Of a DNA stretch of 64,000 nt, positions 1 through 64,000 are shown one piece after another. The translations under genes were made by a program, and so were the position numbers. Under the pieces are notes generated by a model, which worked only from the letters and a program-made list of their open reading frames with translations, was not told the DNA's origin and made no database searches. Each line of letters opens with the position of its first letter. Position 1 is the first letter of the stretch. Where the stretch lies: positions 399,822,541 to 399,886,540 of the forward strand of contig CM054057.1 in NCBI GenBank assembly GCA_028641055.1. Reading direction: 5' to 3'. Source of the stretch: Alopecurus myosuroides (taxonomy: Eukaryota; Streptophyta; Magnoliopsida; Poales; Poaceae).

Positions 1-1004
1 ATGACCTCACGGTGGCCGGCCGGTGACGGGGAGTGGCCGCCGGCGGCGATTCCGGCGACCCCCGGAAGCGTGCCTACGCTCGTTCGATGCAGCTCGACGG
101 GGCGCACCTAACCGTGGTGGCGCCGCCCCGGAAAGGTCACCGGCGGCGAGGTAACGACGGTGAGCGGCGGCGGGAGGCACGGGCTCCGTCAGGTTCGGTG
201 ATTCCGGCCGAGTGGGAGGAAACGGATGGGGTGGGGAGGTTGAGGGGCTCACCACGGGCCCAACGGAGCAGACGACGGGGCCGGAGGTGGAAGCAATCGG
301 CGGCGCGGTGGAGAAGTGGCCGGCGGCCGGAGGGGAGGAAGAAGGCGGCGATCTCCCCGATTAGGCCATCCGGGCTCGATTCCTGGGCGGAGAAGGGGCG
401 GTGAGGAACGGCGGTTCCAACGGGGTGCTCGGAAGGGTGGGGGAGGGAGCAGAACGGTGGCGCTAGCGGCTCGACGGCGGCGGTCAGTTTCGGGTGGGAG
501 AGAGAGAGAGGAGGAGAGGGGGTCGCGAGTGAGGAGTTCTCTGCGAGGGAGGCTCGATGCGGACGGCTCTTGAGGAGTCTCGGGCCTCCACGTCGACAGG
601 GAGAGGAGCAGGAGGTGGCGCGGCGGCGGTTGCCCTCCTGTCACCGGACAGGAGGAAGACGACAGGGGCAATTTCGAAAAAACCCCCGGGAAAGACTAAG
701 AAATCACAAAGAAGTCCCTGGGAATTTTTAAAACAGAACCAAAACAGAAATTTGAAGGCCTTTTTGTGAGGCAAAAATTGCACAAAAATACTCGTTGGAA
801 AGCTCTTCAAATTTGCCACCTTTCTAGCACAAAGTTGGATCATTTTGAGAAACTTTGTAGAACAACTTTGTTTGAAACCAGTTTAAGTGATTCTCTGGTA
901 ATTCTATGATTAAATTTTAAAAGCAAAATTTTTGGTCCATTTTTCATGCATGCATGCCATGTACACAACACCTCTCTTTATTACACAAAAGTAGGAATGT
1001 TACA
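1..1004 (-). mobile_element. Element C, 3' LTR (truncated by window edge)
   Basis: This stretch matches 49094-50098 at about 98% (roughly 20 substitutions counted by eye). On the - strand it starts with TGTAACATTCC at 1004, directly after a polypurine tract, so it is the start of the 3' LTR of the minus-strand element C. The full LTR (3498 bp, judged from the other copy) would run about 2.5 kb past the window's left edge. Positions 1-670 are GC-rich, which gives many long open frames on both strands; none looks like a real protein. Positions 670-1004 are AT-rich. Confidence 0.9.
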
Positions 1005-1041
1005 AGTCTACCCCCCTTACAAGAATCTCGTCCCGAGATTC
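1005..1041 (-). promoter_or_regulatory. Element C polypurine tract and adjacent hairpin
   Basis: Read on the - strand, an 8-bp perfect stem with a 3-nt loop (GAATCTCG-GGA-CGAGATTC, 1023-1041) follows the pol stop codon. A purine run GTAAGGGGGG (about 1011-1020) follows and then the LTR. The purine run is the plus-strand primer for reverse transcription. The hairpin position is conserved in A, B and D. Confidence 0.85.
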
Positions 1042-1299
1042 CTAGGTTTTAGAAAAGAAGTCGGGGTACTTAGATCGCAAACGATCTTCTCGTTCCCAGG
1101 TTGCTTCGTTCTCTGAATGATGCGACCACTGAACTTTGAGGAACTTGATAGTTTGACTACGAGTTCTTCGTTCGGCCTCATCGAGGATACGGACAGGAAC
1201 CTCTTTGTAGGAGAGATCATCCTTGAGCTTGATGGTTTCGTGGTCCACACCACGAACAGGATCTTTGAAGCAACGTTTGAGTTGCGAGACATGGAATAC
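1042..1299 (-). pseudogene. Element C pol, 3' end (chromodomain tail)
   Basis: This is the C-terminal part of C's Pol polyprotein, cut off from the rest (26530-29229) by the insertion of element A. It reads through the post-integrase FHVSQLK motif and the chromodomain-like segment [16 protein letters not shown], ending KYPDFFSKT at a TAG. Chromodomains at this place are typical of Tekay/Del-type chromoviruses and bias integration toward certain chromatin. The reading frame is intact here. The fragment is dead because it is about 25 kb from its own upstream part and because that part carries stop codons. Confidence 0.88.
1295..1299. repeat. Target site duplication of element A, left (AATAC)
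   Basis: AATAC here and at 26525-26529 flank the TG...CA ends of A exactly. Five bases is the usual length for Ty3/Gypsy integrases. Confidence 0.93.
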
Positions 1300-1775
1300 T
1301 GTCGCACCCCGGTTTCTAGAGGATACTCATCGCACGAACTGGAAGTCAGGTGCTTGGATTATGGGGCATACCTGCTCCCACGTCCCAGCTTCCTGGTAGG
1401 CCTGCGCTTATGCGCGACAACACAAGCCCTGCTCCCACCGTCGAAGTAAACTATCCGCTAGGAACCCAAGGCACTACTGTCGACGTACTTCATATTCAAG
1501 CACGCACTGTACGTCAACAGCTTTGAACGAAATGATAGCACAAACTGTCTCTAAGACACAAAAGAATGAAATAAGTTTGCAAATAGCCTTCACTAGGGCA
1601 GAGATAGCAAAACACTCATCCAGAGGACACATGTCCCAACATATCATCCATTACATTAGCGGAAGCAATCAAATGGGTCTGAGTACAGACAAATCCAAGG
1701 CTTAAGAAGCCGGAGAAAATAAAGAAAACGAAGCCCATCCACGTAGGTCCTGGATCCTGCCCGGGGTCCAGCCAA

Positions 1776-1846
1776 CTACTCGTCTGCAGTGTCGTCAAAC
1801 TCCACAAAGTAGCCATCCTGGTGATCATCGTAGCCGTAGTCGTACT
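1776..1846 (-). other. LTR micro-gene, terminal coding exon (A, 3' LTR copy)
   Basis: On the - strand a TTTACGCAG acceptor is followed by 71 nt. Entered in phase 1, it encodes an acidic, Tyr-rich peptide containing QDGYFVEFDDTADE and then TAG. The D counterpart (35990-36060) has the same length, phase and stop, and some of the differences between the two are synonymous third-position changes. The identical role in transcripts is inference. Confidence 0.6.
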
Positions 1847-2276
1847 CTGCGTAAACCACAGCCCCAACGGGGTCAGTACATCCAAGTACTGGCAAGCAAG
1901 ACTCACATTTCATCAAGGAGTTACCCGTCAACACAAGCCGGGATGCTTGGGATCAACGGAAGAAGATAGGTATTACAAAAGCTGCAGCGGGCTGCTCTAA
2001 CCAACTACAGAAGATACTAATAGTTCCGGCTAATAGAAAAGATAAGATCGAGGAATTGTAACCAACTGAAGGATAGCTTCAAACAAACCCATCCTGGATC
2101 TCGGCCCTTATCCGAAGAAGCAATCCGAGGATAACTCACACCGTTGTAATCAGGTGAATCAAGTTATTGTGTGAATAATCTATTACTAGTCAAGTTATTA
2201 TTCTTTGGGTGAAACATGGTTGTTATTATGTTGAAGTTGTCCTGAGTACTTGTTAGCCAGTACTTTCACCAAGTAA

Positions 2277-2300
2277 TCCATAACCGCGGAAAACACGGCT
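2277..2300 (-). other. Conserved LTR hairpin motif (CCGTG...CGCGG) in A
   Basis: The sense motif AGCCGTGTTTTCCGCGGTTA is followed by TGGA. It can pair CCGTG with CGCGG (one G-T). The same motif with altered but pairing bases is in B (11921-11944, 17905-17928), the other A LTR (23271-23294), D (35534-35558), C (47635-47655) and E (50570-50590). It lies inside the GC-AG intron of the LTR micro-gene. Function unknown. Confidence 0.6.
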
Positions 2301-2597
2301 TCTCGAGAAGATTTATCCCTGCAGGGGTGCACCATAGTAACCGTACACGTAAGAATATCCCGCCAGATGGGAATCAAACCCGCCAAGCGAGACACTCAAC
2401 ACAACCAACTGTTCTTCGCATCAAGCCCAAAGCACCGCGTGCTGTGCGTGCGCGGCTAATCGAGCCCCCCGAAGAAAAGGAGGACCCTCATAGCACTGGA
2501 AGACCACGCCGCCCTAAATGCCGACTACAAAAGTTCCACCCTGGCCTCGGGTTCGTACCTGCATATGATGCAGCAAATGGAAAGCCCGAACTAGTAC

Positions 2598-2771
2598 GGC
2601 GATTTGGACGAGATGCGAATCGAGTCAAGTTGAGGGGGGCGCCCATACTCGCTTCCCACATGCGGGTAGTGCGCTCACCATGGATCAGTAGACAAGACCC
2701 TTTTCCTATTAGGGTCGACACTAGCAGGCCTCAAAACCACAAAGGGCCTCCTGCCGGTGCCTTATCATCAA
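2598..2771 (-). other. Conserved 174-nt LTR block (A)
   Basis: This segment is clearly better conserved between the A, B and D LTR types than the AT-rich DNA around it. It includes the sense strings CTGCTAGTGTCGACCCTAAT and GGGAAGCGAGTATGGGCGCC. No open frame is shared, so RNA structure or protein binding is more likely than coding. Other copies: 11458-11631, 35077-35251, and the corresponding parts of the second LTRs. Confidence 0.5.
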
Positions 2772-3090
2772 GTTATTATTAATAGCAGCATTGACAGGAT
2801 TGATTGATTAACATTCGAGCCCTCGGTACGATAACAAATAATAATAGCACGATAATAAAAGAAGTAACCGACAACAGGCTCGAGCAAAAGCAACCCTAAG
2901 CATGCTAGATAAGAACAGGCACAAGCAAAGGCTGCAGGTATGGAGGTGAGGCAATATCATTGGTTCAGGGAATCATGTGATGGGTTCGGAGAATAGCAAC
3001 GATACATAGGGCTAGCAATAGTAGACAAAAGGATAGTATCGACAACAAGTGTGGAAGAGAACTCGATGATTAATGTGAGTGATAACTTGC

Positions 3091-3168
3091 CTGGAAGCTC
3101 AGCAGCCGGGTACTGGGCTAGGTCCTGGGTAGTGGTGTCGTAAGTCTCGTCGGTACCAACGTCGTCGT
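3091..3168 (-). other. LTR micro-gene, middle coding exon (A, 3' LTR copy)
   Basis: It is bounded on the - strand by an acceptor CTTAG and a GC-type donor CCAG|GCAAGT. It is 78 nt long, entered and left in phase 1, and encodes an acidic peptide with DDVGTDETYDTTTQDLAQY. One codon longer than D's exon (34694-34768), otherwise close. Confidence 0.6.
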
Positions 3169-3311
3169 CTAAGCGAGAAGAAGCAAAAACAACAACGAAG
3201 GAAGACGGGCAATCAATACATGGCATAGGTGCACAAACATTGGATGATGCATGTCATGTTAACAGATGCACCAGAATAAACTATTTGATATGATACACAA
3301 GTTTAAATGGA

Positions 3312-3338
3312 TTCCATATGCAAAGATTGCATATGGAA
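3312..3338 (-). other. Perfect 12-bp LTR hairpin (A)
   Basis: TTCCATATGCAA-aga-TTGCATATGGAA is a perfect inverted repeat with a 3-nt spacer. The second copy is at 24307-24333. Counterparts in B and D have different loops and stem ends but stay perfectly paired. Confidence 0.75.
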
Positions 3339-4134
3339 AACCCATGCCTTGGAGTTGAATTAATTGTTCTATCGCTAAGCATCATGTGTAGTTGATTTAG
3401 CATGATGCATGCATGATGAGGAACAAGAAGATAACAAATTAAATGCAATTGGAATGATGGTTAACAATTTTAGAAAACATTTACCAAGGTTGGAAATTTT
3501 GTTACTTAATGGTGTTAAACAAGTAGTGGTTGTTTTAATCAAGTTAAAAGGTGCAAAACAAATAACAAAGTTGATATTTGAAAAGGTTATCAAATTTTAG
3601 TTGGATTACATGTTTCACATTTTGAAATTGGACTTTGGATTAATTAATTAGGAATTAAACAATTTTTAATTGCATTAAACAAGAATTAAATTGTTTAGGC
3701 AATTTAAATTATTCAAACCAGAAAAAAAAATTTATATTTGGAAAGTACATGAAAAGTTGATTGGAAAACATATTTAGTTTGTGGAATTTGGAATTTTTAT
3801 GAACAAGTTATGAATTTTGCAAGTTTAAGTGAATTTGACAAGTTTTCAAATTTTGCACCAATTTAAAATATTCAAAACAGTAAACAAATTTTATATTTGG
3901 ATAGAGCATTTAATTTTGGACAGAAAACATATTTAAAAAGTGAAAATTGGAGTTAAAATGAATTTGTTATGCATTTTAGAATTATAGGGTGCAATCTGCC
4001 ATTTTAATGCATCTAGGGACTTAGAAAAAAAAAATTTCCAGGGGCTAGAAATAAGTGCCAGGGGCTTATGTGTGATTTGCTAAACGTTCCAGTACCAAAA
4101 CCTTGCAAAAATAAAACTTTGTTTTATTTGGGAG

Positions 4135-4345
4135 AGAGGGGACTCGATCCCTCCACCTCCTGGTTGCAAGCAAAGGAACAGAACCACTAGGCTGGATGCT
4201 ATGTTTGTGGTTAGAAGGGGGAAGGGGTGAGGATAAGGTGCAGAAACGAATACTGAACAATTGGAAAAGAAACCAGGAAGAAAAGGGGTGGTCGGGATTC
4301 GAACCAGTGCGCTAGCGTTGCGCTGCACGGGATGGAACCAATGCG
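4135..4345 (-). other. Two tRNA-like modules in the A LTR
   Basis: In sense order, the first carries a perfect B-box GGTTCGAATCC (4296-4306) preceded by GCGCAACGCTAGCGCACT. The second (about 4135-4200) has an A-box-like TAGTGGTTCTGTTCC and a B-box with one mismatch, GGATCGAGTCC. The order matches element B (9721-9750, 9851-9917). I see no complete cloverleaf here. Confidence 0.55.
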
Positions 4346-4705
4346 CTCTCGTGTGTTTCGTGACAGTACAAGGCAGGGTGGGGTTTTGAGGTGCACTCTC
4401 GAACAGTTTTTCTTTCAGAAACTGCAACCGATCTGTTCTATCTGACGGGAAATAAACACGAACAGGCAGCAGCCATGGCGACTTGGCACGGAAGGAAATG
4501 ATGCCTAACCAGTGGGGAATCGAGTGGGGAAGAATGGGAATGGAAAGGTGGCCTCACCCTCGTCGCAGGGACGTGCTCGGCGCGGCCGGAGGGGGACGGA
4601 TGCGGCGGCGATGTGCTCCGGTGGACGGTGGCCGTGGCACCAGAACCAGAGGATCTCTCCTCGATGGCGGCGGCGGAGGTGGGAGATAGGAGGGAAGGAG
4701 ACCAC

Positions 4706-4750
4706 CTAGGGTTAGGGTTTGCCACGGGAGGGGAGAGGAGGATAAATAGG
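4706..4750 (-). promoter_or_regulatory. Probable LTR promoter (A, 3' LTR)
   Basis: On the sense (-) strand a TATA-like TCCTATTTATCC (4741-4750) is followed about 30 nt later by AAACCCTAACCCTAGG (4706-4720), a telo-box as often found near plant transcription starts. The same TATA-like box is at 25744-25753 in the 5' LTR. A similar TATA plus telo-box order is seen in D, E and F. Confidence 0.45.
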
Positions 4751-5517
4751 AGGGGGGATGACCATCGGATGGTTCAGGAGGAAGCGCAGGTCGCTGTCCT
4801 CCATGGCACGTCAGCTCCTGTACGGAGGTAGGGGGAGACCGAGTGGGCTGCCCCTGGTGGGCTGGGCTTTCTCCCCCTCCTGTTGAAACGTTTTTCTTTT
4901 TTGTTATTTCGTTTTTTTTTTTTTTGTATCTTTAGTTTTGGATAAAAAAAAATAGGTTTTTGCTTAGATAAAAATTTGGAAAATTTTTGGATAAGATCCT
5001 TAGTTGAAATACAACCACTTGGTAGTTTTGGTTTTCAAAAAGTTGGAAGTTTGCTTGCTGTTTTAAAATGGAACCAAATTAATTGAAATTTGCAATAATC
5101 ATTAATATTAGAAAATAAGCCATTTTAAATAGGGTTTCCCCTAGGGTTTAGAAGTGAATTAATGAATACCATTTAGTGATAAACTTCATGGATTCAAGAA
5201 TGTGAAGATTTTGAGAATTGGTTTGAGTGTGGAAATGATTTGGAAATAATTGTTTAATTTGGTTAATTTAATTAAGCAACACATTAATAGATGAGTTATA
5301 ATGGATTGTTTGGAAACAATTGATGTTTTTGGATTTGCAAAACTTTATTTTGAAAGAAAGTAACAGACAAGTGTGAAAACAGAAGTTGATTGAGTTTAAT
5401 TTTGATTAAGAAAACAATGCAACAGAAATAAATATGGAGATGATGACATGATGCATTGCTTGAAATAAAACAAGGAACAACACATTCTAAGGGGATATTT
5501 CATACTTGGATGTTACA

Positions 5518-5555
5518 AAACGCCCCCCCTTGAAGGAATCGCGCCCCGAGATTCC
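5518..5555 (-). promoter_or_regulatory. Element A polypurine tract and hairpin
   Basis: After the pol stop the - strand shows GGAATC-tCG-ggg-CGc-GATTCC (5535-5555), then TTCAAGGGGGGGCGTTT and the LTR. The hairpin has one mismatch compared with the perfect stem in C. Confidence 0.85.
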
Positions 5556-7981
5556 CTACTGAGAAATGAACAGGTCCGGATACTTCTTGCGAAGATCCTC
5601 TTCGGTCTCCCACGTTGCCTCTTTATCGGAATGATGCGACCATTGGACTTTCAAGAACTTGGTGCTCTTGTTGCGAGTCTTACGCTCGGTCTCATCGAGA
5701 ATACGAACAGGGTGCTCCTCATAAGATAGATCATCTTGCAGTTCGATAGAATCATGATCAACTGCACGATCTGGATCCTTGAAGCACTTCTTGAGTTGTG
5801 ACACGTGGAACACATCGTGCACCTTGGATAGCTTTTCTGGAAGTTCAAGACGATAAGCATTTTCTGCACGTCTTGACAGGATGTTGAAAGGACCAATGTA
5901 TCTTGGTGCCAGCTTTCCTTTCACACCAAAACGATGAGTGCCTCTGAGGGGAGTTACACGGAGATATGCCTTGTCACCAGGTGCATAGATCATATCCCTG
6001 TGCTTGCTATCATAATAGCTCTTCTGACGAGACTGAGCAATCCTGAGATTGTCACGAATGATACGAACTTTCTCTTCGGCCTCTTTCACAATGTCAGGAC
6101 CCAAGAGTGAACGTTCACCAACTCCAGACCAATTGATTGGACTCCTGCATCTGCAGCCATACAATGCCTCAAATGGTGCCATGCCTAGGCTTGCCTGGTA
6201 GCTGTTGTTGTAGGAGAATTCAGCATATGGAAGGCAATCCTCCCATTTCATGCCAAAGGAGAGACCACATGCTCTAAGCATATCCTCGAGAATCTGATTG
6301 ACTCTTTTGACTTGCCCCTGAGACTGAGGGTGGTAAGCTGTGCTGAACAGAAGTTTAGTGCCCAATGCATCTTGGAAACTCTTCCAGAAATGAGAAGTGA
6401 ATATGCTTCCATGGTCTGAGCTAATTTCCAATGGAACACCATGAAGAGGAACAATATTTGTTGTGTAGAGCTCTGCTAACTGGCTAGCTGAGATAGTCTC
6501 CTTGACAGCGAAGAAATGAGCTACTTTAGTGAGACGATCAATAACAACGAAGATTGCATCGTTGCCCTTTTTGGACTTTGGAAACCCAGTAACGAAGTCC
6601 ATTTCAATCATGTCCCACTTCCACTCAGGAATTTTCAGAGGTTGGAGTAGACCTGCTGTTTTCTGATGGACTGCCTTAACACGTTGACAAACGTCGCATT
6701 CAGAAACGTATTGAGCAATTTCACGTTTCATGCCAGGCCACCAATACATAGTCTTAAGATCCTGGTACATCTTTGTACTTCCAGGGTGGATGGAGAGAGG
6801 AGTTTCATGAGCCTCCTTGAGAATGATATCTTTGAGACTTTGAACCTGAGGAACTGCAATGCGTCCTTCAAAGAACACAGTTCCTTTGTCATCAATAGAG
6901 AAGGACTTGAACTTATCACTGCCCTCTTTGATTTGCTCTACCATCTTCTTGATTTCAGCATCACGAAACTGTTCAGAACGAATCTTGTTTCGAGAGTTGG
7001 ACTGGCCTGTCAAGATCTAGCTAGAAGAGTATCCCTTCAGGAACAAGACTAGGTTCAGCTTCTGGAATTCTTCATGAAGTGGTGGTTTGGCTGGCCTTGA
7101 TCATGAGATTGTTGCAATAGGTTTTGCGTCTGAGAGCATCGGCCTCAATTAAAATTAGCCTTGCCTGGAGTGTTAGAAAGGTTATGATCAAAAGTCTTAC
7201 TCTGTCTTCAATCCATCTACTTTGCCTGAGGTTCATGATCTGGCTGAGTGAAGATGTATTTCAGACTCTTATGATCGGAAAAGATTTCAGTTTTGTTACC
7301 CAACAAGTATTGTCTCCATTTCTTGAGGGCAAACACAACTGCTGCAAGTTCAAGATCATGAGTGGGATAGTTTTGCTCATGTGGGTTCAACTGACGTGAA
7401 GCATAGGCCACAACTTGGCGTTCTTGCATAAGAACTGCTCCTAGTCCTTGGAGAGATGCATCACAGAATATCTGGAAAGGTTTTGTGGTATCTGGGCCAA
7501 CCAGAACTGGGGTAGAAGTGAGTTTAGTCTTCAGGAGGTTGAAACTCTCATCACACTGTGGAGTCCAAATGAACTTTTTGTCCTTCTTTGTGAGATCAGT
7601 GAGAGGTTTTGCAATCTTGGAAAAGTTTTGGACGAAACGACGCAATAGCTAGCCAGCCAAGAAAACTTCTGACTTGCTTCACCGTCTTAGGTGGTTTCCA
7701 GTCAACAATTGCCTTAACCTTTTCCGGGTCAATGGCTATGCCTTTGGCAGAGATGATATGACCAAGATATGCAACTTCTGGAATCCAGAACTCACATTTG
7801 GAGTATTTGGCATATAGACGATGCTCGCGGAGTTTCATGAGAGTGAGACGAAGATGTTCTCCATGCTCTTCCTCGGATTTTGAGTAGACTAGGATATCAT
7901 CAAGATATACCACAACGAACTTGTCGAGGTATTCATGGAAGACAGAATTCATCAGCCGAGAGAAGGTCACCGGTGCATTGG
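5556..7981 (-). pseudogene. Element A pol, 3' part: RT remainder, RNase H, integrase, chromodomain (frameshifted)
   Basis: This part begins at the B insertion, just upstream of the RT catalytic YLDD box. It runs through RNase H ([10 protein letters not shown]), the integrase HHCC zinc region and the DDE core to a chromodomain ending KYPDLFISQ. Compared with D it has two single-base losses near 7641 and 7655, one single-base gain near 7220, and a degraded stretch at about 7014-7216. The catalytic Glu of the integrase DDE triad is Lys here (codon 6306-6308, AAA where D has GAA). The protein is therefore broken in frame and dead in chemistry. The last 485 codons are still open, which suggests recent decay. 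Confidence 0.9.
7977..7981. repeat. Target site duplication of element B, left (ATTGG)
   Basis: ATTGG at 7977-7981 is repeated at 18901-18905, flanking the TG...CA ends of B exactly. Confidence 0.95.
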
Positions 7982-9309
7982 TGTAACATCCCAAGTCTGA
8001 AAAATAGCCTTTAGAATGTTTGCTCTCTGTTATTTTATGTTTTGCATCATGGCATCATGTTGGTTGCATTTGTTTTGTTTGTTTTCCATTTGTTTTTCTC
8101 TGTTTTCAGTTGTTTTCCAACTGTTTTCATTTGTTTTCCTTTGTTTTCCATTTGAATTTCAAACAAAAATTCAAACCTTTTGTTTCATCCTTGTGATGTT
8201 ACAATTTCTAAAATGATATTTCAAAATAAAACAATTATTTGTTTCCATTAAAGTGTGATTCCAAACTATTGTTTCATTTCTATAAAAATGCATCCAATAA
8301 TCAAACCCTTTTCAAATTCAATTTGTTTTCCATTTGAAATCCCAAACCAACATCCAAATAGTTGTTTCCAAATAAAAACCTTAATTGTTTCCAATTATCC
8401 CATAATGTTCAACTAATAAAATGGTGTTATAAATTCCACTAAGCCTTTCCAAATTGGTTTTAAAATTCAAAGCAAAATCATCATCAACACCTCAGTTGGA
8501 AATTATCAAATATCAAACCTTTCCAATGTGTCTAATCCAACTAATAACAGGGTTCACCCTATTAAATTGTTGTTTCTATATTAATGAACCAAATATTCCA
8601 ATTCAAAACAAATAGTTTTCAAACAAAACCAATTTGAAACTATAAAAAATAATAAGCAAAACTTTCTCTCATCCCTTGTTTTCTAATTAATTCTTTTGGG
8701 TCACTTTATTAAAAGGTTGATTTCATTAATCATTTCAAATCTTCAAAATAATCTAATGTTGGTTTATTCCAAACAGCACCAAAAAACATTTTTGAAATCC
8801 AAATTGGTTAGCTGTTTGAAGTTAACATGACAAGTTCGCCCTATTTTTATATGAATTTTTCCTAACCCTAAAGGCCTCCTTTTCTTCCAATTTTGTTTGC
8901 TACAAAAAATAAAATAAAAGAAACAAAAATAACAAAAGAGAAAAGGAGGAGCAGCAGCTAACTAATCTATCCTAAGCCCAGCCCACTTCTTTTTCCAGCC
9001 CGATACCCCTTCTTCCTCGTTGGCGTCACCCTCCTGTGTACGAACACATCCATCACCAGACGATCTCCCCCTCCCCCTCTGGATGAGCTGCCGTACAAGG
9101 TCTCACCCTCCTTAAAATCACCACACCTCCCCCTCTGCTCGAACCCTAGAAACCCTAGAGCCCCTCCATCCCATCGCCGCCACCTTCCCTCCCCTCTCTG
9201 CTGGTTCGGTGTTCTCTGAACCCTGAACCCACGATCACCATCACCGAGCCCCCATGGCCGCCACCTTCCCATCCCCCATGATCACCTCGGGAGGCAACCT
9301 TCCCCGGGA

Positions 9310-9472
9310 ATGGAACCGGCTGCGCACCCGCTCCAACTTCGATGTAGGCGTCACCGCCCGAGGAGGCCTGGGTCGCCGGCGCCATCTCCTCCATCGCCGG
9401 CGTTCTCCACTGCCTGCACCTCCCCTGCACCGCCCCGTCCGCCTCCTCCTTGCTGCGTCGAGCCCAAGGTGA
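9310..9472 (+). other. Candidate first exon in B LTR
   Basis: An ATG-led frame (MEPAAHPLQL...) runs to CCCAAG|GTGAGG, a good plant splice donor. A and D have GTGAG donors at the matching place (A about 4563, D 33359). Pro/Ala/Arg-rich composition may only reflect GC content. The second copy is at 15283-15445. Confidence 0.3.
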
Positions 9473-9720
9473 GGCCGCCCCCGCCTCGGTTCCCTCTCTC
9501 CCTTCTCCTACTCGCCTCCCATCACCCCTCGCAGCAGCCCCACGGCCACCGCGGCCATGAACCACGGCGAGCAGCCCAGCTGCAGGGATCGTTTCCTTCC
9601 GGGTTCAGTAGCGCAGGAAATTTCAGATTCAGAAAAACAGTCCGCGAGCCACAGCATATCCTCCCTCGATCCCCTTCTCTGTCACGAAAAACACGAGAGC
9701 GCACTGGTTCCATCCCGTGC

Positions 9721-9917
9721 AGCGCAACGCTAGCGCACTGGTTCGAATCCCGGCCACCCCTTTTCTTCCTGGTTTCTTTTCCAATTGTTTCAGTATTTGT
9801 TTCTGCACCTTATCCTCACCACGCGACCCCTTCTGTCACGAATCAGCACACCAGCCCAGCTGGTAGCAGTCCCTTTGTGCTAGCAGCAGGTTGGGGGTTC
9901 GAGTCCCCCTCCCAACC
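9721..9917 (+). other. Two tRNA-like modules in B LTR
   Basis: Module 1 has the B-box GGTTCGAATCC at 9740-9750. Module 2 (about 9851-9917) has an A-box-like AGCTGGTAGCAGT (9858-9870) and a perfect T-arm: GGGGG (9893-9897), 7-nt loop TTCGAGT, CCCCC (9905-9909). A-box to B-box spacing is tRNA-like. I cannot fold a full cloverleaf, so these are tRNA-derived or tRNA-mimicking pieces, not tRNA genes. In the 3' LTR the T-arm is at 15866-15882. Confidence 0.6.
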
Positions 9918-10899
9918 ATTAACCAAAACTTTTATTTTTCCAATGTCTGGGCACAGAAACTTCTCAGTAATCACCTGTAGGTCCCTGTTGTTTACTTTCT
10001 AGCCCCTGCAAATTAATTCTAAGTCCCTGCTATTAATTTCTAAATCCCTGGATATTAATTAAAGTGGCAGATTGCACCCTAAACTTCTAAAATGCATAAA
10101 TAATTCATTTTAACTCCAATTTCAACATTTTTAATATGTTTTCAATACCAAATTAAATGTACTTTCCAAATATAAATTTTGTTTGCTGTTTGAATAATTT
10201 AAATTGCTGAAAACAACTGTTTCTTGTTTATTGCATTTAAAATTGCCAAAATAATAACTTGCTCATTTTAAATCCAATTTCCACAAATGAAATATGTTTT
10301 CCATGCAAAATTAAACCACCTTTCCAAATATAAAATTTGTTTCATGTTTTGAATAACTAAAATTGGTTAAATAATTTAAACCTTGTTTAATTCATTTAAA
10401 ATTGGTAATTTCATAACTTGATCAAAACAAATTCTTTTGGAACATATAAAATATGTTTTCCAACCCTAAAAGTATAAACTTTTCAAATATGAAATTGGTT
10501 TAATGCTTTGAACAAATAAAAATTCAAATAAGTTCATGTTTGAATTAAATTCATTTAATTCTTGTTTACCTTGTTTAATTCCTAAATAATTCATTTGAAA
10601 TCCTTTTGCAACAAGTGAACATGTAATCCAACTAAAATTTGATGTTCTTTTCAAATATAAACTTTGTTATTTGTTTTGAACACTTTAACTTGTTGAAAAC
10701 AACAGTTGCTTGTGTGGCAAGTTTAAGTAACCAAACTTTCCAAACTTAACCAATGTTCTCCAAACTTGTTTTACTCTTTTATCACTTGCATCTATTATTG
10801 TTATTTGCTGTTATTTTGTTGTTATCATCATGCATGCATCATGCTAACAACTCTCACATAATAATTAATTGTAAATCATTTGATTTCAATGGATCTTTT

Positions 10900-10924
10900 C
10901 CATATGCAATCCAATTGCATATGG
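10900..10924 (+). other. LTR hairpin, B version
   Basis: CCATATGCAAT-cca-ATTGCATATGG is a perfect 11-bp stem. The second copy is at 16884-16908. It aligns with the A (3312) and D (34524) hairpins. Confidence 0.72.
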
Positions 10925-11069
10925 GTCCAATTAAATTGTGTTATCTTGACAAGTAGTTTATTTTGATGCATCTATTAACATGACATGCATCATCCCCATG
11001 TTTGTGCACCTATGCCATTATATTGATTGTTTATCTTTCTGCAATGGTTGTTTGCTTCTTCCCGGATAC

Positions 11070-11148
11070 ACGACGACGTTGAGACCGACGATATTTACGA
11101 CATCCCTTCTAAGGAGTTAGCTCAGTACCAGGCTACTGGGTTTTGCAG
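11070..11148 (+). other. Degenerate middle micro-exon (B)
   Basis: It corresponds to 34694-34768 of D (DDVETDDIYD...LAQY) and keeps the GCAG|GCAAGT donor. The upstream acceptor AG has become AC, and the exit phase is shifted relative to A, C, D and E. The micro-gene is probably broken in B. Confidence 0.45.
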
Positions 11149-11457
11149 GCAAGTTATCACTCACATGAACCACTGTGTTCCTTTCAACATTGGTTACCGA
11201 TACTTTCCGTTGTTCTTTTCTGCTAGCCTTAGCAGTAGTTGTTTCTGTTACGAACCTATCACATGAATCCCTTAACCCTGATATTGCCTCATCTCCCTTC
11301 CTACAACCATTGTTTGAGCCCGTGTCTTACTCGCATGCTTAGGTTGCTTTGCTCGAGTCTGTTACCCGTTACTCTCAGTTACTATTCCATTATGTTCTGG
11401 GGGCTCGATGTTTAATCAATCAATCAATCATGCTACTGTTATTGTTAATTAATAAAC

Positions 11458-11631
11458 TTGATGATAAGGCACCGACAGGAGGCCCTTTGTGGTTTTGAGG
11501 CCTGCTAGTGTCGACCCTAATAGGAAAAGGGTCTTGTCTACTGATCCATGATGAGCGCACTAACCGCATGTGGGAAGCGAGTATGGGCGCCCCCCTCAAT
11601 TTGATTCGATTCGCATCTCGTCCAAATCGCC
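11458..11631 (+). other. Conserved LTR block (B)
   Basis: It matches 2598-2771 (opposite strand) and 35077-35251 closely while flanking sequence has diverged. See the A entry for shared strings. Confidence 0.5.
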
Positions 11632-12377
11632 TCATTTAGTTCGGGCTTTCCATTTGCTGCATGCATGATTTTGCGAGCCCTTGGATCCCGGGTGGAACTT
11701 TCGTAGTCGGCATATAGGAGGACACGTTCTTAGAGTGCTATGAGGGTCCATTTTCTTCTGGGCTCGATTAGCCGTGCGCCTAAGGTGCTTTGGGCTTGAT
11801 GCGAAGAAGAGTTGAGTTGTGTTGAGTGCCCCGCTTGGTGGAAGGGCCTTTCCATCTGGCGGGTTATTCATGCGTGTACGGCCAAATTGGTGCAACCCTG
11901 CAGGGATAATCTTCTCGAGAAGCCGTGTTTTCCGCGGTTATGGATTACTTGGTGAAAGTACTGGCTAACAAGTACTCAGGACAACTTAAACTAATGATTC
12001 ACAATCTCACCCAATGATTAACAACTTGACTAGTAATAGGATTATTGACACAACAATCTGAACCATCATTAATACAACTGTGTGAGTTATCCTCGGATTG
12101 CTTCTTTGGATAAGGGGCGAGATCCAGGATGGGTTTGTTTGAAGTTATCTTTCAGTTGGTTGCAATCCTCGATCTTATCCCCTTTCTGTTAGCCGGAAGT
12201 GGTAGAAATCTCTGTAGTTGGTTAGCGCAGCCAGTTGCAGCATCTTTTATATCCCCTCTCTTCCGCTGAACCCAAGGCATCTGTGCTTGGTGTTGACGGG
12301 TTACACTTTGGTGAACTGTGAGTCTTGCTTGCCAGTACGTTTATGTACTGACCCCTTTGGGGCTGTGGTTTCCGCAG

Positions 12378-12443
12378 ACCTACGTTTCCGAGGATCTACA
12401 TGGTGGCTACTACGTGGAGCATGACGAGACTGCTGACGAGTAG
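12378..12443 (+). other. Degenerate terminal micro-exon (B)
   Basis: A CCGCAG acceptor is followed by a frame ending GGYYVEHDETADE and TAG, recognisably the D/A tail. The frame is phase 0, so it does not join the middle exon in the conserved phase 1. Confidence 0.45.
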
Positions 12444-12916
12444 ATAGCGGACCCGGGCAGGATCCGAGACTTCGTGGATGGGCTCCGTCAGTTTGCTTCC
12501 GGCCTCTTAGGCCTATTTGGTTCTTGTCTGTACCCAGACATGTTGAATGCTTCCGCTGTATTGTAATGATGTATTGTTGGGGCATGTGCCCTCTGAATGA
12601 TTGTATTTGCTATCTCTGCTCTAATGAGAGCCCTTTGCAACTTATTTCAATCTTTTGTGTCGTAGAGATCTGTTGTGATATCAGTTGTTCAACGCCGTTG
12701 ACGTACCATGTGTGTATGGTTTGAAGTACGTCGACGGAAGTGCCTTTGATCTCTAGTGGATAGTTTACATCGACGGTGGAATAGCAGGGCTTGTGTTGTC
12801 GCGCATAAGTGCAGGCCTACCAGGAAGCTGGGACGTGGGAGCAGTTATGCCCCATAATCCAAGCATCTGCTATCCAGTTCGTACGGTGAGTATCCCCTAG
12901 AAATCAGGGTGCGACA

Positions 12917-13435
12917 AATGGTATCAGAGCCTGTCTGCCTGTAGGATCCGTTTTTACTGGTCGCAGTTTGAGTCTAGAAACTATTTTGTAGCTATATAGG
13001 AAAAATGAAACGTGAGAGTAGGAATTCTGTTCTTTTTCTTCTTTCCCCACCCACCCTCCCTTTTTCTGGTAAGGAAGTGTAACGTTGTTTTCCCTTCTCA
13101 TCTGAACTTTCAAGTGAGGATTTCACGAATTCTGGTTTCTCTAGGATGGTTATATCTACTAGACCATAGGAATGGAGGTGGTTGTGACATGATTTATCAT
13201 GTTGCCTACTCATGATTGAGAACGGAGGCGTGTAAGCCCCGGAAGCAAATCCTCTATTCCTTAAGCAGTAGATATTGATCCTTTAGAAGCCCGGATGGGT
13301 TTTCCGTAGTACCTCAGGAGTTTTGTTCTCGTTTTCCCCGATGTTGTTATCCTGTTCTTCTCAACATCCTTTTCGTCCGTTGAAATCTTGTTGTTGTTTT
13401 CCAATTCAATTCTTCTACCGGCGTCTAATCAAAAC
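12917..13435 (+). promoter_or_regulatory. Element B leader with primer binding site
   Basis: TGGTATCAGAGCCTG (from 12919, two bases after the LTR) is complementary to the 3' end of initiator Met-tRNA. The leader resembles D's (36537-36910), including a CTG|GTAAGGAAG splice donor near 13070. It stops where B's first internal deletion joins it to protease sequence. No gene. Confidence 0.85.
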
Positions 13436-13918
13436 TTCCTCGTAAACTCTTATCCAGTTAAAGTGTTATTTGATACCGGAGCATCACATTCCTTTGTGTC
13501 AACAATCTTTTACACAACATACAACCCAATTCTGGTTCCACTAAGCAATCAAAACTCTGTTCACTCCCCGGGATCTCAAATGTTGACTTCCAAGATAAGT
13601 AAGAACAATCCAATTCTAATGAGAGGCCACATATTCCTCGTTACTCTCATGTTGATGATTCTGACATTGATGTTATTCTTGGTGTTGCATTGATGTCAAT
13701 AACTCTGTTCCACCCTTATTACAGATAGTCTATTCTCCAAATGAATCAAGTTCTATCCAGCTATACACCCTTGGTGCAAAATCTCTCCCCTTTACTTGAA
13801 ATGTTCCGGTGGTTTGCAAATTCCCTGACGTCTATCTAAGGTGCACGATGTGTTTCACGTGTCACAGTTCAAGAGGATCTCCCCAAGAAGTTTCCGGACC
13901 TTTTTCTTTTCTCAGTAG
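13436..13918 (+). pseudogene. Element B gag-pol relic
   Basis: Three pieces of a D-like Gag-Pol are fused. First is a protease segment with the active-site [12 protein letters not shown] motif (about 13460-13690). Second is a scrap before RT joined directly to the post-integrase VHDVFHV region (near 13830-13870). Third is the last codons before TAG at 13916-13918. Compared with D, about 2.1 kb (extra ORF plus gag), about 2.6 kb (RT, RNase H, integrase) and about 0.2 kb are missing. Remaining frames are shifted. It codes for nothing usable. Confidence 0.85.
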
Positions 13919-13954
13919 GAATCTCGGGGCGCGATTCCTTCAAGGGGGGCGTTT
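13918..13954 (+). promoter_or_regulatory. Element B polypurine tract and hairpin
   Basis: The GGAATC...GATTCC hairpin (13918-13938) is followed by CAAGGGGGGCGTTT and the 3' LTR. Retained although the coding region is gone, as expected for an element moved in trans. Confidence 0.85.
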
Positions 13955-16900
13955 TGTAACATCCCAAGTCTGAAAAATAGCCTTTAGAATGTTTGCTCTC
14001 TGTTATTTTATGTTTTGCATCATGGCATCATGTTGGTTGCATTTGTTTTGTTTGTTTTCCATTTGTTTTTCTCTGTTTTCAGTTGTTTTCCAACTGTTTT
14101 CATTTGTTTTCCTTTGTTTTCCATTTGAATTTCAAACCAAAATTCAAACCTTTTGTTTCATCCTTGTGATGTTACAATTTCTAAAATGATATTTCAAAAT
14201 AAAACAATTATTTGTTTCCATTAAAGTGTGATTCCAAACTATTGTTTCATTTCTATAAAAATGCATCCAATAATCAAACCCTTTTCAAATTCAATTTGTT
14301 TTCCATTTGAAATCCCAAACCAACATCCAAATAGTTGTTTCCAAATAAAAACCTTAATTGTTTCCAATTATCCCATAATGTTCAACTAATAAAATGGTGT
14401 TATAAATTCCACTAAGCCTTTCCAAATTGGTTTTAAAATTCAAAGCAAAATCATCATCAACACCTCAGTTGGAAATTATCAAATATCAAACCTTTCCAAT
14501 GTGTCTAATCCAACTAATAACAGGGTTCACCCTATTAAATTGTTGTTTCTATATTAATGAACCAAATATTCCAATTCAAAACAAATAGTTTTCAAACAAA
14601 ACCAATTTGAAACTATAAAAAATAATAAGCAAAACTTTCTCTCATCCCTTGTTTTCTAATTAATTCTTTTGGGTCACTTTATTAAAAGGTTGATTTCATT
14701 AATCATTTCAAATCTTCAAAATAATCTAATGTTGGTTTATTCCAAACAGCACCAAAAAACATTTTTGAAATCCAAATTGGTTAGCTGTTTGAAGTTAACA
14801 TGACAAGTTCGCCCTATTTTTATATGAATTTTTCCTAACCCTAAAGGCCTCCTTTTCTTCCAATTTTGTTTGCTACAAAAAATAAAATAAAAGAAACAAA
14901 AATAACAAAAGAGAAAAGGAGGAGCAGCAGCTAACTAATCTATCCTAAGCCCAGCCCACTTCTTTTTCCAGCCCGATACCCCTTCTTCCTCGCTGGCGTC
15001 ACCCTCCTGTGTACGAACACATCCATCACCAGACGATCTCCCCCTCCCCCTCTGGATGAGCTGCCGTACAAGGTCTCACCCTCCTTAAAATCACCACACC
15101 TCCCCCTCTGCTCGAACCCTAGAAACCCTAGAGCCCCTCCATCCCATCGCCGCCACCTTCCCTCCCCTCTCTGCTGGTTCGGTGTTCTCTGAACCCTGAA
15201 CCCACGATCACCACCACCGAGCCCCCATGGCCGCCACCTTCCCATCCCCCATGATCACCTCGGGAGGCAACCTTCCCCGGGAATGGAACCGGCTGCGCAC
15301 CCGCTCCAACTTCGATGTAGGCGTCACCGCCCGAGGAGGCCTGGGTCGCCGGCGCCATCTCCTCCATCGCCGGCGTTCTCCACTGCCTGCACCTCCCCTG
15401 CACCGCCCCGTCCGCCTCCTCCTTGCTGCGTCGAGCCCAAGGTGAGGCCGCCCCCGCCTCGGTTCCCTCTCTCCCTTCTCCTACTCGCCTCCCATCACCC
15501 CTCGCAGCAGCCCCACGGCCACCGCGGCCATGAACCACGGCGAGCAGCCCAGCTGCAGGGATCGTTTCCTTCCGGGTTCAGTAGCGCAGGAAATTTCAGA
15601 TTCAGAAAAACAGTCCGCGAGCCACAGCATATCCTCCCTCGATCCCCTTCTCTGTCACGAAAAACACGAGAGCGCACTGGTTCCATCCCGTGCAGCGCAA
15701 CGCTAGCGCACTGGTTCGAATCCCGGCCACCCCTTTTCTTCCTGGTTTCTTTTCCAATTGTTTCAGTATTTGTTTCTGCACCTTATCCTCACCACGCGAC
15801 CCCTTCTGTCACGAATCAGCACACCAGCCCAGCTGGTAGCAGTCCCTTTGTGCTAGCAGCAGGTTGGGGGTTCGAGTCCCCCTCCCAACCATTAACCAAA
15901 ACTTTTATTTTTCCAATGTCTGGGCACAGAAACTTCTCAGTAATCACCTGTAGGTCCCTGTTGTTTACTTTCTAGCCCCTGCAAATTAATTCTAAGTCCC
16001 TGCTATTAATTTCTAAATCCCTGGATATTAATTAAAATGGCAGATTGCACCCTAAACTTCTAAAATGCATAAATAATTCATTTTAACTCCAATTTCAACA
16101 TTTTTAATATGTTTTCAATACCAAATTAAATGTACTTTCCAAATATAAATTTTGTTTGCTGTTTTGAATAATTTAAATTGCTGAAAACAACTGTTTCTTG
16201 TTTATTGCATTTAAAATTGCCAAAATAATAACTTGCTCATTTTAAATCCAATTTCCACAAATGAAATATGTTTTCCATGCAAAATTAAACCACCTTTCCA
16301 AATATAAAATTTGTTTCATGTTTTGAATAACTAAAATTGGTTAAATAATTTAAACCTTGTTTAATTCATTTAAAATTGGTAATTTCATAACTTGATCAAA
16401 ACAAATTCTTTTGGAACATATAAAATATGTTTTCCAACCCTAAAAGTATAAACTTTTCAAATATGAAATTGGTTTAATGCTTTGAACAAATAAAAATTCA
16501 AATAAGTTCATGTTTGAATTAAATTCATTTAATTCTTGTTTACCTTGTTTAATTCCTAAATAATTCATTTGAAATCCTTTTGCAACAAGTGAAACATGTA
16601 ATCCAACTAAAATTTGATGTTCTTTTCAAATATAAACTTTGTTATTTGTTTTGAACACTTTAACTTGTTGAAAACAACAGTTGCTTGTGTGGCAAGTTTA
16701 AGTAACCAAACTTTCCAAACTTAACCAATGTTCTCCAAACTTGTTTTACTCTTTTATCACTTGCATCTATTATTGTTATTTGCTGTTATTTTGTTGTTAT
16801 CATCATGCATGCATCATGCTAACAACTCTCACATAATAATTAATTGTAAATCATTTGTTTCCACTTATTTCAATGGATCTTTTCCATATGCAATCCAATT

Positions 16901-18900
16901 GCATATGGGTCCAATTAAATTGTGTTATCTTGACAAGTAGTTTATTTTGATGCATCTATTAACATGACATGCATCATCCCCATGTTTGTGCACCTATGCC
17001 ATTATATTGATTGTTTATCTTTCTGCAATGGTTGTTTGCTTCTTCCCGGATACACGACGACGTTGAGACCGACGATATTTACGACATCCCTTCTAAGGAG
17101 TTAGCTCAGTACCAGGCTACTGGGTTTTGCAGGCAAGTTATCACTCACATGAACCACTGTGTTCCTTTCAACATTGGTTACCGATACTTTCCGTTGTTCT
17201 TTTCTGCTAGCCTTAGCAGTAGTTGTTTCTGTTACGAACCTATCACATGAATCCCTTAACCCTGATATTGCCTCATCTCCCTTCCTACAACCATTGTTTG
17301 AGCCCGTGTCTTACTCGCATGCTTAGGTTGCTTTGCTCGAGTCTGTTACCCGTTACTCTCAGTTACTATTCCATTATGTTCTGGGGGCTCGATGTTTAAT
17401 CAATCAATCAATCATGCTACTGTTATTGTTAATTAATAAACTTGATGATAAGGCACCGACAGGAGGCCCTTTGTGGTTTTGAGGCCTGCTAGTGTCGACC
17501 CTAATAGGAAAAGGGTCTTGTCTACTGATCCATGATGAGCGCACTAACCGCATGTGGGAAGCGAGTATGGGCGCCCCCCTCCATTTGATTCGATTCGCAT
17601 CTCGTCCAAATCGCCTCATTTAGTTCGGGCTTTCCATTTGCTGCATGCATGATTTTGCGAGCCCTTGGATCCCGGGTGGAACTTTCGTAGTCGGCATATA
17701 GGAGGACACGTTCTTAGAGTGCTATGAGGGTCCATTTTCTTCTGGGCTCGATTAGCCGTGCGCCTAAGGTGCTTTGGGCTTGATGCGAAGAAGAGTTGAG
17801 TTGTGTTGAGTGCCCCGCTTGGTGGAAGGGCCTTTCCATCTGGCGGGTTATTCATGCGTGTACGGCCAAATTGGTGCAACCCTGCAGGGATAATCTTCTC
17901 GAGAAGCCGTGTTTTCCGCGGTTATGGATTACTTGGTGAAAGTACTGGCTAACAAGTACTCAGGACAACTTAAACTAATGATTCACAATCTCACCCAATG
18001 ATTAACAACTTGACTAGTAATAGGATTATTGACACAACAATCTGAACCATCATTAATACAACTGTGTGAGTTATCCTCGGATTGCTTCTTTGGATAAGGG
18101 GCGAGATCCAGGATGGGTTTGTTTGAAGTTATCTTTCAGTTGGTTGCAATCCTCGATCTTATCCCCTTTCTGTTAGCCGGAAGTGGTAGAAATCTCTGTA
18201 GTTGGTTAGCGCAGCCAGTTGCAGCATCTTTTATATCCCCTCTCTTCCGCTGAACCCAAGGCATCTGTGCTTGGTGTTGACGGGTTACACTTTGGTGAAC
18301 TGTGAGTCTTGCTTGCCAGTACGTTTATGTACTGACCCCTTTGGGGCTGTGGTTTCCGCAGACCTACGTTTCCGAGGATCTACATGGTGGCTACTACGTG
18401 GAGCATGACGAGACTGCTGACGAGTAGATAGCGGACCCGGGCAGGATCCGAGACTTCGTGGATGGGCTCCGTCAGTTTGCTTCCGGCCTCTTAGGCCTAT
18501 TTGGTTCTTGTCTGTACCCAGACATGTTGAATGCTTCCGCTGTATTGTAATGATGTATTGTTGGGGCATGTGCCCTCTGAATGATTGTATTTGCTATCTC
18601 TGCTCTAATGAGAGCCCTTTGCAACTTATTTCAATCTTTTGTGTCGTAGAGATCTGTTGTGATATCAGTTGTTCAACGCCGTTGACGTACCATGTGTGTA
18701 TGGTTTGAAGTACGTCGACGGAAGTGCCTTTGATCTCTAGTGGATAGTTTACATCGACGGTGGAATAGCAGGGCTTGTGTTGTCGCGCATAAGTGCAGGC
18801 CTACCAGGAAGCTGGGACGTGGGAGCAGTTATGCCCCATAATCCAAGCATCTGCTATCCAGTTCGTACGGTGAGTATCCCCTAGAAATCAGGGTGCGACA
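13955..18900 (+). repeat. Element B 3' LTR
   Basis: It is nearly identical to 7982-12916. The only sizeable difference is a 9-bp change near 16857-16868. Both copies carry the same micro-exon lesions, so those predate this insertion. Confidence 0.93.
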
Positions 18901-18905
18901 ATTGG
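18901..18905. repeat. Target site duplication of element B, right (ATTGG)
   Basis: Partner of 7977-7981. Beyond it A's RT frame resumes. Confidence 0.95.
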
Positions 18906-20883
18906 TGAGACCAAAGGACATGACGGTGTATTCATATAGACCGTAACGAGTGGTGAAAGCTGTCTTAGGAATATCTTCCTTTCTGATCTTTATTTGATGG
19001 TAACCCATCCTCAAGTCCAACTTTGAGAATATTGAGGCTCCAGCAAGTTGATCAAAAAGATCATCGATACGAGGAATTGGATACTTGTTCTTGATAGTTT
19101 TCTCGTTGAGAGGACGATAGTCAACCACGAGTCTCTTAGTTTGGTCCTTCTTGGCTACGAACAGAGTTGGGCAACCCCAAGCGGAGGAACTAGGCTGAAT
19201 GTAACCTTTCTCCATATACATGTCGATTTGCTCCTTCAACAACTTCAGTTCAGGAGGAGCTATCTTGTATGGATGCTTAGAGATTGGAGCAGTACCTGGT
19301 TCAAGCTCGATCACGAACTCAACTGCTCTGTCCGGAGGCATCCCTGGCAACTCTTCTGGAAAGACGTCAGGGAATTCACAAACCACCGGAACATTCTCAA
19401 TTGCAGGAAGAGGTTTTGCATCTAGGTTGAACAGCTGAACAGAACTTGATTCACTTGGGGAATAGACTATCTGGCCATCAGGGTGGAAGAGAGTTATTGA
19501 CTTCTTAGCACAGTCAATCGTAGCTTTATTGGCCTTCAACCAATCCATGCCAAGGATGACATCAATGTCAGAATTGCCAAGCAGAATAAGGGAAGCCAGG
19601 AATATGTGACCTCCAATTAAGATCTGATTCTCATGACTGATCTTTGAAGTTTGCATAGTTGCTCCAGGGGAGTTTACTACTAGCGGGGAACCCAAACCAA
19701 CAAAGGGGAGTTTACTAGTTGTTGCAAAGATCTTTGACACAAAGGAATGCGATGCTCCGGTATCAAACAACACTTTAGCTGGGTTAGAGTTTACGGGTAA
19801 TGTACCGAGAACAACGTCGGCAGATTCCTCAGCTGTGTCAACCTTGACGTGGTTCACCCTTGCGGTCCTCCCAACAGGCCTGTTGTTGGTGTTCAAGGCC
19901 TTATGCGGAGGAGCGCGGACCATCGTCTGGTTGGTGTTGGAGCGAGGTGGTGGAGAAGGCAGCATCCTCTGAGTGCACTTATCAGCGTAGTGCCCAGTCT
20001 CCTTGCACTTGAAGCAAGTGACGACACGCGGAGGATCTGGCCTTGGCTGCGCCATTGCAAACCTCTGCCCATGCATCTGAGCTGGGTTGGGTGGGCGGGG
20101 ACCAAAGCCTGGAGAAGTTTGGGCATTTGGAGCCCTAGTGACAGCACTGTTTGGCACCCAGATGCGGCGCTTCTGCGGAGGGGTGGTCATGTTGGAGGAG
20201 GAACCACCCTCACGCGAGTGCTTGCGTGACTCTTCGAACGCCTTGCGCCCATTCTCCTCATTGAGCGCGGTGTTCACGAGCTCGACGAAGTCCTTGCACT
20301 TGATGTTTGTGAGAGCGTACTTCAGTTCCGGGTTAAAACCTCGGCGGAACCTTGCCATCTTCTTGGTCTCAGTAGACACCTCGTCTCCAGCATACCGAGC
20401 GAGGCGATTGAACTCGTTCTGGTAGCCGATGACGTCGAGCTTGCCCTGCTTCAGCGAGCAAAACTCTTCACGCATCCTCTCCATGAGACCATCGGGGATG
20501 TGGTACTTCAGGAAGGCATCCTTGAAGCAACCCCAAGTGATAGGATAGCCAGCTCTCATGGCCTGGTAGTTCTCCCACCACGAGGCTGCCTGACCCTTCA
20601 GTAGGTAAGCAGCATAGTTGACCTTGTCCTCTTCCGCAACATGAGCAATCTCCAGGGCTCTTGCTACGTCACGGATCCAGTCATCAGCATCCAGAGGCTC
20701 GCGTGTTGCCACGAAAGCCTTAGGGCCCACACTGAGGAAGTCCTTGATGGTGACCCTTGGAGCAGTCTGGTGGTGGTGGTTCTGGTGGTTCTGAACCTGG
20801 ACCATCTGAGCCATGACCTGAGTCATCTGAGTCAAGAGCTCCGCGATCGGCGGTGGCTCAGGCGTGTTCCTTGTTGGAGGCAT
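18906..20883 (-). pseudogene. Element A gag-protease-RT, 5' part
   Basis: It starts with [12 protein letters not shown] at 20883, right after a TTCAG|G acceptor-like site. In order it has a Gag capsid-like region, a CCHC zinc knuckle ([14 protein letters not shown]), an aspartic protease ([12 protein letters not shown]) and the N-terminal half of reverse transcriptase up to VMSFGLTN, where B is inserted. This half has no stop or frameshift that I can see. The product would bind RNA and package the element, but it cannot be completed because of B and the lesions downstream. Confidence 0.9.
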
Positions 20884-21091
20884 CCTGAACAGAAATGCAT
20901 TTTAGTACAACAATAGGAAGGGATAAACTCAGCAACCGAAAGAGAGATTATTCCGACGCATGAATAGATAACCAACAGGTACATCATGAGTTCAAATACA
21001 TCAGAATATCCAACAGACCAATACATGGTTCGAAAACGAAAGGATAAACTAGACACAGCTAGTAACGGATACATCGGTACTCCCATGCTCA
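20884..21091 (-). other. Element A spacer between extra ORF and gag
   Basis: About 200 bp of non-coding DNA ending in a pyrimidine-rich stretch and CAG before the gag ATG. The same layout is in D (37727-37937). Confidence 0.6.
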
Positions 21092-21919
21092 TCACGCAGG
21101 ACGGCGGCGAGTACGGCGAGTGGTACGACGAAGAGGACGGCGAGGAGGAGTGTGCACACGGAAGTAGGTATCACGACGATCCCTGTAGATAGGAACTGCT
21201 CTGAGAGCAACTCTCGGGGTGGTGAAGTAGAAAGCGTCTTCTCCCTGTGCTCCATAGCGGGGAATCCCTGTGTAACCAGCTCCGAGGTCGAGAAGTGGGC
21301 CTCTGATCGGCTCGTAACCTCCAGCATCTGGCAGAGGAAAACCCAGTGTCTGCTGGAAACGCGCAAAGCGCTCGTCTCCAACGAAGTCTGTGGTGTACGT
21401 CGCCAGACGCGTCAACGCGAGGTAGAGCTGCTCCCTGACTGAGGCCAACTCCTGAGCAAGTGTGGAAGCAACGGCGTCACTGTGCCTCACGAACTGGGCA
21501 GTGGTGTGCAGCCTGGAGCTATCATCCTCGTAGGTATCCAGGTTGCGGTGGAGAGTGAAGTGAACGCCCGCCGACGTGATGTAACCACGAGGGATGTGAC
21601 GATAGATAGAATCGTCAAACCCCCAGTAGTCAGCACGGAGGACGGTGAGACTCACGTAAGCGGCCTGCTGCACAGCCATATCCACTGTGGAACCTACTGC
21701 CTCGTAGCGGTGGACAACGCTCCTGCCATCATCCGACAGAATGTAGACGATGGCTCGGTAGAAAGTCTGCTCGAACTCGCGCTGGTGCTCGTAGACCTGG
21801 TACTCTGGTGCCCAACGGAACCCCAGATAGGTAACCATGTCCCTCAGCATCTCCGGATAACCGGCGGTGCTCTCGCAACGGGTCATGCGAACCACCTGCG
21901 GGTAGTAGCTGAGACCCAT
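21092..21919 (-). CDS. Extra sense ORF upstream of gag in A, dsRBM-like fold
   Basis: This 275-codon ORF begins at the ATG at 21919, chosen because CTGCAG directly precedes it and because D and C have the same CAG|ATG arrangement. It is about 80% or more like D's ORF. After a helix-like segment (PEMLRDMVTYLGF) come PEYQVYEHQ and YRAIVYILSDDGR (beta strands) and GSTVDMAVQQAAYVSLTVLR (helix), the order of a double-stranded-RNA-binding motif. A predicted helical middle and an Arg-rich C-terminus (RRTTRRTRRR) follow. The Lys cluster that contacts RNA in typical dsRBMs is missing. It is not gag, pol or env. Function unknown; the fold is inferred by eye. Confidence 0.72.
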   Translation of the reverse strand: MGLSYYPQVVRMTRCESTAGYPEMLRDMVTYLGFRWAPEYQVYEHQREFEQTFYRAIVYILSDDGRSVVHRYEAVGSTVDMAVQQAAYVSLTVLRADYWGFDDSIYRHIPRGYITSAGVHFTLHRNLDTYEDDSSRLHTTAQFVRHSDAVASTLAQELASVREQLYLALTRLATYTTDFVGDERFARFQQTLGFPLPDAGGYEPIRGPLLDLGAGYTGIPRYGAQGEDAFYFTTPRVALRAVPIYRDRRDTYFRVHTPPRRPLRRTTRRTRRRPA

Positions 21920-22293
21920 CTGCAGATGATTTGGAAGGTTTTGATTAGGCGCCGGTAAGAGAAAAGGAAGTGGAAAACAACAACAAGATTCAATGGACGA
22001 TAGGTTCTTTAAAAGAACAGGATATCGAAGCAACAACGGGAAAACGAGACCAAAAGTCCTGAGGTACTAAGGAGAACCCAAAACACGTGAAATCCTAACT
22101 TGAAAGTTTAGGTGAGAACAGAAAACAACGTTGCACTTCCTTACCAGAAAAGGGTGGGTGGGTGGGGAAAGAAGAAAAATGGCAGAATTCCTACTCTCAC
22201 GTTTCATTTTTCCTATATAGCTACAAAATAGTTTCTAGACTCAACTGCGACCAGTAAAAAGGATCCTACAGGCAGACAGGCTCTGATACCATT
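21920..22293 (-). promoter_or_regulatory. Element A leader: primer site, splice donor, acceptor
   Basis: The tRNA-iMet primer site lies at 22279-22291, two bases from the LTR. A CTG|GTAAGG donor (intron starting at 22144 on the - strand) and the CTGCAG acceptor ending at 21920 would remove a 225-nt leader intron and place the extra ORF's ATG at the exon start. Confidence 0.65.
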
Positions 22294-22769
22294 TGTCGCA
22301 CCCCGGTTTCTAGAGGATACTCATCGCACGAACTGGAAGTCAGGTGCTTGGATTATGGGGCATACCTGCTCCCACGTCCCAGCTTCCTGGTAGGCCTGCG
22401 CTTATGCGCGACAACACAAGCCCTGCTCCCACCGTCGAAGTAAACTATCCGCTAGGAACCCAAGGCACTACTGTCGACGTACTTCATATTCAAGCACGCA
22501 CTGTACGTCAACAGCTTTGAACGAAATGATAGCACAAACTGTCTCTAAGACACAAAAGAATGAAATAAGTTTGCAAATAGCCTTCACTAGGGCAGAGATA
22601 GCAAAACACTCATCCAGAGGACACATGTCCCAACATATCATCCGTTACATTAGCGGAAGCAATCAAATGGGTCTGAGTACAGACAAATCCAAGGCTTAAG
22701 AAGCCGGAGAAAATAAAGAAAACGAAGCCCATCCACGTAGGTCCTGGATCCTGCCCGGGGTCCAGCCAA

Positions 22770-22840
22770 CTACTCGTCTGCAGTGTCGTCAAACTCCACA
22801 AAGTAGCCATCCTGGTGATCATCGTAGCCGTAGTCATACT
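22770..22840 (-). other. LTR micro-gene, terminal exon (A, 5' LTR)
   Basis: Same 71-nt phase-1 exon as 1776-1846, with one base difference (GTC/GTA region) that alters a codon near the acceptor. Acidic tail and TAG kept. Confidence 0.58.
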
Positions 22841-24084
22841 CTGCGTAAACCACAGCCCCAACGGGGTCAGTACATCCAAGTACTGGCAAGCAAGACTCAC
22901 ATTTCATCAAGGAGTTACCCGTCAACACAAGCCGGGATGCTTGGGATCAACGGAAGAAGATAGGTATTACAAAAGCTGCAGCGGGCTGCTCTAACCAACT
23001 ACAGAAGATACTAATAGTTCCGGCTAATAGAAAAGATAAGATCGAGGAATTGTAACCAACTGAAGGATAACTTCAAACAAACCCATCCTGGATCTCGCCC
23101 CTTATCCGAAGAAGCAATCCGAGGATAACTCACACCGTTGTAATCAGGTGAATCAAGTTATTGTGTGAATAATCTATTACTAGTCAAGTTATTATTCTTT
23201 GGGTGAAACATGGTTGTTATTATGTTGAAGTTGTCCTGAGTACTTGTTAGCCAGTACTTTCACCAAGTAATCCATAACCGCGGAAAACACGGCTTCTCGA
23301 GAAGATTTATCCCTGCAGGGGTGCACCATAGTAACCGTACACGTAAGAATATCCCGCCAGATGGGAATCAAACCCGCCAAGCGAGACACTCAACACAACC
23401 AACTGTTCTTCGCATCAAGCCCAAAGCACCGCGTGCTGTGCGTGCGCGGCTAATCGAGCCCCCCGAAGAAAAGGAGGACCCTCATAGCACTGGAAGACCA
23501 CGCCGCCCTAAATGCCGACTACAAAAGTTCCACCCTGGCCTCGGGTTCGTACCTGCATATGATGCAGCAAATGGAAAGCCCGAACTAGTACGGCGATTTG
23601 GACGAGATGCGAATCGAGTCAAGTTGAGGGGGGCGCCCATACTCGCTTCCCACATGCGGGTAGTGCGCTCACCATGGATCAGTAGACAAGACCCTTTTCC
23701 TATTAGGGTCGACACTAGCAGGCCTCAAAACCACAAAGGGCCTCCTGCCGGTGCCTTATCATCAAGTTATTATTAATAGCAGCATTGACAGGATTGATTG
23801 ATTAACATTCGAGCCCTCGGTACGATAACAAATAATAATAGCACAATAATAAAAGAAGTAACCGACAACAGGCTCGAGCAAAAGCAACCCTAAGCATGCT
23901 AGATAAGAACATGCACAAGCAAAGGCTGCAGGTATGGAGGTGAGGCAATATCATTGGTTCAGGGAATCATGTGATGGGTTCGGAGAATAGCAACGATACA
24001 TAGGGCTAGCAATAGTAGACAAAAGGATAGTATCGACAACAAGTGTGGAAGAGAACTCGATGATTCATGTGAGTGATAACTTGC

Positions 24085-24163
24085 CTGGAAGCTCAGCAGC
24101 CGGGTACTGGGCTAGGTCCTGGGTAGTGGTGTCGTAAGGTCTCGTCGGTACCAACGTCGTCGT
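24085..24163 (-). other. LTR micro-gene, middle exon with 1-bp insertion (A, 5' LTR)
   Basis: Same exon as 3091-3168 but 79 nt instead of 78: one extra G in the run near 24139 shifts the frame. Donor GCAAGT and acceptor TAG are intact. The micro-gene in this LTR is therefore frame-broken after insertion. Confidence 0.58.
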
Positions 24164-26524
24164 CTAAGCGAGAAGAAGCAAAAACAACAACGAAGGAAGA
24201 CGGGCAATCAATACATGGCATAGGTGCACAAACATTGGATGATGCATGTCATGTTAACAGATGCACCAGAATAAACTATTTGATATGATACACAAGTTTA
24301 AATGGATTCCATATGCAAAGATTGCATATGGAAAACCCATGCCTTGGAGTTGAATTAATTGTTCTATCGCTAAGCATCATGTGTAGTTGATTTAGCATGA
24401 TGCATGCATGATGAGGAACAATAAGATAACAAATTAAATGCAATTGGAATGATGGTTAACAATTTTAGAAAACATTTACCAAGGTTGGAAATTTTGTTAC
24501 TTAATGGTGTTAAACAAGTAGTGGTTGTTTTCATCAAGTTAAAAGGTGCAAAACAAATAACAAAGTTGATATTTGAAAAGGTTATCAAATTTTAGTTGGA
24601 TTACATGTTTCACATTTTGAAATTGGACTTTGGATTAATTAATTAGGAATTAAACAATATTAAACAATTTTTAATTGCATTAAACAAGAACTAAATTGTT
24701 TAGGCAATTTAAATTATTCAAACCAGAAAACAAAATTTATATTTGGAAAGTACATGAAAAGTTGATTGGAAAACATATTTAGTTTGTGGAATTTGGAATT
24801 TTTATGAACAAGTTATGAATTTTGCAAGTTTAAGTGAATTTGACAAGTTTTCAAATTTTGCACCAATTTAAAATATTCAAAACAGTAAACAAATTTTATA
24901 TTTGGATAGAGCATTTAATTTTGGACAGAAAACATATTAAAAAAGTGAAAATTGGAGTTAAAATGAATTTGTTATGCATTTTAGAATTATAGGGCGCAAT
25001 CTGCCATTTTAATGCATCTAGGGACTTAGAAAAAAAAATTCCAGGGGCTAGAAATAAGTGCCAGGGGCTTATGTGTGATTTGCTAAACGTTCCAGTACCA
25101 AAACCTTGCAAAAATAAAACTTTGTTTTATTTGGGAGAGAGGGGACTCGATCCCTCCACCTCCTGGTTGCAAGCAAAGGAACAGAACCACTAGGCTGGAT
25201 GCTATGTTTGTGGTTAGAAGGGGGAAGGGGTGAGGATAAGGTGCAGAAACGAATACTGAACAATTGGAAAAGAAACCAGGAAGAAAAGGGGTGGTCGGGA
25301 TTCGAACCAGTGCGCTAGCGTTGCGCTGCACGGGATGGAACCAATGCGCTCTCGTGTGTTTCGTGACAGTACAAGGCAGGGTGGGGTTTTGAGGTGCACT
25401 CTCGAACAGTTTTTCTTTCAGAAACTGCAACCGATCTGTTCTATCTGACGGGAAATAAACACGAACAGGCAGCAGCCATGGCGACTTGGCACGGAAGGAA
25501 ATGATGCCTAACCAGTGGGGAATCGAGAGGGGAAGAATGGGAATGGAAAGATGGCCTCACCCTCGTCGCAGGGACGTGCTCGGCGCGGCCGGAGGGGGAC
25601 GGATGCGGCGGCGATGTGCTCCGGTGGACGGTGGCCGTGGCACCAGAACCAGAGGATCTCTCCTCGATGGCGGCGGCGGAGGTGGGAGATAGGAGGGAAG
25701 GAGACCACCTAGGGTTAGGGTTTGCCACGGGAGGGGAGAGGAGGATAAATAGGAGGGGGGATGACCATCGGATGGTTCAGGAGGAAGCGCAGGTCGCTGT
25801 CCTCCATGGCACGTCAGCTCCTGTACGGAGGTAGGGGGAGACCGAGTGGGCTGCCCCTGGTGGGCTGGGCTTTCTCCCCCTCCTGTTGAAACGTTTTTCT
25901 TTTTTGTTATTTCGTTTTGTTTTTTTTTTTTTGTAGCTTTAGCTTTTGGATAAAAAAAATAGGTTTTTGCTTAGATAAAAATTTGGAAAATTTTTGGATA
26001 AGATCCTTAGTTGAAATACAACCACTTGGTAGTTTTGGTTTTCAAAAAGTTGGAAGTTTGCTTGCTGTTTTAAAATGGAACCAAATTAATTGAAATTTGC
26101 AATAATCATTAATATTAGAAAATAAGCCATTTTAAATAGGGTTTCCCCTAGGGTTTAGAAGTGAATTAATGAATACCATTTAGTGATAAACTTCATGGAT
26201 TCAAGAATGTGAAGATTTTGAGAATTGGTTTGAGTGTGGAAATGATTTGGAAATAATTGTTTAATTTGGTTAATTCAATTAAGCAACACATTAATAGATG
26301 AGTTATAATGGATTGTTTGGAAACAATTGATGTTTTTGGATTTGCAAAACTTTATTTTGAAAGAAAGTAACAGACAAGTGTGAAAACAGAAGTTGATTGA
26401 GTTTAATTTTGATTAAGAAAACAATGCAACAGAAATAAATATGGAGATGATGACATGATGCATTGCTTGAAATAAAACAAGGAACAACACATTCTAAGGG
26501 GATATTTCATACTTGGATGTTACA

Positions 26525-26529
26525 AATAC
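26525..26529. repeat. Target site duplication of element A, right (AATAC)
   Basis: Partner of 1295-1299. Confidence 0.93.
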
Positions 26530-29229
26530 ATCATGGACATCCGGAAATCCTGGAGGCAACTGCAGTTGGTATGAGACTTGACCTCGTTTTCCAATGATAG
26601 GGAAAGGACCGATATAACGAGGAGCCAGTTTTCCTTTGATTCCGAACCGTTTTCCACCTTTCAGAGGTGTGACTCGAAGATAAGCTTTCTTGCCAATTTC
26701 ATAATGAACATCTTGGTGATGACGATCATAATAGCTTTTCTGGCGAGATTGAGCTGTTTTCAGTCGTTCACGAATGATGCGAACGATTTCTTCCGCTTCC
26801 TTGATTACATCCGGACTAAATAACGATCTTTCACCGGTTTCGGACCAATTCAGCGGAGTTCGGCATTTACGGCCGTATAGAACTTCAAAAGGAGCCTTGC
26901 CCAAACTAGCTTGATAACTGTTGTTATAGGTGAACTCGGCAAATGGAAGAAACTTCTCCCAATCCTTACCGAATGATATAACACAAGCTCGGAGCATGTC
27001 CTCGAGAATCTGATTAACTCTCTCAGTTTGGCCACCGGTTTGTGGATGGAAAGCAGTGCTGAAAGACAGACGGGTTCCCATGGCTTGCTGGAAACTTGCC
27101 CAGAATTTGGAGGTGAACAGACTTCCACGATCAGAGATGATCCTCTTTGGAACACCGTGAAGGCTGACTATTCTAGATACATACAGATCCACCAGCTGGA
27201 TAGCGGTGATATCTTCTCGGATAGGAAGGAAGTGAGCAACTTTGGATAGGCGGTCAACCACCACCCAGATAGCATTATGGCCTTTCTTTGTCCTGGGAAG
27301 ACCGGTGATGAAATCCATACCCACTTCATCCCACTTCCATTCAGGAATAGGTAGGGGTTGAAGAACACCGGATGGTCTTTGATGTTCTGCCTTCACACGC
27401 CGACATACGTCGCATTCAGCAACATATTGAGCGATCTCTCGCTTCATACGGGACCACCAGAACCTTTGACGTAGACCCTGATACATTTTGGTGCTACCAG
27501 GATGAATAGAAAGAGGTGTGTCATGAGCCTCTTGGAGAATTAGCTTTCTCAGATTCCGCATCTTCGGCACAACCAGACGGTTGGCAAAATATACGATACC
27601 TTGGTCATCGATGGAGAAACATTTAGCTGCACCGCTAGCAATGTTCTTCATAATGTTGGCAATTCCCAGATCCCGCTTTTGGGCTTTCTTGATCTGGTCC
27701 TCAAGGGAAGGTTTTACCTCAAGGTTGGCCAAATAACCAGAAGGGATGATTTCAAGGTTGAGTTTGGAGAACTCCTCGTGAAGAGGAGGTTGGGCCTGTT
27801 GTATCATCAAATTGTTGCAATAAGACTTTCGACTTAGCGGGTCAGCAACGACATTTGCTTTGCCGAGTTGATAGTTGAGACCCAAGTCAAAGTCCTTGAT
27901 TACCTCCAACCATCTTCTCTGTCTGAGATTCAGATCCGGTTGAGTGAACAGATATTTCAGACTCTGATGATCTGAGTATAACTCACATCGGTTTCCAAGG
28001 ACATAATGACGCCATTGCTTAAGAGCATGGACCACGGCTGCTAGCTCAAGATCATGGGTTGGATAATTGTGCTCATGTGGTTTCAGTTGACGAGAACCAT
28101 AGGCCACCACATGACCTTCTTGCATTAACACACAACCGAGTCCTTGTCTGGAGGCATCACAGAAGATGACAAAATCCTTGCTCGTATCAGGAAGAACAAG
28201 CACATGAGCGGTAGTCAGTTTGGTTTTCAGAGTTTGGAAACTTTCCTCTGCTTTTTCTGACCACTCGAACTTCTTGCTTTTCTTAAGAAGTTCAGTCATA
28301 GGTTTTGCAATTTTTGAGAAGTTCTCGATGAAACGACGGTAATAACCTGCCAGTCCGAGAAAACTCCGAACATCCTTGACTGACTTAGGTGTTTCCCAGT
28401 CCAGAATGGTTTGGATTTTGTCTGGAATAACGGCAACACCTTCAGTAGACACCACGTGTCCGAGATAGACGAGTTCTTTCAACCAGAACTCGCACTTGGA
28501 GAATTTGGCATATAGCTTGTGCTCACGGAGTTTGGATAACACCAAACGCAGGTGTTCAGAATGATCATCTTCGGTTTTGGAGTAGACCAGGATGTCGTCG
28601 ATATAAACCACGACGAACTTATCAAGATACTCCATGAATATAGAGTTCATAAGCCTCATGAAGGCAGCTGGAGCATTAGTAAGACCAAAAGACATGACGG
28701 TGTACTCGTAAAGACCATAACGAGTAGTAAACGCCGTTTTGGGAATGTCCTCCTTTCTGATCTTTATTTGATGGTATCCTGATCGCAGGTCCATCTTAGA
28801 AAAGACAGTTGCACCAGCTAACTGATCAAAGAGGTCATTGATTCATGGAAGAGGGTACTTGTTTTTGATGGTCACTGCATTCAGCGGCCGATAATCAACA
28901 ACCAGACGTGGAACATTGGTATCCCGCTTCTTGACAAAGATAGTGGGACAACCCCAAGAAGATATGCTAGGTTGGATGAAACCCTTTTCTTCTAACTCCT
29001 CAATTTGGCGTTTCAATTCAACCAACTCCTCTGGGGCCATACGGTATGGTCTTTTAGACACAGGAGCGGTACCAGGGACTAACTCAATGACAAATTCCAC
29101 ACTTCGGTCAGGTGGCATGCCAGGTAACTCTTCAGGAAACACATCAGGGAAATCACTGACTACAGGTAACTCATGAATTTCAGGAGGGTAATCACCTTGC
29201 ATGAAGTACATCTGCAGTTCAGGAGAAAG
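26530..29229 (-). pseudogene. Element C pol: RT, RNase H, integrase (premature stop, split by A)
   Basis: The frame starts before the conserved [16 protein letters not shown] segment. It holds RT with YIDD, RNase H ([10 protein letters not shown]), the HHCC integrase zinc region ([13 protein letters not shown]) and the DDE core. The catalytic Glu is kept in GGQTERVNQ. It breaks at the A insertion within the post-integrase region and continues at 1042-1299. A TGA at 28843-28845 interrupts RT where relatives have Arg (CGA to TGA). The rest is open for more than 750 codons. The enzyme set copied C's RNA and inserted the DNA; it is now inactive. Confidence 0.92.
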
Positions 29230-29244
29230 TCATGTGCGTGCTTA
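29230..29244 (-). other. Two in-frame stops between protease and RT of C
   Basis: TAA (29242-29244) and TGA (29230-29232) lie four codons apart in the frame that otherwise runs from protease into RT. Each is one C-to-T change from a sense codon (CAA, CGA). Confidence 0.7.
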
Positions 29245-30687
29245 AGGAGGAATGGTGAACTCAGACCAATAGTCAATGATGGCACCGGAAGGATGTTTCA
29301 AGGTGAGGCATTTTGTTGCACAATCCAAAACAGCTCCATATTTAGCAAGCCAATCCATGCCCGGTATGACATCAAGGTCAGTGGATTTTAGGGCAATGAA
29401 GGTTGCAGAGAATTGTAAGGATCCCACCTCAACCATGAGCTCTGGCGTAACCATGGTGGTTTGCCAGTTGCAACCAGGGGAGTTTACCATTAACGGTTTT
29501 TGCAACTTTTCGAAAGGTATCCCATGCATTTTAGCAAACCCCTCTGACATGAATGTATGCGATGCTCCAGAATCAAATAAGGCTAAAGCCGAAATTGAGT
29601 TGACACAAATCGTACCCAGTAAGACGCTTGGATGGTCCTGAGCATCCTCGGCAGTCACATAGTTCAGACGACCACGTCCAGCACCAGCAGGCTTTGCCAT
29701 TTTCTTAGGAGGAGGAGCTGCACGTCCAGCATGATTCTGAGGGCACTCCCTTGAGAAGTGACTAGGCTGGCCACAGCGGTAGCACACATTGCTGGGAGGA
29801 GCGGCAACTGGAGGACGAGAACCTTGTCCAGCACCATAGGTTGATGTAGCAGGTGGAGCAGGTGGACGAGGAGCATATCCAGATGGCCTTGGCTGAAACG
29901 GAGCCTTGGGGACATCACTGTATGGAATAAACACACGACGCTTCCTCTTCTGCCCAGAGGGTGACGCACGGGAATCTCCAGCACTCTTCTTCATAGCAGC
30001 ATCCATTTCCTTTTTGCCACGTTCAAGAGTGATGGCCTGGTTGTAAAGTTCCTGGAAGCTCCGGAACTTGAAGGGCAGAAGCTCGTAACGAACAGTTGGG
30101 TTCAGACCCTTACGGAACAGATCCTGCTTGTCCTCGTCATTAGTGACATCACGAGGAGCATAGCGAGCCAGTCGAGTGAACACACGACCATAGGCCTCAA
30201 TACCCATACTGCCCTGAGTGAGATCAAGGAACTCCTTTCTTTTACCACCCATAACTGCCTTCGGGATATAAGCCTCACGGAAAGCAGTGCGGAACTCTGC
30301 CCAGGTGACCTCGTGATCGGGCGCCTGCAACGCCAGAAAGCCTTCCCACCAAGCACCAGCAGCACCTTCGAGCTTGTAGGTGACGAAGTTCACGCGGTCA
30401 CGTTCCTCGACACGGAGAGCAATGAACTTGCGCTCCATTGTGGGAAGCCAGTCATCGGCATCGAGAGGCTCAGTGGAGTCAGCAAAGTAAGGTGGCTGAG
30501 CCTTGAGGAAGTCCACAAGTGTAACGACGGCAGCACGGCGTTCAGTGTTCTGGGCCACACGCTCCAGAAGTTGTTCGTTCCTCAGACTGTTGGTTTCAAT
30601 GCTTTGCAGCACCTGCGCCATTGTGGGTGGCGGCGGAGGTGTTGGCTCAGGAGGAGGGTTGTTACGGCCACGAGTACCACTCGACAT
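29242..30687 (-). pseudogene. Element C gag-protease
   Basis: The start MSSGTRGRNNPPP at 30687 follows CTCAG|G, an acceptor-like context like the one before gag of A and D. In order it has a Pro-rich N-terminus, a capsid-like Gag region with LDADDWLPTMERKF and GAAGAWWEGF, a CCHC zinc knuckle (CYRCGQPSHFSREC), and an aspartic protease with LFDSGASHTFMS. The frame is open for 481 codons and ends at the TAA described separately. Gag would package RNA in cytoplasmic particles and the protease would cut the polyprotein. It diverges clearly from A and D, marking a different family of the same clade. Confidence 0.9.
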
Positions 30688-31052
30688 CCTGAGTAGAAGG
30701 AAGAAGAATCATGAACAACACATCCATGGAAAGGATACAATGGATCGACATGTAATAATTTCAACGGAACAACAAGATACATGCCAAAATGTAGTAGAAC
30801 AGAATGAATGAACATGAAGTGTATCATTTCATCAACATGGAGACAACATCTTACAACATTTATTGAAACCAGTCGAAGTACAAACCATACATAGTGGCGG
30901 TACAAGCTCACAAGCTTAAGTACATACAACACTGAAAGAAAGTACGGTAGATACACATCACCGAAGTTCTGCTCCTATACATTATTTTTCTACAACTTCG
31001 GGTTTCGAGTACATGAAAGCAAACATTACTCTAGCTGGAACCGACAACGGTC
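30688..31052 (-). other. Element C spacer between extra ORF and gag
   Basis: About 365 bp without a convincing ORF. On the sense strand it ends in a CTTCC-rich pyrimidine tract and CTCAG just before the gag ATG, a probable 3' splice site. Confidence 0.6.
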
Positions 31053-31796
31053 TCAGTATCCTCCAAAGTCGAAAGGAAGTGGAACTGGAGCACCATAGTA
31101 GCGACGAACAGACTCGTCCTGCGGTCCGTGGGGAGACTGTGGTACACCACGCACCATCCTAGGCCTCCTGAGGCGTCCACGAGGGGGAACATCACCTCCA
31201 ACATCTGGAGACGCAACCGAGGAAGGCACAAGTACAGCTGGAAGCTCTATCTCAGAGGCATGGACAATACCACTCTCCACGAATGGCCTCACTCTGTCTG
31301 TCACAGTCCTGAGACTAACTGCAAGGGTGTTGACTAGTGCACTAAGCTCACGCTCGCGACGAGCATAAGCAGCAAGAAGATCAGCGCTGCACCTAAGTGT
31401 AAGATCTTCCTCCTGGGAGGAATCAGCAAAGGTGTGAGTATAACACCCCTCAAGAGTAGCATCTGAACCAGGGCAGTAACGGAAGGAGCTATGCTCGTGG
31501 TCTGGATAGTGGTAACGAAGCTCATTAAGACAGTGCCGTGCAGCATCCTGCACAGCCATCTCAATGGTGAAACCAATACCCTCAGCGTAGTGCTCAGCAG
31601 GAAAGATGGTGCCATCTAGCTGTGGGAGACGGACACCACACAAGTACTGGGTCTGGTTGAAGTCACGGTACTCCTCATACACAGTGTACACAGGATACCA
31701 AGGGGCTCCTATGTTTGCACAGGCTGAGGCTAAGAGATGAGGAAAACCTGGAACTCCAAGGCATAGTGTATGTCCAACAACCTGACCAGAAGGCAT
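31053..31796 (-). CDS. Extra sense ORF upstream of gag in C, dsRBM-like fold
   Basis: This 247-codon ORF starts with MPSGQVVGH at 31796, with TTTCAG directly before the ATG. It is strongly diverged from the A and D ORFs but has the same layout: a helix (FPHLLASACANIG), PVYTVYEEYRDFNQTQYLCG strands, an AEGIGFT turn, and a helix (IEMAVQDAARHCLNELRY). It then shares FRYCPG (FRHIPR in D), a helical stretch (RERELSALVNTLAVSLRTV) and a basic segment RGRLRRPRMVRG. That pattern survives large sequence change without stops, which argues for selection on a protein. Function unknown. Confidence 0.72.
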   Translation of the reverse strand: MPSGQVVGHTLCLGVPGFPHLLASACANIGAPWYPVYTVYEEYRDFNQTQYLCGVRLPQLDGTIFPAEHYAEGIGFTIEMAVQDAARHCLNELRYHYPDHEHSSFRYCPGSDATLEGCYTHTFADSSQEEDLTLRCSADLLAAYARRERELSALVNTLAVSLRTVTDRVRPFVESGIVHASEIELPAVLVPSSVASPDVGGDVPPRGRLRRPRMVRGVPQSPHGPQDESVRRYYGAPVPLPFDFGGY

Positions 31797-32125
31797 CTGA
31801 AACAAAGACATTTTCAAGATGTCAAAAGACATGAAGAAATGACTTGAATTTGGAACGATAACAACCTGAGACATAGTACTCGGAAGAAAAACACCCAACG
31901 GTTTTACTCCTAACTTTTGAGACAACAACAAGCAAACAACCCACAAAAACAAATGAGATACGATGACTCAGAGTTAGAGCGATACCAGGTAAGGAGCAAA
32001 AAGAATCCTAAGAGGGTTTTCATAACTCATTTTGTCTTTTCACAAATAGTTTTCACAAGTTCTAGACTCAACATCGACCAACGGCAAGGGTTTCCTACAG
32101 GCAGTCCTGCTCTGATACCAAGACC
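31797..32125 (-). promoter_or_regulatory. Element C leader with primer binding site
   Basis: TGGTATCAGAGC on the - strand (32109-32120), five bases from the LTR end, pairs with initiator Met-tRNA. The leader shares GAGTCTAGAA with D's leader. It ends in a T-rich tract and CAG before the extra ORF. Confidence 0.85.
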
Positions 32126-32215
32126 TGTCAGACCCCGGACCAAGAGATATAAAAACTGTCATGTGCTCCTAGCAGTGGACCCACAAGGGCTTCAGGGTTA
32201 CCAGCCCCGGCCGCA
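32126..32215 (-). repeat. Element C 5' LTR, terminal 90 bp
   Basis: This is the end of the LTR (...CCGGGGTCTGACA on the - strand) next to the primer site. The other 3408 bp lie at 46691-50098, separated by insertion D. Target duplication CCGCA at 32211-32215 and 46686-46690. Confidence 0.9.
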
Positions 32216-32988
32216 TGTAACATCCAAGTATGAAAACCCTTAGTTGTTTTACTTGTTGTTTTTATTTAAGCAATGCATCATATCATCATCCTCATATTTA
32301 TTTCTGTTTGCATTGTTTTCATATGAATTTCAAACTTGTTTTCAATTACTGTTTTCACACTTGTCTGTTACAACCTTTCAACTAAAGAATTGCAAACTTA
32401 AAAACCTCTTTGTTTCCAAGCAATCCCTTTTAATGCACCTTTTGAGTTGTTGCTTAAAAGCAATTAACCAAGTTAATCTTTTATTTCCAAGTTATTTTCC
32501 AAACTCAAAACAAATCTCAATTCATTAATCCTTTTGAATCCCTAGTGTTCAACACATTTTGGTATTCATCAAACATTCTAAGCTATAGGGTAAACCCTAT
32601 TGAAAACAACCTAGTTTCTAAATAATAATTAATATGGCAAAATTCATTTATTTTGGTTCAATTTCAAAACAGCAATAAAACATTTGAAATTTTGAAAACC
32701 TAAACTACCAAATGGTTTCTGTTCACTTGAGAAGCCTACCTAATTTTTTCCAAATTTTTATCTACACTAAAACCTATCTAATTTATCCAAAAGCAAACTA
32801 CAAAAAAAATAAATCAGAAAAAAGAATAAAAGCAGCAGGGAGGAGAGCAGCAGCTAAGGGCCCAAGAGACCAGCCCGTTTTTCCCCCTGGCCCGTTACCC
32901 TTCCTCCACGTCGCTGTCTTCCTCACGCTTTTTCTGACGTCACCTGTACGACCGCACGCCCATCGTCGATCGCCTCCAGGAGCTCCCG

Positions 32989-33358
32989 ATGGCCGCCGTA
33001 CCACTCCCCCGTTTCGATAAAAGGCACCACGGCCCCCTCCGGCCACTCAACCCTAGCTCCACCCTTCTCCTCTGCGCCGCCAACCTCCTTCCTCTTCCCC
33101 CCAAGCCTCTGCTTTTTTCTCTGAACCCACCGGCGATCTCTGAAACCACCACCGCAGACCACCTGTTCCCCATCTCGTCGCCGGCCACACCTTCACCCCG
33201 AGGCGCCACCGCCACCGGGAATGGAACCGCCTACCTCCCCTCTTCCGGTTCGACATCTCGGTTGAGCCCGAGGAGACTCCTAGCCTCGCCGCCGTCGACC
33301 TCTAGCTGCCGCCGTCAGAGCTGCTTCGACCGCGCCACCCTCTGCTCGACCCGCCGCG
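32989..33358 (+). other. Candidate first exon of the D LTR micro-gene
   Basis: An ATG-led frame (MAAVPLPRF...) of 123 codons plus one base ends at CGCG|GTGAGC, so its exit phase (1) fits the middle exon at 34694. Against it: the ATG lies upstream of the TATA-like box at 33016, and A lacks an ATG in the matching phase. The N-terminus is unresolved. The second copy is at 43138-43507. Confidence 0.3.
33016..33056 (+). promoter_or_regulatory. Probable LTR promoter (D)
   Basis: GATAAAAGG (33016-33024) followed about 30 nt later by CAACCCTAG (telo-box, ending 33056). The copy in the 3' LTR is at 33016+10149. Confidence 0.4.
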
Positions 33359-33599
33359 GTGAGCCCCCGATCACCTCCTCTTCCTCCTTGTATCTGCTCC
33401 ACGCCCACCATCGCAACGAGCGTCCCCGGTGCCTTCTAGCTCTTGCACACGATCCAGGAACAAGCAAGCGGCTTGATCTCTGCATCCCTCGTTTCTGAAT
33501 CGCGAGCAACGAACTGCACTTGGTTTCTGTCAGAAAATTCAGTTAAGGCTCCCATCTTAACGTTACCTTGCACTCGCCCTAGTTACTGACAAAACTGAA

Positions 33600-33670
33600 G
33601 CCAACAGCGCAGCGGTAGCGCTGTTCTCTCGCGCGCACAAGGTCCCGTGTTCGAATCCCCACGGAGGGAA
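33600..33670 (+). other. tRNA-like module in D LTR
   Basis: GCGCAGCGGTAGCGCT (33607-33622) resembles a tRNA D-arm/A-box. AGGTCCCGTGTTCGAATCCC resembles the variable loop plus B-box, at normal tRNA spacing. The T-stem is only partly paired and no acceptor stem is evident. The second copy starts at 43756. Confidence 0.55.
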
Positions 33671-34523
33671 TAAACCCCCACTTTTTTTCAGCTACGCGCA
33701 GGGGATGGGACCCACGGGTCAGTGACCCCCGTCGCCACCTCACCTTCCACCCCGCCACGCTGGCGCCGTGGCCCACAGCCAGTGGCTGCGGCTAGGTTAC
33801 TGCAAGTAACAAATGGTTAAAAACGTTTCTGATATTTTCCAAATATTCTTTAATGGGCAGAATAAACTATAAACTTCAAAATTCCATATCTTGGGTTTTA
33901 TAAATCCAACCAATACAAACTTGATGTCTATTCTGATCCAAATTTCATGAACATTCCAAATATGCAATTTGTGTTCTGTTTTGAAATTTCAAAATGCAAT
34001 CGAAATTCAAATTCAAATAATTCAAATGCAATTTGAAATAATTCATAACTAATTCATACTGTTTTCAAATAAATCAAATAAAATATGTTTTTCACACCTT
34101 TTTGAATGTTCTATTCAAATATAAATTTTGTTTTCTGGTTTGAACAATTTAAATTGCCTAAACTATTTAATTCTTGTTTAATTCAATTAAAAATTGATTA
34201 ATTTTGTTTAATTCATAAATAATTAATCCAAAGTCCAATTTCAAATTGTGAAACATGTAATCCAACTAAAATTTGATAAACTTTTCAAATATAAAATTTG
34301 TAATTTGTTTTGCACACTTTAAATTGATGATAACAACATCTACTTGTGTGCCATGTTAAGTAACAAAATCCCAAATTTGATAAATGCCCTTCTAAATTGT
34401 TAATTATCATTCTAATTGCAATTAACTTGTTATCTTATTGTTCCTCATCATGCATGCATCATACTAATTCAACCACACCTAATGCTTAGTGATAGAACAA
34501 TTAATCCAACTCCAAGCATGGGC

Positions 34524-34551
34524 TTCCATATGCACCCCTTTGCATATGGAA
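34524..34551 (+). other. LTR hairpin, D version
   Basis: TTCCATATGCA-cccctt-TGCATATGGAA is a perfect 11-bp stem with a 6-nt loop. The second copy is at 44673-44700. Confidence 0.75.
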
Positions 34552-34693
34552 TCCATTTAAACTTGTGTTTCATGTCAATCAAGTTATTTTGGTGCATCTA
34601 TTAAACCTGACATGCATCATCCAATGTTGTGCATCTATGCCATGTATTGATTGCCCGTCTTCCTTCGTTGTTGTTTTGCTTCTTCTCGATTAG

Positions 34694-34768
34694 ACGACGA
34701 CGTTGGTACCGACGAGCCTTACGACACCACTACTCAGGACCTAGCCCAGTACGAGGCTGAGCTGCCAG
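34694..34768 (+). other. LTR micro-gene, middle coding exon (D, 5' LTR)
   Basis: The acceptor TCTCGATTAG and the GC-type donor CCAG|GCAAGT bound 75 nt. Entered and left in phase 1, it encodes DDVGTDEPYDTTTQDLAQY followed by EAELPG: acidic, no Lys or Arg. Entry and exit phases agree with C (48442-48504), E (51204-51263) and A. Confidence 0.62.
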
Positions 34769-35076
34769 GCAAGTTATCACTCACATGAATCATCGCGTTC
34801 CTTTCCACACTTGTTGTCGATACTATCTTTTTGTCTACTATTGCTAGCCCTATGTATCGTTGCTTGCTCTCCGAACCCATCACATGATACCTTGAGCCAT
34901 GATATTGCCACCACCTCCATACCTACAGCCTTTGCTTGTGCCTGTTATCATCTAGCATGCTTAGGGTTGCTTTTACTCGAGTCTGTTGTCGGTTACTACT
35001 TTTACTACCTTATTATCTTGTACCGGGGCTCGTTATTAATCAATCAATCCTGTTAATTGCTAGTGGTAATAATAAT

Positions 35077-35251
35077 TTGATGATAAGGCACCGGCAGGAG
35101 GCCCATGAGTGGTTTTGGAGCCTGCTAGTGTCGACCCTAATAGGAAAAGGGTCTTGTCTACTGATCCATGATGAGCGCACTACCCGCATTTGGGAAGCGA
35201 GTATGGGCGCCCCCCTCAACTTGACCTGATTCGCATCTCGTCCAAATCGCC
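35077..35251 (+). other. Conserved LTR block (D)
   Basis: Lies inside the GC-AG intron (34769-35989). Much more conserved with A and B than the surrounding LTR; not coding in any shared frame. Confidence 0.5.
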
Positions 35252-35533
35252 TCATTTAGTTCGTGTTTTCCATTTGCCGCATGCATGTTTTTGCGAGCCC
35301 AGCGCAGGGTGGAACTTTCGTAGTCGGCATATAGGGGGACACGGTCTTAGAGTGCTATGATGGTCCATTTTCTTCTGGGCTTGATTAGCCGTGCGCCCAA
35401 GGTTCTTTGGGCTTGATGCGAGGAATGGTTGGTTGTGTTGAGTGCCCCGCTTGGTGGGAGGCATCCCATCTGGCGGGATATTCATGAGTGTACGGCCAAA
35501 TTGGTGCAACCCTGCAGGGATAATCTTCTCGAG

Positions 35534-35558
35534 AAGCCGTGTTTTCCGCGGTTATGGA
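35534..35558 (+). other. Conserved CCGTG/CGCGG hairpin motif (D)
   Basis: AAGCCGTGTTTTCCGCGGTT then ATGGA, preceded by the perfect 12-bp palindrome CTTCTCGAGAAG (35525-35536). Present in all five long-LTR types in this window. Confidence 0.6.
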
Positions 35559-35989
35559 TTACTTGGTGAAAGTACTGGCTAACAAGTACTCAGGACAACT
35601 TCAACATAATGATCAATCATGTTTCACCCAATGATTAATAACCTGACTAGTAATAGGTTATTCACACCATAACTTGATTCACCTTATTTACAACTGTGTG
35701 AGTTATCCTCGGATTGCTTCTTTGGATAAGGGGCGAGATCCAGGATGGGTTTGGTTGAAGTTATCTTTCAGTTGGTTACAATCCTCGATCTTATCTTTTC
35801 TGTTAGCCGGAACTTGTAGATCTTTCTGTAGTTGGTTAGAGCAGCCAGCAGCAACTTTTATATCACCCCCTTTCTTCCGTTGATCCCAAGCATCTATGCT
35901 TGTGTTGACGGGTAACTCCTTGATGAACTGTGAGTCTTGCTTGCCAGTACTTGGATGTACTGACCCCGTTGGGGCTGTGGTTTACGCAG

Positions 35990-36060
35990 AGTACTACTAC
36001 GACTACGATGCTTCCCAGGATGGCTACTTTGTGGAGTTCGATGACGCTGCAGACGAGTAG
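35990..36060 (+). other. LTR micro-gene, terminal coding exon (D, 5' LTR)
   Basis: After TTTACGCAG, 71 nt in phase 1 encode Y/D-rich residues, QDGYFVEFDDAADE and TAG (36058-36060). The preceding intron (34769-35989, 1221 bp) would be a GC-AG intron. Confidence 0.62.
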
Positions 36061-36536
36061 TTAGCTGGACCAGGGCAGGATCCAGACCTTCGTGGATGGG
36101 CTTCGCTTTTCTTTATGTTCTCAGGCTTCTTAAGCCATGGATTTGTCTGTACTCAGACCCCTTTGATTGCTTCCGCTGTTGTAATGGATGATATGTTGGG
36201 ACATGTGTCCTCTGGATGACTGTATTCGATATTTTCTGCCTTAGTGAAGGCCAGTTGCACTTATTTCATTCTTTTGTGTCTTAGAGACATTCTGTGTTAT
36301 CATTCGTACCAAACTGTTGACGTACCGTGCGTGTTTGATTATGAAGTACGTCGACAGTAGTGCCTTTAGGTTCCTAGCGGATAGTTTACCTCGACGGTGG
36401 AAGCAGGGCTTGTGTTGTCGCGCATAAGCGCAGGCCTACCAGGAAGCTGGGACGTGGGAGCAGTTATGCCCCATAATCCAAGCACCTGACTTCCAGTTCG
36501 TGCGAGGAGTATCCTCTAGAAACCCAGGGTGCGACA

Positions 36537-36910
36537 AATGGTATCAGAGCCTGTCTGCCTGTAGGATCCCTTTTTACTGGTCGCAGTTGAGTCTAGAAAC
36601 TATTTTGTAGCTATATAGGAAAAATGAAACGTGAGAGTAGGAATTCTGCCATTTTTCTTCTTTCCCCACCCACCCACCCTTTTCTGGTAAGGAAGTGAAA
36701 CGTTGTTTTCTGTTCTCACCTAAACTTTCAAGTTAGGATTTCACGTGTTTTGGGTTCTCTGTAGTACCTCAGGACTTTTGGTCTCGTTTTCCCGATGTTG
36801 CTTCGATATCATGTTCTTTCAACATCCTTTTCGTCCGTTGAACCTTGTTGTTTTTCCACATCCTTTTCCTTCTACCGGAGTCTAATCAAAACCTTCCAAA
36901 TAATCTGCAG
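36537..36910 (+). promoter_or_regulatory. Element D leader: primer site and leader intron
   Basis: TGGTATCAGAGCC (36539-36551) pairs with initiator Met-tRNA. A strong donor TTCTG|GTAAGG (intron start 36687) and an acceptor TCTGCAG ending at 36910 would form a 224-nt intron whose removal puts the extra ORF's ATG at the first base of the next exon. Confidence 0.68.
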
Positions 36911-37726
36911 ATGGGTCTCAACTACTATCCGCAGGTGGTTCGCATGACTCGCTGTGAGAGCACCGCCGGTTTCCCGGAGTTGCTGAGAGACATGGTTACC
37001 TATCTGGGGTTCCATTGGGCACCAGAGTACCAGGTCTACGAGCACCAGCGAGAGTGTGACCAGACTTGCTACCGGGCTATCGTCTACATTCTGTCGGATG
37101 ATGGCAGGAGCATTGCACACCAGTACGAGGCAGTAGGGTCCACAGTGGATATGGCAGTGCAGCAGGCAGCGTACGTGAGTGTCACCGTTCTCCGTGCTGA
37201 CTACTGGGGGTTTGATAAGTCCAGTTTTCGTCACATCCCCCGTGGTTACATCACGGCAGCGGGAGCTCACTTCACTATCCACCGCGACATGGATACCTAC
37301 GAGACTGATAGCTCCAGGCTCCAGGTCACTGCCCAGTTCGCTAGTCACAGTGATGCCGTTGCTTCCGCACTTTCTCAGGAGTTAGCCTCAGTCCGGGAGC
37401 AGCTCCGCCTTGCTCTCACTCGTCTGGCGACGTACACCACAGACTTTGTTGGAGACGAGCGCTTCGCACGTGTCGTTCAGCCAGCTGGTCTTCCGTTGCC
37501 AGATGCTGGAGGTTACGAGCCGATCAGAGGTCCACTTCTCGATCTCGGAGCTGGTTACACAGGGATTCCCCGCTTTGGAGCACAGGGATACGACGCTTCC
37601 TACTTCACGACACCGAGAGTTGCTCTCAGAGAAGTTCCTATCTACAGGGATCGTCGTGATACCTACTTCCGTGGGATTCCTCCTCACCGTATCTCTCGTC
37701 GTACTACTCACCGCCGTCCTGCGTGA
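36911..37726 (+). CDS. Extra sense ORF upstream of gag in D, dsRBM-like fold
   Basis: 271 codons. The start at 36911 follows CTGCAG and matches C and A; a longer frame from 36845 is open but not shared. Residues 21-34 (FPELLRDMVTYLGF) look like helix 1, 38-48 and 54-61 (PEYQVYEHQRE, YRAIVYIL) strands 1 and 2, about 69-75 strand 3, and 76-95 (GSTVDMAVQQAAYVSVTVLR) helix 2: the double-stranded-RNA-binding fold order. A helical segment at about 150-185 (SDAVASALSQELASVREQL) and a basic C-terminal tail (RRTTHRRP) follow. The usual KKxxK of dsRBM helix 2 is absent, so RNA binding is not certain. No transmembrane segment, so it is not an env gene. Confidence 0.75.
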   Translation: MGLNYYPQVVRMTRCESTAGFPELLRDMVTYLGFHWAPEYQVYEHQRECDQTCYRAIVYILSDDGRSIAHQYEAVGSTVDMAVQQAAYVSVTVLRADYWGFDKSSFRHIPRGYITAAGAHFTIHRDMDTYETDSSRLQVTAQFASHSDAVASALSQELASVREQLRLALTRLATYTTDFVGDERFARVVQPAGLPLPDAGGYEPIRGPLLDLGAGYTGIPRFGAQGYDASYFTTPRVALREVPIYRDRRDTYFRGIPPHRISRRTTHRRPA

Positions 37727-37937
37727 TGAGCATGGGAGTACCGTTGTATCCATTACTAGCTGTGTCTAGTTTATCCTTTCGTTTTCGAACCATGTATTGG
37801 TCTGTTGGATATTCTGATGTATTTGAACATGTGATGATGTACCTGTTGGTTATCTATTCATGCGTCGGAATAATCTATCTTTCGGTTACCAAGTCTATCC
37901 TTTTCTGTTGTTGTGCTAAAATGAATTTCTGTTCAGG
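37727..37937 (+). other. Element D spacer before gag with acceptor
   Basis: 211 bp, T-rich toward its end (CTTTTCTGTTGTTGTG), closing with TTCTGTTCAG|G directly before the gag ATG: a probable 3' splice site giving a gag-specific mRNA. Confidence 0.6.
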
Positions 37938-40900
37938 ATGCCTCCAACCAGGAACAACCCGCCACCGCCACCACCAATGGGGGAGCTGTTGGCTCAGATG
38001 ACCCAAGTGGTGACACAGATGGCCCAGATCCAGGCTAACCAGCAACACAACCAGAATGCTCCAAGGGTCACCATCAAGGACTTCCTCAGCTTGGGCCCAA
38101 AAGCTTTCGTGACAACACGTGAGCCCCTGGATGCTGATGACTGGATCCGTGACGTAGCAAGAGCTCTGGAGATAGCTCATGTTGCTGAAGAGGATAAGGT
38201 CAAGTACGCCACCTACCTACTGAAGGGTCAGGCAGCTACTTGGTGGGAGAACTACCAGGCCATGAGGGCTGGTTTTCCTATCAACTGGGGATGTTTCAGA
38301 GATGCCTTCCTGAAGCACCACATCCCGGATGGTCTCATGGAAAAGATGCGTGAGGAATTCTGCTCTCTCAGACAGGGCAAGCTGGACGTTCTCGGCTACC
38401 AGAACGAGTTCAATCGTCTCGCTCGGTACGCTGGTGACGAAGTGTCCACCGAAGCCAAGAAGATGGCAAGGTTCCGCCGAGGTTTTAACCCGGAACTGAA
38501 GTACGCTCTCACAAACATCAAGTGCAAGGACTTCGTGGAGCTCGTGAACACCGCGCTCAATGAGGAGAATGGGCGCAAGGCGTTCGAGGAGTCGCGCAAG
38601 CACTCGCGTGAGGGTGGTTCCTCCTCCAACATGACCACCCCTCCGCAGAAGCGCCGCATCTGGGTGCCAAATGGTGCTGTCACTCGGGCTCCAAATGCCC
38701 AAGCTTCTCCAGGCTTTGGTCCCCGCCCACCCAACCCATCTCAGATGCAGGGTCAGAGGTTTCCAATGGGGCAGCCAAGGCCGGGTCCTTCTCGCATCGT
38801 CACTTGCTACAAGTGCAAGGATACTGGACATTATGCTGACAAGTGCACTCAGAAGCAGCTACCCCTACCTCCTCGCCCCAACACCAACCAGGCTATGGTT
38901 CGTGCTCCTCCGGCTAAAGCCTTCAACTCCAACAATAGGCCTGTCGGGAGGAACGCGAGGGTGAACCATATCAAGGCCGACAAAGCCGAAGAGGCTGCTG
39001 ACGTCGTTCTCGGTATATTACCCGTAAACTCTATTCCAGCTAAAGTGTTGTTTGATACTGGAGCATCGCATTCGTTTGTGTCAAAGATCTTTGCTACAAC
39101 GTACAATCTAGCTCTGGTTCCGCTAAGCAATCAAATCTATGTGCACTCTCCGGGAAATAAAATGATTACTTCCAAGATAAGCATGGACAATCAGATCCTA
39201 ATTGGAGGTCGTGTATTCCTTGCTTCACTCATGTTGCTGGGAAATTCTGACATTGATGTCATTCTGGGTATGGATTGGTTGAAGACCCACAAAGCTAAAA
39301 TTGACTGTGCTCAAAAGTCAATAACTCTCTCCCACACTTCAGGCCAGATAGTCTATTCTCCATATGGATCAACTTCTGCTCAGCTGTTCAGCCTTGATGC
39401 CAAACCCCTGCCTGCAATTGAGGATGTTCCGGTGGTTTGTGACTTCCCTGACGTCTTTCCAGAAGAGTTGCCAGGGATGCCTCCGGACAGAGCAGTTGAG
39501 TTCGTGATCGAGCTTGAGCCAGGTACTGCTCCAATCTCTAAGCATCCATACAAGATAGCTCCTCCTGAACTGAAATTGTGGAAGGAGCAAATCGATATGT
39601 ATATGGACAAAGGTTTCATTCAGCCTAGTTCCTCCGCTTGGGGTTGCCCAACTCTGTTTGTTGCCAAGAAGGATCAAACAAAAAGACTCGTGGTTGACTA
39701 TCGTCCTCTCAACGAGAAAACCATCAAGAACAAGTATCCACTTCCTCGTATCGATGATCTTTTTGATCAACTTGCTGGAGCCTCAATATTCTCAAAGTTG
39801 GACTTGAGGATGGGTTACCATCAGATAAAGATCAGAAAGGAAGATATTCCTAAGACAGCTTTCACCACTAGGTACGGTCTATATGAATACACCGTCATGT
39901 CCTTTGGTCTCACCAATGCACCGGCAACGTTCTCAAGACTCATGAATTCTGTCTTCCATGAATACCTCGACAAGTTCGTTGTGGTATATCTTGATGACAT
40001 TCTAGTCTACTCAAAATCCGAGGAAGAGCATGGAGAACACCTTCGTCTCACTCTCATGAAACTTCGCGAGCATAGTTTGTATGCCAAGTTTTCAAAATGT
40101 GAGTTCTGGATTCCAGAAGTTGCATATCTTGGTCATATCATCTCTGCCAAGGGCATTGCCATTGATCCTGAAAAGGTTAAGGCAATTGTTGACTGGAAAC
40201 CCCCTAAGACGGTGAAACAAGTTAGAAGCTTTCTTGGCTTGGCTAGCTATTGCCGTCGTTTCGTCCAAAACTTTTCCAAGATTGCTAAACCTCTCACTGA
40301 TCTCACAAAGAAGGACAAAAAGTTCGTTTGGACTCCACAATGTGATGAGAGTTTCAACCTCCTGAAGACTAAACTCACTTCCACACCTGTTCTAGTTGGC
40401 CCCGACACCACAAAACCTTTCCAGATATTCTGTGATGCATCTCTCCAAGGACTAGGAGCAGTTCTTATGCAAGAACGTCAAGTTGTGGCTTATGCTTCAC
40501 GTCAGTTGAACCCACATGAGCAAAACTATCCCACTCATGATCTTGAACTTGCAGCAGTAGTGTTTGCCCTCAAGAAATGGAGACAATACTTGTTGGGTAA
40601 CAAAACTGAAATCTTTTCCGATCACAAGAGTCTTAAATACATCTTCACTCAGCCAGATCTGAACCTCAGGCAAAGGAGATGGATTGAGAAGATTAAAGAC
40701 TTTGATCTCACCATTTCTTACACTCCAGGCAAGGCTAATGTTATGGCCGATGCTCTCAGTCGCAAATCCTATTGCAATAATCTCATGATCAGGGAGAGCC
40801 AACCTCCACTTCATGAAGAATTCCAGAAGCTGAACCTTGGTCTTGTTCCGGAAGGATACCTTGCTAGCTTGACAGCCAGCCCAACTCTCGAGGACAAGAT

Positions 40901-42326
40901 TCGTTCTGAACAACTTCGTGATAATGAAATCAAGAAGATTGTGGATCACATCAAGGAGGGCAATGATAAATTCAAGTCCTTCTCAATTGATGACAAGGGA
41001 ACGGTGTTCTTCGAAGGACGCATTGCAGTCCCTCAGATTCAAAGTCTCAAGGATATCATTCTCAAGGAGGCTCATGAAACTCCCCTATCCATTCACCCTG
41101 GAAGTACAAAGATGTACCAGGATCTCAAGACTCTGTATTGGTGGCCTGGCATGAAACGTGAAATTGCTCAATACGTTTCTGAATGCGACGTTTGTCAACG
41201 TGTTAAGGCAGTCCATCAGAAGACAGCAGGTCTACTCCAACCTCTGAAAATTCCTGAGTGGAAGTGGGACATGATTGAAATGGACTTCGTTACTGGGTTT
41301 CCAAAGTCCAAAAAGGGCAACGATGCAATCTTCGTTGTTATTGATCGTCTCACTAAGGTTGCTCACTTCTATGCTGTAAAGGAAACTATCTCAGCTAGCC
41401 AGTTAGCAGAGCTCTACACAGCAAAGGTTGTTCCCCTTCATGGTGTTCCATTGGAAATAAGCTCAGACCGTGGAAGTATCTTCACTTCTCATTTCTGGAA
41501 AAGCTTTCAAGAAGCATTGGGCACTAAACTTCTGTTCAGCACAGCTTATCACCCTCAGTCTCAAGGGCAAGTCGAAAGAGTCAATCAGATTCTCGAGGAT
41601 ATGCTCAGAGCATGTGGTCTCTCCTTTGGCATGAAATGGGAGGATTGCCTTCCATATGCTGAATTCTCCTACAACAACAGCTACCAGGCAAGCCTAGGCA
41701 TGGCACCATTTGAGGCACTGTATGGTCGCAGATGCAGGAGTCCAATCAATTGGTCTGGAGCTGGTGAACGTTCACTTCTAGGCCCTGACATTGTTAAGGA
41801 AGCCGAGGAGAAAGTTCGTATCATTCGTGACAATCTCAGGATTGCTCAGTCTCGTCAGAAGAGCTATTATGATAGCAAGCACAGGGATATGGTCTATGCA
41901 CCTGGTGATAAGGCATATCTCCGTGTAACTCCCCTCAGAGGCACTCATCGTTTTGGTGTGAAAGGAAAGCTTGCACCAAGATACATTGGCCCTTTCAACA
42001 TCCTCTCAAGACGTGCAGAGAATGCTTATCGTCTTGAACTTCCAGAAAAACTATCCAAAGTGCACGATGTGTTCCACGTGTCACAACTCAAGAAGTGTTT
42101 CAAAGATCCAGATCGTGCAGTTGATCATGATTCCATTGAGCTGCAAGATGATCTATCTTATGAGGAGCACCCTATTCGTATTCTCGATGAGACCGAGCGT
42201 AAGACTCGCAACAAGAGCACCAAGTTCTTGAAAGTTCAATGGTCGCATCATTCTGATAAAGAGGCAACATGGGAGACCGAGGAGGATCTTCGCAAGAAGT
42301 ATCCGGACCTGTTCATTTCTCAGTAG
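37938..42326 (+). CDS. Gag-Pol polyprotein of element D
   Basis: 1462 aa in one frame without stops. Domains: Pro-rich N-terminus, Gag capsid-like region (about 45-230), CCHC zinc knuckle starting at Cys290 ([14 protein letters not shown]), aspartic protease with active Asp373 ([10 protein letters not shown]), reverse transcriptase with YLDD at 684-687, RNase H with Asp833, integrase HHCC zinc region (His1053, Cys1083, Cys1086), DDE core with Asp1116, Asp1177 and Glu1213 (35 residues between the last two), and a C-terminal chromodomain (about 1413-1462, [16 protein letters not shown]). This order (RT before integrase, chromodomain last) is that of Tekay/Del-type chromoviruses. Gag and Pol share one frame, so no frameshift is needed. 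It appears complete and possibly functional. Confidence 0.96.
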
Positions 42327-42364
42327 GGAATCTCGGGGCGCGATTCCTTCAAGGGGGGGCGTTT
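42327..42364 (+). promoter_or_regulatory. Element D polypurine tract and hairpin
   Basis: Right after TAG, GGAATC-tCG-ggg-CGc-GATTCC (42327-42347), then AAGGGGGGGCG (42351-42361) and the 3' LTR. Confidence 0.88.
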
Positions 42365-44842
42365 TGTAACATCCAAGTATGAAAACCCTTAGTTGTTTTA
42401 CTTGTTGTTTTTATTTAAGCAATGCATCATATCATCATCCTCATATTTATTTCTGTTTGCATTGTTTTCATATGAATTTCAAACTTGTTTTCAATTACTG
42501 TTTTCACACTTGTCTGTTACAACCTTTCAACTAAAGAATTGCAAACTTAAAAACCTCTTTGTTTCCAAGCAATCCCTTTTAATGCACCTTTTGAGTTGTT
42601 GCTTAAAAGCAATTAACCAAGTTAATCTTTTATTTCCAAGTTATTTTCCAAACTCAAAACAAATCTCAATTCATTAATCCTTTTGAATCCCTAGTGTTCA
42701 ACACATTTTGGTATTCATCAAACATTCTAAGCTATAGGGTAAACCCTATTGAAAACAACCTAGTTTCTAAATAATAATTAATATGGCAAAATTCATTTAT
42801 TTTGGTTCAATTTCAAAACAGCAATAAAACATTTGAAATTTTGAAAACCTAAACTACCAAATGGTTTCTGTTCACTTGAGAAGCCTACCTAATTTTTTCC
42901 AAATTTTTATCTACACTAAAACCTATCTAATTTATCCAAAAGCAAACTACAAAAAAAATAAATCAGAAAAAAGAATAAAAGCAGCAGGGAGGAGAGCAGC
43001 AGCTAAGGGCCCAAGAGACCAGCCCGTTTTCCCCCCTGGCCCGTTACCCTTCCTCCACGTCGCTGTCTTCCTCACGCTTTTTCTGACGTCACCTGTACGA
43101 CCGCACGCCCATCGTCGATCGCCTCCAGGAGCTCCCGATGGCCGCCGTACCACTCCCCCGTTTCGATAAAAGGCACCACGGCCCCCTCCGGCCACTCAAC
43201 CCTAGCTCCACCCTTCTCCTCTGCGCCGCCAACCTCCTTCCTCTTCCCCCCAAGCCTCTGCTTTTTTCTCTGAACCCACCGGCGATCTCTGAAACCACCA
43301 CCGCAGACCACCTGTTCCCCATCTCGTCGCCGGCCACACCTTCACCCCGAGGCGCCACCGCCACCGGGAATGGAACCGCCTACCTCCCCTCTTCCGGTTC
43401 GACATCTCGGTTGAGCCCGAGGAGACTCCTAGCCTCGCCGCCGTCGACCTCTAGCTGCCGCCGTCAGAGCTGCTTCGACCGCGCCACCCTCTGCTCGACC
43501 CGCCGCGGTGAGCCCCCGATCACCTCCTCTTCCTCCTTGTATCTGCTCCACGCCCACCATCGCAACGAGCGTCCCCGGTGCCTTCTAGCTCTTGCACACG
43601 ATCCAGGAACAAGCAAGCGGCTTGATCTCTGCATCCCTCGTTTCTGAATCGCGAGCAACGAACTGCACTTGGTTTCTGTCAGAAAATTCAGTTAAGGCTC
43701 CCATCTTAACGTTACCTTGCACTCGCCCTAGTTACTGACAAAACTGAAGCCAACAGCGCAGCGGTAGCGCTGTTCTCTCGCGCGCACAAGGTCCCGTGTT
43801 CGAATCCCCACGGAGGGAATAAACCCCCACTTTTTTTCAGCTACGCGCAGGGGATGGGACCCACGGGTCAGTGACCCCCGTCGCCACCTCACCTTCCACC
43901 CCGCCACGCTGGCGCCGTGGCCCACAGCCAGTGGCTGCGGCTAGGTTACTGCAAGTAACAAATGGTTAAAAACGTTTCTGATATTTTCCAAATATTCTTT
44001 AATGGGCAGAATAAACTATAAACTTCAAAATTCCATATCTTGGGTTTTATAAATCCAACCAATACAAACTTGATGTCTATTCTGATCCAAATTTCATGAA
44101 CATTCCAAATATGTAATTTGTGTTCTGTTTTGAAATTTCAAAATGCAATCTAAATTCAAATTCAAATAATTCAAATGCAATTTGAAATAATTCATAACTA
44201 ATTCATACTGTTTTCAAATAAATCAAATAAAATATGTTTTTCACACCTTTTTGAATGTTCTATTCAAATATAAATTTTGTTTTCTGGTTTGAACAATTTA
44301 AATTGCCTAAACTATTTAATTCTTGTTTAATTCAATTAAAAATTGTTTAATTTTGTTTAATTCATAAATAATTAATCCAAAGTCCAATTTCAAATTGTGA
44401 AACATGTAATCCAACTAAAATTTGATAAACTTTTCAAATATAAAATTTGTAATTTGTTTTGCACACTTTAAATTGATGATAACAACATCTACTTGTGTGC
44501 CATGTTAAGTAACAAAATCCCAAATTTGATAAATGCCCTTCTAAATTGTTAATTATCATTCTAATTGCAATTAACTTGTTATCTTATTGTTCCTCATCAT
44601 GCATGCATCATACTAATTCAACCACACCTAATGCTTAGTGATAGAACAATTAATCCAACTCCAAGCATGGGCTTCCATATGCACCCCTTTGCATATGGAA
44701 TCCATTTAAACTTGTGTTTCATGTCAATCAAGTTATTTTGGTGCATCTATTAAACCTGACATGCATCATCCAATGTTGTGCATCTATGCCATGTATTGAT
44801 TGCCCGTCTTCCTTCGTTGTTGTTTTGCTTCTTCTCGATTAG

Positions 44843-44917
44843 ACGACGACGTTGGTACCGACGAGCCTTACGACACCACTACTCAGGACCTAGCCCAGTA
44901 CGAGGCTGAGCTGCCAG
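44843..44917 (+). other. LTR micro-gene, middle exon (D, 3' LTR)
   Basis: Identical in phase and length to 34694-34768. Confidence 0.6.
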
Positions 44918-46138
44918 GCAAGTTATCACTCACATGAATCATCGCGTTCCTTTCCACACTTGTTGTCGATACTATCTTTTTGTCTACTATTGCTAGCCCT
45001 ATGTATCGTTGCTTGCTCTCCGAACCCATCACATGATACCTTGAGCCATGATATTGCCACCACCTCCATACCTACAGCCTTTGCTTGTGCCTGTTATCAT
45101 CTAGCATGCTTAGGGTTGCTTTTACTCGAGTCTGTTGTCGGTTACTACTTTTACTACCTTATTATCTTGTACCGGGGCTCGTTATTAATCAATCAATCCT
45201 GTTAATTGCTAGTGGTAATAATAATTTGATGATAAGGCACCGGCAGGAGGCCCATGAGTGGTTTTGGAGCCTGCTAGTGTCGACCCTAATAGGAAAAGGG
45301 TCTTGTCTACTGATCCATGATGAGCGCACTACCCGCATTTGGGAAGCGAGTATGGGCGCCCCCCTCAACTTGACCTGATTCGCATCTCGTCCAAATCGCC
45401 TCATTTAGTTCGTGTTTTCCATTTGCCGCATGCATGTTTTTGCGAGCCCAGCGCAGGGTGGAACTTTCGTAGTCGGCATATAGGGGGACACGGTCTTAGA
45501 GTGCTATGATGGTCCATTTTCTTCTGGGCTTGATTAGCCGTGCGCCCAAGGTTCTTTGGGCTTGATGCGAGGAATGGTTGGTTGTGTTGAGTGCCCCGCT
45601 TGGTGGGAGGCATCCCATCTGGCGGGATATTCATGAGTGTACGGCCAAATTGGTGCAACCCTGCAGGGATAATCTTCTCGAGAAGCCGTGTTTTCCGCGG
45701 TTATGGATTACTTGGTGAAAGTACTGGCTAACAAGTACTCAGGACAACTTCAACATAATGATCAATCATGTTTCACCCAATGATTAATAACCTGACTAGT
45801 AATAGGTTATTCACACCATAACTTGATTCACCTTATTTACAACTGTGTGAGTTATCCTCGGATTGCTTCTTTGGATAAGGGGCGAGATCCAGGATGGGTT
45901 TGGTTGAAGTTATCTTTCAGTTGGTTACAATCCTCGATCTTATCTTTTCTGTTAGCCGGAACTTGTAGATCTTTCTGTAGTTGGTTAGAGCAGCCAGCAG
46001 CAACTTTTATATCACCCCCTTTCTTCCGTTGATCCCAAGCATCTATGCTTGTGTTGACGGGTAACTCCTTGATGAACTGTGAGTCTTGCTTGCCAGTACT
46101 TGGATGTACTGACCCCGTTGGGGCTGTGGTTTACGCAG

Positions 46139-46209
46139 AGTACTACTACGACTACGATGCTTCCCAGGATGGCTACTTTGTGGAGTTCGATGACGCTGCA
46201 GACGAGTAG
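46139..46209 (+). other. LTR micro-gene, terminal exon (D, 3' LTR)
   Basis: Identical in phase, length and stop to 35990-36060. Confidence 0.6.
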
Positions 46210-46685
46210 TTAGCTGGACCAGGGCAGGATCCAGACCTTCGTGGATGGGCTTCGCTTTTCTTTATGTTCTCAGGCTTCTTAAGCCATGGATTTGTCTGTA
46301 CTCAGACCCCTTTGATTGCTTCCGCTGTTGTAATGGATGATATGTTGGGACATGTGTCCTCTGGATGACTGTATTCGATATTTTCTGCCTTAGTGAAGGC
46401 CAGTTGCACTTATTTCATTCTTTTGTGTCTTAGAGACATTCTGTGTTATCATTCGTACCAAACTGTTGACGTATCGTGCGTGTTTGATTATGAAGTACGT
46501 CGACAGTAGTGCCTTTAGGTTCCTAGCGGATAGTTTACCTCGACGGTGGAAGCAGGGCTTGTGTTGTCGCGCATAAGCGCAGGCCTACCAGGAAGCTGGG
46601 ACGTGGGAGCAGTTATGCCCCATAATCCAAGCACCTGACTTCCAGTTCGTGCGAGGAGTATCCTCTAGAAACCCAGGGTGCGACA

Positions 46686-46690
46686 CCGCA
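46686..46690. repeat. Target site duplication of element D, right (CCGCA)
   Basis: Partner of 32211-32215. Confidence 0.94.
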
Positions 46691-47250
46691 ACAAACAACG
46701 GCAGGCAGACCGGATTCATCGGCACGTAGTCCGGATCCCCGGTCTACTACTCCTTGTGTCTATGCTAGTCATAACCAGATATGTATACCCAAGCGTCCAC
46801 GAGTCGGATGAAACTGAAGGAACGGGACCAAAGTTATACAGAGCTGCTATGTGTCCAGAAAGTGCAACAACAATCGAGGGTTACTGGGGTTACCTCGCCC
46901 CAGGCCGGATATCTCCGGCAGGCGGGCTCGGACATGGATCATCGGCTCCACAACCCCTCGACTGCGACAACTATGCAGGCATAGCCAAAACTGTATAACA
47001 ACGGGCTCGAGACCAACAACCGATCAAAGCAGTACTCTAGACATGAAAGTTGTATTAAACAAGGCATACTAGAGTAGCTTACACACAGAGGTTACAGGAC
47101 CAACATAGGTCAAGCAACCCAACATTACAACAAGCAGCGAAAGCAAAGATGTTGCTATACAACAAGAGCAAAAGGACTAAGAGTCCGAAACATAAGCAAC
47201 GTAGCCAAACCAATACTACAGATACCAGGCTGCTGCCTGGGAACTCCTAA

Positions 47251-47300
47251 CTACTCGTCGACGTCGAGGTAGAACCCCTCTTCAGCTGCATCGCCGAAGT
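47251..47300 (-). other. LTR micro-gene, terminal exon (C)
   Basis: A T-rich tract and TTTCAG acceptor, then 50 nt in phase 1 encoding FGDAAEEGFYLDVDE and TAG. Surrounding LTR sequence does not align with D, yet phase, acidity and ending are the same. Confidence 0.6.
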
Positions 47301-47634
47301 CTGAAACAAAACAACAATGAGGCAAGGTTGAGTACAAAAGGTACTCAGCAAGACTTGGCTTTTAAGGTTCTTTGCATAAAGCCAACTTTGTTTTCCGAAG
47401 TTGAGGAAGAAAAGCACGTGTAACAGAGCATTTCTAAAACAGAGGAGGAACCTACTCAACTACTGATATCATCATGTTCTTTACTCCACCAAGTACTTTC
47501 TCATCCCCAGACTACCTTATGCTACACGAATCACCCCTCTCGACATAGTCGAGGAGGCATCCTTCATTCATTGCCAGCAGGTTTTAATCATTCCGTTAGA
47601 GTTGTCTATGATCACAGAATCCATTGCCAAGTCG

Positions 47635-47655
47635 TCCATAACCGTGGACACGGCT
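47635..47655 (-). other. Conserved CCGTG/CACGG hairpin motif (C)
   Basis: Sense AGCCGTGTCCACGGTTATGG then A. Pairing CCGT/ACGG is kept with different bases from D, and the preceding palindrome is CTTTCGGAAAG instead of CTTCTCGAGAAG. Confidence 0.6.
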
Positions 47656-48441
47656 TTCCGAAAGATTTATCCCTGCAGGGGGTACACTTTACCCACACGT
47701 GTCAACCGACTCTTAACGCCACGCGGTAACGCTCCTCTCTAAGAGCGCGGTAGAGTGTGGTCGACCATGGCCTTTACCTTGCTTAGCCCTATCCATGAGT
47801 CAACCCAAACAGGGCCACCCCGTCAACAGGGAGTTGGCCACCTCCTGACGGCACCTGTTTTGCGAGTCGGGACAAGATCCATGTACGTCCATCACTGGTC
47901 CCGGTCACGCCCTAGTTTTCTCCAAAACATTTTATGACACACCCGCAAATGGAAACTTCAATCTACGTGACCCAGGGAAGTGACTAAACAAGTTAGTTAG
48001 CCGAGCGGGGTTCATTGGCCCGCGTGTGGCTGTACGTTCAGTCTTGGCTTCGAAGGCGAGAACTCGCACCTAGGGGCATGAACGAGACAAACACCACAAC
48101 CCACAGTGGCCTCAACATCCATGCCATGTTAATCATGTTAAACAACCATATCAAAGCATAAAAACCTTTCATACTAGGTTCACGCATTATCGGCATTTCA
48201 TCAACCGGATGAAGCAGATCATAAGACTAAGCATGTCTAAGCATTGAACACACAAGGCTCTACGTTACTCTAACAACCCTAGTCATACTAGGAGGGTAAA
48301 CAGGTATGAAGGTGACATGTGAGGGGGAGGGTCATGCAGTGGATAGGTTACTCTAACAGACTCAAAACCAAGTTGAAACGAATGCATGAGTAAGAGGTTG
48401 AAAGACTCAAAACATGGGTGGAGCCATGAGGTTGTGCTTGC

Positions 48442-48504
48442 CTTGCTCGTCGAAAGTAGAGCTTGGGTTGTCGTAGAAAGCTGGGTCGTCCTCCGGATCT
48501 CGGT
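48442..48504 (-). other. LTR micro-gene, middle exon (C)
   Basis: Acceptor ATCGGTAG, 63 nt, donor CAAG|GCAAGC. Phase 1 in and out; encodes RDPEDDPAFYDNPSSTFDEQ, acidic. Sequence is unlike A/D apart from splice sites and character. The intron to the terminal exon spans 47301-48441. Confidence 0.6.
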
Positions 48505-50247
48505 CTACCGATAGCGAGCAACACCGGAAAGAAGGCAAACAATCAATACCTTACGACCATGCAATGCACAATATGTATGCATGAGTAAAACAATGCAATT
48601 GAAACGAAGTTTAAAGGATAGAACAGGAAGCTAGGGTTTTCCGCCGTAAACGACGAACACCGGAGGGGGAGAAAACCCGAAACTATAGATGTGACCAAGC
48701 TAAGATGCTCAAAAGACTTTGTAAACCTCATAGCTGGATTGCATTTGTTTCACTGATCAAAATGGTATATTACACTTAATTTTCTATTTTTATTGAATAA
48801 AAACTTTATTTTCAATATTTAATTGAATTAAATGCAAACTACAAAAGTGACCTCATTTTAAACTTGATTAAACATGTATGAAAGTGGTACAGCTGAATAG
48901 CTCTCATTTTTATGAACACATTGCATATTTTTATATATTTTTAGGAGTTATAAATTAACAGTTATTGAATTTCCAAAATCATTTTATTTTCTGTTTTCTA
49001 TTTAACAAAAGGGGCCCACTGTACAGTTCAAAAGGAGACAGAAACTGCCACTTGGCGCGCCACGTGGGCAGGTGATGTCACAGTGACATCACCATGACCT
49101 CACGGTGGCCGGCCGGTGACGGGGAGTGGCCGCCGGCGGCGATTCCGGCGACCCCCGGAAGCGTGCCTACGCTCGTTCGATGCAGCTCGACGGGGCGCAC
49201 CTAACCGTGGTGGCGCCGCCCCGGAAAGGTCACCGGCAGCGAGGTAACGACGGTGAGCGGCGGCGGGAGGCACGGGCTCCGTCGGGTTCGGTGATTCTGG
49301 CCGAGTGGGAGGAAACGGAGGGGGTGGAGAGGTTCAGGGGCTCACCACGGCCTCAACGGAGCAGACGACGGGGCCGGAGGTGGAAGCAATCGGCGGCGCG
49401 GTGGAGAAGTGGCCGGCGGCCGGAGGGGAGGAAGAAGGCGGCGATCTCCCCGATTAGGCCATCCGGGCTCGATTCCTGGGCGGAGAAGGGGCGGTGAGGA
49501 ACGGCGGTTCCAGCGGGGTGCTCGGAAGGGTGGGGGAGGGAGCAGGACGGCGGCGCTAGCGGCTCGACGGCGGCGGTCAGTTTCGGGTGGGAGAGAGAGA
49601 GAGGAGAAGAGGGGGTCGCGAGTGAGGAGTTCTCTGCGAGGGAGGCTTGATGCGGACGGCTCTTGAGGAGTCTCGGGCCTCCACGTCGACAGGGAGAGGA
49701 GCAGGAGGTGGCGCGGCGGCGGTTGCCCTCCTGTCACCGGACAGGAGGAAGACGACAGGGGCAATTTCGAAAAACCCCCCTGGGAAAGACTAAGAAATCA
49801 CAAAGAAGTCCCTGGGAATTTTTAAAACAGAACCAAAACAGAAATTTGAAGGCCTTTTTGTGAGGCAAAAATTGCACAAAAATACTCGTTGGAAAGCTCT
49901 TCAAATTTGCCACCTTTCTAGCACAAAGTTGGATCATTTTGAAAAACTTTATAGAACAACTTTGTTTGAAACCAGTTTAAGTGATCCTCTGGTAATTCTA
50001 TGATTAAATTTTAAAAGCAAAATTTTTGGTCCATTTTTCATGCATGCATGCCATGTACACAACACCTCTCTTTATTACACAAAAGTAGGGATGTTACACA
50101 AATATAACTAATTACAAGGTGCATAGACTTAAAGGCTAGCTAAAACTCAGAGTTCAAGCAACAGAAGTAAAGTCACAATGAGCCTCCATCTTCAAGCAAG
50201 AGCCACAGGCAGACATGTTGGGTGTAGACTCGAGTCCAGAAACATAT

Positions 50248-50267
50248 TCACTCATCATCAGAAAATC
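50248..50267 (-). other. LTR micro-gene, terminal exon (E)
   Basis: After AACGTGCAG, 20 nt in phase 1 encode FSDDE and TGA. Very short, but the same phase and acidic ending as C, D and A. Confidence 0.5.
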
Positions 50268-50569
50268 CTGCACGTTGGAATATGCAGCCCCCGAAGGAGG
50301 TCAGTACAATTTGATGTACTGGCAAATTACACCTTTGGTGGATATAAAATGGCAAGCCTAATACTACATGATTACTTTGGCTAGGTGGATTTTAAGGCTA
50401 TTTGCAAAAAGCCAATTTTCTCCTAACGCTTTTGTAAAGTCATTTTGTTTTCAAAGGAGTGGCAACATTGGAATAAAATCCAAGCACCACAAACACTTAG
50501 TCAAAAATTTACTTATTGAAATTGGTGATGTGATTCTTCCGTCCATCCTTGTCCAGCTGCTCATAGTTG

Positions 50570-50590
50570 TCCATAACCGGGGACACGGCT
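50570..50590 (-). other. Conserved CCGTG motif (E)
   Basis: Sense AGCCGTGTCCCCGGTTATGG then A; CCG/CGG pairing is possible. Confidence 0.55.
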
Positions 50591-51203
50591 AACAATCTTA
50601 GTTTGTTGACTCTACAGAGTTTGTGCTCTTTCACCTTCAGACTAAACTCAATCCAAACATCCTATACACCCTGAGTGCATTAAGGAAAGGAGAATAATCG
50701 AGACGAGATCTTTCGGAAGTAAGAATCCAACCCAATGGCAAGACCCGTTCCACCTATAATTTTGCTAAATCTTCTTGTCAAGCCTAGGCTGAACCCTCAC
50801 AACTTAGTTGATCAAGACAGAGCCCATATGACTAAAGATTGCACGGTAAGCAATCTAAACTTGGGGAACATCGTAATCACTTTGTACCTGGGTGGCATTC
50901 CTTCAAGTGAACTCCCCTCGGGGAGACACTCAACTATCAACAGCCCCGTACTACCATTCCACCCAGGTGGTTCATTGAGGTTATATTAAGTTTTTCATCC
51001 ACAACTTAGTAAAACACCAGTATACAAGAATGGCTAAGCATAACTAAACTTGAGGTTTGAAAATAAAAGGTTCAAAAAGGGGTGGCTACACACTACTAGA
51101 ATAATAGCATAGCATAACACTTTATAAAAGATCCTATCATGCACACTACTAAAATCCACTAATGCTTATTTAAAATATAGGTAAAATATGGGTTGTCACT
51201 TGC

Positions 51204-51263
51204 CTTGGCAGCAGGATGAGTAGGAACAACAACCACTATTGTAATATTCCTCCTCCTCACAAT
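51204..51263 (-). other. LTR micro-gene, middle exon (E)
   Basis: Acceptor TTTGTATAG, 60 nt, donor CCAAG|GCAAGT. Phase 1 in and out; encodes CEEEEYYNSGCC then a Ser/Cys-rich end. The GC-type donor is the same as in A, B, C and D. Confidence 0.52.
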
Positions 51264-52395
51264 CTATACAAATAAACAACAACACATAAACAAACAATAA
51301 AATAAAACATTACATAAACATGTATGCATGATATGCAATGATGAAAGATGCACAAAACCCACAATGGATTAAGAATGTGGTCAATTTTTTTTCTCTGGTT
51401 TCAAAATATGATAAGGGTTTTAGGAAATAAAATAAATACCAAAATAAATTATAACATTCTTAATGCTTTTAATTAGGTCTAATACACCAAACATCAAAAC
51501 TTATGATGCTAAAATGGTCTAAGTATTGTTATTTTCTACTCTCTTTACATATTACATCTTAACAAAACTATAGAACTTGCATTTAATCAAAAAGGAATTA
51601 TAAAACTAAAGTTATGAGCAAAATAGGGCAAAATAAGGATCTATGAATAACAAGGTTGTGCACGGGTCAAAAATGGAGATCTATAGATCCATTTTGTTCT
51701 ACTTGTTCTGCTGATTTCAAAAAGTACACAATTATTGCATTTGGGTTTATAGAACAAAAGTTATTGAATTTACAAGTTTTAACTTAAATCTGCCTAAAAA
51801 CAGAAAAGAATCGATCTGTGTCACCCTAAATGGCGCGTTCTGATTGGCCCATACTGATTCGCCTGGATTGGACAGGAGCTATCAGATCTAAGTGATGCAG
51901 GACGGGCCAGATCTATTCATACTAGTTCGATAACTGATCTAATCTGATCTGTTGGATTTGATCCAATGGTCAGTGTTCAAACGCGAAGGGGCGAGCGGCG
52001 TTGTTCGCCAGAAACTCGCCGGAAGCGACAGCGCAGCTTGGCACACACGGCATGGTGGCTACACAAGGAAAGAGGGGAAATGAGGCTTACCACGATGATC
52101 AGAACTTCGAAGAGACCTTGGTGGCGCAGACGTTGACCTTCCCGCGTCCTGGTTCCTCCCGAATGGCTCGCCGGAGTCGTGCGGGGCGGCCAGTGGCTGC
52201 AGACGTGGACGGCGGCGGCGATTTGTGGGGTTTAGAGTCGCATAACCGTGTCAGAGAGGAGCGCAAGGGCGAGAGGGAGTGAATGGAGGTGGAGAGAGTG
52301 ACGGAGGGACGTTGTGCTCACCGGAAACAAGGGACAATGGCGGCGGCCGTGGTGAGATCTAGAGGTTCACTGCAGGCAGCCCGGATGTGGAATGG

Positions 52396-52443
52396 CTAGG
52401 GTTTGACGTGCGGCGGAGAGAGGAGGTGCGAGGGTATAAATAG
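52396..52443 (-). promoter_or_regulatory. Probable LTR promoter (E)
   Basis: On the sense (-) strand CTATTTATAC (52434-52443) is followed about 30 nt later by AAACCCTAG (52396-52404). The TATA box is near-symmetrical, so direction is judged from the telo-box position. Confidence 0.45.
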
Positions 52444-52662
52444 GGCCGAGCAGGGGGCAGGATCGCAGTGATTTCGCTGATTAATGGCCGTGTCGATCTC
52501 GGGCGCTCACCGCGGGATTTTTCGGTGCGGGAGAAGAATGGGTGATGTCACGCTGGCGTCGGCTGAGGGTCTCGCGGGTCAGAGAGAGAACAGAGCGCGC
52601 GCAGAGTTTCTTCTCGGGCTGGCCTGTTGGGCTGGCTATTACTGCACGCTGCATGCTACGCG

Positions 52663-52682
52663 GGAGAGAGAGAGAGAGAGAG
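52663..52682. repeat. (GA)n microsatellite
   Basis: About ten GA units inside the E LTR. Confidence 0.9.
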
Positions 52683-52789
52683 GGATAGATAGGTGGGTTG
52701 GGCCCAGGGTGCGCGGTAGATTAGGATTTCCAATTTTTTCGTTCTCGGTTTTCTTTCTTTTTTATTTATTCAAAACCTTAACAAAATAG

Positions 52790-53068
52790 CACATGGACCC
52801 CTCATACTTTATCACAAAAATAAGAAAAAATATGTTTTGAAAAGCTAGAGATGTAAGGAGTCTTTTGGTACTGTTCCTTTTTCAAAAATAAAAGAGTTTT
52901 ACATACGATGGTATGGGGATTTCTAAATACCTTTTCTAATGCCTATGTGGTTAAAAAAAGAGTTTAATATTCTAGTTGAGGGTAGATGCAAGGTGATAAC
53001 ATGCTAGTATGCCATGATGCTTATGTATGCATGATGTTATTTGAATTTTCAAAACCTCAGATGTTACA
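52790..53068 (-). other. AT-rich start of E LTR
   Basis: No gene or motif beyond the LTR terminus and a TGCATGATG run also seen near the 5' ends of C and in A, B and D. Confidence 0.5.
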
Positions 53069-53073
53069 ATGAA

Positions 53074-54412
53074 TGCTTAGATGAATTTTATAATTATGTT
53101 GTTAAGCAAGACAACTTTAATAGGAGAGTGCAAAATCACCTTATGGAAAACTCTAGAGGTATTGATAATTTGCATGGCATTATTGAGAGAACCTCTAATG
53201 ATGTTAAAATGCTTGTTAAACATTTTCAAATGGTTCAAACTCAAATTTATCAACTTACTAAAGTGCAAAAAGACATGCTAGCTAATGTTTCGAGAGATAA
53301 ACATGTTTGTGAAATAATTACTAGAAGTGGTGTTTCTACTCAGGACATCCTACACGAATTGAACAAGATTCTCAACAACCTAAAAACAATAGTTCTCCTT
53401 CTAAGAAAAAGAAGAAGAGACATAAAAATGTTGTAGAATCTCCAGAACCTGCTAAAGATCCTAATAGTATATCTATTTCTGATGCTGAAACTGAAAGTGG
53501 TAATGTTAAAAGTGATGCTTCTGATAAAGAAGAACCTGTAGCTGAACCTGAAAAACAAACTAAAACTACAAAGTATATTAAGGAGGATTTCATTGACACT
53601 AAACATGGCAAAGAAACAGAGCCTTGGGTATAAAAAGCAATGGATTTTCCTAATAAGAAACAAAAATCTAAGGAAGAAGAACATTATAACAAGTTTTGTG
53701 AATGGATGAAACCTCTGTTTTTTGAGAATTCCTTTGACTGATGCTATTAAACTGCCTCCTTATTCTAAATATATGACATATATTGTCTCCAACAAAAGGA
53801 AAATTCCTAATGAGGAAATTTCTACTATGCTTGCTAATTACTCTTTCAATGGCAAGGTTCCAAAGAAGCTTGGAGATCTTGGTATTCCTAATATCCCTTG
53901 TTCTACTAATAATTATGTTAGAACTTCTTTATGTGACTTGTGAGTTGGAGTTAGTGTTATGCCTTTCTCTCTTTATAAGAGACTCTCTCTTGAAAAATTG
54001 ATACACATTGATATATCTTTGCAAATGGCTGATAAATCCACTTCTATTCCTGTTGGTATATGTGAGAATGTTCCTGTGCAAGTTGCTACTAACTGTTTGA
54101 TATTAACTGACTTTGTTGTGTTGGAAATGCCTGAAAATGATAATATGTCTATGATTCTTGGGAGACCTTTTCTTAATACTGCAGGGGCTGTTATTGATTG
54201 AAATCAAGGAAAAGTAACTTTTAATGTTAATGATAAAGAGCATACTATTTCTTTTCCCAAGAAGATTGATAGAAGATATGGTTTAAATTCAATTGAAAAT
54301 ATTGAGACCATAAAGATTGGAGAATTTTATTGTCCCGTTCCAGTACCACCGAAAGAATATGAAATCATTATGATTGGGACTATGTCTATCAAGGTTGAGG
54401 TAACATAATTGT
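53074..54412 (+). pseudogene. Element G gag (C-terminal part) and protease, Athila type
   Basis: Read piecewise in shifting frames: a Gag segment with VQTQIYQLTKVQKDMLANVS and ITRSGVSTQD; a Lys/Glu-rich linker; SKYMTYIVSNKRKIPNEEIS and NYVRTSLCDL; then the protease-like VGVSVMPFSLYKRLSLEKL and ILGRPFLNTAGAVID. These are hallmarks of Athila-lineage Gag-protease. Lesions: a frame change near 53340, another near 53720, TGA in place of a Gly-type codon at 53941-53943, and TGA at 54199-54201. No RT follows. The fragment starts in mid-gag because of insertion E. Confidence 0.85.
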
Positions 54413-54533
54413 GTAGTGATTAGCAAGGTTTTGCTTCGTATGAAAATTGTTCTGGTAACATGACTTGATCACCCTTGTTAAAAAAATGATTTTGAATGAA
54501 GAGGACAATGTTTTCACTATGTTTTCACCTTCC
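54413..54533 (+). other. Element G non-coding, up to F insertion
   Basis: No ORF. It contains ATGTTTTCACTATGTTTTCACC (54510-54531), the start of a short imperfect repeat that resumes at 61010. TSD of F: CTTCC at 54529-54533. Confidence 0.6.
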
Positions 54534-54801
54534 TGATACGTCACAAACGTATCCTTAATTTTTGATGTTCCATGTTGTTTTCTTATTGTTTCCCACATGT
54601 TTTCCTTACACTTTATGTCATTTTTATCGATTTTCTGGGACTAACCTATTAACAAGATGCTAAGTGCCAGTTCCCTGTTTTCTGCTGTTTTTTATTTCAG
54701 AAAAGTTGTTCTGGAAATATTCTCGAAATTGGACCCCATGAATCCTGAATTCCTATTTTCCCCGGAAGCATCCAGAAGTCCAAAGAGGAGTCGAAGACGG
54801 G

Positions 54802-54870
54802 CACCAGGGGGCCCTCACCATACGTGGGCCTCCCTTGGCCGCGCCTGGGGGTGGTGAGGCCACCCTGGTG
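54802..54870 (+). other. GC-rich inverted repeat in F LTR
   Basis: CACCAGGGGGCCCTCACC pairs with GGTGAGGCCACCCTGGTG (16/18) across a 33-nt spacer, just upstream of the TATA box. The second LTR has it at 59890-59907 and 59946-59963 with a longer spacer. Confidence 0.7.
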
Positions 54871-54894
54871 GCCCAACGACGTCGCCCTTTCGCC

Positions 54895-54926
54895 TATATA
54901 ATCCCCCTGATGCAAAAACCCTAGGA
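54895..54926 (+). promoter_or_regulatory. LTR promoter of F
   Basis: CCTATATAATCCCCC with TATATAA at 54895-54902, followed by AAAAACCCTAGG. The same is at 59988-59994 in the 3' LTR. Confidence 0.65.
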
Positions 54927-55925
54927 GAATCGGCGAAATTCCATGAAACCTTCCGCAGCCGCCGTCATTGTCAACCCAAGTTTCGGGGGACAGATCTCTA
55001 TTGTGGCACCCTGCCTGGACGGGGAAGTGCCCCCGGAAGCCATCTCCATCGACTCCACCACCATCTCCATCGCCGTTGCTGTCTCCTGTGATGCGGAGGG
55101 AGTAGTTCTCCCCCGAGGCTGAGGGCTCTACCGGTTGCTATGTGGTTCATCTCTCTCTCCGATGGTGTGATCTATATGTGATCGTGAGTTTTGTAATCTA
55201 GTTGAATAAGTAGATGTTACTCTTCATCTTGTGCTACTCAAGTGTTTTATTAATATGAACTTTGGAGTCGCCTTGTCCCGCGGTGTGAAGGTGACAGTGT
55301 GCTCATCGTGTGTGTCTCCTCTATGAATTGTGGTGTTTTTCTAGTACCTTCTAGGGCGCTCAAGTTGACAGTGTGGGGCTAACTAGACATGGGAATGCTT
55401 ACTTTAAGGAAATATTTTACAGCCCTACGCAATGATTAGTGTTTGTTATCCAACCGGAGAGGGTTAGGAGTAGCATAGTGAACAAAAGATATTTAGTTAT
55501 TCAAGCATGTGATCATTGTTCAGAGTGTCCACTAGTGAAAGTAGGATCCCTAGGCCTTGTTTCCAAAGCATTGAAACACCGTTTTCTGCCTGTTCTGCTA
55601 CATGTTTGCTTGCTGCCATATTTATTTCAGATTGCTATTATTACTGATAACCATCCATATTACTCACATTTCACTATCTCTTCGCCGAACTAGTGCACCT
55701 ATATACCTGACAAGTATATTGGGTGTGTTGGGGACACAAGCGACTTCTTGTATCTTAATTGCAGGGTTGCTTGAGAGGGATATCTTTAACCTCTACCTCC
55801 TAGAGTTCGATAAACCTTGGGTGTTCCACTTGATGGAAACTTGTTGTTGTTCTACAAACCTCTGCACTTGGAGGCCCAACACTGTCTACAAGAATAGAAG
55901 CGTGCGTAGACATCAAGCGCTTTTC

Positions 55926-55943
55926 TGGCTCCATTGCCAGGGA
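55926..55943 (+). other. Element F primer binding site (tRNA-Asp type, degenerate)
   Basis: TGGCTCCATTGCCAGGGA, ten bases after the LTR, differs at three positions from the complement of the tRNA-Asp 3' end usual for this lineage. The changes probably arose after insertion. Confidence 0.65.
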
Positions 55944-56066
55944 GGTAAGGTAGAAGGTACTCACATCCTCGGGTGTGAGTGCTCGAAGTTATTTCCTTTA
56001 GATTCTGCAATTAAATTTTGTTGTTTCTTGTTTTCACTAGTTAGGCTTAATGGAAAACATAAAAAT

Positions 56067-56759
56067 ATGAGAGAGCTTTATAATCTTTATCTTGAGTTAG
56101 GACATGAAGTGTTTGAACAGAAAATTAAAAAACCTATGGAGCTTTATTTGCATGCTAGTAGCAATGTTATTAGTATGAATTCTTTGAACATCATTATTGC
56201 TAATGCTATGGAAAATTCTAAGCTTGTGGAAGTTGGTTTTGATGAATATGATATTTTTAGTCCCCCAAGTTTTGAGGAGGAAATTTTATTTGATGATACT
56301 TTATCTCCAATATATGATGAGTATAATGATTGTGGCATTCTAGTGCCACCTATTATTGAGGATAAATTTTATTGTGATTATGATATGCCTCTTATATGTG
56401 ATGATTACAATGATAAATATGATATTTTCAGTCCACCTACTATTGAGGAGAAAATTAATTATGATTGCAAAATGCCTCCTATATTTGATGATTATGGTGA
56501 TGAGAATAATAATGATATCTATTTTGTTGACTTTGCTCCCACTACTATTAATAAGAATGACTATGCTTATGTGGGGAGTAATAATTCTTTTATGCATGTG
56601 GCTCATGATAATAATGTTTCTTGTGATAGTTATATTGTTAATTTTATTCATGATGCTACTGAAAGTTATTATGATAGAGGGAAACATGGTTTTATGTATG
56701 TCAATAATATTAAGTTTCCCCTCTTTATGTTGGAAATTTTTAAGTTGCACTTGTGTTGA
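56067..56759 (+). CDS. Element F ORF of unknown function with acidic tandem repeats
   Basis: 230 codons from ATG 56067 (MRELYNLYLELGHEVFE...), open to TGA. The frame continues upstream without an ATG. After a helical N-terminus it has three tandem units of about 27 residues with the pattern SPP-x-x-EE/EDK...MP-x-I-DDYND (YDIFSPPSFEEE; ILVPPIIEDK; YDIFSPPTIEEK), rich in Asp, Glu, Tyr and Ile. The C-terminus contains NNIKFPLFMLEI, a string I recognise from many Triticeae Athila-type repeats. Not gag, pol or env. Whether it is translated is unknown, but its survival in an element with badly diverged LTRs suggests past selection or luck. Confidence 0.6.
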   Translation: MRELYNLYLELGHEVFEQKIKKPMELYLHASSNVISMNSLNIIIANAMENSKLVEVGFDEYDIFSPPSFEEEILFDDTLSPIYDEYNDCGILVPPIIEDKFYCDYDMPLICDDYNDKYDIFSPPTIEEKINYDCKMPPIFDDYGDENNNDIYFVDFAPTTINKNDYAYVGSNNSFMHVAHDNNVSCDSYIVNFIHDATESYYDRGKHGFMYVNNIKFPLFMLEIFKLHLC

Positions 56760-59582
56760 TTTCCTATGCTAGCCACTTTGTGCTCTATTGACTTGTTCTT
56801 TTACAAGATTATTTTTCATAGGAAGTGGGTTAGACTTAAATTTGTTTTACAATTTCTTATTGATGCTCTATTTTTCTTCAATTCATATTTCTCATGTGAG
56901 CATCTTCTCAAATTATCACGCCTAGCTGAAAGACTTTAAAGAAAAGCGCTTCCGGGAGACAACCCGTTTTATTTCTCCATTTTCAACCCGTTTTCCGTCG
57001 TTTATTTTTGTTTTATTTGCAACTGGGTGTTGTGTACTTCCTAAGCAACCCTGCTGTATCTTTTCTTTTGTGTCTTTGTTGAGCCAAGTAAAGCCTCTAG
57101 TGGAAAGTTGATACTATATTTCGGATTTTTGTGCAGGAAATAGATTTTTGTTGTCCACTGTTAAAATCGTATAAAATCACAGAAAATTCAGAATGACCTG
57201 AGTTTTCTTGCGTAATCCTGGGATATATACACAACTTTTCTTAGTTTACCACTTTTTATTTGATCAACTGAGGATTTTCGAAAAAATTCATCTTTACCTG
57301 TTGTTCTGTTTTGACAGATTTCTGCTAATAATTGCATTTTCCTTAATCTCTTTCTTTTGGTGTTCTTTTGAGAAAAAGAGTTCTAAAAGAAGTGGCAGTA
57401 GCTAATGTATTTACGAGTGTTAGGCTTGTGTTTAAACTAAACCACGTGAATTTATTATTTCGATTGACACTAACGTTGCTAATGAAGATTGTGAGAAGTT
57501 TGGTGTGAAGGAAGTTTTCAAGGGTCAAGAGAAGAGGATGATATGACGTGATCAAGAAGAGCTTGGGGATGCCCCGGAGGTACATCCCATAACATTCCAA
57601 GAATACTCAAGCGTCTAAGCTTGGGGATTCCCAAGGCATCCCCTTCTTCATCGACAAATTATCAGGTCACTTCTAGTGAAACTATATTTTTATTCGGTCA
57701 CATCTTATGTGCTTTACTTTGAGAGTCTTTTATTTTTGTTTTCGGTTTGTTTAGTTTTCTTTGATGTAGTTTATGGTTGGATCTTATCATACTTGTGTGG
57801 TAGAGAGACACCCTCCATTTTCATTGCTTAGAACACTCTAGTTTTCATTCTCATTGTTCTGTGAGTGTTCACTTTTTGCTAGTACTGCGTTTAGCCTTTG
57901 TTTTCATCCAACTCTTATTAAGAGTTTTTAGTTTTAGTAGTGTTATGTGAGTAATTTCATGTTTTCTTTCTGTATCATGTAGAGTATTTTTGTTAATACA
58001 TATCTTGTATGGTGCTTGTTGAGAAAACAAGCTGCTGCTTGAGGTAGAATTTTTAACGGTACAAGTAGAAGCTTGTATAGACTGTGGCTAGACTTTTTCA
58101 TATCATGCTAGCTGTTATTTTAGTTTTAAATCCTTGTGGTTATTGAGTAGCATGATTAGCCTCAAATATCCGAGAGTGTTTAATGTTCCATTGAAAGAAT
58201 CATGAGTTGTTCTTGTCATATTGAATCATAAATTTGTGGTATTCTCTTTTGAATGTTTTATTTGATTGACTTGGCGCATGCTCACACCATGTTTATGACT
58301 TTGAACCAGTCACTAATAGCCTCTATCATCATTTAGTTTTTGAACTTGTGGTACCACTTATGCTTTGATTAATGATGTTTATGTCGATATGCATGATTAT
58401 GGCTCTTATGCTCTCTTGATTTGTTGCTCCTAGTCTTTTGCTCGCCTCCACCTCTACTGAGTATGGAATTCTACTCGTGCATCGAACTCCCTAAAACCAA
58501 TTTTTCCCATTGTGTCCACCATACCGACCCACATGTGGTATTTAACTGCCACTGTAAGTAAATTTCTCATGTGTTACCTTTAAAACCTTCAAAATTGCTC
58601 CTGCTTTGTGTTCCTGTTTTTGCTCATGAGGACGTAAATAGAGAATATTTATCTCACTTGTTGATTGGATTTCACACCCTGGACTAGTGGCTTCATCCGC
58701 TTATCCAATTGATAGAAGAGCTGGCAGTGGGGTGCCCAGCCCCAAATTAGTGCAAACAAATTCTCTTCACTATTTTCCCCCTGATTTATCAGTCAAAGCA
58801 TAATTGTGTAAACAAAAGAGAAAGAGGGATGACCTTCTACCCAGATGCGCCCTTCATATGGGAGCTGCTCTTCTGAAATATAGTTGGCTTGTGACGTACT
58901 GTATTTTCTGTTTACCATTCGTTGAAAATAGCATACATCTCCCAAAATATAGACACTCCTCCATGGTATGTGATTGTTGGTAGGCACCCGAGTATTCGGT
59001 TAGCCATGGTTTGAGTAAGATGGATGGGAGGAGTGTCAAACTTTTAATACCTCTGTTTAATAAAATAAAAGCTCTCGCACATGAGTGATCCCTGCTTCCC
59101 TCTGCGAAGGGCCTTTCTTTTAATTTTATGTTGAGTCTCCATCTTCTAACTTTATGCACAGTTGAGAGAGCATTTTTGCCATTCTGAGTTTTATGTGCAT
59201 TTGTCCCAGAAATATTATTAATTGATTCATGATGTGTTATTGCTTGTTCTCTGATTATTTTTTCTAGTCTTCCTCATGAACTTTGAAGGTGTCCTGGCAT
59301 TTATGTCTTGCCCCACTCTTAAGAACTAGCGAAATACCACTTTGCCATGCTTTCTCTATACTTGAAAAAAACGTATATCTGTCTTTGCATTGTTATTCAT
59401 GATCTTTTATTTGAGTTACTTCTCATGATGCAAAGTGATTGCTATGCTTCATTATTAAAGTTCTATTTATCATGTTTGTGTTAAAGTTCTATGATCTCAG
59501 TTTACTTGCTCTGCTTTACATATTATGATCAATATTGTGTGGTAGCATGTCACCTCAGAAATTATTTTGTTTTATCGTTTAC
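56760..59582 (+). other. Element F non-coding tail
   Basis: About 2.8 kb, AT-rich, no convincing ORF. Contains GCTTGGGGATGCCCCGGAGG near 57560 and, at about 58255-58625, a segment homologous to 63640-64000 of G. Confidence 0.7.
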
Positions 59583-59619
59583 CTACTCGAGGACGAGTAG
59601 GAACTAAGTTTGGAGATGT
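59583..59619 (+). promoter_or_regulatory. Element F polypurine tract and hairpin
   Basis: CTACTCG-AGGA-CGAGTAG (59583-59600), a perfect 7-bp stem with a 4-nt loop, then AAGTTTGGAGATGT directly before the 3' LTR. Confidence 0.82.
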
Positions 59620-61009
59620 TGATATGTCATAAACATAAACTTAATTTTTGATGTTCCATGTTGTTTTCTTATTGTTTCCCACATGTTTTACTTGCAATTT
59701 ATGTCATTTTTATCGATTTTCCGGGACTAACCTATCAAAAAGATGCCAAGTGCCAGTTCCCTGTTTTCTGTTGTTTTTTTATTTCAAAAAAGTTGTTCTG
59801 AAAATATTCTCGGAATTGCACCCCACGAATCCCGAAGTTCCTATTTTCCCCGGAAGCATCCAGAAGTCCGAAGAGGAGTCGAAGATGGGCACCAGGGGGC
59901 CCTCACCATAGCCAGGCGTGGGCCCCCTTGGTCGCGCCCAGGGGTGGTGAGGCCACCCTGGTGGCCCACTGGCGTCGCCCTTTGGCCTATATAATCCCCC
60001 CGATGCAAAAACCCTAGGAGAATCCACGAAATTCCACGAAACCTTCCGCAGCCGCTGTCATCGTCAACCCAAGTTTCGGGGGACAAATCTCTGTTCTGGC
60101 ACCCTGCCGGGACGGGGAAGTTCCCCCGGAAGCCATCTCCATAGACTCCACCGCCATCTCCAACGCCGTTGATGTCTCCTGTGATGAGGAAGGAATAGTT
60201 CTCCCCCGAGGCTGAGGGCTCTACCGGTTGCTATGTGGTTCATCTCTCTCTCCCATGGTGTGATCTATATGTGATCGTGAGCTTTGTAATCTAGTTGAAT
60301 AAGTAGATGTTACTCTTCATCTTGTGCTACTCAAGTGTTTTATTAATATCAACTTTGGAGTCACCTTGTCCCGCGGTGTGAAGATGACAGTGTGCACATC
60401 GTGTGTGTCTCCTCTATGAATTGTGGTATTTGTCTAGTACCTTCTAGGGCGCTCAAGTTGACAGTGTGGGGCTCACTAGACATGGGAACGCTTACATTAA
60501 GGAATGCTTTTTGCAGCCCTACACAATGATTAGTGTTTGTTATCCAACCAGAGAGGGTTAAGAGTAGAATAGTGAAGAGAAGATATTTAGTTATTCAAGC
60601 ATGTGATCATTGTTGAGAGTGTCCACTAGTGTAAGTAGGATCCCTAGGCCTTGTTTCCAAAGCATTGAAACACCGTTTTCCATCTGTTCTGCTACATGTT
60701 TGCTTGCTGCCATATTTATTTCAGATTGCTATTATTACTTATAACAATCCATATTACTCGCATTTCACTATCTCTTCGCCGAACTAGTGCACCTATATAC
60801 CTGACAAGTATATTGGGTGTGTTGGGGACACAAGAGACTTCTTGTATCTTAATTGCAGGGTTTCTTGAGAGGGATATCTTTGACCTCTACCTCCCTGAGT
60901 TCGATAAACCTTGGGTGATCCACTTAAGGGAAACTTGCTGATGTTCTACAAACCTCTGCACTTGGAGGCCCAACACTGTCTACAAGAATAGAAGCGTGCG
61001 TAGACATCA
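59620..61009 (+). repeat. Element F 3' LTR
   Basis: Starts TGATATGTCATAAACATAAAC and ends GCGTAGACATCA. Collinear with the 5' LTR but with many substitutions. Confidence 0.92.
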
Positions 61010-61842
61010 CTTCCCCATTATGTTTTCACCATGTTTACTTATGTTATCATGTTGCTACTTGAGTATAGTCATGTTTTCCACCATCATTATGCATGTTTTC
61101 CTGATGTTTTCACCCTGAGTACTAAGGTTATGCATGTTTTCACCATCCATACTTTTGTTTTCACCACTACCATCTTTGTTTTCTTTGGATATTTTTTCCA
61201 TTAGAGTGTCATAGAACCTCTGTAGTGCTGGTTTTGGTTTTGTTTTGCACCCTTTCACTTTTGTTTTCTGGTTTTTATTAATTATTAAAAGTCTAGAAAT
61301 ACCTCAAAAATAAAGTTTCTCTAAAAATTCCCGAAAAATGATAACAAAATTTTTACGTAAAAAATGAGGCAGAAAGCCATCTGGGAGACCCCAGGGGGAC
61401 CCACCAGTCAGGCACACATGGGGTGGCGCGGCCAGCCCCCTGGTGGCGCCAACACATGGTGTGGGCCCCCTGGTCCTCCACTTACTTTCTCTACTGGCAA
61501 AGTCTTCTCTCTCACCCACCAACCTCAACACATTTCCTGGAACCCAAGTTCTTGCTGTTCTTCCTCTGGATTTTTGATCTCCTTCTTCAGCCCATCATTT
61601 GTGCTGAGATTTTTTTTCATTTGCTCTTCGGTATGTGACTCCTCCGATGATCCAAGTAGAATTTTATTTGGTGAAGTATTTCTTGAGTATTTTGGTACAG
61701 TATGTGAGTTTGCATGCTTCATTTGAGTAGAAATAGTGTAGTTTTGATGTATGTTTAAGCTCTCATATAAGTCCCTATGGTAGTTTCCACCTTATAGTTG
61801 CTTGAAATTAATTTTTGTGATGATTGTTGGAAAATTTCAGAG
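61010..61842 (+). other. Element G non-coding region after F
   Basis: 61010-61190 has a loose tandem array of ATGTTTTCACC-like units. 61360-61500 is GC-rich (GGCGCGGCCAGC, TGGTGGCGCC) as in leaders of Athila-type elements. It ends AAAATTTCAG|AG before an ATG, a probable 3' splice site. Confidence 0.55.
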
Positions 61843-62277
61843 ATGGATAATTATAATTTTGGAGAGATATTTAGGAGTGGTGCTCCTAGAAGAACAAGGC
61901 CCTCATGCTCAACCACTTCAGCGAGGCCATCGTACAATGAAGGTGTTATTGCACCGATTATTGACGATGCGGGAAGTGATGGTATCGTTAACCCATCTAG
62001 CTTTCCTTGCATTACATTTTTAAGAAGTTCAGATTTATTAGATGACTTTCGTATGCTTATTGAAAGAGTTGGTCTAACCATCTTTATGGATGATGAAAGC
62101 CCTCAGTATGCCACTCTCACAAAAACTTTTGTTGAGAGCTTTAAATTTCAGAACACGCATTTTGGTCCAACTGATGCATTCAAGTTATATAGTAGTCAAT
62201 GTTTCTTTGTCCTTGGTAGATTTTTGTACTACTACAGGTATCAACGCCGCCAGGAGAGCGAGCAGGATTTAGGATAA
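61843..62277 (+). pseudogene. Element G second ORF, N-terminal part (Athila-type, function unknown)
   Basis: 144 codons from ATG 61843 (MDNYNFGEIF...). It has SARPSYNEGVI, then a segment with FVESFKFQNTHF and DAFKLYSS, resembling the product usually labelled putative plant transposon protein in Triticeae Athila-type repeats. The frame ends at TAA after QESEQDLG. Homologous codons continue in other frames (next entry), so the gene is broken. Confidence 0.6.
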
Positions 62278-62925
62278 ACCAGCAGACCTCCAGGGGCTCT
62301 ACAGAGAAATCACCAACGATGACGGTCGTTCAGTGGGAATATAAGGAACATTCAACTTCCCGCTCTTAGATATTTCACTTACTACCTTGCTACTTGCATC
62401 CTTGGTAGGGGAAACACTAGTAATATTTCTAGTTATCACCTTGCTTTTATTGATGCTGCACTAAACCATAGCACGAAGTATAGTCTTGGTGCACTTGTTG
62501 CACGCCGCCTTGCTGCTACTGGACCTATTTTTGGGGCATTATTGCTACACGTGTAGCAACTGCTTTAAATGTTCCCATTGCCCCCAATGATGAAATAATT
62601 GCTCCTTGTAGGCTTAATCTCGCTGCCATGAAGTCTCATCACTTTGTTACTGCTAACACTACTGCGGAACGCTTAGTATATAGAGTTTTATATATAGATG
62701 GAGAGGAGCAGAAAGTTACTTTGGCGCATCCTGTTTTGTTTCTCTAAGGAGCAGGTAGACGAGCATCTGAGCACCACGGAGTTTCACAGACAGCAGGAGA
62801 GGCGAGACGCGCCCCCAAAGGACCACAACACGCAGTAAACCGACCCATCCTCGAGCACATATCAGGAGGAGGGTTCCTCCTCAGCATACTACGGGGGCGC
62901 CACCTCATGGTCCCCTTGGTGATTG
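62278..62925 (+). pseudogene. Element G second ORF, decayed C-terminal part
   Basis: In a different frame the stretch reads RYFTYYLATCILGRGNTSN, SLGALVARRLAATGP and, further on, KSHHFVTANTT-like and SKEEQVDEHL-like strings, with several stops. Recognisable as the rest of the same protein family. It ends before CTAAGCTTGGGGGAGG at 62949. Confidence 0.6.
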
Positions 62926-64000
62926 ATCTCCATTTAGGCCAAAATCCTAAGCTTGGGGGAGGTATACCGACATCACACTCATTTATATATCATGTTCAGT
63001 CGGTTCTTTGTATATCCATGTTTTCGTTTCTTTCTTTTGTTTTAGCTTATTTCGTTTCTCTTTGTTTTATTGTTTTGCTCTTGTTTTCCAAAACACAAAA
63101 AGACCAAAAATATTTATGTTGTTTCTCTTTGTTTGCTTCTTTAGTTTCTTTTTGTTGGATCCCTTTCTTTTATCATTTCGGTTTAGTATTCAAAAATCCA
63201 AAAATATTTTGCTTTATTTTCTTGCTTCTTTATGTTCTTGTTTTAAATTGAAGACCCAAAAATATTTGTTGATCTTCTTTGGTTTTGTAAAGTTTGTTGC
63301 AGAGTTCACCAGAGTTCCGTGTCTCCGTTGGAGATTGAGTATCATTCTATATTATTCAATCGACAAGTGAAGAGCAGTAATGATGATTTACGACAATCCG
63401 AGTTGTGGTGAGAGGCTGGTATGAACTCTATTTGTTTTATTTTTGTACATATACTCATTGTGTGAACTTCTTAGTCTGTTCATGTAGGGTGTATGCTATT
63501 TAATTGATGCTTGGTAGTTCGTTCTCTCACGTGTTAGTTCCAACTTATTAATATAAGATAGTATGTTGTATGAATGTTTGCTTGCATTGTTTTATTCATA
63601 TAAGGGTATGACATTGTGTTATCTCCCTCTGATTGTTTTGCTTGAATTGACTTGGCACATGCTTACGCATGCTATGATTGAAAACAAAAAGTCGCTTAAG
63701 CCTCGATGATTTATTTTGCCTCGGAGTATTTGTATCATTTGTATGCCCCTGTTAGTTTTGTTTTGTCGCAAGCATGATTATGACAGTTGTTGCTCTCTTG
63801 ATTGTCGCTCTGCGTCTATTGCTAGCCTTCGCCTATACTGAGTATGAGCTCTACTCGTGCATCCAACTCCCAAAAACCAAAGTTTGCCAAATGTGTCCAC
63901 CATACCTACCTATGTATGTGGTATTTAACTGCCATTCCAAGTAAATTTCTCATGTGCTACCTTTAAAACTTGCTAAAAATTATTCCTGTTTTATGCCCCT
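62926..64000 (+). other. Element G non-coding tail
   Basis: AT-rich, with T-rich runs that create short open frames of no significance. 63640-64000 matches F's 58255-58625. The element continues past the window. Confidence 0.65.

Follow-up and report, generated by a model that had tools for sequence, protein, structure and literature searches.

The long terminal repeats (LTRs) of a chromovirus group nested in a 64-kb stretch of Alopecurus myosuroides DNA probably contain real exons, and the reading frame of these exons is protected in the elements that carry genes, for which translation would be the simplest reason. Judging from the letters of the DNA, we lean towards the view that the LTR exons are spliced and that their frame, kept in gene-bearing elements, most likely encodes the acidic carboxyl terminus of some small translated protein.

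The window, by which we mean the whole 64-kb stretch that was analysed, is a nest of Ty3/gypsy elements (Table 1). Element D is complete, has the LTR termini TGTAAC..GCGACA, and carries a 3' LTR (42365-46685) that is 99.88% identical to its 5' LTR by self-BLAST. Element A lies on the minus strand and encloses element B, which has long LTRs with ~1 kb between them, and element F, also on the minus strand, is interrupted by both D and A. The LTR called C is the 5' LTR of F (50098 down to 46686), with D inserted within it, and the LTR called E is a fragment, cut where F inserted. The D-type elements putatively belong to the Tekay/Del-like branch of the chromoviruses; the gag-pol of D has the domain order PR-RT-RNaseH-IN and a terminal chromodomain (Pfam Chromo, PF00385, 1420-1464), as expected of a Ty3/gypsy chromovirus. 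The LTRs belong to a large group of such elements in which the LTR measures ~3.5-4.9 kb and in which the gene-bearing members that were read have an extra gene, ORF1, 5' of gag. ORF1 matches no Pfam family, is recognisable from D and A to F, and has 8 relatives among public proteins.

Table 1. Features of the window, numbered from its first base.
Feature	Position	Strand	Remarks
Element D	32216-46685	+	complete
5' LTR of D	32216..36536	+	4,321 bp; self-BLAST
TATA-like box of D	33016..33025	+	GATAAAAGGC; CAACCCTAGC ~30 nt on
First-exon donor of D, GCG|GTGAGCC	33356..33365 (GT at 33359)	+	GC-rich, fast-changing block
Exon 2 of D	34694..34768	+	75 nt; entered and left in phase 1; DDVGTDEPYDTTTQDLAQYEAELP
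GC-AG intron 2 of D	34769..35989	+	1,221 nt
Most conserved block, intron 2 of D	35525..35563	+	hairpins CTTCTCGAGAAG and CCGTG..CGCGG, then GGTTATGGATTACT
Hairpin 5' of intron-2 acceptor, D	35944..35962	+	CCAGTAC..GTACTG
Exon 3 of D, coding part	35990..36060	+	71 nt; ends FDDAADE, then TAG
Leader donor CTG|GTAAGG of D	36684..36692	+	3' of primer binding site TGGTATCAGAGC (36539-36550)
ORF1 of D, extra gene before gag	36911..37726	+	ATG immediately 3' of CTGCAG
gag-pol of D, with chromodomain	37938..42326	+	start codon directly 3' of TTCAGG
Exon 2, 3' LTR of D	44843..44917	+	identical to 5' copy
Exon 3, 3' LTR of D	46139..46209	+	identical to 5' copy
Exon 2 of A (3' LTR copy)	3091..3168	-	78 nt
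Exon 3 of A	1776..1846	-	ends FDDTADE, then TAG
Exon 2 of C (5' LTR of F)	48442..48504	-	letters read
Exon 3 of C	47251..47300	-	ends YLDVDE, then TAG
Conserved intron block of C	47630..47655	-	pattern match
Exon 2 of E	51204..51263	-	60 nt; open in two frames; weak
Exon 3 of E	50248..50267	-	20 nt; ends FSDDE, then TGA
Conserved intron block of E	50565..50590	-	pattern match
Further ORF1 copies	21092-22066 and 31053-31967	-	between LTR and gag
Predicted peptide tail, example			DGYFVEFDDAADE

A sequence-only reading of the window had proposed that LTRs A, C, D and E share a short exon bounded by an AG acceptor and an AG|GCAAG donor, followed by a terminal exon that is entered after an AG and ends in an acidic run and a stop. 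The letters bear this out: all eight exon intervals have the sites, phase 1 is kept throughout, and the acidic tails are those that had been named (Table 1). The exon sites also recur above chance: the pattern TAG-exon-AG|GCAAGT has 26,183 genomic matches and the terminal exon 42,768, and reversing either pattern gives 0. The AG|GCAAG donor and the AG acceptor are conserved across copies, which at the level of sequence is what marks a GC-AG intron. Among the four LTRs E is the weak case. Its relatives keep ..EDE or ..KDE and a stop in exon 3, and those with a readable exon 2 (L067/68 and L069/70) both have a stop there in the claimed frame. The GCAAG donor is present in 6 of 10 C/E-type genomic copies; three of the pieces may have missed the site, and one copy (L065) has GGAAAG instead. 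G-type LTRs (10 copies) have kept the donor in nine cases and the hairpin, and have lost the acidic frame. In the 5' LTR copy of A exon 2 measures 79 nt and is off frame, and the LTR of B, ~80% identical to A and D, has lost the exon-2 acceptor AG and has both exons off frame.

The evidence that the frame matters comes from the genomic copies. Lengths and spacings were counted on the first 100 matches listed per pattern, mostly from one chromosome, in the host assembly (G000, 3.57 Gb), spacing being the distance between successive listed places with strand disregarded; the genes themselves were read in D, A, F, L039, L040, L042, L043, L045, L049 and L051, and their presence elsewhere was deduced from LTR spacing. 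Where the acceptor is intact, the length of exon 2 is a multiple of three in 95 of the 100 listed copies (78 nt in 80, 81 nt in nine and 75 nt in six, with five off), as against 59 of 100 (41 off) where it is lost, a contrast with a Fisher P of 7e-10 among copies that are not independent. Of the 99 gaps in the acceptor-intact list, 31 measure 8.5-11 kb and 4 measure 4-6.6 kb; in the acceptor-lost list the same two classes hold 0 and 34 gaps; some long-spaced elements that were read directly carry ORF1 and gag, and the short-spaced L046 has ~1 kb between its LTRs. For exon 3, the listed copies in and off frame number 37 and 1 at gene-bearing spacing, 21 and 10 at short spacing, and 28 and 3 when unpaired (Fisher P = 0.0016).

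The contrast is repeated in a second, distant lineage. In C-type LTRs exon 2 is 63 nt long in 99 of 100 listed copies (tallied by eye), and 25 of their gaps are 8.5-11 kb. In the C' type it measures 106-114 nt, with all three residues represented (45, 21 and 34 of the listed copies), and exon-3 lengths vary too; here 26 of the listed gaps measure 7.0-7.6 kb and the 8.5-11 kb class is empty, gene content being judged by spacing. One C' copy (L061/62) has both exons shifted to another phase and still reads through in frame, and another (L063/64) has no read-through. Copies within a lineage are not independent, and the P values therefore overstate the case; that the same pattern is repeated in two lineages is the stronger point.

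Distinct off-frame gap runs number 1 in 146 nt of exon, compared with 62 in 1,221 nt of intron, 26 in 375 nt downstream and 12 in 158 nt upstream (P ~0.005). The sample consisted of 25 rows, not picked by frame, that represent 22 distinct copies (L042 = L009, L043 = L013, L044 = L014), and the duplicate loci leave the counts of distinct gap runs unchanged. L010-type copies have a shortened exon 3, which was scored under intron since the gap run starts ahead of the boundary; direct reading gives this exon 65 nt instead of 71 nt, in frame. Off-frame indels are thus rarer in the exons than in the flanking LTR, and in gene-bearing elements the two pieces behave as exons whose frame is shielded from such indels.

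The substitution pattern of the host copies points in the same direction, and weakly. For the two exons together omega is 0.55 in the claimed frame (LRT 4.4; 12 copies chosen with open frames) and 1.21 and 1.33 in the other frames, that is, below 1 in the claimed frame only, although an equally low value was reached by 1 of 27 intron pseudo-exons that served as controls. For exon 2 alone omega is 0.565 (LRT 6.0; 36 copies), with 0.80 and 1.18 in the other frames; these 36 sequences were retained out of 66 after leaving out off-length rows, one internally shifted sequence, two with an in-frame stop, and near-duplicates. Between D and A, ORF1 (dN/dS 0.35) and gag-pol (0.12-0.20) are more constrained than the LTR exons. 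The C of the window differs from two C-type copies by 3 and 4 synonymous and by 2 and 1 non-synonymous codons. Compared with shuffled sequences, the exon peptides of A and C resemble each other (P = 0.018), those of D and C less so (P = 0.116), and that of E resembles A, D and C no better than the shuffled ones do (P = 0.6-0.9). No protein homologue and no Pfam match was found, and no relatives were confirmed in viral or bacterial collections.

Of the small acidic protein separate from Gag-Pol that had also been proposed, the protected exon frame stands, and its completeness as an independent protein is unsupported: no protein relative was found, E is weak, and an in-phase Met above the GGTGAG donor is present in 2 of 13 LTRs only (D and L047). 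The Met of D lies upstream of the TATA-like box, L045 has an in-phase Met above a different donor, and in C the frame above the first-exon donor closes within 2 codons. The likely transcription start, judged by its place after the TATA-like box, is CAACCCTAGC; a TATA-like box followed by AACCCTA is found in D, A, L039 and E, and the pattern is without a match in C, L043, L044 and L045. In the GC-rich block the motif GGTGAG[CG] recurs in 10 of 11 LTRs (300 random resamples gave a mean of 0.42 and a largest value of 4), but because the opposite strand has the motif in 5 of 11, the recurrence of this first-exon donor is suggestive and not decisive. ATG is mildly rare before the donor, with 13 seen and 17.4 expected in 11 LTRs, and exon 1 has no three-base rhythm in the one pair compared. 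The LTRs are mosaic in this region. The block, at LTR positions ~620-1540 (~32835-33755 in D), gives no BLAST match between L039 and L052 or between D and L040, though these are 95-96% identical downstream; L039 and L041 are 58% identical in it over 306 nt without gaps.

Other sources of a start were tried and rejected. When D, A, C and E were searched for an upstream coding exon with an AUG and a phase-1 donor, a single candidate had a fair donor; it occurs in D alone and starts before the TATA-like box. The conserved AUG and GT columns in the alignable part of intron 1 of eight LTRs likewise yielded no exon that combines an AUG with a credible donor. An unspliced frame running into exon 2 from above is open with a Met in 6 of 13 LTRs; in the other 7 it meets a stop within 16 codons and has no Met; the closing of this frame fits an exon boundary at that place and yields no start. 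With the start codon still missing after these searches, a hidden small protein is likely, short of demonstrated.

The internal region has splice-like sites of its own. In 10 of 10 elements read, among them F, an ORF1 ATG and the gag ATG are each immediately preceded by CAG or CAGG (in D, CTGCAG|ATG at 36905-36915 and TTCAG|GATG at 37932-37942, plus strand), as would be expected if both were reached by splicing, and alternative splicing of ORF1 and gag into two messages is possible; in F the ORF1 ATG that follows the CAG is not the first Met of ORF1. The donor CTG|GTAAGG is present in the leaders of the A/D clade. A leader ATG 3' of the primer binding site opens a short frame that runs to this donor (36624-36686, plus strand); by eye it would join ORF1 in phase in D, and in F with a weaker donor, and it is broken by single-base changes in L039 and L051. 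That the exons supply a tail to Pol or ORF1 by splicing into the 3' LTR was considered and rejected: a home-made scoring matrix gave no GT donor above threshold in ORF1 or gag-pol of D and A, and one in the pol of F. A site resembling a GC donor, CCAG|GCAAG, lies in pol at ~40729 (plus strand), in phase 1 and just after RNase H, in D and in 8 of 8 matching A/D-clade copies, and is absent in F.

Given this wider splicing layout of the leader, with its first-exon donor and the CAG before the ATGs, the exons may belong to the leader RNA as much as to a micro-gene. Exons 1-3 might then be 5' untranslated and serve to shorten a ~3.5-kb leader so that ribosomes reach ORF1 and gag; the acidic frame would merely reflect purine-rich GAC/GAG splicing enhancers, and the sites would be lost from non-autonomous copies, which lack genes that need expressing. 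The fact that 11 of 13 LTRs have no start codon in phase above the donor, the sites before the ORF1 and gag ATGs, the leader donor, and the lack of three-base rhythm in exon 1 all agree with such a non-coding leader, as does the loss of the acceptor in step with short spacing, which recalls the loss in BARE2 of the splicing of BARE1 (available text of PMC3735527). It does not predict, however, that indels should come in threes in two exons and two lineages, or that omega should fall below 1 in one frame only, and the ATGs before the donor are less depleted than a scanned leader would suggest. We consider it unlikely, if far from negligible.

The sequence-only reading had held that C and E hardly align with A and D outside the exons. 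This was wrong, for the best-conserved stretch that they share lies inside the GC-AG intron. There C and A are 85% identical over 59 nt, and the alignment search gave just two matches between C and E, of 34 and 26 nt, both intronic. The pattern AGCCGTGT..CGGTTATGGA (written AGCCGTGTN{2,7}CGGTTATGGANNACT) is found in every one of the window's 8 LTR copies that cover this place and in 0 of 100 shuffles, and a shorter form, GCCGTGT..CGGTTATGGA (35537-35563 in D, plus strand), has 53,850 exact matches in the 3.57-Gb assembly (26,839 + 27,011, against 2 + 0 for the reversed control). The first hairpin of the block, CTTCTCGAGAAG, has changes on both sides, with the variants CTTC/GAAG, CTTT/AAAG and CTAA/TTAG around the block, and the second, CCGTG..CGCGG, has one pair broken in E. 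A further hairpin, before the acceptor, reads CAGTAC/GTACTG in D and GAGTAC..GTACTC in C-type LTRs. Hairpins were counted with self-written patterns, of which H4 matched 11 of 14 sequences and missed three of E type (by eye AATAC..GTATT), and H5 matched the wrong place in several rows. No match to a known RNA family was found. Among eight autonomous-type LTRs identity is ~0.85 across the 3' half of the LTR, with exons 2 and 3 not above intron 2.

That there is no splicing here, the 3' half of the LTR being conserved for RNA or DNA structure and the exons arising from pattern-finding and lineage effects, is improbable: the exons are no better conserved than their surroundings, the most conserved block sits in the supposed intron and the counted copies are not independent, but lineages that otherwise align poorly share the GC donor, the acceptors and the frame, it is precisely the copies without the acceptor that often have off-frame lengths, and the GGTGAG donor recurs in a hard-to-align block, albeit one with the motif on the opposite strand of 5 of 11 LTRs.

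If the LTR exons are spliced and translated, as we prefer to think, the RNA would begin in the LTR and be spliced from a GC-rich first exon to exon 2 (60-81 nt) and from there, across a GC-AG intron of 0.9-1.2 kb, to exon 3, a layout that we infer from the recurring sites. Exons 2 and 3 would give the acidic carboxyl end of a small protein; the constraint on their frame in gene-bearing elements is observed, and translation is its most likely cause. The start could be a non-AUG codon or could lie in an unrecognised first coding exon. The intron holds the best-conserved hairpin block, and unspliced (genomic) and spliced (message) RNA would therefore differ by that block, which might mark genomic RNA for packaging. 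It is possible in broader terms, and we entertain the idea without quite expecting it, that the autonomous chromoviruses of this grass group have LTR coding exons with a conserved GC-AG intron and an acidic C-terminal module, kept over deep divergence and lost in non-autonomous kin, with the amino end supplied by a non-AUG start or by exchangeable first exons. Exchangeable first exons come into question since LTRs with 95-96% identity elsewhere have exchanged or turned over the GC-rich block.

Coding sequence within an LTR is familiar from the sag gene of MMTV and the nef gene of HIV, which are expressed from spliced RNA, have an AUG, and lie in the U3 of the 3' LTR. The exons described here differ in lying downstream of the likely transcription start, and no AUG was found for them. 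Searches of the open-access literature turned up no account of in-frame exons, or of ORFs, lying in plant LTRs. The nearest described behaviour is that of the Ty1/copia elements BARE1 and BARE2 of barley, where splicing is confined to the autonomous partner: in the available text of PMC3735527, the autonomous element has a spliced, capped RNA, its parasitic partner is unspliced yet packaged, and there are separate RNA pools for translation and replication. Unlike the LTR exons, however, the BARE intron described there lies at the gag end of the internal region, has a GT donor, and is accompanied by no LTR exons (PMC3735527).

Additional ORFs of plant LTR retrotransposons, extra genes beyond gag-pol of which some are spliced and some env-like, e.g. 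Bagy2, are treated in PMC7264820; as far as the available text goes, these sit in the internal region, whereas the present exons are inside the LTR, and the wording "within the LTR" or "inside the LTR" is absent from it. Such ORFs are placed in the LTR-gag or the pol-LTR interval, which excludes the LTR exons; ORF1 of D would fit. The LTRs of Sireviruses (copia) have conserved palindromic non-coding blocks amid diverged sequence, and repeated CGG-CCG boxes near the TATA box (PMC2829016, available text). The intron block is like these motifs in being conserved and palindromic, and differs in that a single hairpin block lies here inside an intron (PMC2829016).

Were the preferred reading true, one of the commonest sequence groups of the grass genome (~54,000 intron-block matches) would encode an extra protein module within its repeats, and annotation would miss this module because it is split, tiny and without an obvious start. 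Retention or loss of the acceptor and the frame would then provide a simple sequence test to separate gene-bearing from parasitic copies, and with the best-conserved RNA-like block located within the intron, the sorting of genomic RNA from message would become directly testable in plant retrotransposons.

As a minor observation, the G-type LTRs at G000:C1:761563-770693 stand in head-to-tail rows with a spacing of ~4.55 kb, and TGGTATCAGAGC lies 800 bases past the motif in both G-type copies within L047.
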